From positions 1 through 64,000 of the IMG/VR virus record IMGVR_UViG_3300008108_000124: a DNA stretch of 64,000 nucleotides. One strand, written 5' to 3'. The stretch is from a virus. The position numbers and the translations under genes were made by a program. The notes beneath the pieces were generated by a model. That model worked only from the letters and a program-made list of their open reading frames with translations, did not search any database and had not been told where the DNA came from. Shown here piece by piece: positions 1 through 64,000 of this stretch (position 1 is its first letter; every line of letters begins with the position of its first letter).

Positions 1-357
1 GGTGCTCAAAGTGCTCAAGGAGTTCAAGGTACTCAAGGTACTCAAGGTATTGCCGGTACGACACAAGGTACTCAAGGTGTTCAAAGTGCTCAAGGTCTTC
101 AAGGACTTCAGGGAGTTGGATCTCAAGGTACTCAAGGACTTCAAGGTCCTCAAGGTCCTCAAGGACTTCAAGGTCTTCAAGGAGTTGGATCTCAAGGTAC
201 TCAAGGTCTTAAGGGTGATCAAGGTGCTCAAGGACTTCAAGGTCTTCAAGGAGTTGGATCTCAAGGCACTCAAGGTCGTCAGGGTCTTCAAGGTCCTCAA
301 GGACTTCAAGGACTTCAGGGAGTTGGATCTCAAGGCACTCAAGGACTTCAAGGATCT
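1..357 (+). repeat. Collagen-like 9-base repeat tract
   Basis: The tract is a run of GGN-NNN-CAA/CAG units (for example ggtactcaa, ggacttcaa) with a longer unit ggagttggatctcaagg recurring at least three times. It encodes the Gly-X-Gln stalk of the fibre. Such tracts readily change length by slippage or recombination. Confidence 0.85.
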
Positions 358-1299
358 TCCGATGGCGGATTAACAGTCTTTAATGATATAACTACAAATC
401 AAACTTGGTCTGTTGGCATTCTTTCCGTAACATCTGGAATTGCCAAAACAGCACATGTTTCTTCTACAAAACTTCAATTCAATCCTTCGACTGGAGCACT
501 TGGAATTGGTACAATAATTGATATTGTTCCTTACGATACTTTAAATTCCGGTACTTTATCCTGGGAAGGTTCTGCTGGACAGTTATTCAGTATTACAAAT
601 AATCTTACTTCCGGAAGTATTTTCAGTGTTAATGATGTTTCTGGAATTCCTGCTATTGATGTCGATGCTAATGGGACTATTGAACTTGGTCCTTTTGGTG
701 GAAACATTGGAGTAGGAACTACAAATCCAACTCAAAAACTTGATATTGTTGGTAATATAAGATTGAGGAATGGTCTTTATGATTTCTTCAATAATGTTGG
801 TGTCGCCGGTAGTGTTTTAATCTCTACTGGTGCTGGCGTGAGTTGGGTAAACTTTAGTGGTGGTGCAACGCTTCAAAACGATACGACAACAAATGCAACC
901 TGGTATCCAACTTTATCTAGTGCTACTACCGGTACTTATACCACTGCATATGTTTCTAATACAAAACTTCAATTTAATGCTTCTACCGGAACTTTATCAG
1001 CAACAGTATTCACATCACTATCTGATGAAACTCAAAAGACTAATATAAGACCAATTGAAAATGCTCTTGATCTTGTAAAACAAATGAACGGTGTTAAATA
1101 CGATTGGAAAGATGAGCATAGTCAATCTTCAGTTGGTGTGATCGCACAAGAAGTAGAAAGAGTTCTTCCAGAAGTTGTAACTACGAATGATCAAGGATTG
1201 AAGACAGTCTCATATGGAAATATTGTTGGTGTATTAATAGAAGCAATTAAAGAACAGCAAATACATATTGAAGAATTGGAGAGAAAATTGAATGCCTAA
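1..1299 (+). CDS. Collagen-like tail fibre with C-terminal S74 chaperone domain (5' end outside window)
   Basis: Frame 1 is open from the first base, so the gene starts upstream; 432 codons are visible. About the first 119 residues are Gly-X-Gln triplets (GTQ, GLQ, GPQ) broken by GVGSQ units, a collagen-like stalk. A Ser/Thr/Asn-rich fibre body follows. From about residue 341 (SDETQKTNI) to the end lies an intramolecular chaperone auto-processing (peptidase S74, endosialidase-type) domain, with the SD cleavage-site start, GVIAQEVE near residue 380 and a terminal helix for trimer coiled coil. In this family the domain folds the trimeric fibre and cleaves itself off before the catalytic Ser. 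The stop overlaps the next gene by 8 bases. Very probably a virion receptor-binding fibre. Confidence 0.85.
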
Positions 1300-3658
1300 T
1301 CAGTTTTTTTCACCAGAAGGAGACCTTGAAAATTATTTTGTAGATGAGTACTGGTTAATTGATCAGTATATTGGAGATCAATTGTGGTCATGGGGTGAGG
1401 GAGCTCGCGGTTATCTTGGAAATGCTAGTATTAATTCTTACAATCCCACACCAGTTACAACTAGTTCTGGAGGAACCAATTGGAAACAAGTGGATGGCGG
1501 ACAAAGACAAAGTGCTGGAATAAAACTTGATGGAACTTTATGGGTTTGGGGAAATGGTGATGCTGGAAGACTCGGAAACAATTCAAACATACTCAATAAT
1601 TCCACTCCAATCACTACTTTTGCTGGAGGAACTAACTGGAAGCAAATAGAGATGAAAGGACTTTTTGCTGCCGCAATCAAGACTGATGGAACTTTATGGA
1701 CTTGGGGGTATAATGGTAGAGGGCAACTTGGAATAGGAAATAATACAATTTCTTTTGTATCCACTCCTGTTACTACACTCGCAGGAGGAACCAACTGGAA
1801 ACAAGTAAGTGTTGGATATTATCATGCGTCGGCAATCAAGACTGATGGAACCTTGTGGACTTGGGGTGATTATTTTAATGATTTTGGAATGTTGGGTAAA
1901 GGTGATGATTATTCAGTAAATAAAACTAAACCTGTTCCTATTACCACAACAGGTTGGGCAGACACTGCAACAACAAATTCAGAAGATTTATATACAATAT
2001 CTGCAGGATATTCTTTTTCTTCAGCAATCAAGACCGATGGAACCTTGTGGACTTGGGGTAATGGGAATAGTGGACAACTTGGAAATGCTCAAACAATCAA
2101 CAGGTCCACTCCAGTCACCACTTTTGCCGGAGGGACTAACTGGAGACAAGTAAGTTCTGGAGGAAATTTTGATTCCTCATGTGCAGGCATTAAAACTGAT
2201 GGAACTTTATGGGTTTGGGGGAATGGGAGATTTGGAATACTTGGAAATGCAATAATCACAGGTATTATATCTACTCCAGTCACCACATTTGCAGGAGGAG
2301 CAAACTGGAAACAGGTGAGTGTTTCAAGTTCTCATACTGTAGCAATTAAGACTGATGGAACCCTATGGACTTGGGGTGCTGGAACTTCTGGGCGACTTGG
2401 AAACGCAGTAACAACTAATACATCTACACCAGTCACAACATTTGCCGGAGGAATAAACTGGAAACACTCTGCAGCAATATTTAGTGCTACGTTGGCAATC
2501 AAAACCGATGGAACCCTATGGACTTGGGGCAGTACAAGTTATGGGCAACTTGGAAATGCAACTGGACCAGGTGGTATTAGATCTACTCCAGTCACCACAT
2601 TTGCCGGAGGAACTAATTGGAAACAAGTGGGTGAAGGTGGAAATACCGGAACATCTACGGCAATCAAAACCGATGGAACCCTATGGACTTGGGGTTTTGG
2701 ACTTTCTGGGGCACTTGGGAATGGAGTAGGTTATGTTGGTGCTGTATCAACCCCAATCACCACTTTTGCAGGAGGAACCAATTGGAAACAAGTCGCAAAT
2801 GGAAGAAATACGACTGTTGCAGTCAAGACTGATGGAACTCTATGGACTTGGGGTCGTGGAACTGATGGAGAACTTGGAAATGCAGTTGATGGTATTGCAT
2901 CAACCCCAGTTACCACCTTTACTGGAGGCACTGATTGGAAACAAGTGAGCGGTGGTTTCAGGCATGTTATTGCACTAAAAGGAACTTCACCAAATCTGCA
3001 AATTTTCTCATTTGGATCCGCTCGTGATGGGCAAATGGGAGATGGGTTTAATATACAAACCAATTATGCTCCAGGACAAGTTTTTGGAAATGCTAACGAT
3101 TGGAAAGAAGTTAGTTCTGGATATCATAATAATGCAGCAATCAAGACCGATGGAACCTTATGGACTTGGGGATATAATTATGCTGGAAATATTGGAGTCG
3201 GTGATTCCATTAATCGAAATACTCCAATCACCACATTTGCCGGAGGAACCAATTGGAAACAAGTTAGTGTTGGAGGTTATTTTGATAATTATTTGTGCAT
3301 GGCAGCAATCAAGACCGATGGAACTTTATGGACCTGGGGCAGTCAAAATGCAGGAATGTTGGCAAATTTTGTAAATTCTTTTACATATGTCAGTACTCCA
3401 ATTACAACCTTTGCCGGAGGAACAAATTGGAAATATGTTGATATTGGAAATGAGCATGTATCGGCAATCAAGACCGATGGAACTTTGTGGATGTGGGGTG
3501 AAAATTTTTCTGGACAACTTGGAAATGGTGATGCTTTAACAAGATCAACTCCGGTCACTACATTTGCTGGGGGAACTAATTGGAAACAAGTAAGAGCTGC
3601 TGGTTATCATACTTTAGCAGTACAATCTGGTATCAATGCCGACTACCCACTCTCATAA
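1292..3658 (+). CDS. RCC1-repeat beta-propeller protein 1 (788 aa)
   Basis: The protein is built almost entirely from about 14 units of roughly 50 residues with consensus [17 protein letters not shown], a short variable stretch, [12 protein letters not shown], then GQLGNA. This is the RCC1/ATS1 signature (Gly-rich strand, W-G turn, QLG). RCC1 repeats fold as seven-bladed propellers, so two propellers are plausible. There is no signal peptide or membrane segment. It overlaps the end of the collagen-like fibre gene by 8 bases and is followed by a DUF4376 gene, which suggests a virion fibre or adhesin. One unit near 1948-2010 carries a [14 protein letters not shown] insert that recurs in the two larger paralogues. 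Direct function unproven. Confidence 0.8.
1380..3640 (+). repeat. Tandem RCC1-coding DNA repeats, array 1
   Basis: Units of roughly 150 bases share near-identical cores such as actgatggaactttatgg and ccagtcaccacatttgcc. About 14 units are present. The same cores recur at 4560-12090 and 16560-19960, so the three arrays can recombine with each other. Confidence 0.85.
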
Positions 3659-3661
3659 ATA
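3655..3661 (+). promoter_or_regulatory. T4-like late promoter box ATAAATA
   Basis: CATAAATA overlaps the stop codon of the first RCC1 gene and lies about 15 bases before the ATG at 3677. It matches the core of the T4/cyanophage late promoter (TATAAATA). The motif is short and the DNA A+T-rich, so it is only suggestive. Confidence 0.4.
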
Positions 3662-3676
3662 ATTAAAAAAATATAT

Positions 3677-4423
3677 ATGGAAATAGCACTAGTTCATGAT
3701 AATTCACTAATACTTGGTCCTATGGGATTTAATGTCCGTATGATTAATGGTGAATTGGAAGATCTTGAACTTGAAGATCGCATATCTCCGCAAAGTTTCA
3801 TAGATCTTCCGATCCATTTTTCAGATGGTCTTACGCATCTTCTTCCATTAGAAAAAGATATTCCATCGCATGATTTGAAATATCATAATATTGAGGGTTA
3901 TACATGGGAAATCATAAAGGAAAATGATGTTCCAGTCAATGTTAAATTAACATATAATATTGTAGATAAAACTCTGGAAGAAGTTAAGGAACTTCGCAAA
4001 AAAGAAGTTGCTCCTATAAGAAAACAAAAAGAAAATACCTCTACTGGAATTTTTGTTGGTGGAAGTTATATAGAAGTTACAACCTCAAGAGAAGAGAGAA
4101 TTTTATTATCGGCAAAACGTTCATCATTTTCCGGATCTTGTAATTATAAATTTAAAAACACCTGGGTTTCAATTACTCCAGAGGATCTTGACTATATTAT
4201 TACTCAAATAGATACTGTAGTTCAGCAAGCATATGACTGGGAATTATCAAAATTGAATGAAATTGATGCTTGCCAAACAATTGATGATGTTTATAATGTT
4301 GTTTTAATTGAAGAACGAAATATAAGAAATACAAGAGAAGAAGGATCGGTAAGAAGAGGACCTAGAAATAAAAATCAAATAGAAAATATAGTAGATCCTA
4401 ATTTAGATTTGCCCACTAATTAA
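3677..4423 (+). CDS. DUF4376-domain protein, tail-fibre assembly-like (248 aa)
   Basis: The C-terminal half (about residues 100-205) matches the DUF4376 pattern: a charged helix (ELRKKEVAPIRKQKE), TGIFVGGSYIEVTTSREER, then NTWVSITPEDLDYIITQI and a closing helix. DUF4376 occurs in phage tail-fibre assembly chaperones and fibre-linked proteins, usually just downstream of a fibre gene, and here it sits between two RCC1 genes. The N-terminal part (HFSDGLTHLLPLEKD) is unassigned. The start is preceded by a late-type ATAAATA box. I infer a chaperone or adaptor for the neighbouring fibres; a structural role is also possible. Confidence 0.65.
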   Translation: MEIALVHDNSLILGPMGFNVRMINGELEDLELEDRISPQSFIDLPIHFSDGLTHLLPLEKDIPSHDLKYHNIEGYTWEIIKENDVPVNVKLTYNIVDKTLEEVKELRKKEVAPIRKQKENTSTGIFVGGSYIEVTTSREERILLSAKRSSFSGSCNYKFKNTWVSITPEDLDYIITQIDTVVQQAYDWELSKLNEIDACQTIDDVYNVVLIEERNIRNTREEGSVRRGPRNKNQIENIVDPNLDLPTN

Positions 4424-4433
4424 AGAAATTATT

Positions 4434-7400
4434 ATGCCAGATAATATTCAAACTAATTTTAAAGATAATAATGGTGTTGATTTAGGGTCTAAATTAATTA
4501 CCAAGGATTATTTGATTAGTGTTTATCCAGGTATTGCAGAAAATCTTGGAATTAGTCCAGAATTGTGGGGTTGGGGTGTTAATGGACCTAATTTTATTCT
4601 TGGAACCGCTGATACTTTAGCAAGAAGTACTCCAGTCACTACATTTGCTGGAGGATTTAGATGGAAACAAGTCAGTTCTGGAGATTTTTATACGGCAGCA
4701 ATCAAGACAGATGGAACTTTATGGGTTTGGGGTGTTGGAAATACTGGACAACTTGGAAATGCAGACATAACTTCAAGATCCACTCCAGTCACAACCTTTA
4801 CCGGAGGAACTAACTGGAAATCTGTTGCATGTGGAAAGGATCATGCTACAGCAATCAAAACCGATGGAACTCTATGGGTTTGGGGTTCTGTTTACCTTCT
4901 TGGTAATGGGATAGGATCTAATACTGATCCCAATAACACCGTTGTTACTAATATATCTACTCCAGTTACCACTTTTGTTGGAGGAACAAACTGGAGACAA
5001 GTTTCTGCGGCAAGATATGGTACTGCAGCAATTAAGACTGATGGAACTCTGTGGACATGGGGACCTACAGGATTTGGAGAGGTATCTGATAAAGCAATTC
5101 TTGGTCATGAAAAAATTATTCATACTATTTCAACTCCAATAACTACATTTTCCGGAGGAACTAATTGGTTAAATGTACCTAGTGTACCTAGTCCTGAAGA
5201 GGAAAATCTTTATACAATCACCGGAAGTCGCTTTCATGCTGCTGCAATTAAAACTGACGGAACTCTATGGACCTGGGGAAATAATACTACTGGTCAGTTG
5301 GGAAATAATAAGGTAGAATTGGTATTATCATCTCCTGGCAGTACTCCATCAACTACCTTTGCCGGAGGAACTAACTGGAGACAAGTCTCTTCTAATTCAC
5401 ATTCTACAGAATTTTATACAACAGCAATCAAAACCGATGGGACATTATGGGCTTGGGGTCAAAATAATAGTGGGCAACTTGGATTTCCGACAAATTATAT
5501 TTCAACTCCAATAACTACATTTGCCGGAGGAAATAACTGGGCAGATACTCCTACAACAAATGCCGAAGACCTTTATACCTTGAGCGGAGGGACAAGTTTT
5601 TCTGCAGCAATCAAGACCGATGGAACTCTATGGACTTGGGGTCTTGGAACTTTTGGACGACTTGGAAATAAATCTGTATTAGGTACTATATCTACTCCAA
5701 TAACTACATTTTCTGGAGGAACTAATTGGAAACAAGTAAGTTCTGGAGGAGATTATACGGCAGCAATCAAAACTGATGGAACCTTATGGACTTGGGGTAC
5801 TGCAGCAACCGGGTTACTTGGAAATGGCGTAACAACAGGGAGTATATCCACTCCAGTCACTACTTTTGCTGGAGGAACCGACTGGAAACACGTAAGTACC
5901 AGTGGTGCGGGTAGTAATATGTCAGCAGTCAAAACTGATGGAACCCTATGGATGTGGGGTTTTGGAACTGCTGGTCGACTTGGGAATGCAACTATATTAG
6001 GTAATAGATCCACTCCAGTCACAACATTTGCTGGAGGAACCGACTGGAAACAAGTTTCCAGTAATGTAAATCATACAGCAGCGGTTAAGACTGATGGAAC
6101 TCTATGGACTTGGGGTAGTGGAATTTCTGGGGCTCTTGGAAATACGGTTATAACAGGTAGTATATCCACTCCAGTCACCACCTTTGCCGGAGGAACAGAC
6201 TGGAAACAAGTTTCTTCTGGGAGTGGTCTTACTGCAGCAGTCAAAACCGATGGAACCTTATGGATATGGGGATCTGGTGGTAGTGGAGCACTTGGAAATG
6301 CAGTTACGACAGGGAGTATATCAACTCCTATTACAACATTTACTGGAGGGACCAACTGGAGACAAGTAAGTTCTGGTGGTTCTCATACAGCAGCAGTTAA
6401 GACTGATGGAACCTTATGGACTTGGGGTACTGGAGCTAGTGGGAGACTTGGAAATGCGATTGCAACAGGTAATATATCAACTCCAATTACCACTTTTGTT
6501 GGAGGAACCAACTGGAAACAAGCAAGTGCTGGTGCTTCTCATACACTTGCCTTAAGAGATGATGGTGTGAATAGACAAGTATGGTTATTCGGAGATAATT
6601 CCAGTACTCAATTGGGAAATTTTATTACCACTATAGTAGCACCTACTAAAGTTTCTAATGATACAAATTGGAAACAAATATCTGCAGGAAGTTTATTTAC
6701 TGGTGCAATCAAAACTGATGGAACTTTATGGACTTGGGGTAATAATACTGCTGGAGAACTTGGAAATGCAGGTATATCCCTATCCAATAGGTCTACTCCA
6801 GTCACCACATTTGCCGGAGGAACCGACTGGAAACAAATTAGTTGTGGATGTAATAAGTTCGTTTCAGCAATTAAAACCGATGGAACTTTATGGACTTGGG
6901 GTAATCCCAGTTATGGAGTACTTGGAATTAATAGTATCTTTGGTGTTAGATCAACTCCAGTCACAACATTTGCAGGGGGAACCAATTGGAGACAAGTTTC
7001 TTCCGGGGGTTATCATACTGCAGCAATTAAGACTGATGGAACTCTGTGGGTGTGGGGAAATAATTTAACGGGAAAACTTGGAAATGGTACTAATTTTAAC
7101 ACCGCCATCACCCCTATCACAACATTTGCCGGTGGAACTAACTGGAAACAAGTAGCTGCCGGTTCTCGTCATACTGCAGCAATAAAAACTGATGGTACTC
7201 TGTGGACATGGGGATTTAATGGATATGGAGAATTAGGATCAGGTATTTTCCAAGGATACGGGCAGGCAAGCGTAAGCACTCCCATTACTACTTTTGCCGG
7301 AGGAACTAATTGGAGTCAAGTTTTTTGTCCTCAATATACTCTGAGTAGTAGTTTTGATAGTAATGCTTCCGAATATACAATTGCAATGAAAACTGATGGA

Positions 7401-10400
7401 ACCTTGTGGACATGGGGTCGTAATGCTACTAGCGAGTTGGGTATGTTTAATAATTTATATGTACCTGTTTTGCAATCCGATGCAACAAATTGGAAACAAG
7501 TGAGTATGGGTGATATACATGCATCCGCAGTCAAAACCGATGGAACCTTATGGACTTGGGGATCAAACCGTAATAAAGCACTGGGAGATCCAAATATATC
7601 TTCTGGGTATAATACTTATGGTTATATTGCCGTAGATCCAAGAGCAAGATTTACTCCGATTACCACCGTTGTCGGTGGGACTAATTGGAAACAAGTAAGT
7701 GTTGGATATAATCATACATCAGCAGTCAAAACTGATGGAACCTTATGGATGTGGGGAAACAATAATTATGGACAACTTGGTAGAGCACTTGATGGAATTG
7801 GTAAACAATTTAGAGGAAATATAGACTTTCCACTTGAAGTTAATCCCAGAGAAAATTGGAATGATACTCAAATAATAAATCTGGAAGATTTATATACAAT
7901 ATCCGTTCAAGATACAAATTTTAATGGAGACAGTAACTCCTTTGCCGCAATTAAAAAAAATGGAACCCTATGGACATGGGGAGGAGGAAATTACGGGCAA
8001 CTTGGAAATGCTTTGCGTCTTGAAGCTCAAGCAAATACTCCAGCTACTACATTTGCCGGGGGAACCAATTGGAAGCAAATAAGTACCTCATATGCCACTT
8101 CTGCAGCAGTCAAAACTGATGGAACTCTATGGGTTTGGGGTAAAAATTATCATGGTGAACTTGGAATTAATAGTCTTGGAACTAGATCTACTCCGGTTAC
8201 CACTTTTGCTGGTGGAACCAACTGGAAACAAGTTTCGGTTGGATATGGTGTTATGGGAGCAGTCAAAACTGATGGAACACTATGGACTTGGGGTAATAGT
8301 GATAGTTTAAATGGGACACTTGGTAGATATTCTATTAATTATTTTGATGCAATTGTATCAACACCAATCACAACATTTGCCGGAGGAAATAACTGGGCAG
8401 ATACTCCTACAACAAATGCCGAAGATCTTTATACACTGTCTGCTGGGGGATCTTTTGGTAGTTATTATTCAGGACCAAATAGTGTGGCAATCAAGACCGA
8501 TGGAACCTTATGGACCTGGGGATATTCTTATGCTAAAATACACCCACTACTAAGATACATCAATAAAAATTATAATCAACTTGGAGTTGATGGAATATGT
8601 GATGAAAATGGAAGATTGCCAGGAACTCTCAGCTTTAATTCCGATCCTTATACTGGGAAAAGAATTACCACGACAAGTGGCAGTGGTACAGTAACTCCTA
8701 TCGCAAATAATTTATTAGGACCAGCATCTTTAACAATAGATGAGACTCTGCAACCGCCTTATGGTGGATATGATGATGGATTTTGGGTTTTAGAATTGCC
8801 ATTTAATATTTCTTTTAATGGAAAGACTTATAGAAGAGTTTGTCCAACAACAAATCATTTCATAACTTTTGGAGAAGGTCATCAAGGATTAAGCTTAAGT
8901 GTTGGAAATCCATCACTTCCCAAAATAATGATAACTGCTACTGATGGAAGCGTACATAGATTATGTTATGGACCAGAAGGGACGGCACCTAATAGAACCT
9001 ATAGAATAAGGTGTGAAGGAACTTATATGATATCAGATGATCTTGATAATCCCAATATGGTTTATGAGATTACTTTTTATGAAAATGTTCCTAATCAAAT
9101 TGATATTCAAATCGGAGAAAATCAAAATAAAATTTTAGATGTTGGGAGTGAAGAAACGGCAAATTACATATCAATTCCAACAACCACTTTTGCCGGAGGA
9201 ATAAATTGGAAACAAGTCAGTGCTGGTGATAGTCATACAGCAGCAATCAAAACCGATGGAACATTATGGGTTTGGGGTGATACTTATTATGGAAAACTTG
9301 GAAATGCTCCTTCTGTTAGAAGTGGTGGAACTGGAGGAAGAACACTCTACTTTAAATCTACTCCTATCACAACATTTGCCGGAGGAACCAATTGGAAACA
9401 AGTAAGTGCAGGAAATAATCATACAGCAGCAATCAAGACCGATGGAACCTTATGGACTTGGGGAAATAGCAGATCTGGGCAATTAGGAAATGCTGTACTG
9501 TTGACTTTCGGTTATGAGATAAGCACTCCAATTACCACCTTTGCTGGTGGGACAGATTGGAAACAAGTTACTTGTGGGAAGGATAATACTGCAGCAATCA
9601 AAACTGATGGAACTTTATGGGGATGGGGTACTGCAAATTTTGGAAGACTTGGAACTAATGATACTGGAGCATCTCCAATTAGATCCACTCCAGTCACCAC
9701 CTTTGCAGGAGGAACCGATTGGAAACAGGTGAGTTCTGGGTACAATTGTATGGCAGCAGTCAAAACTGACGGAACTTTGTGGTTATGGGGACAAACAAAT
9801 GAGGGACAACTTGGAACTGGTGAAATATTTTCTCCAACACTTCAGTCATATAAATTAACGCCCATTACAACATTTGCCGGAGGAACCAACTGGAAACAAG
9901 TAAGTGTTGGTGATAGACATGTTGGAGCAGTTAAAACCGATGGAACCTTATGGGTGTGGGGTAATGGAATTAAAGGACAACTTGGAAATACTAATACTAT
10001 TAGCAATGTATCCACTCCAGTCACCACATTTGCTGGGGGAATTAACTGGAAACAAGTAAGTGCTGGTGGATCTCATACACTTGCTTTAAGAGATGATGGT
10101 GTGAATAAACAGTTGTATGTATTTGGTAGTGGTTCATTGGGTGTGCAGTTGGGTAATAATCATACTCCAGCTACTACATTTGCAGGAGGAATAAATTGGA
10201 AACAAGTTTATATGGATAGTGGTGGATCTGCAATCAAAACTGATGGAACCTTATGGACTTGGGGGTCTAATGCTCGTGGACAGCTTGGAACTGGTGATAG
10301 AACCAATAGAAGCACTCCAGTCACAACATTTGCCGGTGGGACCAATTGGAAATATACTGAAGTTGGTATTGCACTCAAGACTGATGGAACCTTGTGGACT

Positions 10401-12113
10401 TGGGGTAGACAGACATCCGTAGATCTGGCAAGGTCTTATCTTGACTATAGACCTACTCCGGTTACTACATTTGCCGGAGGAAATAACTGGGCAGATACTC
10501 CTACAACAAATCCAGAAGATCTTTATACAATAGCAGCATCTTCGAACATGTGTTCAGCAATCAAGACCGATGGAACTTTATGGGTTTGGGGTAATGGGCA
10601 ATTTGGTCTTGGAACTGCGGCAACATCAAACACCATACCTGGCATAAGCACTCCAGTCACCACCTTTGCCGGAGGAACCAATTGGAAACAAGTCAGTGGT
10701 GCTATAGGTAACCTTGATTATATGACAGCAATCAAAACCGATGGAACATTATGGACATGGGGAAGCAATAATGCTGGACAACTTGGAACTAATGATAATA
10801 ATGTAACCAGTAAATCAACTCCAGTCACAACATTTGCAGGAGGAACCGACTGGAAGCAAGTAAGTTCTGGAAATCAACATACTGCAGCAATCAAAACTGA
10901 TGGAACCTTATGGACCTGGGGTTCGGCATACAATGGAAGGCTTGGAAACTTTGCATCTTTCGGTTTTAGATCTACTCCAGTCACCACATTTGCTGGGGGA
11001 ATTAACTGGAAACAAGTAAGTGCTGGAGGTGCTCATACTGTAGCAATCAAGACCGATGGAACTTTATGGACTTGGGGTACTGGGATTGGAGGAAGACTTG
11101 GAAATGCAATAACATCTAATACTAGTGTAATATCTCCAGTCACAACATTTGCAGGAGGAACCGACTGGAGACAAGTAAGTGCTGGATATGATTATACGGC
11201 AGCAATCAAGACCGATGGAACTTTATGGACTTGGGGTAGAAATCAAGTTTATGGAAGTATTCAAGGGAAATTAGGAACTAATGATACTACTGATAGATCC
11301 ACTCCAGTCACCACCTTTGCCGGTGGAACTAACTGGAAACAAGTAAGTGCTTCAAGAGGTCATACAGCAGCAGTCAAGACCGATGGTACTCTATGGACTT
11401 GGGGTACTGGAACTTCAGGACAACTTGGTACTAATGATACAACCACCAGATCTACTCCAGTCACCACCTTTGCCGGAGGAACTAATTGGAAGCAAGTAGA
11501 TGGAGGAACTAATCATACTGTAGCACTGAAAGACGATGGTGTAAACAAACAATTATGGTTATTTGGTAGTAATGCAAATACTCAATTGGGACTTTTTATT
11601 GATGAAAGAAACATACCACTCACTACATTTGCTGGTGGAACTGATTGGAAATCCATAAACTATAAATCTGCGATAAAAACAGATGGAACTCTATGGAGTT
11701 GGGGCAATCCAATAAGTATTCCAACAACTACATTTGCAGGAAATAATTGGTCGCAGACTAAAATTATCAATAGTAGTAGTATAGCACTCAAGACAGATGG
11801 AACTCTTTGGATTTGGGGTTTTTCGGAAACCGCATATTCTAAAATTATGATATATGAAAATGCCATACCCAAAACTACATTTGTCGGTGGAACTAACTGG
11901 AAACAAGTGAGTAATGGATATGATTATACGGCAGCAATCAAAACCGACGGAACTCTTTGGACTTGGGGTTATGGTGGTCCTGAACTTGGATTAAATGATA
12001 TTTTTTCAACAAGGTATACTCCAGTCACCACCTTTGCCGGAGGAACCAATTGGAAACAAGTAATGGTTAGTGAGTCAGGTAATACTCTAGCACTAAAATC
12101 TGAAGAATTTTAG
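4434..12113 (+). CDS. Giant RCC1-repeat protein 2 (2559 aa)
   Basis: There are about 42 RCC1-like units: 37 carry DGTLW, one carries NGTLW, and three are divergent DDGVN-R/K-Q units, plus a first partial unit (ELWGWG). If seven units make a propeller, this is about six propellers in a chain. At residues about 1383-1578 the array is interrupted by a different domain (DDGFWVLELPFNISFNGKTY, later APNRTYRIRCEG and QIDIQIGEN) of a kind I recognise from cyanophage tail fibres. [13 protein letters not shown] inserts recur at several points. There is no signal peptide or membrane helix. The size, the fibre domain and the neighbours point to a virion fibre or adhesin; a binding partner cannot be read from sequence. 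Confidence 0.8.
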   Translation: MPDNIQTNFKDNNGVDLGSKLITKDYLISVYPGIAENLGISPELWGWGVNGPNFILGTADTLARSTPVTTFAGGFRWKQVSSGDFYTAAIKTDGTLWVWGVGNTGQLGNADITSRSTPVTTFTGGTNWKSVACGKDHATAIKTDGTLWVWGSVYLLGNGIGSNTDPNNTVVTNISTPVTTFVGGTNWRQVSAARYGTAAIKTDGTLWTWGPTGFGEVSDKAILGHEKIIHTISTPITTFSGGTNWLNVPSVPSPEEENLYTITGSRFHAAAIKTDGTLWTWGNNTTGQLGNNKVELVLSSPGSTPSTTFAGGTNWRQVSSNSHSTEFYTTAIKTDGTLWAWGQNNSGQLGFPTNYISTPITTFAGGNNWADTPTTNAEDLYTLSGGTSFSAAIKTDGTLWTWGLGTFGRLGNKSVLGTISTPITTFSGGTNWKQVSSGGDYTAAIKTDGTLWTWGTAATGLLGNGVTTGSISTPVTTFAGGTDWKHVSTSGAGSNMSAVKTDGTLWMWGFGTAGRLGNATILGNRSTPVTTFAGGTDWKQVSSNVNHTAAVKTDGTLWTWGSGISGALGNTVITGSISTPVTTFAGGTDWKQVSSGSGLTAAVKTDGTLWIWGSGGSGALGNAVTTGSISTPITTFTGGTNWRQVSSGGSHTAAVKTDGTLWTWGTGASGRLGNAIATGNISTPITTFVGGTNWKQASAGASHTLALRDDGVNRQVWLFGDNSSTQLGNFITTIVAPTKVSNDTNWKQISAGSLFTGAIKTDGTLWTWGNNTAGELGNAGISLSNRSTPVTTFAGGTDWKQISCGCNKFVSAIKTDGTLWTWGNPSYGVLGINSIFGVRSTPVTTFAGGTNWRQVSSGGYHTAAIKTDGTLWVWGNNLTGKLGNGTNFNTAITPITTFAGGTNWKQVAAGSRHTAAIKTDGTLWTWGFNGYGELGSGIFQGYGQASVSTPITTFAGGTNWSQVFCPQYTLSSSFDSNASEYTIAMKTDGTLWTWGRNATSELGMFNNLYVPVLQSDATNWKQVSMGDIHASAVKTDGTLWTWGSNRNKALGDPNISSGYNTYGYIAVDPRARFTPITTVVGGTNWKQVSVGYNHTSAVKTDGTLWMWGNNNYGQLGRALDGIGKQFRGNIDFPLEVNPRENWNDTQIINLEDLYTISVQDTNFNGDSNSFAAIKKNGTLWTWGGGNYGQLGNALRLEAQANTPATTFAGGTNWKQISTSYATSAAVKTDGTLWVWGKNYHGELGINSLGTRSTPVTTFAGGTNWKQVSVGYGVMGAVKTDGTLWTWGNSDSLNGTLGRYSINYFDAIVSTPITTFAGGNNWADTPTTNAEDLYTLSAGGSFGSYYSGPNSVAIKTDGTLWTWGYSYAKIHPLLRYINKNYNQLGVDGICDENGRLPGTLSFNSDPYTGKRITTTSGSGTVTPIANNLLGPASLTIDETLQPPYGGYDDGFWVLELPFNISFNGKTYRRVCPTTNHFITFGEGHQGLSLSVGNPSLPKIMITATDGSVHRLCYGPEGTAPNRTYRIRCEGTYMISDDLDNPNMVYEITFYENVPNQIDIQIGENQNKILDVGSEETANYISIPTTTFAGGINWKQVSAGDSHTAAIKTDGTLWVWGDTYYGKLGNAPSVRSGGTGGRTLYFKSTPITTFAGGTNWKQVSAGNNHTAAIKTDGTLWTWGNSRSGQLGNAVLLTFGYEISTPITTFAGGTDWKQVTCGKDNTAAIKTDGTLWGWGTANFGRLGTNDTGASPIRSTPVTTFAGGTDWKQVSSGYNCMAAVKTDGTLWLWGQTNEGQLGTGEIFSPTLQSYKLTPITTFAGGTNWKQVSVGDRHVGAVKTDGTLWVWGNGIKGQLGNTNTISNVSTPVTTFAGGINWKQVSAGGSHTLALRDDGVNKQLYVFGSGSLGVQLGNNHTPATTFAGGINWKQVYMDSGGSAIKTDGTLWTWGSNARGQLGTGDRTNRSTPVTTFAGGTNWKYTEVGIALKTDGTLWTWGRQTSVDLARSYLDYRPTPVTTFAGGNNWADTPTTNPEDLYTIAASSNMCSAIKTDGTLWVWGNGQFGLGTAATSNTIPGISTPVTTFAGGTNWKQVSGAIGNLDYMTAIKTDGTLWTWGSNNAGQLGTNDNNVTSKSTPVTTFAGGTDWKQVSSGNQHTAAIKTDGTLWTWGSAYNGRLGNFASFGFRSTPVTTFAGGINWKQVSAGGAHTVAIKTDGTLWTWGTGIGGRLGNAITSNTSVISPVTTFAGGTDWRQVSAGYDYTAAIKTDGTLWTWGRNQVYGSIQGKLGTNDTTDRSTPVTTFAGGTNWKQVSASRGHTAAVKTDGTLWTWGTGTSGQLGTNDTTTRSTPVTTFAGGTNWKQVDGGTNHTVALKDDGVNKQLWLFGSNANTQLGLFIDERNIPLTTFAGGTDWKSINYKSAIKTDGTLWSWGNPISIPTTTFAGNNWSQTKIINSSSIALKTDGTLWIWGFSETAYSKIMIYENAIPKTTFVGGTNWKQVSNGYDYTAAIKTDGTLWTWGYGGPELGLNDIFSTRYTPVTTFAGGTNWKQVMVSESGNTLALKSEEF
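4560..12090 (+). repeat. Tandem RCC1-coding DNA repeats, array 2
   Basis: About 42 units of roughly 150 bases share cores such as gcaatcaagaccgatggaac and atttgccggaggaac. The array is broken only by the non-RCC1 fibre-like domain at about 8580-9165. Variation is concentrated between the cores, where the blade loops are encoded. Confidence 0.85.
8580..9165 (+). other. Cyanophage fibre-type domain inserted in the RCC1 array
   Basis: The in-frame segment codes for about 195 residues without RCC1 features: a Gly/Thr/Ser linker (ITTTSGSGTVTPIANN), then DDGFWVLELPFNISF, NHFITFGEG, NPSLPKIMITATDGS, APNRTYRIRCEGTY and NQIDIQIGENQNK. I recall this beta-rich module from T4-like cyanophage tail fibre and structural proteins. 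The flanks return directly to RCC1 units. Confidence 0.55.
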
Positions 12114-12127
12114 TGTTATAATGTACC

Positions 12128-12135
12128 AATAAATA
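12128..12135 (+). promoter_or_regulatory. Late-type box AATAAATA with upstream extended -10
   Basis: The short gap between the giant RCC1 gene and the TPR/GT9-like gene holds TGTTATAAT (TATAAT at 12117-12122, extended -10 form) and then AATAAATA at 12128-12135, about 27 bases before the ATG at 12162. No convincing -35 is present. A mixed early/late promoter is plausible. Confidence 0.4.
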
Positions 12136-12161
12136 TTTAAAACATATAAAATATATTCTTT

Positions 12162-13508
12162 ATGAACCCACTTGAGTTGGTAGCAAAGACCTTATATTCG
12201 TTTGAAGAAAAGGAACTCACAATTCAACTTCTTCAGGCATTTGGAAAAAGAGCGGAAACTTTTTCACAATATGATGATGTTGCAAAGATTTTCTTTGAGA
12301 TTAAAGAGTTCTCAAATGCTATTTTCTATGCAGAAAAAGCACTGAAACTTGCACAATCTCCACAAGAAAAATATACAATTGCAAAAAATTTGATTAATGC
12401 TTATAATCAGAACAATTTTCCCGATAAGGCACTAACACAAATTTCAAAAATTAAATTAAGTAATCCTCAAGATACAGAACTTCTTCTTGAAGAAACTTTT
12501 TCATACTCTGCAATTAACCAAAAAGATAAGGCAGAGAAACTTCTATTCAATCTTATTAAATATAAATTACCAGAAGAGATTGAAAGAAAGGCATATCATA
12601 ACTTATCAGGACACTATTTCCGCAAGGATGACATTCACACAGGACTTCAGCACTTCCTCAAGGCAGGAGAAGTAGAGGCATATAAGAACAGAGAACTACC
12701 ACCATTTCCAAAGTGGGATGGAACAATTACTCCAGGACAAACTATTGTAATTGATAGTCAGTGTGGTGCCGGTGATGAGATTATGCACGTTCGTTTTATG
12801 AGGCATCTGAAAGAACTTGGAATGAACCCGATCTGGACAACCACAAGAAGAGACATACAAAAACTCTTCAATTATAATGGTTTTGAGACTGTATGTGTTT
12901 GGGATAAACCAGAGTTTCCGAAAGATGCTCAATGGGTTTATGCTCTTGCTCTTCCTTATTATCTTAATCTCAAGGCAGAAGATTTGGGAAGAGGTGTGTA
13001 TATTCAACCACTGCCAGAAAAAGAAAAGCAATATGAATATCTACAGGAAGATAAAAATTATAAGATAGGTACATTCTGGAATTCTGGTTCTGGATTTGAG
13101 CAGGCACATTTCCGATCTGTAGATGCAGATGGATTGTTTGATGTTCTCGCCAAAACAAATGCATCTTTATATTCTTTGCAACTTCCGGATGAATTGCCTC
13201 CAGAACAATATCGAGATCAAGTAAAGACCTTTGATATTCCAGATCGTAATTTTGAGGATACATTTTCACTTGTATCTCAAATGGATTTGGTGATTACTTC
13301 CTGTACTTCTATTGCTCATATTGCAGCAGCACAAGGAAAAGAAGTTTGTGTCTTTGTGCCGATTATGGAGTACTATGTCTGGACAAGTTCTACTGATAAA
13401 TCTTGGTGGTACGGAGATAATGTTCATATGTTCAAACAACAGCAAACAAGAAAATGGGATAAACCTTTGAAAGATTTGGAGAAGTTTTTAAATGATAGAG
13501 CAGTATGA
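12162..13508 (+). CDS. TPR protein with GT9-like (heptosyltransferase-type) domain (448 aa)
   Basis: The N-terminal 170 residues are helical repeats of TPR type (KIFFEIKEFSNAIFYAEKAL, NFPDKALTQISKI). The C-terminal half starts with VIDSQCGAGDEIMHVRFMRH and ends with MDLVITSCTSIAHIAAAQGK and CVFVPIMEYY. That layout fits the two halves of a GT-B, GT9/heptosyltransferase-like fold, whose second half typically has a D-S-IAHLAGALGKP pattern. Cyanobacterial TPR-GT9-like proteins work in surface glycan synthesis. It is the first gene of the glycan-related block. I infer a glycosyltransferase; donor and acceptor are unknown. It overlaps the next gene by 17 bases. Confidence 0.65.
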   Translation: MNPLELVAKTLYSFEEKELTIQLLQAFGKRAETFSQYDDVAKIFFEIKEFSNAIFYAEKALKLAQSPQEKYTIAKNLINAYNQNNFPDKALTQISKIKLSNPQDTELLLEETFSYSAINQKDKAEKLLFNLIKYKLPEEIERKAYHNLSGHYFRKDDIHTGLQHFLKAGEVEAYKNRELPPFPKWDGTITPGQTIVIDSQCGAGDEIMHVRFMRHLKELGMNPIWTTTRRDIQKLFNYNGFETVCVWDKPEFPKDAQWVYALALPYYLNLKAEDLGRGVYIQPLPEKEKQYEYLQEDKNYKIGTFWNSGSGFEQAHFRSVDADGLFDVLAKTNASLYSLQLPDELPPEQYRDQVKTFDIPDRNFEDTFSLVSQMDLVITSCTSIAHIAAAQGKEVCVFVPIMEYYVWTSSTDKSWWYGDNVHMFKQQQTRKWDKPLKDLEKFLNDRAV

Positions 13509-13998
13509 CCTTTCTTATTTAAATCTTAAAAGTATTCAAAATTTTTTATATTCAACTCAAACAAATGAACATGGATTAATTACTAAAGGTAAGTCCAGTT
13601 TTAATTTTGGAATGCCAATTTTAATGTACTCTGAACTGCAAAGTTTAAATAAAATTATCAAAAAGTATGTTAGAATATATTGTGAAAAGCATAAAATTAC
13701 AAAACTTAAATTTATTAATAGTTGGTTTAATATTACGGAACCTGGAAGTAAGTTAAAACCACATAATCATAGTGGTGGTGAAGAAAGTATTTTAAGCGGA
13801 GCATTTTATGTCTCTGTTGGTGAAAATTCAGTTCCGCTATTGTTTCCCGATATAGATACTTCAATTAAACCTTATTCTGGATTACTGGTCATCTTTTCAA
13901 GTGATTTGGTTCATTATACAGAAGAAGAAAAAGAGCAAAGAATAGTTATTAGTTTCAATACAGATTATGAAGAAAGCACTCGTTACACTGGACATTAA
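13492..13998 (+). CDS. 2OG-Fe(II) oxygenase-like protein (168 aa)
   Basis: The fold signature is that of small putative 2OG-Fe(II) oxygenases (TIGR02466-like): KLKPHNHSGGEESILSGAFYV provides the first His ligand region. The distal LVIFSSDLVHYTEEEKEQRIVISF provides the second His and the Arg that would bind 2-oxoglutarate. T4-like cyanophages carry several such genes of unknown substrate. The ATG lies inside the end of the preceding gene and the stop overlaps the following one by 32 bases, so the three are co-translated. Hydroxylation of a glycan, fibre or host protein is possible; the substrate cannot be read from sequence. Confidence 0.65.
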   Translation: MIEQYDLSYLNLKSIQNFLYSTQTNEHGLITKGKSSFNFGMPILMYSELQSLNKIIKKYVRIYCEKHKITKLKFINSWFNITEPGSKLKPHNHSGGEESILSGAFYVSVGENSVPLLFPDIDTSIKPYSGLLVIFSSDLVHYTEEEKEQRIVISFNTDYEESTRYTGH

Positions 13999-14689
13999 TT
14001 ACAATAAAGACATTACCAATCTTACATATCCTTATATGAGGAAATATGCAGAAAAGATTGGTGCTGATTTTGTGATTATGAATGAGAGAAAGTTTCCACA
14101 TCTTTCTCCGAATATGGAAAAGTTCCAGTTATATGAAATTGGAGCAAACTATGATTGGACTATTTTTCTGGATGCTGATGCTCTGGTTCATCCAAACTGT
14201 CCAGATTTGACTGAAATCTTTGATAAGGATTGTGTAATCTTCAATCGATATGACTATTATCCTTTTAGATTTAAGCATAATAACTATGCAAGAAGAGATA
14301 ATAGAAATATTGCTGCAACAACTTGGGTATGTGTATTCAGTGATTGGACTCGACATGCATGGAAACCTCATGAGGACCCGGAGCAGTTTGTAGATCAGAT
14401 CAATCCAATGGATTTAGAAAAGAACTTTGGTTATACTCCTGGTCATATTCTTGATGATTATTTGGTAAGTCGTAATATTGCAAAGTATGGATTAAAGGTA
14501 GAAACATTCCATCAGTTAATACCGAAAGATGGAAAAATGAACTATTGGTTTAATCACGATTTTTGTATTTCCGAAGAAGATAAAATCAACCTTCTTCATA
14601 TGTGGATAGATAAGATTGAAAGGGGTTCTTATCGTGAAGAACAACAAATAGATGAACAACTATGGGCTTGGAAGAGAGGTATGCTATGA
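13967..14689 (+). CDS. Putative GT-A glycosyltransferase with DxD motif (240 aa)
   Basis: It starts with a beta strand (KKALVTLDINYN), then DFVIMNERKF, then YDWTIFLDADALVHPNCPDL, where FLDADAL is the metal- and nucleotide-sugar-binding DxD of GT-A enzymes. The late HFYWFNHDF-like segment (KMNYWFNHDFCIS) and GYTPGHILDDYLVSRNI fit an acceptor-binding C-terminal part. The overall shape resembles the galactosyltransferase GMA12/MNN10 or GT8 clans, but I cannot assign a family. It is embedded in a run of overlapping glycan genes. Confidence 0.6.
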   Translation: MKKALVTLDINYNKDITNLTYPYMRKYAEKIGADFVIMNERKFPHLSPNMEKFQLYEIGANYDWTIFLDADALVHPNCPDLTEIFDKDCVIFNRYDYYPFRFKHNNYARRDNRNIAATTWVCVFSDWTRHAWKPHEDPEQFVDQINPMDLEKNFGYTPGHILDDYLVSRNIAKYGLKVETFHQLIPKDGKMNYWFNHDFCISEEDKINLLHMWIDKIERGSYREEQQIDEQLWAWKRGML

Positions 14690-15465
14690 AGTTTTTATTT
14701 TTAGTCGGTTCTGCACTTAAGCATTTTCAAGAGGATAAGTTTAGTGCTTATAGTGAAGAGCAAAGATTTGAACAAACACTGGAAACAATTAAGTCAGTTA
14801 GAGAAAAAGTACCCAACTCTTATATTATTTTGTTTGAGTGTTCTTCTACATCTATAGAAGAAAGGCACAAAGAAATCTTAAGAAAGGAGTGTGATTTGTT
14901 TCTAGAGTTTTATGATGAACCAGGTCTGAAAGCACTTTATGCGAATATTCAAAAAGACTCAAAGTACATTACTTATGGAAAATCCTTATTGGAAACAAGA
15001 GGATTATTGAATACTCTTTACTTCATTCGGCAGCATAATTTATTTAATGATAGTCAAAGAGTTTTTAAATTGACCGGAAGATATTTACTTAATGATGATT
15101 TTGATATTCAAGATTATCAAAGTAAATTTTTAGAAAATTATTATGTAATTAAAAAATATGATTATCTAACTGAAGAGCAAGAAAATTTTGATGAGAAAGA
15201 ATTAGAAAATGTTTATGCCTATCTTTATGGTGCTAAAGGAATGATGGTGACCGGGTTATGGTCTTTTGATAGAATGTTATTTAATGAAATTATAGAGTCT
15301 CTTGAAAAGTCATTTTTGTATTTGGAACGAATGATGCAATATACTGCAGGAACGGACATAGAACATTCTTTGTACAGATTTTTAAATAAGAAAAACATGA
15401 TAACTATTCCTAATTTAGGATTAAGTGTTATTAAAGGAATGGAAGGAGTTCAATATAACATATGA
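14686..15465 (+). CDS. Putative nucleotide-sugar-transferase-like protein (259 aa)
   Basis: I chose the ATG at 14686, which overlaps the upstream TGA (ATGA) and follows agaggt; an in-frame ATG at 14662 lies inside the previous gene. The product begins KFLFLVGSALKHF and contains VPNSYIILFECSS, RVFKLTGRYLLNDDF and GAKGMMVTGLWSFDR. The KLTGRYLL pattern recurs in uncharacterised proteins of surface-glycan clusters and suggests a GT-A-like fold. There is no clear DxD. Its neighbours on both sides are glycan enzymes with overlapping ends, which supports the same pathway. Function not established. Confidence 0.5.
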   Translation: MKFLFLVGSALKHFQEDKFSAYSEEQRFEQTLETIKSVREKVPNSYIILFECSSTSIEERHKEILRKECDLFLEFYDEPGLKALYANIQKDSKYITYGKSLLETRGLLNTLYFIRQHNLFNDSQRVFKLTGRYLLNDDFDIQDYQSKFLENYYVIKKYDYLTEEQENFDEKELENVYAYLYGAKGMMVTGLWSFDRMLFNEIIESLEKSFLYLERMMQYTAGTDIEHSLYRFLNKKNMITIPNLGLSVIKGMEGVQYNI

Positions 15466-16112
15466 AACTAGCAATTTTTTATCACATTTCTCAAATTGGG
15501 TTTGCTGCTTTTATGTATCAATCCCAAGTTCATAGACTTTATACTTCGGGATTGATTAAAGAAGCATCTCATATTCACTTTGGTGTGAATGGTGAGCAGG
15601 AGATGTTTAATGTTCCGGAAAAAACAATTGTAAAAGTTAATACAAATTGGAAAGAGGAAACTGAAACTTTGATGTCTTTAAGAGATTTTTGTAAAGAAAA
15701 TCCAGACTATAAAGTTCTTTATTTTCATATGAAGGGATTGACCCACCAAAGTATGAATGGTGAGAGTTGGAGATTAATGATGGAATACTTTGTGATTGAT
15801 AAGTGGAAAGAGTGTGTTGAGCAGTTAGATAATCATGATGCCGTTGGAAGTAATCTTAAGATTTTAGGACCAACTACTTGGAGTGATGGAAGACAATCTT
15901 GGGAGAAGGCAGGGACAAAGCATTTTGTCGGAAACTTTTGGTGGGCAAACGCTTCCTATGTAAATACTCTAGACAATACTTTTTTGAATTCTAATTTTAG
16001 ATTAGATAGAGAATTCTGGATTGGGACTGGAGATGGAAACATGAAATCTTTATATCAACCAGAAGATTATGAACCATATCAATACTTTTATAGAGAGGTA
16101 GATTATGTCTAA
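15462..16112 (+). CDS. Glycosyltransferase-like protein of phage/capsule clusters (216 aa)
   Basis: Key features are an N-terminal KLAIFYHISQIGF strand, YKVLYFHMKGLTHQS, WRLMMEYFVIDKWKECVEQL, DAVGSNLKI and KHFVGNFWWANASYVNTL, followed by REFWIGTGDGN. The His-Phe-x-Gly-Asn-Phe-Trp-Trp-Ala block and the final E-W-I are the conserved core of a group of uncharacterised proteins found in glycan clusters of bacteria and cyanophages. Start and stop overlap both neighbours by 4-8 bases. Role inferred from context only. Confidence 0.5.
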   Translation: MKLAIFYHISQIGFAAFMYQSQVHRLYTSGLIKEASHIHFGVNGEQEMFNVPEKTIVKVNTNWKEETETLMSLRDFCKENPDYKVLYFHMKGLTHQSMNGESWRLMMEYFVIDKWKECVEQLDNHDAVGSNLKILGPTTWSDGRQSWEKAGTKHFVGNFWWANASYVNTLDNTFLNSNFRLDREFWIGTGDGNMKSLYQPEDYEPYQYFYREVDYV

Positions 16113-16464
16113 ATTTAGGTCTTGTGGTGAATGTACTGCTTGTTGTTCTTGGTTAGTTGGTGATGCTTTTGGATGGGAATTTGGATGTGGAAAATCATGT
16201 AAATTTTTAGAAGAAGGTAAGTGTGGAGTTCATAAGGCACGACCAGAGGTTTGTAGAAATTATCAGTGCGCCTGGAGTCAATATTTACTTCCCGAAGAAA
16301 TGAGACCTGATAAGTGCAATGTATTAATTTCCGTAGAACAAAATGAAAATGGTCAGTATCTAAAGGTTCTTCCGATAAATAATAAAGAAATAAGTAACGA
16401 AATGGTAGAATGGTTAAAAAATTGGAGTGAGAAAATGAATACTCCAATAGTTATTTCCAAGTAA
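16105..16464 (+). CDS. YkgJ-family cysteine-cluster protein (119 aa)
   Basis: The N-terminus holds CGECTACC (residues 7-14), followed by [20 protein letters not shown] and [10 protein letters not shown]. This CxxCxxCC plus spaced Cys pattern defines the YkgJ zinc/iron-chelating family. The family is linked to metal binding and sometimes to modification of other proteins, but no general reaction is known. It overlaps the preceding gene by 8 bases and lies just before the third RCC1 gene. All cluster cysteines appear intact. Confidence 0.75.
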
Positions 16465-16480
16465 AAATATTCCCACTCCA

Positions 16481-19400
16481 ATGCCAACATTTTATAACTT
16501 TACACAAGACGGTCTTAGATATAGTTTTGATGATGTTTTTGTTAAGGCAGATCCGTTTCGTCAAGGAAATTTGTGGAACTGGGGTAGGGGCGTAGCAGGA
16601 GCTCTTGGAAATTATACTGGTCCTTCTTTTGTAAGTACTCCGACTACTACATTTGTTGGTGGTAGTAATTGGAAACAAGTAAGTACCGGAGGTCTTCATA
16701 CAGTAGCAGTCAAAACCGATGGAACCCTATGGACTTGGGGATATAATCGTGATGGGCAACTTGGAAATGCATCAACAACCATTAGAGATACTCCAGTAAC
16801 TACATTTTCTGGAGGAACTGATTGGAAACAAGTAGAAGGTGGATGCACTCATACAGTAGCTATTAAAATTGATGGGACTTTATGGACCTGGGGGCAAAAT
16901 GATCAGGGACAACTTGGAGTATATGGTAGGGTTAATTCATCTACTCCAATCACTACTTTTGTTGGAGGAACTAATTGGAAGTCAATTGCTGCCGGATATT
17001 CGTATTCTTCGGCAATTAAAACCGATGGAACTTTGTGGTCTTGGGGGTATGCTTATTTTGGTCAATTAGGTACAGGACCAACTTATACACCTATTAGATC
17101 CACCCCACAGACAACATTTGCCGGAGGAACTAACTGGGCAGATACTCCAACAACTAATCCTGAAGATCTTTATACCTTAAGTGCTGGAAATAATCATACG
17201 GCAGCAATCAAGACTGATGGAACCCTATGGACTTGGGGTGAAGCAAATGTAGGAAAACTTGGAAATGGTGCTACAGCAACTTCTGGGCAAAATTTTGTAA
17301 CCACTCCAATCACCACCTTTGCTGGAGGGACCAATTGGAAACAAGTAAGTGGTAGTGGAGATTATAAGGCAGCAATTAAAACCGATGGAACCTTATGGAC
17401 TTGGGGTTTTGGAAGTTCTGGTCAACTTGGAAATGCAGTTACAACAATTAGTATATCAACTCCTATTACAACATTTGCCGGAGGAACCAACTGGAAACAG
17501 GTAAGTGGTGGAGGTTCGACTATGGCAGCAATCAAAACTGACGGAACCTTATGGACTTGGGGTAATGGAACTAATGGGCGACTTGGAAATGGAGTAACAA
17601 CAGGTAATATATCAACTCCAATCACCACATTTGCAGGAGGAACTAATTGGAAGCAAGTAAGTACTGGTGGTGCTCATACCACAGCAATCAAAACTGATGG
17701 AACCTTATGGGCTTGGGGTCGTAGTTTATTTGGAGGACTCGGAAATGCAGCAGTAGCAAATAGTTCCACTCCAGTCACCACCTTTGCTGGTGGAACCAAT
17801 TGGAAACAAGTGAGTTCTGGTGGTTATCATACAGCAGCAATTAAAACTGACGGAACTCTTTGGATTTGGGGTGGTGGTCCAATTGGAACCCTTGGAAATA
17901 CTGATGGGGGTAATAGTTCCACTCCAGTCACCACCTTTGCTGGTGGAACCAATTGGAAACAAGTGAGTGCCGGAAATAGACATACTGCGGCAATCAAAAC
18001 CGATGGTACTCTATGGACTTGGGGCATTGGTGAAACAGGAGAACTTGGAAATGCTAATGGATTTCTAGATTTTGACACCCCTACCGAGTATTTTTCCGCA
18101 TCCACTCCAATCACAACATTTGCCGGTGGTAACAACTGGACACAAGTCATTGCTGGAAATTCTCATACGACAGCTTTGAACAATAATAATCAATTGTATA
18201 CTTGGGGATATGCTCGATATGGTCAACTTGGAGATACATTTTATGTTCAAATTAATGATATTCCGAGAAAAGTAGGAGGAGACACTAACTGGAAACAAGT
18301 ATCTTGCTCATATCATTCCTCTGCAGCAGTCAAAACCGATGGAACTTTATGGACTTGGGGAGCTAATGGGCAAGCTCAACTTGGAACTTCTAAATTATAT
18401 CAGAGTAGTGCCGAACCAATCACCACCTTTGCCGGAGGAACAGACTGGAAACAAGTCAGTGCTGGTGGATATTACACCGTAAATATGATGGCAGCAATTA
18501 AAAATGATGGAACCCTATGGACTTGGGGTAATGGGTATTATGGAATACTTGGAAATGCAAAGGCACCTCTTTCTAGTGCTCCCGATATTGAACTTTATGT
18601 ATCCACTCCGATCACCACCTTTGCCGGAGGAGCAACTTGGAAACAAGTGAGTTGTGGTGGATATCACATGGCAGCAGTTAAAACCAACGGAACTCTTTGG
18701 ACTTGGGGAAGTGATACACAAGACCAATTGGGCACTGGATATCAATTTGCTCAAGCAGGCATTACTTATGCATCCACTCCGGTTACAACATTTTTGGGTG
18801 GAAGTAATTGGAAGTCCGTTGGTTCTTCTGGAGGATATCGTGTTTGTGCCATAGAAAGCGTTGATCCTACTTATAATCTACCGGATTTGTTTAGTTTATT
18901 TACTTGGGGTTATGGGCAACTTGGACAACTTGGAAATAATGATGTATCGGGTGATAGATCCACTCCAGTCACCACATTTGCTGGAGGATCTAATTGGAGA
19001 CAAATAAGTTCTGGGAGAGAACATGTAGCAGCAATCAAGATAGATGGAACTCTATGGACTTGGGGAAGAGGATTTAATGGAGTTCTTGGAACTAGAGATA
19101 CGATTAATAGATCAACTCCAGTAACTACATTTGCTGGAGGAACTAATTGGAAGCAAGTTAGTGTTGGAAATTTATCTCACATAGCAGCGATAAAAACCGA
19201 TGGAACTTTATGGACTTGGGGTAATGGACAATCTGGGGTTCTTGGAAATGGAATTACGACAGGTATTAGATCTACTCCAGTTACCACCTTTGCTGGTGGA
19301 ACTAACTGGAAGCAAGTGAGTGCTAAAAATGCTCATACTGCAGCAATTAAGACTGATGGAACTCTGTGGATTTGGGGTCCGAGAGATTTTGGAAAACTTG

Positions 19401-19978
19401 GAAATGCAACTATATCAGGTAGCGTATCTACTCCAGTCACAACATTTACCGGAGGAACCAATTGGAAACAAGTCAGTGTTGGAGGTGATCATACAACTGC
19501 AATCAAGACCGATGGAACTTTATGGACTTGGGGATTTGTTTACGGTAGTGTTTCTTCTGGGTTTAATGTAACTATATCAACTCCGGTCACCACATTTGCT
19601 GGAGGAACTAATTGGAGATATGTCAGTGCTGGAGATTTACATTCAGCAGCAACCAAGACCGATGGAACTTTATGGACCTGGGGTTATGAAAGTGAGGGGC
19701 AACTTGGAACTAATGGTACGATCAATAGTAATAGTTACACCCCAGTAACTACATTTGCCGGAGGAACTAATTGGAGACAAGTCAGTGCTAATAGAAATAG
19801 TACAGCAGCAATTAAGACTGATGGAACTCTATGGACTTGGGGAGATAATGCCTTTTTACAACTTGGAAATGCTACTACTACTAATAGATCAACTCCAGTT
19901 ACAACATTTGCCGGAGGTACTAACTGGGAACAAGTCAGTTCTGGAAGTCGCCTTGTAGCAGCAATTGCAAAAAATTAA
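16481..19978 (+). CDS. RCC1-repeat protein 3 (1165 aa)
   Basis: About 21 RCC1-like units are present, 17 with DGTLW, one with NGTLW and three divergent (for example NNNQLYTWG). That would fit three seven-bladed propellers. The opening ([20 protein letters not shown]) is unique and short, like the openings of the other two RCC1 proteins. [15 protein letters not shown] occurs near 17140. The gene begins 16 bases after the YkgJ-type gene and ends before an extended -10 promoter that leads into the sulfotransferase gene. As for its paralogues, a surface fibre or adhesin role is inferred. Confidence 0.8.
16560..19960 (+). repeat. Tandem RCC1-coding DNA repeats, array 3
   Basis: About 21 units of roughly 150 bases use the same cores as arrays 1 and 2 (ctggaggaactaattgga, atcaagaccgatggaac). 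High identity between arrays that lie 4-15 kb apart implies recent duplication or continuing gene conversion. Confidence 0.85.
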
Positions 19979-19988
19979 TCACAATTTG

Positions 19989-19997
19989 TGCTATAAT
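19989..19997 (+). promoter_or_regulatory. Extended -10 promoter TGCTATAAT before the glycan island
   Basis: TGCTATAAT (TATAAT 19992-19997) lies 22 bases before the ATG of the sulfotransferase gene. No good -35 is found 17 bases upstream, but the TG dinucleotide gives the extended -10 form. The same TGCTATAATAT string occurs before 26777 and before gp32. Confidence 0.5.
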
Positions 19998-20019
19998 ATA
20001 TAATAAAAAGCAATAAAAT

Positions 20020-20802
20020 ATGAGAACATTGTATTTTCTTGGAGGTCTTCCGAGAAGTGGATCTACTTTACTTGGATCACTTTTAAATCAACATCCAGAC
20101 ATTTATGTATCACCAACTTCTCCTTTGGGTGATGTTGTAACTGATATTGAAAAATCATTCAATAGACTTGATATTCAATTTACTTTTGATCGCAAGAAAA
20201 TCTCTTATAATGTTTATAAAGCAGTTCTTGCTAACTTTTATAATCATATTCCAAAATCAACAATCCTAGATAAACATAGATTTTGGGGAAAGAACCTTGA
20301 TACAGTTCAGATATTTCTTTCCAATAAACCAAAGATTGTAGCAACATATCGTTCTATTCCAGAAGTTCTCACATCTTATATTTCATTGATTGAAAGAACA
20401 GATCATAAAGAAAATTTTATTGATAATCATTTAAGAAAAGATAATTTACCAATCACAAATAATAATCGTGCCGAATATATTTGGAGATATTATGTTTCTC
20501 CTTCTTATGAGAGTATGATTTATGGACTCAATAAATATCCAGATTGGGTCCATTTGGTTGAATATAATAGTCTTGTAGAAAATCCAGAAGAAGAACTCAA
20601 TAAAATCTATGAGTTTTTAGAAGTTCCTTCTCATACAAATACATTTAACAATATTGAAAATGCCTGCGGAGAACAGAAAGATGATCAGTGGGGTCTTCTT
20701 GGTCTTCACGATATAAGACCAAATCTTTCTAAAATTTCTCAAAATCCTATTGATGTCATAGGAGAGGAAAATGTAAAAATTTATTCTAAATTTGATTTAT
20801 GA
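20020..20802 (+). CDS. Sulfotransferase (260 aa)
   Basis: The N-terminal LGGLPRSGSTLLGSLLNQHP is the P-loop-like 5'-phosphosulfate-binding signature (PRSGST) of PAPS-dependent sulfotransferases. The central KPKIVATYRSIPEVLTSYI supplies the 3'-phosphate-binding region (R-S). The C-terminal VHLVEYNSLVENPEEELNKI matches the Y-E-L-x-x-P-E segment of the family. Length is normal. It would move sulfate from PAPS onto a hydroxyl of a sugar or protein. As first gene after the promoter at 19989, with its stop overlapping the next gene by 4 bases, it heads the second part of the island. Confidence 0.85.
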   Translation: MRTLYFLGGLPRSGSTLLGSLLNQHPDIYVSPTSPLGDVVTDIEKSFNRLDIQFTFDRKKISYNVYKAVLANFYNHIPKSTILDKHRFWGKNLDTVQIFLSNKPKIVATYRSIPEVLTSYISLIERTDHKENFIDNHLRKDNLPITNNNRAEYIWRYYVSPSYESMIYGLNKYPDWVHLVEYNSLVENPEEELNKIYEFLEVPSHTNTFNNIENACGEQKDDQWGLLGLHDIRPNLSKISQNPIDVIGEENVKIYSKFDL

Positions 20803-21602
20803 AATCTCATTTATTAGTAGTTCTTCAAACACATTCAAAAGGAAATAGAGACGACTCTCAAGTAAGATATTGTAATGCTCCAAAAATAGAAGTCTGTTCT
20901 CGATGTGTATATTCCTTGATTGATAGTTTAAATTATGCACAAGAACAATATCCAAATTATGAAATAGAATTACAAATCTTTGATGATCATTCGGATCAAG
21001 AGTTCCTAGATATTCTTCAGAGACTTATTGATACTGCAAAATTTAAAATTAACTTAACACATCTTGAAACTTATGGTATAATGCCTTCTATACTTCGTTG
21101 TTATGAGCACGGAAGAGACTATGGAAGTGACTGGGTGTATTTTGTTCAGGATGATTTTCTACATCAACAAAATTCAATTGAACTAATGATACATGCAATT
21201 AATCAGTTCAGTTGCAACCTGAGTGCTCCTGCAAGTGTGTTTCCTTTTAATAAACCTGCAGAGTATCACCAGGCAGAAAATACTGCAGTTCCTTGCCAAA
21301 TTGTAGTGTCAAAAGATAGATACTGGAGAACAAACATTCATCCAGCATTCACATTAATGACACATATTGATATTATAAAAAAACATTGGGATTTGTTTTA
21401 TAAAATGGGAACAAGCGAAGTATCAGAAACAATGGAATTGGACAGTGTTTGTAAGATTTATTATGAGAAAGGATATTACTGCTTTACACCTATTCCATCA
21501 TTAGTTCTTCACATGCAGACAGAATGGGATAAGGATTTCTTTATTGATTGGAAATCTTGGTGGAATGAATACAGTTTAGATAAGTTAGAAAATTATGTTT
21601 AA
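20799..21602 (+). CDS. Putative GT2-like (GT-A) glycosyltransferase (267 aa)
   Basis: After the opening (KSHLLVVLQTHSKG) come YEIELQIFDDHSDQEFL and YGSDWVYFVQDDFLHQQ. The first resembles the GT2 strand after which the nucleotide binds; the second holds an acidic VQDDF in the DxD position. The C-terminal VLHMQTEWDKDFFIDWKSWW is shared in spirit with the gene at 22197, which ends with a similar IDWKSYL. It overlaps both neighbours by 4-8 bases. The family is not certain; a GT-A transferase is inferred. Confidence 0.55.
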   Translation: MKSHLLVVLQTHSKGNRDDSQVRYCNAPKIEVCSRCVYSLIDSLNYAQEQYPNYEIELQIFDDHSDQEFLDILQRLIDTAKFKINLTHLETYGIMPSILRCYEHGRDYGSDWVYFVQDDFLHQQNSIELMIHAINQFSCNLSAPASVFPFNKPAEYHQAENTAVPCQIVVSKDRYWRTNIHPAFTLMTHIDIIKKHWDLFYKMGTSEVSETMELDSVCKIYYEKGYYCFTPIPSLVLHMQTEWDKDFFIDWKSWWNEYSLDKLENYV

Positions 21603-22200
21603 TCACATACCACTACCAAATCCTGGTGTAACATCAGGTATTCTTCCTGAAGAACTTTACGATATTCTTATGAATGAGATTGAAGAAATTCAATCTGATT
21701 GGAAAAATCATGAAAAATGGAATGATGGACTTGCCGGAAATATAGAAAAGCAATTTGGTCTTCCAAAGTCTCTTCCATATCTTGAACCATTTATGAATTT
21801 GATGTGTAAGTCTTATGGTGAACATTGGAACTTTTTAAGAAAGACTGGAGATTTTCATTTTGAATCTGGAAATCTTTGGGTCAATTTTCAAAAAAAGAAT
21901 GAGTTTAATCCGGTTCATCATCATGGAGGAACATTCAGTTTTGTTTGTTGGTTGAAGGTTCCATACAAAGTGGAGAATGAATTAAATGCTCCTCATGTAA
22001 AAGAGTCAAAAAATAAAGCGGCATCAGCGTTTCAATTTTTATATCCAAATATTCTTGGAAATTTAACTCTTGAAACCTTATATGTTGATCATGATTGGGA
22101 AAGAAGAATAGTGTTATTCCCGGCACACTTATCACATTGCGTTTATCCATTCACTACAAGTGATGATTTTAGAATTTCTATCTCCGGTAATTTAGTATGA
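21595..22200 (+). CDS. 2OG-Fe(II) oxygenase, TIGR02466-like (201 aa)
   Basis: LWVNFQKKNEFNPVHHHGG has the His-rich first metal-ligand block, followed by TFSFVCWLKVPY. VLFPAHLSHCVYPF gives the distal His and FRISISGNLV the Arg strand. This is the pattern of small phage and bacterial 2OG-Fe(II) oxygenases. The length is close to family norm. It sits between two glycosyltransferase-like genes with short overlaps, so the substrate may be a glycan intermediate or a glycosylated protein. Confidence 0.7.
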   Translation: MFNHIPLPNPGVTSGILPEELYDILMNEIEEIQSDWKNHEKWNDGLAGNIEKQFGLPKSLPYLEPFMNLMCKSYGEHWNFLRKTGDFHFESGNLWVNFQKKNEFNPVHHHGGTFSFVCWLKVPYKVENELNAPHVKESKNKAASAFQFLYPNILGNLTLETLYVDHDWERRIVLFPAHLSHCVYPFTTSDDFRISISGNLV

Positions 22201-22895
22201 AAAAAATTCAAGTATTTTTAAGGCATTGTTATTATTCCAAAATTCAAGAAAGTCCCGGAAAACAAAGACCAAAATGGTGGGATAAAGAAAAAGTATTTCA
22301 GAATTTTAAGAACACCCTGAATCCAGAAACGACAGATTATACAATCGTATATGATGAGCATTATGGAGAAAGGCAAGATACATTCCTAAAGAATGAATCC
22401 AATGTTTATGAGGTCGATTGTGGAAAAGAATCTCAAAGTTTTATTAAAACAGTAAATCATATTCTTTCCCAAAACTTTGATGACGAAACTGTAATTTATT
22501 TTGTAGAAGACGATTATGTCCATCGTTCTGGTTGGGATAAAATTCTTTTGGATGGATTTACCTTACCAGTTGAGTATGTAACTCTTTATGATCATGGTGA
22601 TAAGTATCAGGAGATGTATAAGGATTTTATGACCAAGGTTCTTCATACTGAATTATCTCATTGGATGCCGGTTCCATCCACAACTAATACCTTTGCAACT
22701 AAATTTAAATTTTTAAAAGAAGACAAAACGACTCATATCAAATACTCAATAAATTATGAACCATCATATGATCATGGTAAATTTTTGGAACTACATAGTA
22801 ATGGAAGAAATTTAATATCTTGTATTCCTGGGTATTCAACACACTGCGAATCAAATTTATTATCACCCTGCATTGATTGGAAATCGTATCTATAG
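22197..22895 (+). CDS. Putative glycosyltransferase-like protein (232 aa)
   Basis: The centre has ETVIYFVEDDYVHRSGW, an acidic EDD in the GT-A DxD position, then LPVEYVTLYDHGDKY. The end (GYSTHCESNLLSPCIDWKSY) resembles the C-terminus of the gene at 20799. The opening KKIQVFLRHCYYSKI has no match I recognise. Similar proteins are common in glycan clusters of large phages. It starts inside the oxygenase stop (ATGA) and its TAG shares a base with the GTG that starts the next gene. Confidence 0.5.
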   Translation: MKKIQVFLRHCYYSKIQESPGKQRPKWWDKEKVFQNFKNTLNPETTDYTIVYDEHYGERQDTFLKNESNVYEVDCGKESQSFIKTVNHILSQNFDDETVIYFVEDDYVHRSGWDKILLDGFTLPVEYVTLYDHGDKYQEMYKDFMTKVLHTELSHWMPVPSTTNTFATKFKFLKEDKTTHIKYSINYEPSYDHGKFLELHSNGRNLISCIPGYSTHCESNLLSPCIDWKSYL

Positions 22896-25582
22896 TGGCA
22901 CATTTAGAACAAAGAAATTTTATAAAAAAAATAAAAACAAAGTTTCCAGATTTTTTTACTACTAAAATAGTATTAGAAATAGGTAGTTTGTATCTTAACG
23001 GAACAATTAGAGATTTTTTTAATAAATGTACCTATGTTGGTTTGGATATTATTAAGGGACCTTGTGTAGATATTATTTGTTCGGGGGAAAGTTATAATGC
23101 TCCCGATCAATCTTATGATGTAGTTTGCTCTACAGAATGTTTTGAACATACTCCTAAATGGGTTGACATATTTCAAAACATGATAAGATTGTGTAAAACT
23201 GATGGATTAGTTTTTTTTACTTGTGCATCTGAAGGAAGACCAGAGCATGGAACTCATAATAATGATCCTGGAGCATCATTATTAACTTTGGATTATTATA
23301 AAAATTTAAATGAAATAGATTTCACTTCAAAAATAAATTTTCAAGATTATTTTTCAGAATATCATTTTGAATATGATAGCAATAGTTTTGATTTATATTT
23401 TTATGGAATAAGATCTTCTAAAAATTACACAAATTTTAAAACTCATATGAATTGGAAAGATGTACCTGGATTTTTTGATTCAGATTTAGCATATAAATTA
23501 GCGGTAAATACTTTTCCCGAAGGATCTGTCTTTGTTGAGATAGGTTCTTGGATGGGAAAATCTGCTTCTTGTTTGGGGCAACTGATTAAAGAGTCCCAGA
23601 AGAGTATAAAGGTTTATGCGGTCGATACATTTGAAGGTAGTGAAGAACACACAGAACTTATCAAAGATATCGAAGATCATTCATCTTCTTTACTAAAACT
23701 TTTTAAGACATATACTTCATTGTGTGGAGTATCAAATATTGTGACTCCCATTCAGGGAGCAAGTTTAGATGTGGCATCTAAATTTAAAGATGAGAGTATT
23801 GATTTTATCTTTATCGATGCTTCACATGACTATGAAAATGTTTTAGCGGACATCATTGCTTGGTATCCCAAACTTAAACCGGGTGGATTAATTGCCGGAG
23901 ATGATTATGCTCCCTGTTGGGGTGGTGTCATTCAAGCAGTTAACGAATACTTTAAAAATAAAACCGTATTTTTTCTAAATGGAAATTTAGAATATACATA
24001 TTCACAAAAAATTTGGCACTGGTGTCATACTAAACAATCAACTGGAGGTAAAAAAATGGACGTAACTCTTTATGCAATTTGTAAAAACGAAGAAAAAAAT
24101 GTAGAAAAATTTATTGAGAACTCTAAAAAGTTCTCACATACTGTAGTAGTTGATACTGGAAGTACTGATAATACAGTTCAACTTTTGAAAGATGCTGGTA
24201 TTACTGTACATGAACATCCACAGACAAGAGATGAGTTTGATTTTTCTGTCGCAAGAAATCAAGCACTTTCTTATGTTGAAACTGATTGGGCATTCTCTAT
24301 AGATTTTAATGAGGATATTTCAGAATTATTTGTTGATGGTCTTGAAGTGATTGCTGAAGAATTTACTGCCTTTAAACATGAGAGGTATGATAAGACTGAA
24401 GGTGAAGAAGCAAAACCTGGACAAAATGCACATGTTAGGTTCCATAGAACTAAAAATTATACCTGGGCAAATGCAATTCACGAAACACCAATGTTTATAC
24501 CAACGGAAAAATATTTAAATGAAGTTTCTGTTGAGACAACAATTAAAATCACCAAGGAAGTAGAATCACATAATATAGATAAGCAATTGTTTTATCTTTC
24601 AATTTGTGAAAGAGAATTTAAAAAAGATCCTTCCAATACTTATTTTCTTTGGTTTATTTTTAAACATTATTTTGAAGTTAAGAATTTCAAAAAAACTATT
24701 GAACTTGGAAAAGAATACCTGAATATTTCAAAACCATATTTTGATCCGACAAGAATTGATGTATTCATTATGACTAGTATTGCTATGATTAATGCCCAAG
24801 AAATTCAGAAAGCCGCAAACTATGCATTCCATGCCGTAAGTGAGGCAATGAATATTGGAGGTGAAGTTATGGGTAAAGCATTTATTCATCTACTAGAGGT
24901 TGGAAAACTTACACAAAATCCAAACATCATAGTGTTTGCTTCTGCTTTTGCTCAAGAAACTTTAAATTTAAAAGAAAGAACCGATGCAATTGATAAGTTA
25001 TTCCTTACCAATCTTGATGATACTCCAGCAACAGCATGGATTGGGCATCGTCAATTTGCCGAATGGATTGTTAAGTATCTTAACCCCGAAGTAATTGTTG
25101 ATCTTGGTGTTGATTATGGATTTTCTACCTTCTCCTTTGCCATTCCTAGAATCGGAAAGGTTTATGGTATCGATAACTTTAGTGGGGATGATTTTGTTGG
25201 ACAGAAGGAGGCATATCCATTTGTATCCATGAAGAGAGAGAAGTTACATCTTCAAGATAATTTGGAGTTCATTAATGGTGACTTCAACGAAGTGGCAAAA
25301 ACTTGGGATAAACAAATTGATATTCTTCACATTGATGGTAGTCATCATTATGAGGATGTAAAGAAAGATTTTGAAACCTGGACTAAGTTTTTAAATGATG
25401 ATGGAGTTATTCTACTTCATGATACTTGTATTGAAAATTTAAATGGTAATGAGTATGGTGTGAAGAAATTCTTTGATGAAATTGATCTTCCCAAATGTAC
25501 TTTTACACACTGCTATGGTCTGGGTGTTGTTTCTAAAAATGAGAAACTAATTGAGATGATCAAAAATACATTTAATCTATGA
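22895..25582 (+). CDS. Methyltransferase-methyltransferase-GT2-TPR-methyltransferase fusion (895 aa)
   Basis: I chose GTG at 22895, overlapping the upstream TAG by one base; an in-frame TTG at 22877 would add six residues. Domains, numbered from the GTG: a class I SAM methyltransferase (about 20-135; IVLEIGSLYLNG, YDVVCSTECFEHT), then a second, Methyltransf_24-like domain (about 205-355; VFVEIGSWMGKSAS, IDFIFIDASHDYENV). A GT2 domain follows (about 388-560; TLYAICKNEEKN, VVVDTGSTDNT), then helical TPR-like repeats (about 560-690). Last is a third Methyltransf_24-like domain (about 725-890; VIVDLGVDYGFSTFS, IDILHIDGSHHYEDV). A strong internal Shine-Dalgarno and ATG precede the GT2 part. Likely adds and methylates sugars. 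Confidence 0.75.
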   Translation: MAHLEQRNFIKKIKTKFPDFFTTKIVLEIGSLYLNGTIRDFFNKCTYVGLDIIKGPCVDIICSGESYNAPDQSYDVVCSTECFEHTPKWVDIFQNMIRLCKTDGLVFFTCASEGRPEHGTHNNDPGASLLTLDYYKNLNEIDFTSKINFQDYFSEYHFEYDSNSFDLYFYGIRSSKNYTNFKTHMNWKDVPGFFDSDLAYKLAVNTFPEGSVFVEIGSWMGKSASCLGQLIKESQKSIKVYAVDTFEGSEEHTELIKDIEDHSSSLLKLFKTYTSLCGVSNIVTPIQGASLDVASKFKDESIDFIFIDASHDYENVLADIIAWYPKLKPGGLIAGDDYAPCWGGVIQAVNEYFKNKTVFFLNGNLEYTYSQKIWHWCHTKQSTGGKKMDVTLYAICKNEEKNVEKFIENSKKFSHTVVVDTGSTDNTVQLLKDAGITVHEHPQTRDEFDFSVARNQALSYVETDWAFSIDFNEDISELFVDGLEVIAEEFTAFKHERYDKTEGEEAKPGQNAHVRFHRTKNYTWANAIHETPMFIPTEKYLNEVSVETTIKITKEVESHNIDKQLFYLSICEREFKKDPSNTYFLWFIFKHYFEVKNFKKTIELGKEYLNISKPYFDPTRIDVFIMTSIAMINAQEIQKAANYAFHAVSEAMNIGGEVMGKAFIHLLEVGKLTQNPNIIVFASAFAQETLNLKERTDAIDKLFLTNLDDTPATAWIGHRQFAEWIVKYLNPEVIVDLGVDYGFSTFSFAIPRIGKVYGIDNFSGDDFVGQKEAYPFVSMKREKLHLQDNLEFINGDFNEVAKTWDKQIDILHIDGSHHYEDVKKDFETWTKFLNDDGVILLHDTCIENLNGNEYGVKKFFDEIDLPKCTFTHCYGLGVVSKNEKLIEMIKNTFNL
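24044..24058 (+). promoter_or_regulatory. Internal ribosome binding site and start in the fusion gene
   Basis: GGAGGT at 24044-24049 stands 6 bases before an in-frame ATG at 24056, exactly at the boundary between the second methyltransferase and the GT2 domain. Most genes nearby have weaker sites. A 508-residue GT2-TPR-methyltransferase product could be made separately. Confidence 0.55.
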
Positions 25583-26349
25583 GGATTGCCCTTGAAAAAG
25601 GTTTATGGGAATCTGATTTTTTACTGAAAGAAATTTTACCAAAAGGAGAAGTTTCCCATAACTTAAATGAACGTGGTGAGGTTTTAATCTTTGCCTCTAG
25701 AGCACATTCATTTAATGAGATTTTATCAATAGTTGAAAAATTAAAACCAAGGATTATAATTTGCCTTTCTGATGAGTTGATTGTAGAAGACCTACAACAA
25801 TTTAATCAGTTAGGTAATTATTGTGATTTATTCTTGAGACAATATCATCATCCACAGTATACTTATACTTCGAATACAATTCATATTCCTCTTGGATGTA
25901 CGAATGGGTGTAAAGTTTTTAATGAAAGTAAGGTTTTGAATTGGTCTTTTCTTGGAGAAATTAAAAATGATAGACAAGAAATGTTAAATGAGTTTCATAA
26001 AATTTCAAAAAACTTTGTTGGAAGATCCGCACCAAAAGATTTGATGTGTAAGATATATTCCAAGTCTATCTTTGTTCCTTGTGGTCGTGGTAACTCTTCA
26101 TTAGATTGCTTTCGCCTTTATGAGGCATCTATGAATGGTGCCATTCCTGTTGTAGTTGGTTCAAAGGAAGAAATAGAATGCACCTTTATGTACGAAGAAA
26201 ATCCTCCTTGGGTATTTGCGGAAACTTGGGGCGAGGCAGTGAAAAAGTGTCAATCCATGTTAGAATATGGTATGAACAATACATCAATCTTAAATTGGTG
26301 GGAAAATAGAATTCAAAAAATTAAAAGCAAAGTACTAGAAGTATTATGA
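25579..26349 (+). CDS. Exostosin-like (GT47-type) glycosyltransferase (256 aa)
   Basis: The C-terminal half carries CKIYSKSIFVPCGRGNSSLD followed by CFRLYEASMNGAIPVVVGS. This is the exostosin/GT47 hallmark: a strand-loop with P-x-G, then R-L-x-E-A with P-V-V. The N-terminal half (IALEKGLWESDFLLKEIL, KPRIIICLSDELI, YTSNTIHIPLGC) fits the first Rossmann half of a GT-B fold. Exostosin-like enzymes transfer sugars in surface polysaccharide synthesis. Both ends overlap neighbours by 4 bases. Confidence 0.7.
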   Translation: MRIALEKGLWESDFLLKEILPKGEVSHNLNERGEVLIFASRAHSFNEILSIVEKLKPRIIICLSDELIVEDLQQFNQLGNYCDLFLRQYHHPQYTYTSNTIHIPLGCTNGCKVFNESKVLNWSFLGEIKNDRQEMLNEFHKISKNFVGRSAPKDLMCKIYSKSIFVPCGRGNSSLDCFRLYEASMNGAIPVVVGSKEEIECTFMYEENPPWVFAETWGEAVKKCQSMLEYGMNNTSILNWWENRIQKIKSKVLEVL

Positions 26350-26714
26350 AAATTGTAATACCGGTTTCTGTGGGAGAGTTATTAGATAAAATTTCTATTC
26401 TCCAAATCAAATCTCTTTTTACCGATGATGAATATGTTCAAAAAGAATTGGAAGAGTTAAATTTAATTAAAAGTACTCTTACTCAATATACTTTAGAATA
26501 TGAAGTGAGATTAAAAGTGGTGAATGAGAAACTTTGGAAAATAGAAGACAGGTTGAGAAAATTGGAGAAAGAACAAAGATTTGACGAAGAGTTTATTGAA
26601 CTTGCTCGTAGTGTTTATATTACCAATGATGAAAGGTCTGAAATAAAAAGAAAAATAAATGAGTTAACTAACTCCGATTATAAAGAAATCAAATGTTATG
26701 CGACTTCTGATTGA
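26346..26714 (+). CDS. DUF6165 family protein (122 aa)
   Basis: The opening IVIPVSVGELLDKISILQIK is the conserved start of DUF6165. The rest is a charged helical hairpin (LKVVNEKLWKIEDRLRKLEK, DERSEIKRKINELTN). Family members lie in polysaccharide and glycosyltransferase clusters of cyanobacteria, proteobacteria and their phages, but no activity is known. The gene overlaps the exostosin-like gene by 4 bases and is the last of that transcription block before the promoter at 26726. Confidence 0.7.
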   Translation: MKIVIPVSVGELLDKISILQIKSLFTDDEYVQKELEELNLIKSTLTQYTLEYEVRLKVVNEKLWKIEDRLRKLEKEQRFDEEFIELARSVYITNDERSEIKRKINELTNSDYKEIKCYATSD

Positions 26715-26725
26715 TTAAAAAACAT

Positions 26726-26747
26726 GCTATAATATAACTAATAAATA
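26726..26747 (+). promoter_or_regulatory. Extended -10 promoter and late box before the propeller glycosidase-like gene
   Basis: TGCTATAAT (TATAAT 26728-26733) is followed at 26741-26747 by ATAAATA, 30 bases before the ATG at 26777. The pairing of a host-type -10 and a T4-like late box is the same as at 12117-12135. It could allow expression in both early and late stages. Confidence 0.5.
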
Positions 26748-26776
26748 TCCACAATGAAACCTTTTTAATAATTCAT

Positions 26777-27766
26777 ATGAATTTTGTAAAGCTTGCCATA
26801 GAAAATGGTGGTAGTATTCATCCATTAGTCATTCCATCAAAAGAGTTGAAAGGTCCTGCTCTAACTAATCCATCGATATATCTGGATGGTGACAAGATCT
26901 TGGTCAATCTCAGAAATATTAACTATACTCTATATCATTCCGAAAAGAAGAAGTTTGAACATCACTGGGGTCCCCTAGTTTATATTCACCCAGAGAACGA
27001 TTGTCGTCTTCGCACTAAAAATATTATGTGCGAAATGGATGAAAATATGAGAATTAAGAGATATCATCATATTGATACTTCAAAATTCCCTGACAAAGAG
27101 CTTTGGGAGTTTGTTGGTCTAGAGGACTGTAGGATTGTTCGTTGGGATGGTAAATTATATATCTGTGGTGTCCGTAGAGATCTGGACACTATCGGTACTG
27201 GAAGAATGGAACTGTCTGAAATTGAAATTACAGAAGATGGCGTAAAAGAAATTAGTCAATATCGAATTCCTATTCCAGGTCATGATGTTAATGGAGGATC
27301 CTATTGTGAAAAGAATTGGATGCCTATTGTTGACATGCCATTCCATTTTATCAAGTGGACTAATGGGACAGAAATCGTTAAGTTTAATATTAATGATGGC
27401 ACAACAGAACAATATAAATTAACAGGATGGAGAAATCTTAATTGCATAGATCTTCGTGGAGGATCTCAAGTTATTCCTTTAGATGATGAGCATAGATTTT
27501 GTCTTAATCATGAAACGTATTTGACTAGAAGTGAGCAAGATAGAAAGGATGGAGTATATCGTCACCGATTTGTTGTTTGGGATGATGATTGGGATATTGT
27601 TAAAGTTTCCAAGCAGTTTTCTTTCTTAAATGGTGAGATAGAATTCGCAGTTGGAATGACTGCATATAAAGATGATTATCTAATTACGTTTGGTTATCAG
27701 GACAATGCTGCTTTTCTTCTTCGAGTACCGCAAGAATTTGTTAAAAGATTTATTTTTGAACCATGA
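26777..27766 (+). CDS. Five-bladed beta-propeller glycosidase/phosphorylase-like protein (329 aa)
   Basis: The protein has regularly spaced strands with FVGLEDCRIVRWDGKLYICG, EKNWMPIVDMPFHFIKW, and near the end IEFAVGMTAYKDDYLITFGY then QDNAAFLLRVP. The G-x-E-D-x-R-I block resembles the catalytic region of GH130 (mannosyl-sugar phosphorylase) and related GH32/43 propellers. Proteins of this kind also accompany TPR/glycosyltransferases in bacterial glycan clusters. Trimming or phosphorolysis of an added glycan is possible. Its stop overlaps the FkbM gene by 4 bases. Confidence 0.5.
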   Translation: MNFVKLAIENGGSIHPLVIPSKELKGPALTNPSIYLDGDKILVNLRNINYTLYHSEKKKFEHHWGPLVYIHPENDCRLRTKNIMCEMDENMRIKRYHHIDTSKFPDKELWEFVGLEDCRIVRWDGKLYICGVRRDLDTIGTGRMELSEIEITEDGVKEISQYRIPIPGHDVNGGSYCEKNWMPIVDMPFHFIKWTNGTEIVKFNINDGTTEQYKLTGWRNLNCIDLRGGSQVIPLDDEHRFCLNHETYLTRSEQDRKDGVYRHRFVVWDDDWDIVKVSKQFSFLNGEIEFAVGMTAYKDDYLITFGYQDNAAFLLRVPQEFVKRFIFEP

Positions 27767-28374
27767 TAATTTTTGATGTTGGTGCAAATACTGGAGAATC
27801 TACCAAAGAATATATTTCGGAAACAAATATAATATATGCATTTGAACCAATCCCACAATTGGTTGAGACTTATTTGTTGCCTTTACAATCAATAAATTAT
27901 TTTATAATCCAAAAGGCAGTTTCTGATTTTGATGGAACTGCATCTTTTAATATTGCCAAACAAGACCCATCTTTGACAGATGGTTCATTGTTTGGATGTA
28001 GTTCTCTTTATGAGTTTTCTGATAATCTAGATCAAACTTGGCCTGGTAGACAAGATTTTGAAGTAACTCAAAAGATAGATGTTGATATAATCAGAATGGA
28101 TACCTTTATAAAGGAAGCGCACATTGCTAAAATTGATTATCTTCATTGTGATACTCAAGGAAATGATTTGAAAGTTTTAAAATCTTTTGGTGAATACATT
28201 GGATTTTTAAATTCTGGTAAAATAGAATGCGTAAAACAGAATAGTTTATACAAAGATGTTGATAATGATTTAGATTCTGTGGTTGATTTTTTGAAGACCA
28301 ATGGATTTCAAATTAATGAAGTTCAAAGTAATGATAGTTTTGATAATGAAGTAAACGTTATATTCTCACGATAA
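27763..28374 (+). CDS. FkbM-family methyltransferase (203 aa)
   Basis: The product starts directly with the SAM-binding motif (IIFDVGANTGESTKEY), then IYAFEPIPQLVE, IQKAVSDFDGTASFNIA and KIDYLHCDTQGNDLKVLKSF. This order is typical of FkbM methyltransferases, which O-methylate sugars or lipids. Length is slightly below the family norm. It is tightly packed: its start overlaps the propeller gene and its final stop base is the first base of the next ATG. It adds to the methylation capacity of the island. Confidence 0.8.
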   Translation: MIIFDVGANTGESTKEYISETNIIYAFEPIPQLVETYLLPLQSINYFIIQKAVSDFDGTASFNIAKQDPSLTDGSLFGCSSLYEFSDNLDQTWPGRQDFEVTQKIDVDIIRMDTFIKEAHIAKIDYLHCDTQGNDLKVLKSFGEYIGFLNSGKIECVKQNSLYKDVDNDLDSVVDFLKTNGFQINEVQSNDSFDNEVNVIFSR

Positions 28375-29051
28375 TGAAAATAGCAGTTTGTTTATCTGGA
28401 GCAATTAAATATCCTGAAAAATCTTTGGCAAGTATTAAAAAGATTTATCCTAATGATTTTATAAAAGTCTTTATTCACACTTGGGAAATTGAAAACATTA
28501 AAGAATATGGTAGAGATAGTTTCAGTGGAAAAATGGGTCTTTCTGGAATCGATGTCTTATCAGAGTATCAATATGAAGATATTTTAATAGAAAATTACAC
28601 TGAAAAGAGACATATCTTTCAGGATATGTTTGATACTTTACAGTTTAAAGAATCTCATAGAAAAGATGTTGGACTTATCAGTATGTATTATACACTCTTT
28701 AAAAGTAATCAATTAAAAATTTCATATGAAATCAAAAACAATATGATTTTTGATAGAGTTGTTCGTATGAGATTCGATAGTGATTTTAAAGATAAAGATT
28801 TAATATTAAATGAAAGTCCAGACTGCATTCAGATCCCATCCGGAAATGATTATGCCGGAATTAATGATCAGTTCGCTGTGGGTCCTTCGGAAGATATGGA
28901 TCATTACTGTAATGTTTTCAATAAACTTGAGGATCTTAAAGATATGGAATATAATCCAGAAAGATTATTGATAACCTACTTTGATAGAAATCCTCTTAAA
29001 AACAAAGGAGTGCATAGGTTTGATTTTGACGTTGCAATAAATAATGGATAA
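28374..29051 (+). CDS. Putative GT-A glycosyltransferase, tandem copy A (225 aa)
   Basis: It opens with KIAVCLSGAIKYPEKSL, followed by DFIKVFIHTWEIEN, a central SMYYTLFKSNQLK and FDRVVRMRFDSDFKDKDLIL. The RMRFDSD segment supplies an acidic DSD at a GT-A-like metal site. The C-terminal AGINDQFAVGPSEDMDHY is conserved with copy B. I know similar proteins from cyanophage and algal-virus glycan loci but not a named family. Copy B follows after 15 bases and shares most motifs, so this is a tandem gene duplication. Confidence 0.6.
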   Translation: MKIAVCLSGAIKYPEKSLASIKKIYPNDFIKVFIHTWEIENIKEYGRDSFSGKMGLSGIDVLSEYQYEDILIENYTEKRHIFQDMFDTLQFKESHRKDVGLISMYYTLFKSNQLKISYEIKNNMIFDRVVRMRFDSDFKDKDLILNESPDCIQIPSGNDYAGINDQFAVGPSEDMDHYCNVFNKLEDLKDMEYNPERLLITYFDRNPLKNKGVHRFDFDVAINNG

Positions 29052-29066
29052 TAAAAGTTTTAGGTA

Positions 29067-29741
29067 ATGAAAGTAGCAGTTTGTTTATCTGGAGCAATTA
29101 AACATCCTGAAAAATCTTTAGAAAGCCTTAAAAGAATTTATCCCAATGATTATCTAAAAGTTTTTATTCATACTTGGAAAATCAAAAGTAATGTGGACTA
29201 TCATTCAGATAGTTTTAGTGGAAGTTCTGGTCTAGTTGACTTAAATATTCTTTCAGAGTATAATGCAGATGATATCTTAATAGAAAACTATAACATTAAA
29301 AGAAAAAAATTTAAATTTATGTATGAAAATTTAGAATTTTCATTTGAAGGTAGAGCTGATATTGGTGTTATGAGTATGTACTATTCTATTTTTAAATCCA
29401 ATCAACTCAAACGTAAGTATGAGAGAAAAAATAAAATTTTATTTGATAAAGTTATTCGTATGAGATTTGATAGTGATTTCCGTGATAAAGATTTAATCCT
29501 CGATGAAAATATAAATGAGGTTCAAATTCCATTGGGAAAAGATTGGGCTGGGGTAAACGATCAATTTGCAATCGGCCCTTCCAAACAGATGAACATCTAT
29601 TCAAATCTTTTTAATAAGATTGATAAATTGCAAGATGGATCTTACAACCCAGAAAGATTTTTAAGAGATTATCTATCTAGGAATGGTGTTTCTACTCAAA
29701 GATTTGAATTTCAAATCTATATTAATGGGGGAGATTTGTGA
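29067..29741 (+). CDS. Putative GT-A glycosyltransferase, tandem copy B (224 aa)
   Basis: This is a paralogue of the preceding gene along its full length: KVAVCLSGAIKHPEKSL, MSMYYSIFKSNQLKRKYE, FDKVIRMRFDSDFRDKDLIL and GVNDQFAIGPSKQMNIY all align. The DSD site is kept in both, so both copies could be active. Divergence lies in the middle and C-terminal parts, as expected if acceptor choice changed. The next gene starts with a GTG inside this gene's TGA. Confidence 0.6.
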   Translation: MKVAVCLSGAIKHPEKSLESLKRIYPNDYLKVFIHTWKIKSNVDYHSDSFSGSSGLVDLNILSEYNADDILIENYNIKRKKFKFMYENLEFSFEGRADIGVMSMYYSIFKSNQLKRKYERKNKILFDKVIRMRFDSDFRDKDLILDENINEVQIPLGKDWAGVNDQFAIGPSKQMNIYSNLFNKIDKLQDGSYNPERFLRDYLSRNGVSTQRFEFQIYINGGDL

Positions 29742-30640
29742 AAGTACTATTTGTTTTTTCATTTTCATATAATGAATACCTTGCCGACTGCATTTATCAT
29801 GGATTAATTGATTCGGGCGTTGATGTATATGAAACTCATTATCCTGGATACATGATGAGTGATTATGAGGAACAATCCGGACAAGAACTTCGCGGTCTAT
29901 ATGGTAGGGGATTTACTCTTTATGGGAGAATGAATCACAAACCTCAGATTGATCCTCCTCATGTTATAATTGATAAGATAAGATCAAAATTTTATGATGT
30001 GATCATTTATGGATGCGTCTATACGCATTTTATGATCTGTGATAGGCAATGTTTAGATTATCTCGATGAAGTTAGATCTCATTATCCTAGATCAAAAGTT
30101 CATTTCGTTGATGGATCTGATGATATTACTCATTTTTCACAAGAATATAATCTAGATCAGTATGGTATTGTTTGGAAAAGAGAATTAACTGATTATGTGT
30201 ATGGGAATCCAATCTCTTTTGCCATACCTGAAGGTATATTAAGAACAACTTCGACAAAAAAAGAAGAAATTTTTCCATCAAAAATCAAAAGTCCAATTCC
30301 AGGTTTTCATAGTGATCCAAAAAAATATACATTTGATAATGAGAAAGAATATTATGATGCGTATGCCAGTGCTTTTTATGGATTTACATGTAAGAAAATG
30401 GGATGGGATTGTATGAGGCACTATGAGATTCTTGCAAACAGAACCATTCCATATTTTTATGATCTAGAAAATTGTCCCGGAACAATTCTTACAGATTTTC
30501 CCAAGTATATGGTACTAGAAACAAACAAATATTCATGGAAAGGGCAAATTCCCTCTGATTATGAAGACTATAATGAATATCTGTTTTCTTATACTAAAAA
30601 GAATTTAACAACTAAAAAATTAGTGAGCAGATTTTTTTAG
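29738..30640 (+). CDS. Putative glycosyltransferase-like protein (300 aa)
   Basis: It begins at GTG 29738 (GTGA overlap with the previous stop, with a gggggaga site upstream). The opening KVLFVFSFSYNEYLADCIYH resembles a Rossmann strand. KFYDVIIYGCVYTHF and KVHFVDGSDDITHF follow. The C-terminal FYGFTCKKMGWDCMRHYEIL and NRTIPYFYDLENCPGTILT look like the nucleotide-sugar-binding region of GT-B or exostosin-like enzymes (an R-x-Y-E-x-L-x-x-x-x-I-P-Y pattern). No family can be fixed. Confidence 0.5.
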   Translation: MKVLFVFSFSYNEYLADCIYHGLIDSGVDVYETHYPGYMMSDYEEQSGQELRGLYGRGFTLYGRMNHKPQIDPPHVIIDKIRSKFYDVIIYGCVYTHFMICDRQCLDYLDEVRSHYPRSKVHFVDGSDDITHFSQEYNLDQYGIVWKRELTDYVYGNPISFAIPEGILRTTSTKKEEIFPSKIKSPIPGFHSDPKKYTFDNEKEYYDAYASAFYGFTCKKMGWDCMRHYEILANRTIPYFYDLENCPGTILTDFPKYMVLETNKYSWKGQIPSDYEDYNEYLFSYTKKNLTTKKLVSRFF

Positions 30641-30667
30641 CATACATAAATGAGAGGAATTTAAAAC

Positions 30668-32041
30668 GTGAATAAATTAGTAATTTTTGATCTTGATGGA
30701 GTTCTTATTGATAGTAGGGAGATGCATTATGATGCACTGAATACTGCATTAAGAAACGTTGGAAATGAATATGTAATTGGTATTGAAGAACATCTAAGCG
30801 TTTATGACGGTCTTCCCACTTCAAGAAAGCTTGCTATACTTACTGAAAAGAAGAGTCTACCTGTAGAAAAGCATCAACAAATCTGGCAGGATAAACAGAA
30901 AGCAACTCTTGAAATTTTTTCTGATCTAGAAAATGATTATGAGTTGATGCACTATTTTCAGCAACTAAAGCAGAGAGGATATCAAGTTGCAGTTGCAAGT
31001 AACAGTATTCGCAATACTGTTAAATTAGTTTTACTCAAATTAGGAGTATTGGAATTTGTTGATTACTATGTAAGTAATGAAGATGTTGTAAGAAATAAAC
31101 CATTTCCAGAAATGTATTGGAAATGTATGACTGCTTGTAATGCACTTCCAAAAGATACTGTCATCTTTGAAGATAGTCATATCGGCAGGCAAGGTGCAAT
31201 CGATAGTTGTGCTCACCTAATTGCAATTGAAAATAGACATGACCTAACTCAAGAAAAAATCAATAAGACTTTTAAAATCTTTGCCGCTAAAAAATTAACT
31301 ATTGTTCCTTGGAAATCTGATAAAATGAATGTCCTTATTCCTATGGCAGGTGCTGGCAGTAGATTTGCCAGTGCTGGATACACATTTCCTAAACCATTGA
31401 TTGAAGTTGATGGTAAACCAATGATTCAAGTTGTGGTTGAAAATTTGAACATTGAAGCAAACTATACTTTTATTGTTCAAAAAGAACACTACGAAAAATA
31501 TAGTCTTCAATACCTACTAAATCTGATTGCGCCTAATTGCAATATTGTTCAGGTTGATGGAATAACTGAAGGTGCTGCCTGTACAACCCTCCTTGCCAAG
31601 GAGTTCATTAATAATGATGCACCATTGATAATGGCAAACTCTGACCAGTTTGTAGAGTGGAACAGTAATGAATGCCTCTATGCATTCAATGCTGACGGTA
31701 TTGATGGTGGTATTGTCACCTTTAAGGCAACACATCCTAAATGGTCTTATGCAAAGATTGGTGATGATGGATTTGTTTCAGAGGTGGCAGAGAAGAAACC
31801 AATCAGTGATAATGCAACTGTCGGAATCTATTTCTGGAAGAAAGGATCTGACTATGTTAAATATGCAGAGCAGATGATTGAAAAGGATATTAGGACTAAT
31901 AATGAGTTCTATGTTTGCCCTGTTTTTAATGAGGCAATTCAATCCGGAAAGAAGATTAGGGTAAAAGAAATTCAAAAAATGTGGGGTCTTGGAACTCCCG
32001 AAGATTTAAAATACTTCTTAAGTAACTATGAAAGAAACTAA
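30668..32041 (+). CDS. HAD phosphatase - sugar nucleotidyltransferase fusion (457 aa)
   Basis: GTG start at 30668, after a gagagga site. Residues 1-215 are a HAD phosphatase: FDLDG (D8, D10), Ser111 in VASNS, Lys144 and FEDS (residues 167-170). From residue 220, MNVLIPMAGAGSRFASAGYT and PKPLIEVDGKPMI form the GxG-x-R signature of nucleotidyltransferases that make NDP-sugars. MANSDQFVEW and NNEFYVCPVFNEAI supply the metal-binding and substrate regions. Such fusions occur in capsule clusters, where they dephosphorylate a sugar intermediate and activate a sugar-1-phosphate. The activated sugar would feed the local transferases. Overlaps the next gene by 14 bases. Confidence 0.8.
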   Translation: MNKLVIFDLDGVLIDSREMHYDALNTALRNVGNEYVIGIEEHLSVYDGLPTSRKLAILTEKKSLPVEKHQQIWQDKQKATLEIFSDLENDYELMHYFQQLKQRGYQVAVASNSIRNTVKLVLLKLGVLEFVDYYVSNEDVVRNKPFPEMYWKCMTACNALPKDTVIFEDSHIGRQGAIDSCAHLIAIENRHDLTQEKINKTFKIFAAKKLTIVPWKSDKMNVLIPMAGAGSRFASAGYTFPKPLIEVDGKPMIQVVVENLNIEANYTFIVQKEHYEKYSLQYLLNLIAPNCNIVQVDGITEGAACTTLLAKEFINNDAPLIMANSDQFVEWNSNECLYAFNADGIDGGIVTFKATHPKWSYAKIGDDGFVSEVAEKKPISDNATVGIYFWKKGSDYVKYAEQMIEKDIRTNNEFYVCPVFNEAIQSGKKIRVKEIQKMWGLGTPEDLKYFLSNYERN

Positions 32042-32687
32042 TTCAAAGCCATCGACTTATCATTCCGAATGGCAGCACAATCGGATAGAATTTATATTAA
32101 GTTTACATTCTCCAGACTTTTTTAAAGGTAAAAAGATTCTTGAGTTAGGATCATTTAATGGATACATTGGTAACTACTTTGCAGAAGTTTTAGAATCTGA
32201 TGTAACTTCTATTGAAGGAAGATCTGAAAATGTATCTATAATTAAAAATGACTATCCTTTATTGAAAGTTGAATGTCGTGATTTGGACACTCCAGAGTGG
32301 ATTTTTGGAAAGTATGATGTAATAATTAACTTTGGTTTGTACTATCATCTTGAAAATTATCATAAGGAGCATCTCATTAATTGTATTAATAATTGCAATC
32401 TTATGTTCTTTGAAACTGTTGTTCATGACTCTTTCGAATCTGAAATATTTTTTAGATCTGAATCGGGGAATGATCAATCTTTATCGAATAAGGGTGGTGC
32501 CCCATCAACATCTTATGTTGAAAATATTTTAAAAGAAAGCAACTGTAAATTTGTAAAACATTGTAATAGTAGATTGAATGGTGGTGCTCATCACTATGAT
32601 TGGGAAGATAGGGACAGTAAAGTTGCAGATGGTCATGCTCGTCGTTTTTGGGTAATTGAAAATGAAACTGATTTCACACCGGGGTAA
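32028..32687 (+). CDS. Class I SAM methyltransferase (219 aa)
   Basis: FFKGKKILELGSFNGYIGNY is motif I, VTSIEGRSENVSII is the strand-2 acidic region, YDVIINFGLYYHLENY is the post-II/motif IV region and NLMFFETVVHDS follows. The N-terminal YHSEWQHNRIEFIL fits methyltransferases that act in sugar or lipid modification. Length is normal. It overlaps its neighbours on both sides, so it belongs to the same transcript. Substrate not readable from sequence. Confidence 0.75.
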   Translation: MKETNSKPSTYHSEWQHNRIEFILSLHSPDFFKGKKILELGSFNGYIGNYFAEVLESDVTSIEGRSENVSIIKNDYPLLKVECRDLDTPEWIFGKYDVIINFGLYYHLENYHKEHLINCINNCNLMFFETVVHDSFESEIFFRSESGNDQSLSNKGGAPSTSYVENILKESNCKFVKHCNSRLNGGAHHYDWEDRDSKVADGHARRFWVIENETDFTPG

Positions 32688-33126
32688 TATTGACGGTTCG
32701 AATCCATTAGAAGAGAACAGACCTGAATACATTGAAAAGGCAATGTTGGAGGGATTTAATGTTGAAATTGATATTAGGTATGATACTTTTGATAAAAAAT
32801 TATATCTTGGACATGATGAACCTCAATATGTTATTGATTGGTTTTGGTTGTCAAAATACAAAGATTTTCTTTGGATTCATTGTAAGAATATTGAAGCTCT
32901 TTATGAATTTTCTTATGGTACTAGTGGGTTTAATTACTTTTGGCATCAAGAAGACGATTATACTTTAACTAGTAAAAAATATATTTGGACTTATCCTGGA
33001 AAATCTTATACACCCAGATCTGTAATTGTAATGCCCGAGTGGAATATGGATATAGATACTTTATCAGATCTAAAAGTTTATAACTGTTTTGGAATCTGTA
33101 GTGATTATGTTGGGAGGATCAAATGA
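32662..33126 (+). CDS. Glycerophosphodiester phosphodiesterase-like protein (154 aa)
   Basis: I chose ATG 32662 (KLISHRGNIDGSN); a TTG at 32656 adds two residues. LISHRGN is the N-terminal catalytic His-Arg of GDPD/PLC-like TIM barrels, and FNVEIDIRYD plus LYLGHDEPQY supplies the metal-binding E-x-D and the second catalytic His. WIHCKNIEAL continues the barrel. At 154 aa it is shorter than classical GDPD (about 240 aa). Similar short PI-PLC-like proteins are found in glycan loci. It may remove or transfer a glycerophosphate-type group. Confidence 0.65.
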   Translation: MKLISHRGNIDGSNPLEENRPEYIEKAMLEGFNVEIDIRYDTFDKKLYLGHDEPQYVIDWFWLSKYKDFLWIHCKNIEALYEFSYGTSGFNYFWHQEDDYTLTSKKYIWTYPGKSYTPRSVIVMPEWNMDIDTLSDLKVYNCFGICSDYVGRIK

Positions 33127-36100
33127 ACGTTTCATTAATTTGTGCATGTAAAAACAGAAATAAAACTCTAAAAGTATCTCTTCAATCCTGGTTGAATTTT
33201 GATGAGATCAAAGAAATTATTATTGTCGATTGGAGTTCTGATGAATCATTAGATTATTTAACAGAACTCGACTCTAGAATTAAGGTAGTAACAGTTCCTA
33301 ATAAAACATTTTTTAATCAACCACAACCTTTAAATTTGGCTGCGAGTCTTGCAACTGGAGACTCGATCATGAAGTTTGATATTGACTATATCATTAATCC
33401 ATATTATAATTTCTTTGAATCATATAAGATAGATGAAACTTGTTTTCAATCTGGTGCTCGTAAAATAGAATATCTAAATGATAATGTCTATGAGATGAAT
33501 TTTGATGATATTATGATGTATGCCAATGTTCATAATGCATACTTCAAATCTTTGATTGGTCTTCTTCATATTACACGGGAAAACTTTGAAAAGGTTGGAG
33601 GATATAATGAAGATTTAGGTGAGTTTTATGGATATGAAGATGAAGAACTCCAGATGCGTTTGGAGTTGATGGGATTAAAGCATAATAAACTTGTATACGA
33701 CCACAATTTAATTCATATACCTCATCCAGATTCTAAAAGATTTGAGCACTTTAGGGGAGAAAATGAAGATATGTTCTCCCAATATGAAAGAAATCTTTCA
33801 TCCCAATATAGTGGTGATACTTTAAAATATCAATTAGAATATGCAATAGCACAGTATCACATCCAACATAATAAAAAGTATTTTTCTAAAGTTACTGAAT
33901 ATTATGTTCAACAAAAAACTAAATGGAATATTAAACAACTAACCCCACAAAAGTATATTGCTACTGAAATGAATAATTTAGAAAATTTTCCTCCAGTTTA
34001 CTATGTAACTCTAGAAGACTGTGTTGATAGGCAGAAGTTAATCGAAGATGAGTTTGGTAGGTATGGAATTACTCCTACTGCCATGATTTCCAAACGCTAT
34101 GCTGATTCTAATGATAAAGTTACTGGAAAGTATCTTTATCAACTCACTGGTCCAACACAGGGTTGTATTGTTTCGCACCTGAAAGCAATTAAGCACTGGT
34201 ATGAAACAAGTAGTTCTGATTATGCATTCTTCTGTGAGGATGATTTAAGTCTTAAGACTGTAGATTATTGGAACTTTAAGTGGGAAGAGTTTATTGAAAG
34301 ACTTCCAGAAGATTGTGAATGTGTTCAGTTAATGGCAATTCGTGGTGACTTTGATGGAGTCTATTTCAGAGATCGAAAGTGGGATGACTGGTCTGAAACT
34401 GCTTACATAATGACCCGTGAGTATGCCAAAAAACTAATCGATAGTTATTGTATTGGTGATACATTCCATCTTGAACTTAAGGACCAGGATGTAATGCCGA
34501 TTGGAGAAAACATTTTATTCACTGGCGTGGGTAGGGTGTATACATTTCCTATGTTTGTTGAAAATGTGGAAGTTCCAACCACAGATGTGAATGATCTTGA
34601 ATTAGAAGATGGGCAAAAACCGAATCATGTTTATGCTTCCGAGTATGTACATAATTGGTGGAAAAACAATGGTAAACATGTAACTATAGAAGAACTTATG
34701 TCTGGTCAAGTAACGGAAGTATTAGAAAATTCTAAAAAAAATGTAGTAGATTGTTTTATTTACTTCAACGAGAAAGAACTATTAGAATTAAGGATTAACA
34801 TCCTTAAGGATTATGTTGATAAGTTTGTTATTGCGGATGCAAACTATACTCATAGTGGAATACCAAAAGAATACACTCTTAAGAATACTATAAAGGAATT
34901 GGGACTTCCTGAAGATATTATCGAGGTCATTGAAGTTGATCTTTCTGAGTCTGCATTGGGTGGAGCTACTCCATATGAAAAGAAGTGGAGTCAAGAAGCA
35001 ACAAAACAATCTAGAGAGAAGGTTCATAGAAATGCTCTTGCAAGATGTTTAAAGACTAATGATTTCGATGACGATACAATGTTTATTGTATCCGATTGCG
35101 ACGAAATACTAGATCCTCAACATATTTCTATGTTACATGAACTGGCAAGGACACATCCAAACAACATCTATAAGGTTGATTTGGTACATCTTGAAGGTCG
35201 TGCTGATATGAGATCATACCACATAGAAACTGGCGAACCCAGAGAATGGAGGTACTCTTTGTTTGTTTGTATGAAGAAACAAGCAGAAAAAATAGGATTC
35301 ACATACATCCGCGCTGATGAATTTAATCCCTTCCCCATTGTATGGCCTTATAGTGAAGGTGGATGGACTCCTGGAGGATCATATGAGCATGGAAGAAGAA
35401 TGACTGATCTTGGATGGCACTTTAGTTGGATGGGGTCGAATGAAAATAGATTAAATAAAGCAAAATCATTCTGCCATGCTGATTGGAATTTTGATTTCCT
35501 CAATCACAAGAACTATTCCAGTGATGAAATGAAAGATTTTATGCTTAATTATGAGCATGTTGAGGGTCAAATTTGCCCATCGGGCATGAATGATTATATT
35601 ATGAAACCATATCCTCTAGAAGATTTACCTCAGGCTATTTTTGATCTTCCTAAAGTTAAGAAGTTTTTATTGCCCGTTGGATCTGAAGTTTCTAAAAAGA
35701 TTCCAAAAACTTTAATTCCAAGAGTTCCCAATCCAAAGAAAAAAGATCAGGAAATTAATCAAACTGACATAGAAGAACTTCTAACAAAGTTCTCTCTTGA
35801 TACTGAAAATCCGGAAAGAAATTTTGATCTTGGTTTATGGTATGAAAAAGAAGGACATACTGCACCTTCACTTACATACTTTTTAAGGTGTGCAGAAAGA
35901 GCAGAGGATGATAATCTTGCATATGAAGCACTGATAAAATCTCATCATTCATATGATAGACAAGGAACTCGTGATGGCACTGCAGTTTCTCTCCTACAGC
36001 AAGCATTGTGCCTAATGCCGAAACGTCCGGAAGCATACTTTTTACTTGCAAGATTTCATGAAAGAAGACAGCAGTGGAATGATTCCTATAAGTATGCTTC

Positions 36101-36335
36101 TTTGGCACTTGACATCTGTGATTTCGATGTTCAACCTTTGATAAGTGAAGTTGAATATCCTGGTAAGTGTGGATTGTTATTCGAGAAGGCCATATCTGGA
36201 TACTGGTGGGGTAAAGGAGACCAGACTAGAGCAATTTTTAAAGATCTTCTAGATAATTATGAGATGACTGAAGATTATAGAAAATCAGTTAAGGATAATC
36301 TAGACAGAATTAAGAAGAACGACCAAAAATGTTAG
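33123..36335 (+). CDS. Trifunctional GT2-GT25-GT17 glycosyltransferase with TPR tail (1070 aa)
   Basis: Four parts are visible. Residues 1-230 are GT2 (SLICACKNRNKTL, IIIVDWSSDES, KFDIDYI, GYEDEELQMRL). Residues 292-480 are GT25-like (VYYVTLEDCVDRQ, GCIVSHLKAIKHWYE, FFCEDDLSL at 370-378). Residues 540-790 are GT17-like (VVDCFIYFNEKELLELRI, FIVSDCDEIL near 654-663, WHFSWMG). Residues 890-1050 are TPR repeats (NFDLGLWYEKEGHTAPSL, YFLLARFHERRQQWNDSY). All three acidic metal sites are intact, so one chain could add three sugars in sequence. It is the largest enzyme of the island and overlaps both neighbours. Confidence 0.8.
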   Translation: MNVSLICACKNRNKTLKVSLQSWLNFDEIKEIIIVDWSSDESLDYLTELDSRIKVVTVPNKTFFNQPQPLNLAASLATGDSIMKFDIDYIINPYYNFFESYKIDETCFQSGARKIEYLNDNVYEMNFDDIMMYANVHNAYFKSLIGLLHITRENFEKVGGYNEDLGEFYGYEDEELQMRLELMGLKHNKLVYDHNLIHIPHPDSKRFEHFRGENEDMFSQYERNLSSQYSGDTLKYQLEYAIAQYHIQHNKKYFSKVTEYYVQQKTKWNIKQLTPQKYIATEMNNLENFPPVYYVTLEDCVDRQKLIEDEFGRYGITPTAMISKRYADSNDKVTGKYLYQLTGPTQGCIVSHLKAIKHWYETSSSDYAFFCEDDLSLKTVDYWNFKWEEFIERLPEDCECVQLMAIRGDFDGVYFRDRKWDDWSETAYIMTREYAKKLIDSYCIGDTFHLELKDQDVMPIGENILFTGVGRVYTFPMFVENVEVPTTDVNDLELEDGQKPNHVYASEYVHNWWKNNGKHVTIEELMSGQVTEVLENSKKNVVDCFIYFNEKELLELRINILKDYVDKFVIADANYTHSGIPKEYTLKNTIKELGLPEDIIEVIEVDLSESALGGATPYEKKWSQEATKQSREKVHRNALARCLKTNDFDDDTMFIVSDCDEILDPQHISMLHELARTHPNNIYKVDLVHLEGRADMRSYHIETGEPREWRYSLFVCMKKQAEKIGFTYIRADEFNPFPIVWPYSEGGWTPGGSYEHGRRMTDLGWHFSWMGSNENRLNKAKSFCHADWNFDFLNHKNYSSDEMKDFMLNYEHVEGQICPSGMNDYIMKPYPLEDLPQAIFDLPKVKKFLLPVGSEVSKKIPKTLIPRVPNPKKKDQEINQTDIEELLTKFSLDTENPERNFDLGLWYEKEGHTAPSLTYFLRCAERAEDDNLAYEALIKSHHSYDRQGTRDGTAVSLLQQALCLMPKRPEAYFLLARFHERRQQWNDSYKYASLALDICDFDVQPLISEVEYPGKCGLLFEKAISGYWWGKGDQTRAIFKDLLDNYEMTEDYRKSVKDNLDRIKKNDQKC

Positions 36336-37135
36336 ATTCTATACCTGTAATTGGAGTTCCTATTGTTAATGGATTCAAATGGATACAGAGATTAGTTTCT
36401 AGTATTGATTATCCAGTTGATAATTTAATCATCATTAATAATAATGGTAGGGGAGAACTAACAGAAGAATTAGATAATCTTTGCAAGATAAACTATTACT
36501 ATATTAAAAATATTAAAGTTTGTCATCTTCCTGCAAATATAGGAGTTTCTGGAGCATGGAATTTAATAATTAAATGCTACATGAATGCTCCTTATTGGAT
36601 GATTGTAAATAATGATGTTTCTTTTACTTCTGGATTTTTAAAAAGTTTTATTGAGAATGCCGAAGATCCGGAAACTGGAATTGTTTTTGCAAATTCATCG
36701 ATGTCTTATGATCTTTTTTTATTGAAAGATTGGGTTGTTCAAAAAGTTGGACTGTTTGATGAGAATTGTTATCCAGCTTATGTTGAAGACGTTGATTATT
36801 ATATTCGATGTAGTAATGCTGATATTAAAACAATCAGCGCAGGTCTTTCTTATTTTCATGGAGAAGGAGAAAACACTTACGATACAACAGGATCTCAAAC
36901 TTGGAGAATTGACCCTTCATTGCGAGAAAAATTGGATCACAGTCGACTTCAAAATGAATACTACATGTACCACAAATGGGGATCAAATTGGCACGATACT
37001 GCGGGATCTTGGGGTCCTAATAGAGAAACAGTTACTTATGATATTCCATTTAATAATCAAGCTCTAAAGGATCTTCCTTTAAGTTATACTTTTTATGATT
37101 TAAATTTTGTTAGAGATAAACATTTAGGATTTTAA
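36329..37135 (+). CDS. GT2-like glycosyltransferase (268 aa)
   Basis: Starts PVIGVPIVNGFKWIQRLV, then VDNLIIINNNGRGEL, HLPANIGVSGAWNLII and PYWMIVNNDVSF, where NND is the DxD-position motif common in rhamnosyltransferase-like GT2 proteins. GLFDENCYPAYVEDVDYYIR is the classic acceptor-site segment (E-D-x-D-Y). Length is normal. It overlaps the trifunctional enzyme by 7 bases and is the last glycan enzyme before glutaredoxin. Confidence 0.8.
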   Translation: MLDSIPVIGVPIVNGFKWIQRLVSSIDYPVDNLIIINNNGRGELTEELDNLCKINYYYIKNIKVCHLPANIGVSGAWNLIIKCYMNAPYWMIVNNDVSFTSGFLKSFIENAEDPETGIVFANSSMSYDLFLLKDWVVQKVGLFDENCYPAYVEDVDYYIRCSNADIKTISAGLSYFHGEGENTYDTTGSQTWRIDPSLREKLDHSRLQNEYYMYHKWGSNWHDTAGSWGPNRETVTYDIPFNNQALKDLPLSYTFYDLNFVRDKHLGF

Positions 37136-37139
37136 AACT

Positions 37140-37376
37140 ATGAATTTTACAATTTATTCTAAAGAGGGATGCCCTTACTGCGAAAAGATTAAAAAAGTTT
37201 TCGAGTTGACAAATTTGAGATTTATAGTGTATACTTTAGATACTCATTTTACGAAAGAAGAATTTTATTCTGAATTTGGTAATAATTCAACTTTTCCACA
37301 AGTTATTTGTGATGATAAAAAGTTGGGAGGATGTACAGATACGGTCAAGTATCTTAAAGAAAATAATATTGTTTAA
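37140..37376 (+). CDS. Glutaredoxin (78 aa)
   Basis: The 78-residue protein has the CPYC redox site at residues 11-14 (SKEGCPYCEKIKKVFE), TFPQV with the cis-Pro near residue 58, and GGCTDTVKYLKE for glutathione binding. It would reduce disulfides with glutathione, for example in phage ribonucleotide reductase. Glutaredoxin/nrdC-type genes are standard in T4-like cyanophages. It follows the last glycosyltransferase by 4 bases but belongs by function to the core genome. Confidence 0.9.
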   Translation: MNFTIYSKEGCPYCEKIKKVFELTNLRFIVYTLDTHFTKEEFYSEFGNNSTFPQVICDDKKLGGCTDTVKYLKENNIV

Positions 37377-37383
37377 TGAGCAG

Positions 37384-37391
37384 CATAAATA
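37384..37391 (+). promoter_or_regulatory. Late-type box CATAAATA after glutaredoxin
   Basis: CATAAATA sits just after the glutaredoxin stop. The following 170 bases up to the ATG at 37569 hold no gene I trust: a 68-codon reading frame from 37376 has no plausible protein features and a 25-codon one starts at 37431. The box may drive the small membrane protein gene at 37569. Confidence 0.35.
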
Positions 37392-37568
37392 AAAGTAATC
37401 ACGTTAATCGTGGTGTTGAAATTTTTCTTAATGGAGGAAAAAAAAGGCAACCTAAAAATTTTCACATTATTTATGAAAAACTGGTCATCTTTCTTCAAAG
37501 GGAAGTAACCATTTATTTTGAATTTTCCTTAACGTTTAGGAAAAAAAGTTATTCTCCAGGAGAAAAAA

Positions 37569-37793
37569 ATGTTAGCAACTAGTTTAGTTTTTGGCTCAAT
37601 ATTAGTTTTTCTTTTTTTTATAGTAGGAATAATGGGAGGTTGGGTTGCTAGAGAATACATGATGAACTATCAGGAAGGTCCTCAGCTACATCCTGAATTT
37701 TTTGATACAAATGGGAATGTTATTCCTGACGAAGTAATTGCATTTAGGTTTGAAAACGATTATGACTACGACGACAGCGAAGACGAAGACTAA
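37569..37793 (+). CDS. Small membrane protein with acidic tail, cyanophage-conserved (74 aa)
   Basis: A single N-terminal membrane helix (TSLVFGSILVFLFFIVGIMG) is followed by GWVAREYMMNYQE and a C-terminus rich in Asp, Glu and Tyr (NDYDYDDSEDED). An aggag site lies 8 bases before the ATG. I recall a similar protein at this place in other T4-like cyanophages, without a known function. The tail would face the cytoplasm if the helix is an uncleaved anchor. Its end overlaps the following gene by 32 bases. Confidence 0.6.
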   Translation: MLATSLVFGSILVFLFFIVGIMGGWVAREYMMNYQEGPQLHPEFFDTNGNVIPDEVIAFRFENDYDYDDSEDED

Positions 37794-38343
37794 AAAAACT
37801 GAATCTCCTATTGAAGATTTACCAACAAATCCATTTACTTTTGAAGTTTTGGCAGTGGTATCTAAACAAAGGACAAATGCCAGAAAAATTGAGGCATTGA
37901 AAAAGTTTGAGCATCCATCATTAAAATCCCTTTTTATTTGGAATTTTGATGAATCTGTAATTTCGATGCTTCCCGAAGGTGAAGTTCCCTATGCCAGCGT
38001 AGGTGAACAAAATTCTTTCAGTGGAACCATAAGTGGAAAAATTAGTGATGCTGTAAATAAGATGACAGAATTAAATTCTTCTTCTTTAGGAGCATCTGAT
38101 CAGGGAAAGTCTTCTATTAGAAAAGAATATCAAAGATTTTATAACTTTGTAAAGGGTGGTAATGATGGATTGAGTTCTCTTCGTAGAGAAACAATGTTTA
38201 TTAATGTTCTTCAAGGACTTCATCCACTTGAAGCCGAAATTCTTTGCCTTGTTAAGGATAAGAATCTGCAATCAAAATATAAAATTACAAAAGATCTTGT
38301 GAGTAGTGCTTATCCTGATATTAACTGGGGTAATAGAAGTTAA
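37762..38343 (+). CDS. DUF6433-like conserved cyanophage protein (193 aa)
   Basis: The start is taken at ATG 37762 rather than the in-frame TTG 37738. The product has FTFEVLAVVSKQRTNARKIE, then LKSLFIWNFDESVISMLPEG and a C-terminal LQGLHPLEAEILCLVKDKNL. This matches a protein family found in T4-like cyanophages and related myoviruses (DUF6433 as I remember it). No catalytic motif is evident. The N-terminus is Thr/Lys-rich. It lies between conserved small genes that precede the terminator at 38751. Confidence 0.6.
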   Translation: MTTTTAKTKTKKTESPIEDLPTNPFTFEVLAVVSKQRTNARKIEALKKFEHPSLKSLFIWNFDESVISMLPEGEVPYASVGEQNSFSGTISGKISDAVNKMTELNSSSLGASDQGKSSIRKEYQRFYNFVKGGNDGLSSLRRETMFINVLQGLHPLEAEILCLVKDKNLQSKYKITKDLVSSAYPDINWGNRS

Positions 38344-38395
38344 TTGATTATTATTGGAGAATGTAATTTTGGAAAATAAATTAATAAAAGAAAAG

Positions 38396-38743
38396 ATGCC
38401 AATGGAAAATGAAAAGGCGTCCGATAGAGAAAAAAGTTTAGAAACTTGGTCACCACAAGAAAAAGAAACTTTTAAATCTCGTTATGGATGCGAGATTTTA
38501 AAACAAAATTGTACTTTAGAAGAGGCAAAGGACATCCAAGTTCCCAATGACGCTTATATTGTAACTTATTTTTATAATGATAAAGTTTGCTATGATTTAA
38601 CTAGAGCATCGAAGAGAGTTAATATTTTTGATATGTACTATGATAATCTTGGACTAGTAATTAGGAGTATTGATTTTGGTTACGGAAGAATAAACCCTAG
38701 GATTTGGGGAATTCAGGCACCTAAAACTAAAAAGAGAAAGTGA
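38396..38743 (+). CDS. Conserved cyanophage hypothetical protein (115 aa)
   Basis: I do not recognise a function. The C-terminal half has VCYDLTRASKRVNIFDMYYD and FGYGRINPRIWGIQAP, a pattern I associate with a small conserved T4-like cyanophage protein. The N-terminus is charged (MENEKASDREKSLETWSP). The ATG at 38396 is used; TTG codons at 38369 (behind GGAG at 38356-38359) and 38354 are in frame, so the true start may be earlier. It is the last gene before a strong terminator. Confidence 0.55.
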   Translation: MPMENEKASDREKSLETWSPQEKETFKSRYGCEILKQNCTLEEAKDIQVPNDAYIVTYFYNDKVCYDLTRASKRVNIFDMYYDNLGLVIRSIDFGYGRINPRIWGIQAPKTKKRK

Positions 38744-38750
38744 TTACCCA

Positions 38751-38778
38751 AATACCCGGAAAAATTTCCGGGTATTTT
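38751..38778 (+). terminator. Intrinsic terminator after the 38396 gene
   Basis: AATACCCGGAAA and TTTCCGGGTATT form a nearly perfect hairpin followed by a T run. It closes the transcript from the left and separates it from the riboswitch cassette that begins 50 bases downstream. Confidence 0.9.
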
Positions 38779-38825
38779 TTTGTCTCTTAAGGCTTTAAAA
38801 ATTGTAACATTTTATACAAAAAAAC

Positions 38826-38854
38826 TTGACTATATAAGATGAAAGGGATATAAT
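38826..38854 (+). promoter_or_regulatory. Consensus sigma-70 promoter of the riboswitch cassette
   Basis: TTGACT (38826-38831) and TATAAT (38849-38854) are separated by 17 bases. Transcription would start near 38861, immediately before the riboswitch P1 strand. It is among the best host-type promoters in the window, so the cassette is probably expressed early by host RNA polymerase. Confidence 0.85.
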
Positions 38855-38862
38855 ATATCTCT

Positions 38863-38964
38863 AACGTTCATCTGGAGTATCCAGACGGAAGTAAGCCGAC
38901 TCGGAACGGATCGTTCATTCTCTATTTGCGAATAGAGAACGCAAAAGCCGACTGAAGGAACGCT
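38863..38964 (+). promoter_or_regulatory. Glutamine riboswitch (Downstream-peptide/glnA aptamer class)
   Basis: CGTTC (38865-38869) pairs with GAACG (38958-38962) as P1. CTGG-AGTAT-CCAG (38872-38884) forms P2. The aptamer core ACGGAAGTAAG (38885-38895) and ACTGAAGGAACGC (38951-38963) follow the glnA/Downstream-peptide consensus. A variable stem with 9 pairs and a TGCG loop lies at 38918-38939. These RNAs bind L-glutamine and are known from cyanobacteria and cyanophage or marine metagenomes, typically upstream of short peptide genes, as here. The gene below has a strong AAGGAGG site. Confidence 0.85.
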
Positions 38965-38981
38965 CTTTAACCTAAACCATT

Positions 38982-38988
38982 AAGGAGG
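38982..38988 (+). promoter_or_regulatory. Strong Shine-Dalgarno AAGGAGG
   Basis: AAGGAGG at 38982-38988 lies 6 bases before ATG 38995. It is an almost full-length anti-16S match, unlike the weak sites elsewhere, and is the natural target of riboswitch control. Confidence 0.85.
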
Positions 38989-38994
38989 AACCTA

Positions 38995-39108
38995 ATGTCA
39001 CAAGTAGCAATGAAAAAACTTAATTTTCTGCAACTAATTAAAGAACAAAAACAAAAAGAAGAACGTCGTCATCAGGCACAATTAGCGCAACTAATCGGAG
39101 CAAAGTAA
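38995..39108 (+). CDS. Riboswitch-controlled basic 37-aa peptide
   Basis: The 37-residue product has an N-terminal MSQVAMKKLNFLQLI, a Lys/Glu/Gln-rich middle and EERRHQAQLAQLIGAK at the end. It is probably one amphipathic helix with net positive charge. Support for expression comes from the consensus promoter, riboswitch and strong Shine-Dalgarno upstream and the TAATG coupling to the next gene. In cyanobacteria glutamine riboswitches control small basic glutamine-synthetase inactivating factors (IF17), so a similar host-nitrogen role is a reasonable guess. No clear sequence similarity to IF7/IF17 is evident to me. Confidence 0.75.
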   Translation: MSQVAMKKLNFLQLIKEQKQKEERRHQAQLAQLIGAK

Positions 39109-39194
39109 TGGCACAGTTCATAGTCACAACGAGTGCCGGAATCGCTCTATTGACTATTCTTTTATCAATGTACATTCAGTGGCTTTATAAGTAA
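39108..39194 (+). CDS. 28-aa single-pass membrane peptide
   Basis: The ATG overlaps the TAA of the 37-aa gene (TAATG), so translation is coupled. The product is a single hydrophobic helix (SAGIALLTILLSMYIQWLYK) with a short polar start (MAQFIVTT). It resembles in build, not in sequence, the small single-helix subunits of photosystems and cytochrome complexes. A terminator follows directly. Together with the upstream peptide it forms a two-gene micro-operon. Confidence 0.7.
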   Translation: MAQFIVTTSAGIALLTILLSMYIQWLYK

Positions 39195-39199
39195 ATGAA

Positions 39200-39231
39200 C
39201 TTAGGGGGGATTGACTTCCCCCCTTTTTTTG
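39200..39231 (+). terminator. Intrinsic terminator of the micro-peptide operon
   Basis: GGGGGG (39204-39209) pairs with CCCCCC (39218-39223) around an 8-base loop and is followed by seven T. It is a textbook terminator that ends the riboswitch cassette. Confidence 0.9.
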
Positions 39232-39260
39232 TATAAAATATTAGTAACTTTATTTTGAGT

Positions 39261-39410
39261 ATGGACAAAGAAAAAATAAAATTAATTATCAGAAATATGG
39301 AATTGCTTTTAGACAGCTTAAAGGTAGAAGTTTTGTCCGATGATCCACCCCATAAGATTTCTGAAATAAAACCAGAAGATATGGATTATGATGAGGTTTT
39401 CTATGAATAA
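39261..39410 (+). CDS. Small acidic protein (49 aa)
   Basis: The ORF begins with a helix (MDKEKIKLIIRNMELLLDSL) and ends EDMDYDEVFYE. Its stop overlaps the ATG of the following oxygenase-like gene, which supports a real gene. I recall similar short acidic proteins in T4-like cyanophages, with no known function. No strong upstream promoter; TATAAA occurs at 39232-39237 just after the terminator. Confidence 0.55.
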   Translation: MDKEKIKLIIRNMELLLDSLKVEVLSDDPPHKISEIKPEDMDYDEVFYE

Positions 39411-39990
39411 TACATATCATAGATATCTCAATTTACCCTTTCAAATTGAACCTCCAAAAATGTTTGAAGAACATGGAGAAATTGTCAAACATCATATTTT
39501 AAATGAATTAAAGTATCCTGATATTGATAAGTTTTTTGGTCAATTTGGGTTAATTTGTGCTCGTAAAGAGTGTTTTTATACTCCTCCATATGGAAAAGTT
39601 CCAATTCATACCGATCATGGAACTTATACTAATCACGTTAAACTTAACGTAACTTGGGGTCCAGAAGAGGGTGTAATTCAATGGTGGAAATCAGACATTG
39701 TTGAAGAGAAAGTCATCGATGGTGGCATTAAAAATACTGATGCATATCATCACAATTTATGGGCAAAGGAAGAGGACTGTACACTTTTATATGAAGCAAA
39801 TACAAATGTTCCTAGTTTAGTGAATGTTGGTATTCTTCACGGTACTAATAATCCAACTCCATATCCAAGGTGGACATTATGCTTCGTTCCATGGAATCCA
39901 AGGAAATCATCAAGAGATAGAAATACATCTGGTATGGTTCATTGGAACGAAGGAATGCAAATTTTTAAAGATTATATTGTCAATGAATAA
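39403..39990 (+). CDS. 2OG-Fe(II) oxygenase-like protein, tandem copy A (195 aa)
   Basis: ATG 39403 is chosen: it follows gagg and overlaps the upstream stop, whereas ATG 39388 lies inside the previous gene. CFYTPPYGKVPIHTDHGTY gives the H-x-D iron site, and LVNVGILHGTNNPTPYPRWT the distal His and Arg. The fold type resembles aspartyl/asparaginyl hydroxylase and cyanophage 2OG oxygenases. A paralogue follows with an 8-base overlap. The substrate is unknown. Confidence 0.6.
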   Translation: MNNTYHRYLNLPFQIEPPKMFEEHGEIVKHHILNELKYPDIDKFFGQFGLICARKECFYTPPYGKVPIHTDHGTYTNHVKLNVTWGPEEGVIQWWKSDIVEEKVIDGGIKNTDAYHHNLWAKEEDCTLLYEANTNVPSLVNVGILHGTNNPTPYPRWTLCFVPWNPRKSSRDRNTSGMVHWNEGMQIFKDYIVNE

Positions 39991-40618
39991 ATTTCATAGG
40001 TATTTAAATATTCCAAATTATATTCCAAGAATAGATTTTTCACAGTGGAAAACTGATGGATTTCAATGGCATGAATTTCATAAAAATTTATCTTTGGATG
40101 ACCTTGGCAATCTTAAAATTGCCAGATTTCTAGATCGTTTAGGCATGAGTAGTGATTGGATAGAAGTATTCTACACTCCTCCAAATAGTTCTGGAATTAT
40201 TCACTCTGATAATGGTTTGGGTGATGACTGGGCAAAGATTATTTACCAATTCGGTGCCAAAGGAAGCACCATGAGATGGTGGACTTCTGAAAATTCTTTT
40301 CAATTGGTTCCAGGAATGGAGAACTATATTATGGAAAATATGGAAGAGGTAAAGGGAGTTCCCGGAAAAGATGTTTTGGGAGACGATATAGATTGTCATT
40401 ATAGTCAAAAGGTACTAATGTCTTTTGAAAAAGATGCTACAATGGTTTATGAAGCAGAAATTGGACAAGCAAGTTTAGCAAACACAGGTCCTCTTCATAG
40501 TTCCTATAATCCTACTAATGAGAAAAGATTTGTCGTTACGATAGGATTATTTGATAAATGTGGAAATAGGCTTCTTTGGGATGATGTTTTAACCAGAATG
40601 GATCAATACTTAAAATGA
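39983..40618 (+). CDS. 2OG-Fe(II) oxygenase-like protein, tandem copy B (211 aa)
   Basis: The start is ATG 39983 (MNKFHRYLNIP), parallel to copy A (MNNTYHRYLNLP); the reading frame extends further upstream only by chance. EVFYTPPNSSGIIHSDNG carries an H-x-D iron site, and ASLANTGPLHSSYNPTNEKRF the distal His and Arg. It shares the order of all motifs with copy A but is clearly diverged, so the pair arose by an old tandem duplication. Confidence 0.6.
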   Translation: MNKFHRYLNIPNYIPRIDFSQWKTDGFQWHEFHKNLSLDDLGNLKIARFLDRLGMSSDWIEVFYTPPNSSGIIHSDNGLGDDWAKIIYQFGAKGSTMRWWTSENSFQLVPGMENYIMENMEEVKGVPGKDVLGDDIDCHYSQKVLMSFEKDATMVYEAEIGQASLANTGPLHSSYNPTNEKRFVVTIGLFDKCGNRLLWDDVLTRMDQYLK

Positions 40619-40785
40619 GAACTACTAGAGCAAGACAACTTGTTAAATTGCTGAATAGATTGATTAAACAAGAACATCTATATTCAGATGAAAAATTAAA
40701 AGAGATGAAAGAACAATTGCGAGTTGTTAAGCAAGAACTCGCAGAACTAGAAGCAAAAACATCAAAAGGATTTGGAACAAAATGA
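40615..40785 (+). CDS. Small basic helical protein upstream of thyX (56 aa)
   Basis: The ATG overlaps the preceding TGA (ATGA) and its own TGA overlaps the thyX ATG. The product (MRTTRARQLVKLLNRLIKQE, then helical Lys/Glu repeats ending SKGFGTK) looks like a short coiled coil. I recall a similar protein next to thyX in other T4-like cyanophages. No known function. Confidence 0.65.
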   Translation: MRTTRARQLVKLLNRLIKQEHLYSDEKLKEMKEQLRVVKQELAELEAKTSKGFGTK

Positions 40786-41378
40786 CAGTAAAACTTATTA
40801 GCGTAACTCCGGATGCAGAAAAAACAATGGCATATGTTGCCAGAGTTTCTAATCCAAACAATCAAGAAAATGACAATTATTCTGGTCTTCTGAAGTATTG
40901 TATTAAACATAATCACTGGTCTGTGTTTGAGCAGGCTCACATGACTCTTGAAGTTGAGACTAACCGTGGTATAGCAGCTCAAATTTTGAGGCATAGATCT
41001 TTTACCTTTCAAGAGTTTTCGCAGCGTTATGCTGATGCCAACCTATTGGTAGAACATATTCCCATTCCTGAACTTCGCCGCCAAGATACGAAAAATCGTC
41101 AGAATTCGATTGATGACATTTCTGATTATGTAAAACTCAAATTGCAGGGTGAAATCTCCGAGCATTTCATTGCCGCCAATGCCCTCTACAAGCGCCTTCT
41201 AGAGGCAGGGGTATGGTACAATGATAATCCAGAATGGAAAAGAGATTGGTCACAAGGATCTGCTTCTCCTGGGGAGGTTGGTGAATGGAAAGACAAACTT
41301 ATCAGTAGAAATCCAGGATGGAACGACGTATTAGGTCGTGCTGCCAAAATGCCCGGTTCAAACATTAAAAAAATCTAA
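40782..41378 (+). CDS. thyX: FAD-dependent thymidylate synthase, chimeric/shortened C-terminus (198 aa)
   Basis: The N-terminal 145 residues are a normal ThyX: VSNPNNQENDNYSGLLKYC, HNHWSVFEQAHMTLEVET and the ThyX motif RHRSFTFQEFSQRY that binds dUMP and FAD. After LYKRLLEAGV the family would continue with a V-L-P-x-x-x-x-T-R block and an R-S-x-x-H-x-I/x-x-x-L-R block carrying the Arg, Asn and His that complete the active site. Here there are instead about 50 unrelated residues (WYNDNPEWKRDWSQG, GEVGEWKDKLISRNPGW, GSNIKKI). The 3' catalytic half is therefore missing or replaced. Either the enzyme is inactive or partners another product, or the gene was rebuilt by deletion. Confidence 0.75.
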   Translation: MTVKLISVTPDAEKTMAYVARVSNPNNQENDNYSGLLKYCIKHNHWSVFEQAHMTLEVETNRGIAAQILRHRSFTFQEFSQRYADANLLVEHIPIPELRRQDTKNRQNSIDDISDYVKLKLQGEISEHFIAANALYKRLLEAGVWYNDNPEWKRDWSQGSASPGEVGEWKDKLISRNPGWNDVLGRAAKMPGSNIKKI

Positions 41379-41379
41379 A

Positions 41380-42132
41380 ATGGCAAGAAGAAAAAGAGCA
41401 GAACAACCAATTGGTGTTGGTATTACCACTCGTCAAGCAAAGCGTAAAAAACCTTTAAGTGGTGAATATCTTGTAGATATTGACCCACTTACAGAGAATC
41501 AAAAGAAACTTTTTGATTCTTATGCCGCTCAAAAACATTTAGTTGCCTACGGGTGTGCCGGTACTGGCAAAACTTTTATCACACTTTATAATGCTCTTCG
41601 TGAAGTCTTAGATGAAAAAACACCTTTTGAAAAAATCTATCTTGTTAGGTCATTAGTTGCCACAAGAGAAATTGGATTTCTTCCCGGTTCTTATGATGAT
41701 AAGTCTGATATTTACCAGATTCCTTATAAGAATATGGTAAAGTATATGTTCCAACTTTCAAATGATGTTGAATTTGAGATGCTCTATGGAAATCTTAAGT
41801 CTCAAGAAACCATTAAGTTCTGGAGCACCTCATTCTTAAGAGGAACCACACTTGATAATTCTATTATTATTGTGGATGAGTTCCAAAATATGTCATATCA
41901 CGAACTAGATTCTATTATCACTCGTGTTGGTGAGAACTCAAAGATTATGTTCTGTGGAGATGCGTCTCAGAGTGACCTTCAGAAAACAAATGAGCGTAAT
42001 GGTATTGTTGATTTTATGACCGTATTGCGTAAAATGCCATCTTTTGATATAATTGAATTTGGTGTCGAAGATATTGTTCGATCTGGATTAGTTAAAGAAT
42101 ACATCATTGCAAAAATGGACGCGGGTTTTTAA
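41380..42132 (+). CDS. phoH: PhoH-like P-loop ATPase (250 aa)
   Basis: The start is ATG 41380 (MARRKRAEQP); an earlier in-frame start lies inside thyX. Walker A is GCAGTGKT at residues 58-65, Walker B is IIIVDEFQN at about 162-170, and sensor-type GENSKIMFCGDASQSDLQ follows. PhoH is an ATPase related to helicases and is near-universal in marine T4-like phages, where its role is still unclear. The basic N-terminus suggests nucleic-acid binding. Its TAA overlaps the exonuclease ATG by one base. Confidence 0.9.
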   Translation: MARRKRAEQPIGVGITTRQAKRKKPLSGEYLVDIDPLTENQKKLFDSYAAQKHLVAYGCAGTGKTFITLYNALREVLDEKTPFEKIYLVRSLVATREIGFLPGSYDDKSDIYQIPYKNMVKYMFQLSNDVEFEMLYGNLKSQETIKFWSTSFLRGTTLDNSIIIVDEFQNMSYHELDSIITRVGENSKIMFCGDASQSDLQKTNERNGIVDFMTVLRKMPSFDIIEFGVEDIVRSGLVKEYIIAKMDAGF

Positions 42133-42812
42133 TGTTTAATCATATTGATTTGAATCTCCCTCAACTTGAGAGAGAAACTATAGATGGTGTTCGATATTAT
42201 AAAGTTCCGGACGAGGAAGATCTTTTAAAGTTAGTTTCTATTACTTCAGTTACTAGTCATATTAATCGTGAAATTTTTATCAACTGGCGAAAAAAGGTTG
42301 GTGAGGCGGAAGCTGAGAAGATTACTAAGGCAGCTACTTCTCGTGGCACAGATATGCACTCTCTTGTGGAGAACTATCTTAAAAATCAAGATCTACCGCC
42401 AGTTACGCCGATTGCGGATTTTCTTTTTAAAATTGCGAAGAAAGATCTAAAGCGTATAAATAATATTCATGCGCTTGAAGGTTCTCTTTATAGCAAACAA
42501 CTAGGAATTGCTGGAACCGTAGATTGTATTGCCGAATTTGATGGCGAATTAGCAATAATCGATTTTAAGACTTCTAAAAAACCAAAACCAAGAGAATGGA
42601 TTGAACATTATTTTGTTCAGTGTATGGCATATGGTTGTATGTTATATGAATTAACTGGTATTTCAGTTAAAAAATTAGTAATTATTATGTCTTGTGAAAA
42701 TGGAGAAACCGTTATTTATGAAGAATATGAAAAATCAAAGTACATCAAACTCCTCACAGAGTATATTAGAAAATTTGTTAGAGATAAACTTGAACTCTAT
42801 GGAACCAAATAA
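42132..42812 (+). CDS. PD-(D/E)XK exonuclease, MGME1/RecB-like (226 aa)
   Basis: SRGTDMHSLVENYL (about residues 70-83) gives the G-x-x-x-H region, LEGSLYS the Glu, IAGTVDCIAEFDGELAIIDF the catalytic Asp131 and Asp144, and KTSKK Lys146. The distal HYFVQCMAYGCMLYE is the Q-x-x-x-Y motif of RecB/Cas4/MGME1 nucleases. In T4-like cyanophages a gene of this kind is usual next to phoH and probably acts on DNA ends in replication or recombination. Overlaps the gp33 gene by 14 bases. Confidence 0.8.
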   Translation: MFNHIDLNLPQLERETIDGVRYYKVPDEEDLLKLVSITSVTSHINREIFINWRKKVGEAEAEKITKAATSRGTDMHSLVENYLKNQDLPPVTPIADFLFKIAKKDLKRINNIHALEGSLYSKQLGIAGTVDCIAEFDGELAIIDFKTSKKPKPREWIEHYFVQCMAYGCMLYELTGISVKKLVIIMSCENGETVIYEEYEKSKYIKLLTEYIRKFVRDKLELYGTK

Positions 42813-43059
42813 AGAATTAGAGCAGGCAATCGAGAATAAGTTTCTTACACCCTCCAAGTTTGCCATAGAAATAGAAAAAATAGTTACGGAAGAAAACTGT
42901 AACTATATTGATGCCATTTGTCATTATTGTGAAATTAATGGTATTGATGTTGAGTCTATCACCAAACTAGTTTCTAAACCTCTTAAAGAAAGATTAAAGT
43001 ATGATGCGATTAATCTTAACTTTATGAAGAGAACCTCTAAAGCTAAATTGCCTATCTGA
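42799..43059 (+). CDS. gp33: gp33-like late transcription co-activator (86 aa)
   Basis: The start is ATG 42799 (MEPNKELEQAIENKF); earlier in-frame ATGs lie within the exonuclease gene. FAIEIEKIVTEENCNYIDAI followed by CHYCEINGID, LVSKPLKERLKYDAINLNFM aligns by eye with the T4 gp33 core (IIEKMVEEFGMSYLEA, then an EKI-x-x-EAI helix). gp33 bridges RNA polymerase and the sliding clamp at late promoters. The order gp33-gp59-gp32 is the T4 order, which supports the call. Shorter than T4 gp33 (112 aa). Confidence 0.7.
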   Translation: MEPNKELEQAIENKFLTPSKFAIEIEKIVTEENCNYIDAICHYCEINGIDVESITKLVSKPLKERLKYDAINLNFMKRTSKAKLPI

Positions 43060-43646
43060 TGTCACCCTTTGAAACTTATCAGGCATATTTGGGTATTAAG
43101 AACCACTTTTCTAATCCCAAATATGATTACTTTAAATATAAAAAGACAAGAGCAACACTCACATCATTTAATAAAAGAAAAGACAAATATTGGTTCGAGA
43201 AATCTTCAAGAAAGTATGATGACAAAGAAATAGTAGACTTCCTTGTATCAAACTTCGTGGCAGCAGACAATACGAGTAATTTATGGATTGGCGAAATTAT
43301 CAATTCTGGCGAAAGAAACTACCAAGAATGGATGAAAAGGCAGCAGAGTCTGACTTACTTATTCAAGGAGCAATCAACAGAATTGTTCTCTCGGACAAAA
43401 TTAGAGAATGTCTTCGACTGCTCGAAAGGTCATCCAATTCTTCTCAAAACATTTCTAAAAAGTGAATTGGCACCTGAAATAATGGTAATTTATGATACAA
43501 TATTCTCATATATTAGTGAGTTTGATAAAAAACTTCTGGACCCGGTGTGGGAAACCGTAAGTATGAAAATAAAGAAATATAAACCTTTTATACATATTGA
43601 TATATTCCAGTACAAAAAACTTTTACGGGACATTATAAATGAGTAG
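43059..43646 (+). CDS. gp59: gp59 DNA helicase loader (195 aa)
   Basis: PFETYQAYLGIKNHFSNPKYDYFKYKKTR-type N-terminus (residues 3-31), then RKDKYWFEKSSRKYDDKEI and FLVSNFVAADNTSNLWIGEI match T4 gp59 (YQKRRDKYFFQKLSEKY, FISNLVANQDAWIGDI). The C-terminal half, LAPEIMVIYDTIFSYISEFD and then VWETVSMKIKKYKPF, fits the T4 loader as well. gp59 loads the gp41 helicase on gp32-coated fork DNA. Slightly shorter than T4 (217 aa). ATG overlaps the gp33 stop (TGATG). Confidence 0.85.
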   Translation: MSPFETYQAYLGIKNHFSNPKYDYFKYKKTRATLTSFNKRKDKYWFEKSSRKYDDKEIVDFLVSNFVAADNTSNLWIGEIINSGERNYQEWMKRQQSLTYLFKEQSTELFSRTKLENVFDCSKGHPILLKTFLKSELAPEIMVIYDTIFSYISEFDKKLLDPVWETVSMKIKKYKPFIHIDIFQYKKLLRDIINE

Positions 43647-43968
43647 TTTTTTTGATTCTGATATTATTCAGGATGAACTAAAAGAAATTAATCAATTGCA
43701 AGAAGACATCTACGGAAGTATTTTGTCTTTTGGTTTGATGCCCCGTGAAGAGAAGCTGGAACATATTGATAAACTGAGTGAATTGCTCGAAAAGCAGCGT
43801 ATTATGTACACCAGACTTTCTCTTTCAAACGACCCACAAGCGGTTGAAATGAAAGAGAATTTGAGAAAGTCCGTTGCTCTGATGGGATTTCCCCCAGAGA
43901 CTGATATGAGCATTCTTTTCAGTAGTATGACAAAAACCATTGAGTCGCTCAAAAAGTATCTTGACTGA
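43639..43968 (+). CDS. DUF1825 family protein (109 aa)
   Basis: SSFFDSDIIQDELKEINQLQ resembles the start of cyanobacterial DUF1825 (F-F-D-S-E-I-V-Q-x-E). LPREEKLEHIDKLSELLEKQ-like and RIMYTRLSLSNDPQAVEMKE continue the family pattern, with a helical C-terminus (MTKTIESLKKYL). The function is unknown. DUF1825 is otherwise confined largely to cyanobacteria and their phages and so supports a cyanobacterial host. The -35 of the gp32 promoter lies inside its last codons. Confidence 0.75.
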   Translation: MSSFFDSDIIQDELKEINQLQEDIYGSILSFGLMPREEKLEHIDKLSELLEKQRIMYTRLSLSNDPQAVEMKENLRKSVALMGFPPETDMSILFSSMTKTIESLKKYLD

Positions 43969-43989
43969 TGAGTGCTTTTTTGCTATAAT
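43961..43989 (+). promoter_or_regulatory. Consensus sigma-70 promoter of gp32
   Basis: TTGACT (43961-43966) and TATAAT (43984-43989, extended TGC) have a 17-base spacer. The -35 lies in the last codons of the DUF1825 gene. The predicted leader of about 37 bases carries a gaggt site before ATG 44033. Confidence 0.85.
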
Positions 43990-44032
43990 ATCCAAGTAAT
44001 CACACGAATCCAAACTATCCGAGGTATCTAAA

Positions 44033-44953
44033 ATGGGTTTTGCCGACCTTAAAAAACAATCTAAACTTGGCTCTCTCACCGATAAACTGGTGAAAGAAGT
44101 CGAAAAAATGAATAATTCTGGTAATTCTTCTGATGACCGTCTTTGGAAACTTGACGTTGATAAAAGTGGCAATGGGTATGCCGTCATTCGTTTCCTGCCT
44201 GCTCCTGATGGTGAAGACCTGCCATTCGTTAAAGTCTATTCTCACGCTTTCCAGGGTCCTGGTGGTTGGTTGATTGATAACTGCCTGACTACACTGAATC
44301 AAAAGTGTCCTGTGTGTGAGCACAACTCCGGTCTTTGGAACTCTGGCATCGATGCTAATAAGGAAGTTGCACGTAAGCAAAAGCGCAAACTGACTTATAT
44401 GAGCAATATCTATGTTGTAAAGGACCCTACTAACCCTGAGAATGAGGGTAAGGTTTTCCTCTTCAAGTATGGTAAGAAAATTTTTGACAAACTCACCGAA
44501 GCAATGCAACCCGAGTTTGAAGATGAGACTCCTATCGATCCGTTTGACTTCTGGAAAGGTGCTAATTTCAAACTGAAGGCAAAGAACGTTGCTGGTTATC
44601 GTAACTATGATTCCAGTGAATTTGCCTCTCAGAGTGCTCTACTGGACGATGATGATGCAATGGAAGCAATCTGGAAGAAGCAGTATTCTCTCCAGGAGTT
44701 TATGAGTCCTGCCGAATATAAGTCCTATGAAGATCTCAAAAAGCGCCTTGATTATACTCTTGGTCTGAAAGGTTCTTCTAAGGTTCAGGACGCTGAAGTT
44801 GAAGATGAAGATGATTATCGTGGAACTGCCCCTTCTCTGACTGAAGACCTGCGTAGCGAACTCAATAATCTCAAACCTTCAAAATCTGTTTCTTCTGATG
44901 ATGAAGATGAAGATGATACACTCTCTTACTTTGCCCGTCTTGCTGAAGAGTGA
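44033..44953 (+). CDS. gp32: Single-stranded DNA-binding protein gp32 (306 aa)
   Basis: The zinc site is His71-X12-Cys84-X7-Cys92-X2-Cys95 (SHAFQGPGGW, DNCLTTLNQKCPVC), compared with His-X12-Cys-X9-Cys-X2-Cys in T4. The OB-fold core follows (YVVKDPTNPENEGKVFLFKY). The C-terminal 50 residues are acidic (DEDEDDTLSYFARLAEE), the tail that recruits gp59, polymerase and recombination proteins. The N-terminal FADLKKQSKLGSL is the cooperativity region. Base composition is less A+T-rich than the neighbours and codon use looks adapted for high expression. It has its own promoter and a UUCG-loop hairpin downstream. Confidence 0.95.
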   Translation: MGFADLKKQSKLGSLTDKLVKEVEKMNNSGNSSDDRLWKLDVDKSGNGYAVIRFLPAPDGEDLPFVKVYSHAFQGPGGWLIDNCLTTLNQKCPVCEHNSGLWNSGIDANKEVARKQKRKLTYMSNIYVVKDPTNPENEGKVFLFKYGKKIFDKLTEAMQPEFEDETPIDPFDFWKGANFKLKAKNVAGYRNYDSSEFASQSALLDDDDAMEAIWKKQYSLQEFMSPAEYKSYEDLKKRLDYTLGLKGSSKVQDAEVEDEDDYRGTAPSLTEDLRSELNNLKPSKSVSSDDEDEDDTLSYFARLAEE

Positions 44954-44972
44954 TTAAATAAACGCCGTTATA

Positions 44973-44994
44973 GAAAGCTGCTTCGGCGGCTTTC
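44973..44994 (+). terminator. UUCG tetraloop hairpin after gp32
   Basis: GAAAGCTGC-TTCG-GCGGCTTTC makes a 9-pair stem (one G-T pair) with a stable TTCG loop. No T run follows, so it may act as a weak terminator or as a 3' stabiliser of gp32 mRNA. It also separates gp32 from the convergent gp53 gene. Confidence 0.65.
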
Positions 44995-45017
44995 TGGCAA
45001 AACTCTAATCTGTAAAA

Positions 45018-45677
45018 TTATGCCAGAGTTGAATTTGTATTTTCTGTTTTAATTAATCGATCATTAATATATTGAGAAGATTTAGTGTAAAGCATAATTT
45101 CTCGACTATCATTCAGGAATTGTTGAATATATTCATTTCTTAAAATATAAATTAAACTTTTTTCACTATTTAATCTAGTTTCATATTCGTAATTAGTAAT
45201 TGCAATTCCGGGAGTTTTTGTAATAACGTTATTTAAATTCTCGTCAAAATATGAAACTTCAAAATCTTCATCTACAATTTCTCCTGCTGGAAAAATTAAA
45301 TTGTTTTTAGAATCTCGTACCTCTTCACTTTCATAAAATCTCACTGAATTTAGAACTTCGTCCCCGTACTTACTTTGGACATATCTGTAAAGATCCGCGT
45401 TTGATAATGGCCATTCATTGCGAACATTTGTAATTCCTGCAGATATTAAAACAACCCAATCTAAATTAGCATCACCATACAATTCTTCTGCTACAAGTTC
45501 TGGTCTTGCACCTTCTTGAATCTCGTACTTGTTAAAAAGTGTAAAAATATTTTGAAGATCATCACGAATTTTCGCTCTTCTAAAAAGATTCTTTACTAGC
45601 AGATAATCTTGAGAAGAAGATTTATCTGATAAAAATGATTGATATTCTACGTTAGGAAGTTCTCTGAAGTATCCCAT
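45018..45677 (-). CDS. gp53: Baseplate wedge subunit gp53 (219 aa)
   Basis: GYFRELPNVEYQSF at the N-terminus, then YLLVKNLFRRAKIRDDLQNI and ARPELVAEELYGDANLDWVV are the conserved gp53 region (P-E-L-V-A-x-x-L-Y-G-D-P-x-x-x-W-V). gp53 joins wedges of the baseplate to the hub. The C-terminal part (ILRNEYIQQFLNDSREIMLY) is helical. It is the last gene of a leftward late operon (48540 to 45018), separated by 1 base from gp48. Confidence 0.9.
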   Translation of the reverse strand: MGYFRELPNVEYQSFLSDKSSSQDYLLVKNLFRRAKIRDDLQNIFTLFNKYEIQEGARPELVAEELYGDANLDWVVLISAGITNVRNEWPLSNADLYRYVQSKYGDEVLNSVRFYESEEVRDSKNNLIFPAGEIVDEDFEVSYFDENLNNVITKTPGIAITNYEYETRLNSEKSLIYILRNEYIQQFLNDSREIMLYTKSSQYINDRLIKTENTNSTLA

Positions 45678-45678
45678 T

Positions 45679-46608
45679 TTAGAATCCTACTCCTAGTTTT
45701 CCTTCTTCATTTGTATCAGCATAATCCTGCTGATACACTGGTTCAATCTCTTTAAATGATAAATCCATGATCATGGATACTGGAGTTCCATCTTTGTATG
45801 TAGCATAAACGTTTTCTGCAGTATAATTAACTGCCATATCCGTCAGGAAGCATTGCTTGAAGCGATTTAAAAATTTATGATTACCTCCCCCAGTTTTAAA
45901 TGCCAATTCAAAGCTCTTGGGTGGTTTTAAAAATTTACTATCTTGATAATTGGGTGCCATATTTCTCTTAAAGACTCTAATTATTTGTTTGATTTCTTCT
46001 GCTTCTTTTGAATTTCTTGGAGTCATTTTAAAAGAAAATTTGAAATTTCTCAATGTTACGTTGTTAAAGAGAAGTTCCATATTTGGGTTAAATATTTGAC
46101 CGGTTTCTCTTGATAATAATTGCTGTGGGGTGACATTTGCGCCAAATATATTTACTGCTTCTGATGCAAAATACCGATTTATTGCTTGTCTTGCCCTAGG
46201 ATCTGTGACAACATCATTTAGAGCTTTATTTCCTTTAGAAAAGAAATCACCTAAGGCTGAAGTAATATCCGCTCCTTGAGCACTTTCATCAAGTCCTCTT
46301 GTTATTGTACCCAATGCAGCAGCAGCAAATCCATTCAAACTATCATCAGAATACCCAACACTATTACCATCTTGAATGTTTGATGGCATTGGGAGTATTA
46401 TAAATTGTGGATTTGTATAGGCAGTTTTTGGACTAAGATTTGTTCCTGCACTAAACGCAGTAGAAACAACCGCATTTCTTTGAGATGCTCCTTCATTAAC
46501 TAGTCCATTAGGCTTTAAATCAACAACTGCTATTTGTAAATAATCAGTCTTGTCTCCAATAATCTCATATGGATATCTTAATATTTCATATGAAGTATCG
46601 TTTGCCAT
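45679..46608 (-). CDS. gp48: Baseplate tail tube cap gp48 (309 aa)
   Basis: The C-terminal two thirds have FNPNMELLFNNVTLRNFKFS followed by FKMTPRNSKEAEEIKQII and CFLTDMAVNYTAENVYATYK. In T4-like cyanophages this corresponds to gp48, the tail-tube initiator on the baseplate hub, which has a tube-protein-like fold. The N-terminus (YEILRYPYEIIGDKTDYLQI) and the Ser/Ala-rich middle are less conserved. It lies between gp53 and an aspartyl-hydroxylase-like gene on the minus strand. Confidence 0.8.
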   Translation of the reverse strand: MANDTSYEILRYPYEIIGDKTDYLQIAVVDLKPNGLVNEGASQRNAVVSTAFSAGTNLSPKTAYTNPQFIILPMPSNIQDGNSVGYSDDSLNGFAAAALGTITRGLDESAQGADITSALGDFFSKGNKALNDVVTDPRARQAINRYFASEAVNIFGANVTPQQLLSRETGQIFNPNMELLFNNVTLRNFKFSFKMTPRNSKEAEEIKQIIRVFKRNMAPNYQDSKFLKPPKSFELAFKTGGGNHKFLNRFKQCFLTDMAVNYTAENVYATYKDGTPVSMIMDLSFKEIEPVYQQDYADTNEEGKLGVGF

Positions 46609-46618
46609 TTATCCTTTT

Positions 46619-47293
46619 CTAAGTATTTAGAAGATTTTTATAAGGAACCTCATGGTCGAAACATATCATATATCTAGAACTTGATAAATTATTTTTTACT
46701 CTATGGTTTGTTCTCCCCCAAAATAAAACATACTCATTGTTTTTAAATTTTACTTTTTGGGTATTATTATTTAAATATATAAAAGACTCCTTTCCTTCCT
46801 CTTCCGGAACATCTAACCCCCATAAACCTCTAATAATTGCTAATCCCGGTTTTTCTGGATCTGGGTCGGAGTGCCATGCAATTTCTTTTTTTGCTTCAAG
46901 AATAGTAATTCCAACTCTTTTTCTTACTCCTGCTTCTAACAAAGTTTTTGTGAGAATTGGCAACATCGATACATTATGTTTAACCTTTAGCAAATCATCA
47001 TCAACCTGAATCAGATGTTTGTAATGATTCATATCAGAATTTATTGAAAGTATATCATTCATAGTTCCATATAGAGGAGCAACCTGCCAACCTTTATATA
47101 CAGAGGAACTTTGTTTACCAACACGCTCTGCCGCATTTTGAACATAATATCCAACTTCTGCTCCCCAGGTTATGGCAAATAAATTATTTTTATTTGCCAT
47201 AAATTCTTCATGTATTTCATCAAATCTTTCCTCTAAAAGTTTTAGATTTGGATTAATTTCATCAAGAGTGAAAAAACGATTCATTTTATTCAT
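46619..47293 (-). CDS. Aspartyl/asparaginyl beta-hydroxylase-like 2OG oxygenase (224 aa)
   Basis: GITILEAKKEIAWHSDPDPE carries H-x-D of the iron site, LAIIRGLWGLDVPEEEG follows, and EYVLFWGRTNHRVKNNLSSS with RYMICFDHE gives the distal His and the Arg for 2-oxoglutarate. This matches the PF05118 aspartyl/asparaginyl hydroxylase type. It sits inside a late structural operon (gp4 to gp53), which suggests that a virion or host-surface protein is the target. The overlap with the next gene is 4 bases. Confidence 0.65.
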   Translation of the reverse strand: MNKMNRFFTLDEINPNLKLLEERFDEIHEEFMANKNNLFAITWGAEVGYYVQNAAERVGKQSSSVYKGWQVAPLYGTMNDILSINSDMNHYKHLIQVDDDLLKVKHNVSMLPILTKTLLEAGVRKRVGITILEAKKEIAWHSDPDPEKPGLAIIRGLWGLDVPEEEGKESFIYLNNNTQKVKFKNNEYVLFWGRTNHRVKNNLSSSRYMICFDHEVPYKNLLNT

Positions 47294-47685
47294 TTTATTA
47301 TTTTAGCAAAAGGTAGTGCTTTTAGATCTTTAAGTTCGGAAGAATTAACTATATGTAATGATCCTACTATTTCTTCCCAACTATATTGACGTACTCGATT
47401 CCAGTGAAAATTTACACCTTTAAATCCCCATGAGTATATATTTGTGACTCCAACAAGAGGGTGAGCATCATAAGTAATACTTGAAGTTTTGGGAGCATAT
47501 ACGAATGTATAATACTTACCTACATCAGGAATTAATACAGTGTCTTTTAAGGATTCTAGAATGGACTGCATTATATCGTCCGGATCTTCGGTTCCAATTA
47601 TATTATCTACAATATGACGAACACGATTTAGTCTTCTATTTGTATCAGTGGGATTGCTCCTATCTCTGATGGTTTTTCTTGGCAT
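47290..47685 (-). CDS. Conserved cyanophage protein in the gp4-gp48 operon (131 aa)
   Basis: I know this protein only as a conserved T4-like cyanophage hypothetical: KYYTFVYAPKTSSITYDAHP and LVGVTNIYSWGFKGVNFHWN, RQYSWEEIVGSLHIV are its hallmark segments. The N-terminus is basic (MPRKTIRDRSNPTDTNRRLN), then a helix. The start shares one base with the gp4 stop. Position suggests a virion or assembly role. Confidence 0.6.
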   Translation of the reverse strand: MPRKTIRDRSNPTDTNRRLNRVRHIVDNIIGTEDPDDIMQSILESLKDTVLIPDVGKYYTFVYAPKTSSITYDAHPLVGVTNIYSWGFKGVNFHWNRVRQYSWEEIVGSLHIVNSSELKDLKALPFAKIIK

Positions 47686-48122
47686 TACTTAATACCTAAT
47701 TCGTCTTCTGTTAGAACTTTAAACTCCCACATCCTATCTTTACAAAATTCTTCCGCTGCCTTCCACTTTGCCTGATTTTTGGCATATTCGACTACTTCAT
47801 AGATGTATGACTTTGTTTTTCTTTTTTGAACTTTGGGTTCTATTGTTTGTTTTTTAGGTTTAATTTCAATAATGTATTTTTTAATTTGACCTGTTTGCTC
47901 TTTGACTTTGATATAAAAATCTGGAAAGTACCTATGAATACGGTTATCTATTGGTGAGCGATATGGTAATGCTATTTCCTCACTAGCATATTCAAGAACA
48001 TTTTCATTAGTGTCACAATAAACTAGAAATTTTCTTTCCCATAAAGATCTATAGATTATATTATTTACATCACCCCTATATTTTTGTGGATTTTTTGGTT
48101 GATATCTTCCTTTATATGACAT
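47685..48122 (-). CDS. gp4: Head completion protein gp4 (145 aa)
   Basis: YKGRYQPKNPQKYRGD at the N-terminus, IIYRSLWERKFLVYCDTNEN, then EEIALPYRSPIDNRIHRYFP and DFYIKVKEQ with IIEIKPKKQT form the gp4 (gp50/65) family. The fold is a TnsA/endonuclease-like PD-(D/E)XK core: Asp in F-P-D-F and E-x-K in I-E-I-K-P-K. In T4 it finishes DNA-filled heads before tail joining. The start overlaps the upstream NUMOD gene by 11 bases. Confidence 0.9.
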   Translation of the reverse strand: MSYKGRYQPKNPQKYRGDVNNIIYRSLWERKFLVYCDTNENVLEYASEEIALPYRSPIDNRIHRYFPDFYIKVKEQTGQIKKYIIEIKPKKQTIEPKVQKRKTKSYIYEVVEYAKNQAKWKAAEEFCKDRMWEFKVLTEDELGIK

Positions 48123-48540
48123 TTTTCCAACCTTTTACAGATTTTCTTTTACCTTGGAGAAGTTCACAAACATGTCCACTACTTAATTTATGTTCTTTAC
48201 AAAAATGACTTAAACATGAAAATTGAATAATATTTCCCTTTTCGTTTATTAATATTCCACCTTTATGCAAATGGGGTTTTTGTGTATTAATAGATGATTT
48301 ATGCATTTTTTCAATGGTTTGGGGTTTATGTTTTTTCCCAGTCATTCCATGATTTTTTAATCTTTCAACTTTTTCATCATTCTTTAAATTTTTCCAATAT
48401 AAAGAGACCGCATTTTTTCTTCTATCAGTAACATCATCACTATAACAGTCCCACTTTTCATCTTCACTTAAATTAATATCAATTATTCCAATATTACCTA
48501 TGTTTAAAATTTTACTTATTCTTGTTGTGTCATATTTCAT
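48112..48540 (-). CDS. NUMOD-type DNA-binding protein, remnant or relative of a homing endonuclease (142 aa)
   Basis: Two homing-endonuclease accessory modules are seen. KKHKPQTIEKMHKSSIN is NUMOD3-like, and HFCKEHKLSSGHVCELLQGK with RKSVKGWKNV is the NUMOD1/IENR1 helix-turn-helix (L-S-x-G-x-V-x-x-L-x-x-G-K-R-K-S-x-x-G-W). No GIY-YIG, HNH or LAGLIDADG nuclease motif is visible in the N-terminal 70 residues. It is the first gene of the leftward late operon, behind a TATAAATA box, and overlaps gp4 by 11 bases. It may be a decayed homing gene now used as a DNA-binding protein, or simply a passenger. Confidence 0.6.
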   Translation of the reverse strand: MKYDTTRISKILNIGNIGIIDINLSEDEKWDCYSDDVTDRRKNAVSLYWKNLKNDEKVERLKNHGMTGKKHKPQTIEKMHKSSINTQKPHLHKGGILINEKGNIIQFSCLSHFCKEHKLSSGHVCELLQGKRKSVKGWKNVI

Positions 48541-48569
48541 AATCTCACCATAAAGTTACATTCCCAAAG

Positions 48570-48577
48570 TATTTATA
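48570..48577 (-). promoter_or_regulatory. T4 late promoter TATAAATA for the minus-strand operon
   Basis: Read on the minus strand, GTATAAATAC at 48578-48569 is the exact T4 late consensus. It lies 30 bases before the ATG at 48540. On the plus strand CTAAATACC (48578-48586) stands about 25 bases before the ATG at 48609, so this 68-base gap holds divergent late promoters. Confidence 0.65.
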
Positions 48578-48608
48578 CTAAATACCACAAATATCCTAAA
48601 ATATTTAG

Positions 48609-49409
48609 ATGTCAGTTACAACACCACAACCCATTAGTATGGAGGTTGCCAAAACTTATTTTGGAGAACTGTCACTAACAAATTATTATCTTGTCGGATT
48701 TAATGGAATGGGAACAGTGGATGGTGATTCTGACTTAATGGATCATTTGTTAAAATATGCAGATTCAACTCTTACAGAGGATTGGATTAGTCGTAATGTT
48801 GGAATTTTATGTGCTGATGCAAATTTACCAAGTAGTACTTTTGCAACGGCAGAAGTGAAGGATAATTTTATAGGAGTTCCACAAGAATTTGCACACAGTC
48901 GCCTATTTACTGATATAGATTTTACTTTTTATGTTGATACTGATTATAAAATTTTAAGATTTTTTGAGGGGTGGATGGATTTTATTTCTGGGGCCGGGGC
49001 AGCACAAGTAGAAAATGGTGGTTTTAATAAAGGATATTTTAGAAGATTTCAATATCCAGATAGTTATAAAATTAATAATTTATCTATTACTAAATTTGAA
49101 AGAACTTTAGGAAGTATAGAGGAATCATTTACATTAGATTATCAGTTTGTTAATGCATTTCCCAAAGGAATTACATCTATTCCAGTTTCCTATGGACCTG
49201 CAGATTTATTAAAAATCACTGTGACCTTTAATTATGACAGATACGTTGTTAAGAATAATACAGTTGCGGGTCTGGATATAGTAAAGAAATCGCCATCTCC
49301 TTCTCCCGTATCGGATCTTCCAGTAATACAAGATATAGAAGGACAAACTCTTCCATTTGGAACAGGAATACCTGGATTAAATGGTGTTCTATACCCCAAT
49401 GTGGTCTAA
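48609..49409 (+). CDS. Tail tube / baseplate-tube initiator family protein (gp19/gp54-like, 266 aa)
   Basis: NVGILCADANLPSSTFATAE, then QEFAHSRLFTDIDFTFYVDT, LRFFEGWMDFISG and FRRFQYPDSYKINNLSITKF and the strand-rich LKITVTFNYDRYVVK have the gp19 tube fold (A-D-x-P-S-x-x-x-A-T, F-x-x-x-x-x-W-x-x-x-I). It is longer than the tube protein gp19 (about 200 aa) and lies with gp26 and hub genes, so the baseplate-tube initiator gp54 is more likely. Exact T4 counterpart not certain. Confidence 0.6.
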   Translation: MSVTTPQPISMEVAKTYFGELSLTNYYLVGFNGMGTVDGDSDLMDHLLKYADSTLTEDWISRNVGILCADANLPSSTFATAEVKDNFIGVPQEFAHSRLFTDIDFTFYVDTDYKILRFFEGWMDFISGAGAAQVENGGFNKGYFRRFQYPDSYKINNLSITKFERTLGSIEESFTLDYQFVNAFPKGITSIPVSYGPADLLKITVTFNYDRYVVKNNTVAGLDIVKKSPSPSPVSDLPVIQDIEGQTLPFGTGIPGLNGVLYPNVV

Positions 49410-49415
49410 TAAATA
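49408..49415 (+). promoter_or_regulatory. Late-type box AATAAATA before gp26
   Basis: AATAAATA starts within the stop codon of the tube-like gene and lies 27 bases before the gp26 ATG at 49443, the same spacing as other late boxes in the window. Confidence 0.5.
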
Positions 49416-49442
49416 ATAGCACTGAAGTTTCTATAGGTCATT

Positions 49443-50165
49443 ATGCCTTTACCAAAGATTTCTACACCGACTTATGAGTTGGAATTGCCTTCAACAGGGA
49501 AAAAAATTAAATATCGTCCATTTTTAGTTAGAGAAGAAAAAATTCTGATTATGGCACTCGAATCCGAGAATATCAAAGATATTTCTGGTGCCGTTGTCCA
49601 AATTTTAAATGATTGTATTTTATCAAAAGGAGTTAATGTCGCTGAATTATCAACTTTTGATATTGAATATTTGTTTTTAAATGTTAGATCTAAATCTGTC
49701 GGGGAAACAATAGAAGTAAATGTTACTTGCCCAGATGATGAAGAGACAATTGTCAGCGTTGAAATTAATATTGACGATATCAAAGTTCAAAGATCAGAAG
49801 AACATAAAAATGTCATAAAGTTGGATGATAATTTGTCCATGAAATTGAAATATCCGTCACTAAACGAATTTGTAGAAAGTAATTTTGAAGTTAATGAAAC
49901 TAATAATGATGTTAATAAATCATTGTCAATGATCACTTCATGTATTGATACAATATATGATCAGGAAGAATCTTGGAGTGCTTCGGACTGTACCAAAAAA
50001 GAACTTGATGAATTTATCGAACAATTAAATACAAAGCAATTTAAAGAAATTGAAAATTTCTTTACAACAATGCCCAAACTTTCCCATACTGTAAAGGTAA
50101 AAAATCCAAAGACTGATGTCCAAAGTGAAGTTGTTCTGGAGGGTCTTGCAAGTTTTTTCAGTTAG
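49443..50165 (+). CDS. gp26: Baseplate hub subunit gp26 family (240 aa)
   Basis: PLPKISTPTYELELPSTGKK and KYRPFLVREEKILIMALESE form the conserved start of T4-like gp26 baseplate proteins (P-x-Y-x-L-x-L-P-S-T-G-K, Y-R-P-F-x-V-x-E-E-K). STFDIEYLFLNVRSKSVGE follows. It helps hub assembly of the baseplate. A small gene overlapping with the tape-measure gene follows, a typical order in contractile-tail phages. Confidence 0.85.
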   Translation: MPLPKISTPTYELELPSTGKKIKYRPFLVREEKILIMALESENIKDISGAVVQILNDCILSKGVNVAELSTFDIEYLFLNVRSKSVGETIEVNVTCPDDEETIVSVEINIDDIKVQRSEEHKNVIKLDDNLSMKLKYPSLNEFVESNFEVNETNNDVNKSLSMITSCIDTIYDQEESWSASDCTKKELDEFIEQLNTKQFKEIENFFTTMPKLSHTVKVKNPKTDVQSEVVLEGLASFFS

Positions 50166-50167
50166 GT

Positions 50168-50344
50168 ATGGCTCATACTAACCTTGAGTCATACTATCAA
50201 ACTAATTTTCAGTTAATTCAGCATCATAAATATTCTTTGACTGAGCTTGAAAATATGATTCCTTGGGAAAGGGAAGTGTATATTGGTTTATTGAAAAATT
50301 ATATCGAAGAAGAGAACCTAAAGCAACAACCTCGTGGATTATAA
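50168..50344 (+). CDS. Small baseplate hub assembly protein, gp51-like position (58 aa)
   Basis: The 58-residue product (MAHTNLESYYQTNFQLIQHH, then SLTELENMIPWEREVYIGLL and KNYIEEENLKQQ) starts 3 bases after gp26 and overlaps the GTG start of the tape-measure-like gene by 11 bases. The E-x-M-I-P-W-E-R-E-x-Y segment is typical of the short second hub-assembly gene between gp26-type and tape-measure genes, similar to the short products from frameshifted chaperones. Naming it gp51 is by position only. Confidence 0.55.
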   Translation: MAHTNLESYYQTNFQLIQHHKYSLTELENMIPWEREVYIGLLKNYIEEENLKQQPRGL

Positions 50345-52214
50345 TTATCCAATCTATAGGGCACCATCAGTACCAAAATTAAGTAGAAAAAATATATCTT
50401 CCCCATTAGCGGGGAGGACTTCTTTTTCTAAGCCTTTACAAGTAAAAAAATCTACATTCGGATTTAGAAAACAGAATATTCAATCTCCGAATATAATTTC
50501 TGAGCAATTGAATGCTGATAATTTATCTTTAGGCGTAATTAAAAGTTTAAATGAATCACTAATAGAAACAAATAGAGTTCTTGTAGAAATACAGAACCAA
50601 TTGGCGATTGATTTTTCGACAAGAATTGCAGAAGATAGAAGGCAAATAGGAGAAGTAAAGAAACAAAAATTTAGAAAGGCTGCCTATAATAAAGAAGCAG
50701 CACTAGAAAGTGTTCAGAGTATAGGGAAAGGTCTTTTCAGACAAGTAGATAAGGTTTTAACTCCAGCTAAAAGTTTGTTTCAAAAGATTATTGAATTTTT
50801 TAAAACAATTCTAACCGGACTGGCTGTCAATACTGCCTTAAATTGGTTATCTAAAAAAGAAAACCAGGAAAAAGTAAAGGTATTTTTTCAATTTTTAGCA
50901 GATCATTGGAAGTGGATAGTAGGAACATTAATAGCTGGAAAATTATTGGGGGGATTGCTTGGTGTAATTGGTGTTGTTAAAAGAATTAAAGGTGCTATTG
51001 ATTTATTAAAAGGAAAAGGAAAGCTTTCTGGTGGTGCAGGACCAATGGATTGCTCCGCAATCTTAAAATGCTTAAAGAATGCACCTGAATTTGCGAATGT
51101 TCTCTCATATTATATGAGGTCCAATCCAAAAGTTTATGGTACTATAGAAGGTATTGCCAAAGGTGTAGTTCCATTACCATTACCTCCTTTAGTTGGTCCG
51201 GCCGGAGCACCTCTCAATATTCCTGCAGTACCTAAAACTACTCCAGCACCGGCACCGACGTCACCAAATTTAAATCCACAACCACAGTATCAACCCAATC
51301 CCCCAGGTCTTTCTCCAGCAATCTGGGGGGCTATTATTGAAGCAATTCGACAAATAGTATTGCCCATGGTGTCTTCACCAGCTCTTGGGCAAACTTTACC
51401 AAATTATCCTCAAGTTAAAAAAGCATCTAGAGGTGGATTAATTAATGATATATCACCTAAAAAATGCTCCAAATGTTCTATTATTCCCTCATTTTCTCAA
51501 GGTGGAAGTGTCGGTGGATCTGGTAGTGGAACAGTTGATAGTGTTCCTGCAATGCTTGCTCCTGGCGAGTATGTTATTCGTACAGCAGCATCTAAATTGT
51601 TTAGACCGCTTTTAAGTGATATTAATGAGAATGCTGGGAGATTGTGGAATTACTTTAGAGAGGCTGTAACAAAATTATTGGAAGTCACATCCTTACAGCA
51701 AAGCAATTCTGAAAGATTTTCGACTATTCTTGAAGATTTGAATAAGACATTTGAGCAGAAAAAACAAAAGAAAAATTTAAAGAAATCTGCGTCTGGTGGT
51801 GGATTTGGAAGACCATTATTTGAAGCGGCAGGTCAAGTTATTGGAACTCAACAAGGCAAATCAACCGGAATTCCTGGGGGTGGATGGGTAGGTGGACAGG
51901 TTGGTCGTCAAAAAGGTGGTCAAATGTATGATAATATAATTCAAAAAATCCCCAACGTAAATATAAGTCCCGTTCAAAATAATGTAAATATAGTACCACT
52001 TCCAATTAGATCGTCTTCTATACAGCAAATTACTAAATCATCATCAAATTCATCTCCAGTAATAGTACCAATAAATCTTCCAACTAAAAAGGCAGCAATA
52101 CCAAAAATTAACATACCACAAGCACCAGCATCATACGTTCCATCAATACCATCATCAAATTCATCAAATCCTTACATGATACTAACACCATCTTTATACG
52201 GAATTTTTGTATAA
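50334..52214 (+). CDS. Tape-measure-like tail protein 1 (626 aa)
   Basis: GTG start at 50334, coupled to the small hub gene. Residues about 1-120 are basic with coiled coil (SLNESLIETNRVLVEIQNQL). Residues 150-215 hold two hydrophobic helices (TGLAVNTALNWLSKKE, KWIVGTLIAGKLLGGLLGVI). Residues about 290-330 are Pro-rich, then comes SGTVDSVPAMLAPGEYVIRT (398-417), the recurring tape-measure segment D-x-V-P-A-x-L-x-P-G-E-x-V-I. The end is rich in Ser, Pro and Asn. I infer the gp29-like tape measure or a hub filament. Confidence 0.65.
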   Translation: MDYNYPIYRAPSVPKLSRKNISSPLAGRTSFSKPLQVKKSTFGFRKQNIQSPNIISEQLNADNLSLGVIKSLNESLIETNRVLVEIQNQLAIDFSTRIAEDRRQIGEVKKQKFRKAAYNKEAALESVQSIGKGLFRQVDKVLTPAKSLFQKIIEFFKTILTGLAVNTALNWLSKKENQEKVKVFFQFLADHWKWIVGTLIAGKLLGGLLGVIGVVKRIKGAIDLLKGKGKLSGGAGPMDCSAILKCLKNAPEFANVLSYYMRSNPKVYGTIEGIAKGVVPLPLPPLVGPAGAPLNIPAVPKTTPAPAPTSPNLNPQPQYQPNPPGLSPAIWGAIIEAIRQIVLPMVSSPALGQTLPNYPQVKKASRGGLINDISPKKCSKCSIIPSFSQGGSVGGSGSGTVDSVPAMLAPGEYVIRTAASKLFRPLLSDINENAGRLWNYFREAVTKLLEVTSLQQSNSERFSTILEDLNKTFEQKKQKKNLKKSASGGGFGRPLFEAAGQVIGTQQGKSTGIPGGGWVGGQVGRQKGGQMYDNIIQKIPNVNISPVQNNVNIVPLPIRSSSIQQITKSSSNSSPVIVPINLPTKKAAIPKINIPQAPASYVPSIPSSNSSNPYMILTPSLYGIFV

Positions 52215-52217
52215 GAA

Positions 52218-54242
52218 ATGATTGTAGCACAAACGAAGCAATTAAAATTAAACGTTAGTAATATTAACAGTTTTCTTATCAGAAAGAACTCTGAATCTAG
52301 ATCTTTGCGATTGCAAAAAAGAAGGATAATATTCAATCAACAGAAACAGGAAGAATCCAAACAAAAAGAGAAAAAAATAGAAACATCGGCAATAAGAACG
52401 GGAATTAATAAAATTACATCAAGTATTTTATCAGGACCAATGAGTCTTTTTGATAAGATAATGAATTTTGCCGGAACGATATTATTGGGTATTTTGATAA
52501 ACAATCTACCAACAATTATCGAAAGATTGCAAAAGTTTTTCTCCGACAATAAATGGATAATTGACGGGGTTAAATTTTTATTTAAAGTTATAGGTGATGG
52601 AATATTTGGTATTATTAATTTAGTAAACGGATTTTCAGCATTTGCCGGAGCAACTCAACAACAAATAATTAAACAAAGAGATAATATTACAAGAGAAATT
52701 CAAAATTTAAATGTAATGGTAGGGTCAATGGACGTATCATTACTTGGTTTTATGTCGGATCTTGGTAAAAAACCAAGTCAACAAAATTCACAACCTAGAT
52801 CTACACCATCACAAACAAATTTTCAAAATACTTCTGGATATGGAAGATATGCTAATCCGGCAACTCAAGTAAAACCGCAATCACCTACATTTTCTAATCC
52901 ACAAGCTCCTAAACCAAAAGGATATGCCAAAGGTGGGGAGGTTACTAGAGGAACTCAAGTACAAAGTGGAAAAGTATCTTCCGCAAAAATAAAATCACAA
53001 ACTTTCACTCAAGGTGAAACTGGAAGGGCAAAGGCAGCAAGGCAATCAGTCAATTATTTTGAAGTCTTTAAAACAACCACCGATAATTTTGATGCCATTT
53101 CAAAAATAGATGAAGAAAATAATAAAAAATTTGAAGAATTAGCAATTAATATCAAGTCTATGCCATCTTTATTTGATGATAAAGATGATGATAAAAAACA
53201 GATTACTAGATCACCCCAAAGTCCTGGAGATTTTGGTGATGACTATAGTAGTTCATTTATACCGGGGAAGGAAATAATTGGTTTTGTTGGAAGTACTGGA
53301 AGATCCACTGGTCCACATATTCATATTGAAACTGGTAATGGATATGGGGGTGCTGGTGGATCTATACCAACTGAAGTTTTAAGCAATATCATCGTTGGTG
53401 GAAAATCATTAAATAAATGGAAAATGGGAGATGGAATAGGTGCTGGGAGAGACCATAGAGGATTTGATTATGAAATTCCATCAGGAACTCCAATTCAATT
53501 AACAGGTGGATTAAAATTCTCTACTTATGATTCTGGTGAAAATGCTGGTTATGGAAATGTTGTAATCATAAAAGATTCTCAAAATAATTCATATTTGCTT
53601 GGGCATTTAAGTGCTGGTCCAGCAAATCCAGAAAAAATGAAAGAGTTGGAGAAAAAACAAAAAGAAAAAGATGCAAAAACTAAACCAACTGCTAAAATTG
53701 ATCCCTCAAAAGTTACTCCTACAGGATCTTTAAGTGGAGAAATCAGTTGGTACGGACCTGGATTTTATGGAAACAAAACTGCCGATGGAACAAAATATAC
53801 TCCAGAAAGCTTCTTGGCTGCACATAAATCATTACCATTTGGAACCCTATTAAGAATTACTTGGAAAGGAAAGTCAATCGTTGTTCCAGTTAAGGATCGT
53901 GGTCCATACATATCAGGTAGGGTTGTTGATTTAAGTAATGCTGCTGCTGAAGCACTTGGAATGAAGGGGACTGGTGTTATTCCTTCCGGTTCTGCCAAAA
54001 TTGAGGTTGTTAAATCTGGGCAACAACCAGCAAAACCACCACCGACACCAGTATTACCTCCGCCGCCACAAAAAACTTCATTAAATATACCTGATGGTGG
54101 TCAAGATACTAGGACTGTAGTTTATATGATAAATCAAAAGGAAGAAGTTGCCGTTCCTTTTCCAATGCAATTTCCCGTCCCACAAAAAACTATAGTACAA
54201 GCACCATCATCACCTTCATTATCTGAACTTTGGAGAGTATAA
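52218..54242 (+). CDS. Tail lysin: permuted M23 peptidase plus RlpA-like domain on a tape-measure-like protein (674 aa)
   Basis: Residues 70-145 repeat the hydrophobic helix pattern of the preceding protein (SLFDKIMNFAGTILLGILIN, KWIIDGVKFLFKVIGDGIFG). The peptidase motifs are in reversed order: H-x-H in STGRSTGPHIHIETG (His367, His369) comes before H-x-x-x-D in RDHRGFDYEIP (His413, Asp417) and LLGHLS (His463). That is a circularly permuted M23 (LytM) zinc endopeptidase. Residues about 507-585 form a double-psi barrel of RlpA type (ISWYGPGFYGNKTADG, VVPVKDRGPYISGRVVDLSN), a lytic transglycosylase fold. The tail is Pro-rich. It would cut peptidoglycan at entry in place of a gp5 lysozyme. Confidence 0.75.
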   Translation: MIVAQTKQLKLNVSNINSFLIRKNSESRSLRLQKRRIIFNQQKQEESKQKEKKIETSAIRTGINKITSSILSGPMSLFDKIMNFAGTILLGILINNLPTIIERLQKFFSDNKWIIDGVKFLFKVIGDGIFGIINLVNGFSAFAGATQQQIIKQRDNITREIQNLNVMVGSMDVSLLGFMSDLGKKPSQQNSQPRSTPSQTNFQNTSGYGRYANPATQVKPQSPTFSNPQAPKPKGYAKGGEVTRGTQVQSGKVSSAKIKSQTFTQGETGRAKAARQSVNYFEVFKTTTDNFDAISKIDEENNKKFEELAINIKSMPSLFDDKDDDKKQITRSPQSPGDFGDDYSSSFIPGKEIIGFVGSTGRSTGPHIHIETGNGYGGAGGSIPTEVLSNIIVGGKSLNKWKMGDGIGAGRDHRGFDYEIPSGTPIQLTGGLKFSTYDSGENAGYGNVVIIKDSQNNSYLLGHLSAGPANPEKMKELEKKQKEKDAKTKPTAKIDPSKVTPTGSLSGEISWYGPGFYGNKTADGTKYTPESFLAAHKSLPFGTLLRITWKGKSIVVPVKDRGPYISGRVVDLSNAAAEALGMKGTGVIPSGSAKIEVVKSGQQPAKPPPTPVLPPPPQKTSLNIPDGGQDTRTVVYMINQKEEVAVPFPMQFPVPQKTIVQAPSSPSLSELWRV

Positions 54243-54247
54243 ATTAA

Positions 54248-55525
54248 ATGGCAAATGCATCTTCACCCTCTATTTACGAAATAATGACCATCGACAAAGA
54301 TGGGAAAACTGTTGATTTGAGACCAGCAACGGTTAAGTTTTCTTATTATGAAAGTTTACTGTCTCCGAATATTACAGCATCGATGTCGTTTGTTGATACT
54401 GGAGGATCAATAAAGGCTGATTCAAAATATGATCCCCAGGAGAGAATTACGACAGTATATAATGGATTACCCATCACAGGGGCAGAAAAGATAAAATTTA
54501 AAATACAATCAAAATTAGGAACGTTAGATTTTACAACAAATCCTTTACTGGTAAATGGAGTATCTCCTCCAGGTGCAGATCAAGGAACTAGGCAAATTGT
54601 AACTTTAGATTTAGTTTCCGAATCTGCCATTAAAAATCAAGAAGCAACTGTTTTTGCAAAGTATAGAGGAAATATTGGAAATACTGTAAAGAAAATTTTA
54701 TCGGATTATCTAGAAGTTTCTTCAGATAAAGTTGATGTAGATGAAGTTAAAAATTCTTATAATTTTATAGGAAACAGTCGTAATCCATTTGAAATTATAT
54801 GCTCTCTTGGACCAAAAACAATCCCATCCGAAGGATTGTCAGGATTCTTCTTTTATGAAACACAAGATGGATTTAAATACAAAGCAATCGATAAATTAAT
54901 CTCGACGGCACCAAAATCTGTTTACTACCGTAATGATGGTCTCGAATCTTCAATAGATAATGATTCTAATGATTATAAAATGGCTTCAGTTTCAATTCAA
55001 AAAAATCAAAATGTAATTAATGCTCTTAAATCTGGAGTTTATCTTAGCAGAAATCTCTTTTTTGATCCACGGACTTTAGAGTATGCTGAAATTATAACTG
55101 AATTGGGTAAAGATGGTCTAAAAAGTTCTCTAGGAAAGGATGTAGATATTCCGACAGAAAATAGTTTCACAAGAACTCATTATCATATTGTGGATATTGG
55201 AACTTTGGAAAAAACTGCTGCAGGTGAAATTAATAATGATCCAAAAGAATATCAAGCAACATCAAGTACAAGATATAATCTTTTATTTACTCAAATTATT
55301 TCTATAACTGTTCCATGCAATCCTAATCTTCGTGCTGGAGATGTCATTCGTTGTGAGTTTGAAATGATAACCCAAGGATCAAAAGAACAAGGATATGCAG
55401 ATCCAACTCAAAGTGGAAACTACTTAATATTGAATTTATGTCACGATTTTACACCCAAAAGATCGTTCACTTCATTAACTCTTGTTCGTGATACATATGG
55501 TCTATATACTAGTAAAGCAGGTTAA
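54248..55525 (+). CDS. Baseplate hub protein, gp27-like (425 aa)
   Basis: YESLLSPNITASMSFVDTGG, then INGVSPPGADQGTRQIVTLD-like (VNGVSPPGADQGTRQIVTLD), GNIGNTVKKILSDYLEVSS and FIGNSRNPFEIICSLGPKTI show the hub-domain pattern of T4-like gp27 (strand-rich, with a helical K-x-I-L-x-D-Y). The C-terminal TVPCNPNLRAGDVIRCEFEM is the typical hub barrel strand-turn. gp27 trimers hold the gp5 spike and the tube. The next gene encodes the gp5-type OB fold. Confidence 0.7.
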   Translation: MANASSPSIYEIMTIDKDGKTVDLRPATVKFSYYESLLSPNITASMSFVDTGGSIKADSKYDPQERITTVYNGLPITGAEKIKFKIQSKLGTLDFTTNPLLVNGVSPPGADQGTRQIVTLDLVSESAIKNQEATVFAKYRGNIGNTVKKILSDYLEVSSDKVDVDEVKNSYNFIGNSRNPFEIICSLGPKTIPSEGLSGFFFYETQDGFKYKAIDKLISTAPKSVYYRNDGLESSIDNDSNDYKMASVSIQKNQNVINALKSGVYLSRNLFFDPRTLEYAEIITELGKDGLKSSLGKDVDIPTENSFTRTHYHIVDIGTLEKTAAGEINNDPKEYQATSSTRYNLLFTQIISITVPCNPNLRAGDVIRCEFEMITQGSKEQGYADPTQSGNYLILNLCHDFTPKRSFTSLTLVRDTYGLYTSKAG

Positions 55526-55531
55526 TCAATA

Positions 55532-56050
55532 ATGTCTGCAAATGTAGGATTTGCTGGTCTTTCATATCGATGGTTCATTGGTCAGGTTCCTCCAGATCAA
55601 AATGAGCATTCTAAAAATGCAGATTGGATAAAAGAGGCATGGTCTAGTAGAGTTAAAGTTAGAATTCCAGGAATTCATGATGTTGGTGAGGTTACTGATG
55701 AAAATTTACCATGGGCAATTATTGCAAAACCAACGAGTCAAGGAAATTATAGTGGAGGGTCCACTGGCATATATGCAGGAGAATGGGTGATAGGATTTTT
55801 TTTAGATGAAGGAAATCAAGTTCCAGTCATTACTCATGTTCTTTCAAGAAATACTGATGAACGTGGATTAAACGAAAGTAAAGACGGAAGTACATATTTC
55901 AAAACTGTTAGCAAATATACTTCTGGAGTAGAAGCTGCATTTCATCAAACAAAATCTGGAGCAAAACCAACTAGTTCTGTTGGATCTGAAATTCCTATAG
56001 GAGATTGGGAAGCAGCCAAGGGTATAAAGCTCAATATAAATAACAGTTAA
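55532..56050 (+). CDS. gp5: gp5-type OB-fold baseplate protein (172 aa)
   Basis: WSSRVKVRIPGIHDVGEVTD and ENLPWAIIAKPTSQGNYSGG, GIYAGEWVIGFFLDEGNQVP and VITHVLSRN make the OB fold that caps the hub in gp5/VgrG proteins (V-K-V-R-I-x-G, L-P-W-A). No lysozyme domain is present, unlike T4 gp5. The beta-helix needle is in a separate gene at 57730. In this phage the three gp5 functions are thus spread over separate proteins. Confidence 0.8.
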   Translation: MSANVGFAGLSYRWFIGQVPPDQNEHSKNADWIKEAWSSRVKVRIPGIHDVGEVTDENLPWAIIAKPTSQGNYSGGSTGIYAGEWVIGFFLDEGNQVPVITHVLSRNTDERGLNESKDGSTYFKTVSKYTSGVEAAFHQTKSGAKPTSSVGSEIPIGDWEAAKGIKLNINNS

Positions 56051-56065
56051 TAATATTATTAAAAA

Positions 56066-57733
56066 ATGGCAACAAAAATTCCAGTAATTCCATTTGATGG
56101 CACCAATCAACAATCTGATATATCTTGGAATTTTTCCAATGCTCCAGATTCTGAGACATTTCTTGGTACGGAAGCATTTGCCACTCTATCATACCTAACA
56201 GATTTAAAAATAGATTTACCTGATACTTGTGGAAAAGGTACTCTAGCTCAAATTGATACGGCTCTTTTGAATTTCTTTACTGCACTTAAAGGAATTCAAA
56301 AATATGGTGAATTATATGTATTCGGAACTATTAATAAAATTCAAAATATTACTAATTTAATCAGTCAAACTGCCGATATTATTGCATCAATTTTAAAAAT
56401 ACTAATTCAAAGAGCTAGAAATTGGTTAATGAAGAAGATTAGAGAATTAATTCAAATAGTTATAGAATATCTTCTCCCAACAATAGCTAAAGTTTTCAAA
56501 GATCTAGTTATTGATGAAGTTATAAAGCAAATTTTATGTGCATTTGATAAAATTATTGATGGGTTAGTTGATTTAGTTGTTGATTTTCTTTATGCATTTG
56601 TTCAAGAAATTTTAAATCCAGTTTTTTGTGCAGTAGAAGGGTTTACGAATGCTCTTATCAACAATATTGCAACAGTAATAGATAATGAAATTCAACCGGT
56701 TTTAGATAGTATTAATGATGTTCTGGGAGGAGTAGCTCAAATTGCAGGATCAATTTTTGAGGCAATTGATTTTATTTTAGGATTTGAAGCTTTTCTATGC
56801 CAAAAACCAAATTGTCCAGAGGTTAAATCCTTTAAGCAAGGACCATGGGGAGGTCCTACTCGATCAGAAATAGATAATTTTAATAATTTTGCATCTGTTC
56901 CAAATTCCAGTTCTATTGTTCAGGGGGCTGACGATGCCCTTGCACAATTTTTTGGCGAGGATTCTAACACTTATGCAGGTCCACTAAATTGTAATACAGA
57001 TCCTTATGCATGTGGTCTTCCAAATGTGGAAATATTTGGTGGTGGAGGTATAGGTGCCGTAGGAAATGCAATTGTGAATAGTATTGGGCAAGTTGTTGGG
57101 GTTGACCTAATTTATGGTGGAGAGGGGTACACTTCACCACCATTTGTTACATTTTCTGATAGTTGTGATAATGGAAATTATGCCTCTGCATATTCGGTTA
57201 TTAATGAGTCTGGACAAGTTGAAAGCATTGTAATTGTAAATCCTGGTGGTGGTTATTTAACTTCTCCGGATGGACTTGATGAGTATGGAAATCCAACTAT
57301 AAATGATACTGGCGCTGGAGGCGCTGACGGTGGCGCTGACGGTGGTGGTGATGGAGAAGTAACTCCAGAGGAACCTGTAAAAGTTGAAGTTCGAGAGTAT
57401 GTAGGATGCTTAACCAAATTTGAGATTATAGGTACAGGAATTGGGTATACTATTAACGATACGGTTACAATTAATCCTGATGTACCAAATCTCGAAGCTA
57501 GTATAAAATTAACTTCCCAGGGGCAGATTGTTGCAATTGATATAAGTAATATTCCATGCGATTTAAATCAGATTCCAGAAATTACCATAAATAGTAATAC
57601 AGGATCCGGTGCAAGGATACGTCCAATTTTAAACTTCACCAGAGTTAATAAGGTCGAACAATTTAACTCTCAATCTGCCAGAAACTTTAAATCTGAAAAC
57701 TTAATTCGTGTAATTGATTGTGTTAAAAAATGA
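56066..57733 (+). CDS. Virion structural protein in the spike cluster (555 aa)
   Basis: I do not recognise a named family. The N-terminal half is helical and amphipathic (TNLISQTADIIASILKILIQ, IQILIEYLLPTIAKVF-like segments, FDKIIDGLVDLVVDFLYAFV). The C-terminal half has repeated beta segments (LIYGGEGYTSPPFVTFSD, IVNPGGGYLTSPDGL) with a Gly/Asp spacer (GAGGADGGADGGGDG), then FEIIGTGIGYTINDTVTINP. The G-x-G-Y-T-x-P-P-x-V-x-F motif is common in cyanophage structural proteins. It lies between the gp5 OB-fold gene and the needle gene, so a baseplate or spike role is likely. Confidence 0.6.
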   Translation: MATKIPVIPFDGTNQQSDISWNFSNAPDSETFLGTEAFATLSYLTDLKIDLPDTCGKGTLAQIDTALLNFFTALKGIQKYGELYVFGTINKIQNITNLISQTADIIASILKILIQRARNWLMKKIRELIQIVIEYLLPTIAKVFKDLVIDEVIKQILCAFDKIIDGLVDLVVDFLYAFVQEILNPVFCAVEGFTNALINNIATVIDNEIQPVLDSINDVLGGVAQIAGSIFEAIDFILGFEAFLCQKPNCPEVKSFKQGPWGGPTRSEIDNFNNFASVPNSSSIVQGADDALAQFFGEDSNTYAGPLNCNTDPYACGLPNVEIFGGGGIGAVGNAIVNSIGQVVGVDLIYGGEGYTSPPFVTFSDSCDNGNYASAYSVINESGQVESIVIVNPGGGYLTSPDGLDEYGNPTINDTGAGGADGGADGGGDGEVTPEEPVKVEVREYVGCLTKFEIIGTGIGYTINDTVTINPDVPNLEASIKLTSQGQIVAIDISNIPCDLNQIPEITINSNTGSGARIRPILNFTRVNKVEQFNSQSARNFKSENLIRVIDCVKK

Positions 57734-58299
57734 GTAGAGTACCAGAATATACAGTTACTAATAATCCACATGGAGTAATGTTTTTTGGTCCAGGTGGAGC
57801 AAATAACAAACCTGATGAAGGTTCTGAATTTACTTTAGTGACCAAGGGTGGATACATTGAGCATTCCAATGAGAATGGAAATACCACAATTCGCGTCCCA
57901 CAAAGATTTGATGAAATATGTGGAGATCAACTAGATGGATCACAAAAGGAAAATATTGCAAAGTCCATAGTTGCAAGAAACGGAGATATTTGTATAACTT
58001 CTGTGAATGGAAATATTAAATTAAAGGCAAAAAATATTTTCATAGAGACAAATGGACCAAAAAATAATGGAACTTTTCAGGTTTCTGCAAATGGTCAAAT
58101 TACATTAGCAACCGGTGATAATATTGTTATTTCCGGAACAAAATTATGTTTAAGTGGTCAGGCTGGAGTTGATATTGCTTCCAATCATATGATTAAAATG
58201 TTAGGTGAAATGAGTTATGGATCTCCTTTAAGTAGCCTTCCATTTCTACCTGGTCCAGTTTCAGATTTAATTCAAGGTATTTTAGAATCGTGTAAGTAA
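57730..58299 (+). CDS. Beta-helix tail spike needle, gp5 C-terminal-like (189 aa)
   Basis: After YTVTNNPHGVMFFGPGGANN the product has TLVTKGGYIEHSNENGNTTI, then alternating short strands (GDICITSVNGNIKLKAKNIF, ISGTKLCLSGQAGVDIASN), the 8-residue-step pattern of gp5/VgrG triple beta-helix needles. The length is enough for a short spike. It would pierce the outer membrane of a cyanobacterial host. It starts inside the stop of the previous gene (ATGA). Confidence 0.65.
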   Translation: MSRVPEYTVTNNPHGVMFFGPGGANNKPDEGSEFTLVTKGGYIEHSNENGNTTIRVPQRFDEICGDQLDGSQKENIAKSIVARNGDICITSVNGNIKLKAKNIFIETNGPKNNGTFQVSANGQITLATGDNIVISGTKLCLSGQAGVDIASNHMIKMLGEMSYGSPLSSLPFLPGPVSDLIQGILESCK

Positions 58300-58301
58300 T
58301 T

Positions 58302-59168
58302 ATGGCAAATTCACCAATGGACTTTTTTGGTCTTGCAGTTACGAGTATTTTGGGTGAGGGACTGAATATACCTAAAGGATTTTGGATACCAGGAACAATA
58401 TCTTCTCATATGGGTCATTATGGAGCTGGGTCAATTGTTGCTTTTGGGCAGGCATCTTTAGCAGCAGGACAGGGTCTGTATCCTTTTGCATTTAGAGCAG
58501 ATGGAAATAGTACTGCTATTGGGATATGGACAACTGTAGGAGTGCATAATGTCATTGGATCTACAAACTTAACAGGAACTAATTTTTATTGTGGAACTGC
58601 AACCACAGATATTACTTCTGGTAGTATCACATTAACTTCTGGTTCTAACTTATATGCAACTGCAGCAGGTAGTTTTAATGTAACTGGTCTTAACGTAAAT
58701 ATTACTTCTGCTCTGGCTTTAAATTTAAACGGAAGAAATTGGGATGTTGCTGCAGCATTCTGGGATTCTAAAAAAGGATTTGATATTCCTCATCCTTCAA
58801 AAGCAGATCACCGTCTCAGATATATTTGTGTAGAAGGTCCATCTGCAGAAGTATATCTGAGAGGAAAATTAAAAGATGGTAATGTAATTGAACTTCCGGA
58901 ATATTGGAGAAATTTAGTTGATGTTGAAACAATTGGAGTATCTTTAACTCCAGTCGGATATTATCAGGAATTATTTGTAGAAAAAATTGAATGGGGTACT
59001 AAGATTATTATTAAAAATAATTCTGGTGCCGCAATTAATTGTAATTATATGGTATTTGCAGAGAGAAAAGATACTTCTAAAAATATTCCAGAATATAAGG
59101 GCTTGACACCAGCGGACTATCCGGGCGATAATAGAGAATATGTAATTAATGGCAAAAGCTTTACGTGA
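58302..59168 (+). CDS. Fibre-like virion protein (288 aa)
   Basis: The N-terminal half is beta-rich with Thr/Ser repeats (TATTDITSGSITLTSGSNLY). The C-terminal half has FDIPHPSKADHRLRYICVEG, PSAEVYLRGKLKDGNVIELP, LVDVETIGVSLTPVGYYQEL and MVFAERKD. I know this H-P-x-x-x-x-x-x-L-R-Y-x-C-x-E-G-P-x-A-E-V-Y-x-R-G block as a C-terminal module of marine phage tail fibres and structural proteins. Its end overlaps the 2OG oxygenase start by 4 bases. Confidence 0.65.
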   Translation: MANSPMDFFGLAVTSILGEGLNIPKGFWIPGTISSHMGHYGAGSIVAFGQASLAAGQGLYPFAFRADGNSTAIGIWTTVGVHNVIGSTNLTGTNFYCGTATTDITSGSITLTSGSNLYATAAGSFNVTGLNVNITSALALNLNGRNWDVAAAFWDSKKGFDIPHPSKADHRLRYICVEGPSAEVYLRGKLKDGNVIELPEYWRNLVDVETIGVSLTPVGYYQELFVEKIEWGTKIIIKNNSGAAINCNYMVFAERKDTSKNIPEYKGLTPADYPGDNREYVINGKSFT

Positions 59169-59842
59169 ATAAAGTTCATGAAATATTTCCCCTTGTAGTC
59201 TATCAAGGTGCCTTAGAAGGGCATGAAGAATTTAAAAGAAACAATTTAGATTCTTTACGAGATTATTGGTTTAATGGTTATGAAAATGAAAGTCCAGAGT
59301 TTTCTGGAAAAATATTCGTTCATCATCAAAAAAGATATAAACCTTTTTTCAATTCATTGAAAAAGAATCTCGACGAATATATGGAGCATTTGAATGTTGA
59401 CCATACTTTATTAAGTTATCATATTATTAAGGCATGGGTTGGGTGTCATTTAGACGATACTACACCTTCTATTACTCCACATTATCATAATGAATCTAAT
59501 ATTAGTTTTGTTTATTATTTGAAAACTAATGAGACTTCAGATAAATTTTGTATTAGTCAAAGAGCAAATAGAAATGAAGTTGCCGGTGGACTGTTCGAAA
59601 CCGCAGAAAAAAGAAATACTCTATTAGGATTTAATCGATATAATTGTAATTATTATACTATCACTCCAACTGAAGGAACAGTTATTCTGTTTCCAAGTAA
59701 TACTTATCACTTTACTCAAAAATTTACTGAAAGAAGAGATGAGCGTATTGTAATACCTGGAGATATTCGCATAACTCTAAAAGAAGATCATCCAAACTAT
59801 CATCAAGGATCAACTCACCCATCTCAATGGTTGGAACTGTAG
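59165..59842 (+). CDS. 2OG-Fe(II) oxygenase, TIGR02466-like (225 aa)
   Basis: GTG start in the preceding stop. ITPHYHNESNISFVYYLKTN holds the H-x-H/N iron site, and GTVILFPSNTYHFTQKFTER with RDERIVIPGDIRI the distal His and Arg. This fits the small 2OG oxygenases that T4-like cyanophages carry among structural genes. It could modify the fibre-like protein encoded just upstream, but no substrate is proven. A late box (GATAAATA) follows directly. Confidence 0.7.
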   Translation: MNKVHEIFPLVVYQGALEGHEEFKRNNLDSLRDYWFNGYENESPEFSGKIFVHHQKRYKPFFNSLKKNLDEYMEHLNVDHTLLSYHIIKAWVGCHLDDTTPSITPHYHNESNISFVYYLKTNETSDKFCISQRANRNEVAGGLFETAEKRNTLLGFNRYNCNYYTITPTEGTVILFPSNTYHFTQKFTERRDERIVIPGDIRITLKEDHPNYHQGSTHPSQWLEL

Positions 59843-59849
59843 ATAAATA
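59842..59849 (+). promoter_or_regulatory. Late-type box GATAAATA before the 59872 gene
   Basis: GATAAATA overlaps the stop of the oxygenase gene and lies 22 bases before the ATG at 59872. Matches the cyanophage late motif NATAAATA. Confidence 0.5.
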
Positions 59850-59871
59850 TTCCAACAAAGATTAAAATATT

Positions 59872-60756
59872 ATGGCTGATAATTCTGGGCAAGGTGCAAT
59901 TAAACTGTTGACGTCTGAATATGACTACATTTCAAAGTATAATTCAGATCCAGATAATTTAATTACACCTGATGAAAATATAACCAATGCACAATTTACT
60001 CAAAATGATGATTCAACTTGGACTAAAGTTGAATATGAAAGTAAAAATCCAAATGAGTTGCCGAGCACGATTATAGAAACAGAATCTTCTAATAGAGATC
60101 TATTAATATCTCAATTGAAAAATGTAGCTATACCGTTAGATCAACAAATAAAAGATCTTAATGATCAAATTGATTCTAAAAAAAGTCTTATTGTTTCTAC
60201 AATAGCATCTGCGGTTTCTGCTGGATGTTCAATGATTCAATTTGGATTTAATCCACTTGATCCACTTGTATTTCCTTTAATAGTTAATGCTGCTGATGTA
60301 AATGGCACTGGGATTGCAATTGGGGCAGGATTAACAGTAAGGCAAGATACTGCAACTATTAGTGTATATTCGAATGTAGAGAATTATTCAGCAAATTCAT
60401 TTCTCCCAATAGTAAACCAGACTTTATCAAACTCAAATGTGGGAAATGGATATCAGACTACTGTTTCTAACAATAATGGATCTACAGTATCTTCATCTTA
60501 TAAGGAAATTGATGTAGGATTGTCAACTCCACCCATTTGTACCACATATTACAATACAATAACAACACTGGTCAATGAAATAGACGCACTTCGAACGCAA
60601 AGGGATACGATTAATTTTACAGATTTAAATTCTGTTAAGACTGAAAAATCATCACATGAGGTAAGAAGATGGGGATTTAATTGTCGTGATGGATCTATAT
60701 CACAAAGGCAATCCACAATATCTGCATCAATAAATTCAATCAACTCCCTTGGATAA
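59872..60756 (+). CDS. Virion structural protein, cyanophage-conserved (294 aa)
   Basis: I do not recognise a named family. LLTSEYDYISKYNSDPDN and IKDLNDQIDSKKSLIVSTIA show a helical N-terminus with coiled coil. The middle has Gly/Ala-rich and beta segments (NGTGIAIGAGLTVRQDTATI), and the end has another coiled coil (YYNTITTLVNEIDALRTQRD). The late box upstream and the position at the end of the tail cluster support a structural role. Confidence 0.5.
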   Translation: MADNSGQGAIKLLTSEYDYISKYNSDPDNLITPDENITNAQFTQNDDSTWTKVEYESKNPNELPSTIIETESSNRDLLISQLKNVAIPLDQQIKDLNDQIDSKKSLIVSTIASAVSAGCSMIQFGFNPLDPLVFPLIVNAADVNGTGIAIGAGLTVRQDTATISVYSNVENYSANSFLPIVNQTLSNSNVGNGYQTTVSNNNGSTVSSSYKEIDVGLSTPPICTTYYNTITTLVNEIDALRTQRDTINFTDLNSVKTEKSSHEVRRWGFNCRDGSISQRQSTISASINSINSLG

Positions 60757-60762
60757 AACCCC

Positions 60763-60791
60763 TTGACACGCCGGTCCAGATGCCCTATAAT
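60763..60791 (+). promoter_or_regulatory. Perfect sigma-70 promoter before the small-gene and tRNA cluster
   Basis: TTGACA (60763-60768) and TATAAT (60786-60791) match the consensus at all 12 positions with a 17-base spacer. It drives the 61-aa gene, the Phd-like gene and the first tRNAs. Confidence 0.9.
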
Positions 60792-60817
60792 ACCTAGGTA
60801 ATCAAACGAAACGCCTG

Positions 60818-61003
60818 ATGCCTGCCGAAGAAGTACTAACCCGCTGTGTTGTTGACACACTGGCACGTAAGTTCTACCTGTACTCTGATCAAGGTGGAGA
60901 GCGAGTTGTGGAATGTGAAAGTGTAAATCAGTTTATGAACGTTCTTGAAGTTGTTCGTTCTAAACTTGATGAAGATACTCTGGTGTATTCCAAACCCTTT
61001 TGA
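60818..61003 (+). CDS. Small conserved cyanophage protein (61 aa)
   Basis: The product is MPAEEVLTRCVVDTLARKFY followed by LYSDQGGERVVECESVNQFM and a helical C-terminus. It has no known function. It lies directly behind a perfect host-type promoter and before the Phd-like gene and tRNAs, so it is an early gene. I recall similar small proteins beside tRNA clusters of other cyanophages. Confidence 0.6.
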   Translation: MPAEEVLTRCVVDTLARKFYLYSDQGGERVVECESVNQFMNVLEVVRSKLDEDTLVYSKPF

Positions 61004-61024
61004 TAAACTAAATACAAGACAAAA

Positions 61025-61189
61025 ATGGAAGTTTTTACCGTGGAACAATTTCAACAACAATTTGACGAACTCCTTGAAAGAGTCGAAAATGGTGAGCACA
61101 TAGGAATTGTCGGTGAAGACGGAAGAGCGGCAGTAATAGATTTGGCTTTATGGGAGTATAGCTTAATGGTCAGAGCGGCCTGCTTATAA
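61025..61189 (+). CDS. Phd/YefM-like small protein overlapping a tRNA (54 aa)
   Basis: MEVFTVEQFQQQFDELLERV and ENGEHIGIVGEDGRAAVIDL follow the Phd/YefM antitoxin pattern (S-x-x-E-x-x-x-x-x-x-x-L-x-x-V-x-x-G-E-x-x-x-I-x-x-x-G-x-x-x-A-V-L). The final 13 codons and the stop lie inside the tRNA-Ile gene (61152-61223). No toxin gene is adjacent. It might block a host toxin or act as a repressor; the family call rests on the N-terminal 40 residues. Confidence 0.5.
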   Translation: MEVFTVEQFQQQFDELLERVENGEHIGIVGEDGRAAVIDLALWEYSLMVRAACL

Positions 61190-61223
61190 CGGGTTAGTCT
61201 GGGTTCAACTCCCAGTACTCCTA
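61152..61223 (+). tRNA. tRNA-Ile(UAU)
   Basis: Acceptor GGGAGTA pairs with TACTCCT (61216-61222; discriminator A). D-stem GCTT/GAGC, anticodon stem GCCTG/CGGGT, loop CTTATAA with anticodon TAT (61185-61187), and T-stem CTGGG/CCCAG with TTCAACT. It would read AUA, a frequent codon in this A+T-rich phage but rare in many hosts. Most bacteria read AUA with a lysidine-modified CAU tRNA instead. No CCA is encoded. Confidence 0.8.
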
Positions 61224-61226
61224 TAT

Positions 61227-61316
61227 GGAAGTGTGGCAGAGAGGTCTAATGCAGTGGATTGCTAATCCGCCGATGTTCTTTAAGGGCATCCGTTGGTTCG
61301 AATCCAACCACTTCCG
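61227..61316 (+). tRNA. tRNA-Ser(GCU)
   Basis: Acceptor GGAAGTG/CACTTCC with discriminator G, a long variable arm (CGATGTTCTTTAAGGGCATC region) typical of serine tRNAs, anticodon stem GTGGA/TCCGC and loop TTGCTAA with anticodon GCT. T-loop TTCGAAT. It reads AGC/AGU. It follows the Ile tRNA by 3 bases. Confidence 0.9.
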
Positions 61317-61318
61317 TT

Positions 61319-61391
61319 GCTCCTTTAGCAATCTGGTGAATGCAGCGAACTCATAATTCGCCTGAGGCGTGTTCGATCCACGCAAGGAGCA
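61319..61391 (+). tRNA. tRNA-Met(CAU) or Ile2
   Basis: Acceptor GCTCCTT/AAGGAGC, discriminator A, anticodon stem GCGAA/TTCGC, loop CTCATAA with anticodon CAT, T-stem GCGTG/CACGC. With an AUA-reading tRNA-Ile next to it, elongator Met is the simpler reading, but a lysidine-modified Ile tRNA cannot be excluded. Confidence 0.85.
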
Positions 61392-61392
61392 C

Positions 61393-61421
61393 TTGACCAA
61401 TACAACTCTTTGAGTTATAAT
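61393..61421 (+). promoter_or_regulatory. Sigma-70 promoter before tRNA-Leu
   Basis: TTGACC (61393-61398) and TATAAT (61416-61421), 17-base spacer, lie between the Met and Leu tRNAs. The transcript would begin around 61428, so the Leu tRNA (and perhaps the 61538 gene) has its own promoter. Confidence 0.8.
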
Positions 61422-61433
61422 GGTCCTATACAA

Positions 61434-61517
61434 GGGAGATTGGTGGAATCGGTAGACACACCAGACTTAAAATCTGTTGGGCGTATGCCCGTGGGAGTTC
61501 AAGTCTCCCATCTCCTA
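61434..61517 (+). tRNA. tRNA-Leu(UAA)
   Basis: Acceptor GGGAGAT/ATCTCCT, discriminator A, D-arm TGGAATCGGTAGACA, anticodon stem CCAGA/TCTGT and loop CTTAAAA with anticodon TAA. The variable arm is long (GGGCGTATGCCC) and the T-stem is GGGAG/CTCCC. It reads UUA, one of the most used Leu codons in this genome. Confidence 0.9.
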
Positions 61518-61537
61518 CTTAAAATAAATAAAAAGAT

Positions 61538-61864
61538 ATGGGAATTTCTCCTATGTCTTTTAAATACAAAATCACTCACGCATACTGCTGGTACAATAAT
61601 GGCAGTATGATTGTGAAGATGTATTTTATTAATGAAATACCCTTCACTTTTGATGAACTGCCTGATGGACACTTATATGATATAGATCTTTGTAAAGAAG
61701 CGGATAAGTATAGAACATTTGATCCAGAAGATTTATATAAAAATTCTTTCTATCTTATAGATGAGGAAGCGCATCCTTGTTTCTTTCCAGTTGAGTTAGA
61801 AAACCCTGAAGATTTACCTGATGAATTAGAATTTGACTATGGTGGCGAAGATTTGACATCATAA
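61538..61864 (+). CDS. Small acidic hypothetical protein (108 aa)
   Basis: No recognised family. THAYCWYNNGSMIVKMYFIN is followed by acidic segments (DLCKEADKYRTFDPEDLYKN, ENPEDLPDELEFDYGGEDL). Met codons at 61538 and 61553 are both possible starts and neither has a good ribosome site. It is probably soluble and expressed from the Leu-tRNA promoter region or a late box. Confidence 0.5.
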   Translation: MGISPMSFKYKITHAYCWYNNGSMIVKMYFINEIPFTFDELPDGHLYDIDLCKEADKYRTFDPEDLYKNSFYLIDEEAHPCFFPVELENPEDLPDELEFDYGGEDLTS

Positions 61865-61867
61865 ATA
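61860..61867 (+). promoter_or_regulatory. Late-type box CATAAATA before the large structural gene
   Basis: CATAAATA overlaps the stop of the 61538 gene and lies 32 bases before ATG 61900, in keeping with the other late boxes. Confidence 0.5.
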
Positions 61868-61899
61868 AACCATAGGAATATTTCTGAAAATATAGTCAA

Positions 61900-64000
61900 A
61901 TGCCTCTTAATAAATTAGAGAATTTTATAAAGAATACAGAGGGACGTATTCTTTACGTCAATCCAAATGACCTTGATGCAACGGATGCGATTACTAATCA
62001 AGGCAATTCACTAACAAAACCTTTTAAAACTGTTCAAAGAGCACTGTTAGAATCGGCAAGATTTTCCTATTTAAGAGGTAATGACAACGATCTTACTGAA
62101 AAAACAACTATTCTTCTTTTCCCAGGAGAATATATTATTGATAATAGACCAGGATATGCCATCAAAGAAGTTTCAAATCAGGCAAGAGCAGTAGCACCAA
62201 CAGGAGAAGAAACTGCTGCTGTCGATACTCTTTCTCTTACTTTAGAATCTAACTTTGACATAACGCAAGAAGATAATATTCTCTATAAATTCAATAGTAT
62301 CTACGGTGGAGTTGTTGTACCTAGAGGTACTTCAATTGTAGGATTAGATTTAAGAAAGACTAAGGTACGTGCAAAATATGTTCCGAATCCCACAGATTCT
62401 GCTGTAGGAAAAACAGCAATATTCAGAATTACTGGTGCATGTTATTTTTGGCAGTTATCTTTCTTTGATGCAGATGAAACTGGTGTTGTTTATACTGATG
62501 ATATTGACTTCTCCACAAATAACCAGTCCAAACCAACTTTTTCTCACCATAAATTAACTTGCTTTGAATATGCTGATGGAGTAAATATTCCTTCTGGATA
62601 TCAGATCAGTGATCTGAACATGTATTATAGTAAATTATCAAATGCATTTAATTTAGAATCAGGAAGAGATATAGATCAAAAATATCCAGATAATCCTATT
62701 GGAGATGCGCCACTTGGATTCTCTGCACGAAGACCTGAATATGAGATTGTTGGTGCATTTGCAAATGATCCAATCGTCATTAGCTCTATTAAATCCGGAG
62801 ATGGATTTGTTCCAACAGTTATAGTTACAGTTACAACTACTACAGAACATAATTTAAATGCCGGAACTCCGATTAAAATTAGAGGAGTCGCAGTTGAAGA
62901 CTATAATATTTCTACCAAAGTTCAAACTGTAATCAGTGAAACTGAATTTACCTATCTACTTTCTGCATTTAGAGATAACTTACCAGCATCTCCATCCTCA
63001 TCAAGCACTCAAACTGTAACTGTAGAAACAGATACAGTTACTGGTGCTTCACCATACGTATTCAATTGCTCCCTACGTTCTGTCTGGGGTATGAATGGAA
63101 TGCATTCGGACGGTAACAAGGCAACTGGATTTAAGAGTATGGTTGTTGCCCAGTTTACTGGAGTTTCACTTCAGAAAGATGATAGATCATTTGTAAAATA
63201 CGATCCAACCTCTAGAGTTTATGATGGGATTACCATTACTAAACAAACAGGAACTGATCTATCTAAAAACTCTTCGGCGTTAAATGCATCTAAAGTTTAT
63301 CATTTAGATTCGAATGCCATTTACAGAAAAGGATGGGAAACAAGTCACATTAAGATATCGAATGATGCCTTTATCCAGGTTGTTTCTGTTTTTGCAATTG
63401 GATTTAATCGTCACTTTGATGTTCAAAGTGGTGGAGACGCTTCAATCACAAACTCCAACTCAAACTTTGGACAAATATCATTAGTAGCAGAGGGATTCAA
63501 GAAAAATGCATTTGAAAAAGATAACAATGCATATGTAACATCAATTGTTGCACCGAAGGCAGTAACTAGATCCGAAACTGATATTGATTGGATTTCTTTG
63601 GATGTTCAAAAAACAATCAACGTTGGAATATCCAGTCATTTGTATCTCTATGGATTAACAGCGAAGGATGATCCCCCGCCTGTTATTATTCAAGGATATA
63701 GAATTGGTGCAAAGAGAGATGAAAAGCTATACCTAAACTCTACTGGGGCAACCATAAAGACGGCATCCATTTGCATGGTTGATAGTTTTGTAGGTGCATT
63801 CGGAAACATTGCCAGAGGATCTGTAATATCTGAAAAAGAATATACGGTGTCTTCTGGTCCCACAACCAATATTCTAACTTTATCAGTAGGACATGGACTA
63901 CAAAATGGTGAGAAAATTAGAATTGTAAGTGAAACCGGAGATCTCCCTGAAAATATTGAACCTCATATTGTTTATTATGCAATTACATCTGGATTAGGAG
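61900..64000 (+). CDS. Large virion structural protein, 5' part (700 codons visible)
   Basis: The frame is open from ATG 61900 to the window end. MPLNKLENFIKNTEGRILYV followed by NPNDLDATDAITNQGNSLTK and PFKTVQRALLESARFSYLRG, TTILLFPGEYIIDNRPGYA is the start of a large structural protein I know from T4-like cyanophages. The P-F-K-T-V-Q-R-A-L plus P-G-x-Y pattern resembles the first coils of right-handed beta-helix proteins. VFNCSLRSVWGMNGMHSDGN and FIQVVSVFAIGFNRHFDVQS continue. Probably a tail fibre or baseplate-attached adhesin. Confidence 0.75.
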   Translation, partial: MPLNKLENFIKNTEGRILYVNPNDLDATDAITNQGNSLTKPFKTVQRALLESARFSYLRGNDNDLTEKTTILLFPGEYIIDNRPGYAIKEVSNQARAVAPTGEETAAVDTLSLTLESNFDITQEDNILYKFNSIYGGVVVPRGTSIVGLDLRKTKVRAKYVPNPTDSAVGKTAIFRITGACYFWQLSFFDADETGVVYTDDIDFSTNNQSKPTFSHHKLTCFEYADGVNIPSGYQISDLNMYYSKLSNAFNLESGRDIDQKYPDNPIGDAPLGFSARRPEYEIVGAFANDPIVISSIKSGDGFVPTVIVTVTTTTEHNLNAGTPIKIRGVAVEDYNISTKVQTVISETEFTYLLSAFRDNLPASPSSSSTQTVTVETDTVTGASPYVFNCSLRSVWGMNGMHSDGNKATGFKSMVVAQFTGVSLQKDDRSFVKYDPTSRVYDGITITKQTGTDLSKNSSALNASKVYHLDSNAIYRKGWETSHIKISNDAFIQVVSVFAIGFNRHFDVQSGGDASITNSNSNFGQISLVAEGFKKNAFEKDNNAYVTSIVAPKAVTRSETDIDWISLDVQKTINVGISSHLYLYGLTAKDDPPPVIIQGYRIGAKRDEKLYLNSTGATIKTASICMVDSFVGAFGNIARGSVISEKEYTVSSGPTTNILTLSVGHGLQNGEKIRIVSETGDLPENIEPHIVYYAITSGLG

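Follow-up and report, generated by a model that had tools for sequence, protein, structure and literature searches.

The leader at positions 38865 to 38963 (plus strand) of the window, the 64,000-nucleotide stretch analysed here, which belongs to a virus record of 70,459 bases, is probably a phage form of the glutamine-I riboswitch that holds two aptamers in one fold and serves as an ON switch for both small peptides encoded downstream. Comparison with related leaders showed that the predicted structure is one nested RNA, in which helix P3 of an outer aptamer leads to another aptamer, circularly permuted and with a capped hairpin as its P1 (P1'). If this reading is true, it would represent a natural riboswitch in which a normal aptamer is joined to a circularly permuted one by a common helix, and a case of a protein gene located within an aptamer.

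The cassette opens with a σ70-type promoter (TTGACT-17-TATAAT, 38826 to 38854, plus strand) that matches the consensus at 11 of 12 positions; judged from the position of this promoter, the transcript would start a few bases 5' of the aptamer. The Shine-Dalgarno sequence GGAGG (38984 to 38988) precedes the ATG at 38995 of a 37-aa ORF (38995 to 39108), which has one base in common with the following ORF (39108 to 39194) for a 28-aa hydrophobic, probably membrane, peptide. The terminator of the preceding gene (38750 to 38777) and that of the cassette itself (39203 to 39231) lie on either side, all of these features being on the plus strand. Terminator-like sites, the one of the cassette at 39203 to 39224 among them, numbered eight, compared with a mean of 0.5 in shuffled sequences, several of the eight being the same hairpin. 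Promoter, strong Shine-Dalgarno sequence, two coupled open ORFs and flanking terminators had all been proposed in a preliminary description of this DNA, and each was found in its place.

That description had also proposed a glutamine riboswitch of the Downstream-peptide class over the small-peptide operon. When the whole window was examined by cmscan, RF01739 (glutamine-I, glnA) was detected at 38910 to 38966 with 37.8 bits, above its cut-off of 35, a covariance-model hit that supports both the glutamine aptamer and its placement over the operon. RF01704 (Downstream-peptide/Glutamine-II) reached 17.5 bits, under its cut-off of 33; by this score the Downstream-peptide class was rejected for the window, and the class is glutamine-I. 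A glutamine-II switch over glutamine-synthetase inhibitors, as originally suggested, is accordingly extremely improbable, even though the CGCA and GGAACGG ends of the inner unit are type-II-like (PMC6698751, in excerpt) and the peptides under its control in the relatives are DUF4278-like, as are those of type II in picocyanobacteria (PMC6316151, in excerpt). The window peptides match neither DUF4278 nor IF7, and the phage RNA has three-way junctions, unlike the type-II pseudoknot; the likeness consists of the inner-unit motifs and the small peptides downstream.

The number of aptamers reported by Rfam depended on the stretch submitted. A longer stretch gave two RF01739 units, 38910 to 38966 (37.8 bits) and 38863 to 38908 (25.3 bits, below the cut-off), and a short stretch gave a single composite aptamer, 38863 to 38966, with 56 bases within P3 (37.8 bits). 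This ambiguity provided a clue to the nested fold; it also means that the aptamer first described stood but its single unit did not, as two aptamer-like units are present. Our own model, R2, scored 92.1 bits on the nested aptamer of the window, a sequence that belongs to the R2 training set. With respect to RF01739 membership, the glutamine-contact bases of the outer unit are kept and the pair between nt 23 and nt 60 is formed in 112 of 112 records; the local P3 stem-loop of the family was not found. Because the strands of P3 are far apart and another junction lies between them, we call the leader a variant rather than an ordinary RF01739 member. The labels nt 23 and nt 60 follow what we take to be the numbering of the type-I crystal structure.

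Along the plus strand, the double aptamer (recognised by RF01739 and R2) begins with the 5' strand of outer P1 (CGTTC, 38865 to 38869; partner 38958 to 38962), the outer P2 hairpin (38871 to 38885) and the outer junction CGGAAGTA (38886 to 38893), in which 38888 is nt 23, the partner of 38963 (nt 60). The 5' strand of the shared P3 (AGCCGACT, 38894 to 38901) faces its 3' strand (38946 to 38953), AGCCGACT against AGCCGACT, giving six standard pairs and two A.C mismatches over eight positions. Enclosed by P3 are the inner P1' capped hairpin GAACG-GAT-CGTTC (38904 to 38916), whose loop base 38909 is in a position suited to pairing with 38942, the inner P2' hairpin (38918 to 38939), where 72 of 112 records have an ORF instead, and the inner junction CGCAAA (38940 to 38945). 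GAAG and the 3' strand of outer P1, GAACG, follow at 38954 to 38962, and then the anti-Shine-Dalgarno CTCTTTAA (38963 to 38970), the first base of which is nt 60, and TTAAGGAG (38980 to 38987), its partner in the predicted fold, which contains most of the Shine-Dalgarno sequence.

Counts were made on 112 records, comprising 102 IMG/VR records among the matches listed, nine phage records (L001-L009) and the window; 109 of the 112 are distinct in their structural parts. The IMG/VR scan employed a pattern for the inner hairpin only and yielded at least 120 stretches; of the 120 listed, 102 were complete composites, three near a contig end had only the 5' half, and 15 were not composite. CGGAACG[AG]A and the second CGTTCA are prescribed by the pattern, and for that reason nothing was drawn from the conservation of these motifs. 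When records were anchored on the outer 3' strand instead, the standard inner hairpin, the outer core and an AGTCG-type P3 were present in 98 of 111 usable records, nine more having been excluded as too near a contig end. The other 13 comprised eight with a flipped P1' (compensatory C-G; L400, L405, L406, L427, L429, L444, L454 and L464) and five that were degenerate, differently spelled or without the 5' core. In L405, L406, L427 and L444 the P1' loop no longer yields GGAG, and the usual ATG still follows. L417 and L470 carry an apparently reduced form, in which CGTTCATCCTATG opens an ORF directly and the 3' half (GGGACGCAAACGACTAAAGGAACGG) is retained; no upstream core was found in these two.

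The nested topology draws on covariation that is beyond the reach of a plain tandem. Pair 23-60 was read as base x of the 5' unit CG[x]AAGTA against the base after the outer GGAACG. In the 112 records it was G-C in 22 and C-G in 90, with no other combination; when both bases were left free, the 102 IMG/VR records again gave only C-G (85) and G-C (17), and a separate set of 116 from a free-P1' scan gave C-G in 113, C-A in one (L517, which is not among the 112) and two unreadable cases. Two records whose nested ORFs are about 90% alike, L025 and L083, differ by a G-C to C-G double change at this very pair. The inner pair of P3 was T-A in 38, G-C in 11 and A-T in eight of 57 long-class records, without a mismatch, and all five pairs of the short-class P3 were formed in 49 of 49 records with G-T allowed, six records of intermediate length being left out of the P3 scoring. 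Over eight positions, the long-class P3 (52 records) had six pairs in 43, seven in eight and five in one. Finally, the closing pair of P1', scanned with both bases free, was G-C in 105 and C-G in 11 of 116 records, and in 10 of the 11 flipped records the upstream (outer) CGTTCA and the downstream AAGGAACG were found.

These data bear directly on the alternative that the leader is simply two ordinary glutamine-I aptamers side by side, the 'tandem glnA' class. The two units do match RF01739 separately, if only one of them above the cut-off, and the P1 bases alone are compatible with both topologies. True side-by-side glutamine-I tandems of two complete aptamers also occur in phage contigs (L297, L313, L349, L394 and L396), and 157 glutamine doublets, together with four triplets, were counted in a review that, in the part available, calls them pseudo-cooperative (PMC9481103). 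However, the tandem partner of nt 23 fits in 90 of 112 records and fails in 22, the 11 flipped records of 116 would have a broken tandem P1, unit 1 of the short-P3 class is too small to accommodate a local P3, and each half is without features that the other half has. In 31 ORF-free sequences, the nested structure had 94.5% of cells paired, with 87 two-sided changes compared with 25.1 in shuffles; the tandem structure had more (96.9%), because P3 is absent from it. P3 is the weakest of the helices, with 79.6% of its cells paired; of its eight pairs, one was not formed in 25 of 31 sequences and a second was not formed in 16 of 22. At the pairs that discriminate the two, nested 26-106 was formed in 100% of these sequences, whereas tandem 26-48 and 83-106 were formed in 71% each. 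RNAalifold, unaided, found outer P1 and the capped P1' and did not propose P3. The simple tandem was rejected on the failures at nt 23, P1 and the discriminating pairs, and we regard it as very improbable.

Glutamine is reported to contact the C1:G59 pair, G22 and C58, with the long-range pair adjoining (PMC6698751, in excerpt). The outer unit has all of these contact bases and the loop-E sequence, and the inner unit has the same contact bases in permuted order. From this retention in both units we infer two working pockets, with the reservation for the inner one that it carries AAA/CG instead of the loop-E sequence AAGUA/GAAG and so may not bind glutamine. A single working glutamine-I aptamer, with P3 carrying a structural or decayed insert and the inner unit non-binding, would agree with this difference at loop E and with the Rfam parse of the composite as one aptamer plus insert. 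Yet the inner CGCA is kept in 102 of 102 IMG/VR stretches with both outer halves (the other inner motifs being forced by the pattern), P1' covaries, and the inner counterpart of 23-60 is able to pair in 110 of 112 records, a count in which the pattern allows G or A and the extraction requires C. We therefore consider one pocket possible, though unlikely.

In the two-aptamer model that we favour, the outer aptamer, made of P1, P2 and the loop-E junction, would have a long-range P3 that ends in the permuted aptamer with its capped P1'. In the window, glutamine would stabilise outer P1 and pair 23-60; this pair would take the first base of the 8-bp anti-Shine-Dalgarno hairpin and thereby help to free the ribosome site, and the 37-aa and 28-aa peptides would be switched on. 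In the minimum-energy fold of the window, CTCTTTAA is indeed paired with TTAAGGAG, and as base 38963 is also nt 60, ligand binding and the anti-Shine-Dalgarno hairpin compete for it; the loss of one such pair is a small effect. This hairpin begins at nt 60 in 17 of 20 folded G-C-class records, and the anti-Shine-Dalgarno starts at nt 60-62 in 29 records. Of 108 records folded (a start was not found in four of the 112), 81 had a paired Shine-Dalgarno sequence and 27 an open one. The leader fold of the window is mildly more stable than shuffled sequences (z -1.16; 25 of 200 shuffles equal it), and its minimum-energy structure shows neither outer P1 nor P3. Type 1 and type 2 glutamine switches of cyanobacteria are reported to work in the ON direction (PMC6316151, in excerpt), and for this reason the same direction was assigned to the window. 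Altogether, glutamine as the ligand, translational control and the ON direction are what we infer from these features.

In many relatives, the RNA encloses a gene. Of the 112 records, 72 have an inner P2' that exceeds 60 bases, and in all 72 an ORF of 49-69 codons starts at an ATG located 3-10 bases 3' of CGTTCA. In 66 of the 72, the stop lies at a common place, the J strand between P3 and P1, and in six it lies elsewhere. The dN/dS of the nested ORFs (NG86) had a median of 0.20 and none was above 1 (69 usable of 76 pairs), and two cysteines are invariant in 36 aligned products. Of the products tested, one is a member of phrog_504 (E 2e-26), another is weakly so (E 0.015) and a third belongs to phrog_13397; both phrogs are annotated as of unknown function. 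The predicted structure of the product was a helical hairpin (mean pLDDT 74.9) with no match in the PDB (best E 5.2), and therefore no function was assigned. By tblastn, the nested ORF was detected in 313 of 50,697 phage records, where it is mostly labelled 'hypothetical protein'; the names of all 313 contain Synechococcus, Prochlorococcus or cyanophage. Each of the 16 regions inspected, namely 15 of 24 listed down the tblastn ranking plus S-SM2, had the ORF within the RNA, together with a GAG loop. Because these 313 are deposited cyanophage records, laboratory phage-host pairs are at hand, with which it could be tested whether phages read host nitrogen status through glutamine.

The P1' loop is linked to the presence of this ORF. 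A loop starting with GAG, which yields GGAG before the ATG, occurred in 41 of 72 records with the ORF and in none of 40 without it (Fisher 5e-11, uncorrected for kinship; as the records are related by descent, such P values overstate their independence). Within the short-P3 class, the figures were 41 of 42 and 0 of 7. The spacing from GGAG to ATG was 9-11 bases in 40 of 41 records and 16 in one. The link has exceptions, in that 31 of 72 ORF-bearing records are without GAG; the loops of the 11 flipped records were GAG (five), GTTC (three), GAAC (two) and GAA (one). The contiguous P2' helix contained at least one base of the AUG in 63 of 72 records and all three bases in 23. These features led us to consider, tentatively, a toggle in which glutamine shuts the nested ORF and opens the downstream DUF4278 operon, so that one signal would have opposite outputs from one RNA. 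The likely Shine-Dalgarno of the nested ORF, GGAG from the P1' loop and closing pair, would use bases of the inner glutamine pocket, its AUG would lie at or in P2', and ribosomes translating it would at the same time open up the aptamer that they traverse.

An ORF is likewise present in the outer P2 of 18 of 112 records, 12 of which have ORFs in both P2s. These ORFs of the outer P2 (in L020, L024, L036, L042, L047, L079 and 12 more, that of L079 being phrog_6471) encode 59-68 aa, often with a hydrophobic start and cysteines, and stop near the CG[G/C]AAGTA core. The window has no ORF in either inner P2' or outer P2.

Downstream of the RNA, the relatives usually control a DUF4278 (IF17-like) gene. 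The first downstream ORF had a YRG-like motif in 93 of 112 records and was without it in 13, including the window; in six records no such ORF was found. The motif is like that of DUF4278, the N-terminal part of IF17 (PMC6316151, in excerpt). L035 has the full set of a DUF4278 gene (Pfam E 1.8e-13, above the cut-off), a 32-aa peptide and a 27-aa hydrophobic peptide. The 37-aa peptide of the window consists of MSQVA followed by a 32-aa part that is 97% identical to those of L025, L326 and L035; the 32-aa portion matches phrog_545 (E 5e-4), and MSQV is the start of the DUF4278-like genes of L004 and L022. From these alignments, the window seems to have lost its DUF4278 gene in frame, the first codons of which were fused to the complete 32-aa gene. 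The 28-aa membrane peptide, earlier thought to be without a counterpart, has one in L097 (68% identical, E 1e-8), with weaker relatives in L083, L025 and L326 (E 0.004-0.007) and weak matches in L305 and L035 (E 0.18 and 0.88) just after the 37-aa peptide match. Thus, open relatives exist for both peptides.

Searches of the window peptides against Pfam and NCBIfam gave no DUF4278 or IF7 match, and profile comparison of the 37-aa family with IF7/IF17 returned a probability of 0.9%; kinship of the 37-aa peptide with IF7 was rejected on these grounds. With DUF4278 apparently lost and no IF7/IF17 similarity, the initial proposal that the peptides inhibit glutamine synthetase is unsupported for the window, and judging by gene content it would be a better fit to the relatives. 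At host loci, a DUF4278-like gene often follows the switch, and several of these genes have an IF7-like end, although NCBIfam IF7A scored below its cut-off in both of those tested. The cyanobacterial gifB (IF17) and gifA (IF7) genes resemble the phage relatives in having a glutamine switch before DUF4278; they differ in that the second phage peptide is not IF7-like and the window is without DUF4278. In L006, L013 and L018 the two downstream modules form a fusion in which the helical peptide precedes the YRG motif, the reverse of the usual order, a hint that the two modules act together. The apparent fusion of DUF4278 and the missing nested ORF would also suit a remnant, that is, a phage that lost both genes and passively retained the riboswitch. 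We judge this improbable, since the pocket bases, pair 23-60, the anti-Shine-Dalgarno and the Shine-Dalgarno are all intact in the window and 39 of the other 111 records are likewise without a nested ORF and keep the fold.

All 25 named phage regions examined with the element are Kyanoviridae. Hosts were represented by 386 cyanobacterial-phylum genomes, a set defined by the phylum to which a Gastranaerophilales genome belongs and in which picocyanobacteria may be thinly sampled. RF01739 was above its cut-off in 61 of them, and the nested form was not found by either pattern or R2. The nested pattern matched 11 of the 386, none of them composite, and as the pattern read backward also matches a number of these genomes, 11 is at chance level. 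R2 matched nine of 386 at 34.0-39.7 bits over spans of 50-61 bases, as for ordinary singles, under strict filters that may miss weak matches. The 30 best host loci were canonical singles with a local P3, and G23-C60 in 30 of 30. The composite was likewise not found among the genome-contig stretches listed, at least 118 (one from Gastranaerophilales, none from a typical cyanobacterium), and a plasmid search gave no match. In the literature, an annotated glnA riboswitch of phage S-CREM1 covers the composite (PMC9964418, in excerpt), and a glutamine switch is mentioned for phage Melnitz (excerpt of PMC9004378). Among the titles and abstract openings listed, a set lying outside Ames and Breaker 2011 and Klahn 2018, none names a nested, permuted or ORF-bearing glutamine aptamer.

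The phage RNA was compared with known systems. It resembles glutamine-I (RF01739) in its P1 sequence, the CGGAAGUA/GAAG junction, pair 23-60, a score above the Rfam cut-off and the DUF4278-like gene downstream in relatives. In contrast to that family, its P3 opens into a second, circularly permuted aptamer and not a local hairpin, pair 23-60 is predominantly C-G where the 30 best host loci are all G-C, and it often holds an ORF inside. Group I introns carry homing-endonuclease ORFs in their loops, and thus have a protein gene in a peripheral loop of a structured RNA in common with the phage RNA, which differs in being an aptamer, with an ORF of about 53 codons that mostly ends inside the RNA core. 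Tandem riboswitches, including the glutamine doublets, also have two same-ligand aptamers per leader; compared by description (PMC9481103, in excerpt), those stand in a row, whereas the phage strands are interleaved and P3 is common to both. Natural circularly permuted RNAs, which include hammerhead and twister, 5S rRNA, group II introns and tmRNA, likewise have a permuted strand order and a kept arrangement; unlike the phage inner aptamer, those named in the excerpt of PMC10085705 include no riboswitch aptamer.

The surroundings of the cassette were also inspected. A thyX-like gene (Pfam Thy1) lies 3' of it at 40782 to 41378, and the element lies near a gene named thymidylate synthase in S-PM2, P-TIM68, S-SRM01, S-SCSM1 and P-SSM2. 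A Pfam search with the ORF at 39388 to 39990 gave no significant match; by eye, this ORF and its neighbour at 39824 to 40618 are paralogue-like (YHRYLNLPF / FHRYLNIPN, YTPPYG / YTPPNS). Four tRNA genes are clustered at 61152 to 61517.
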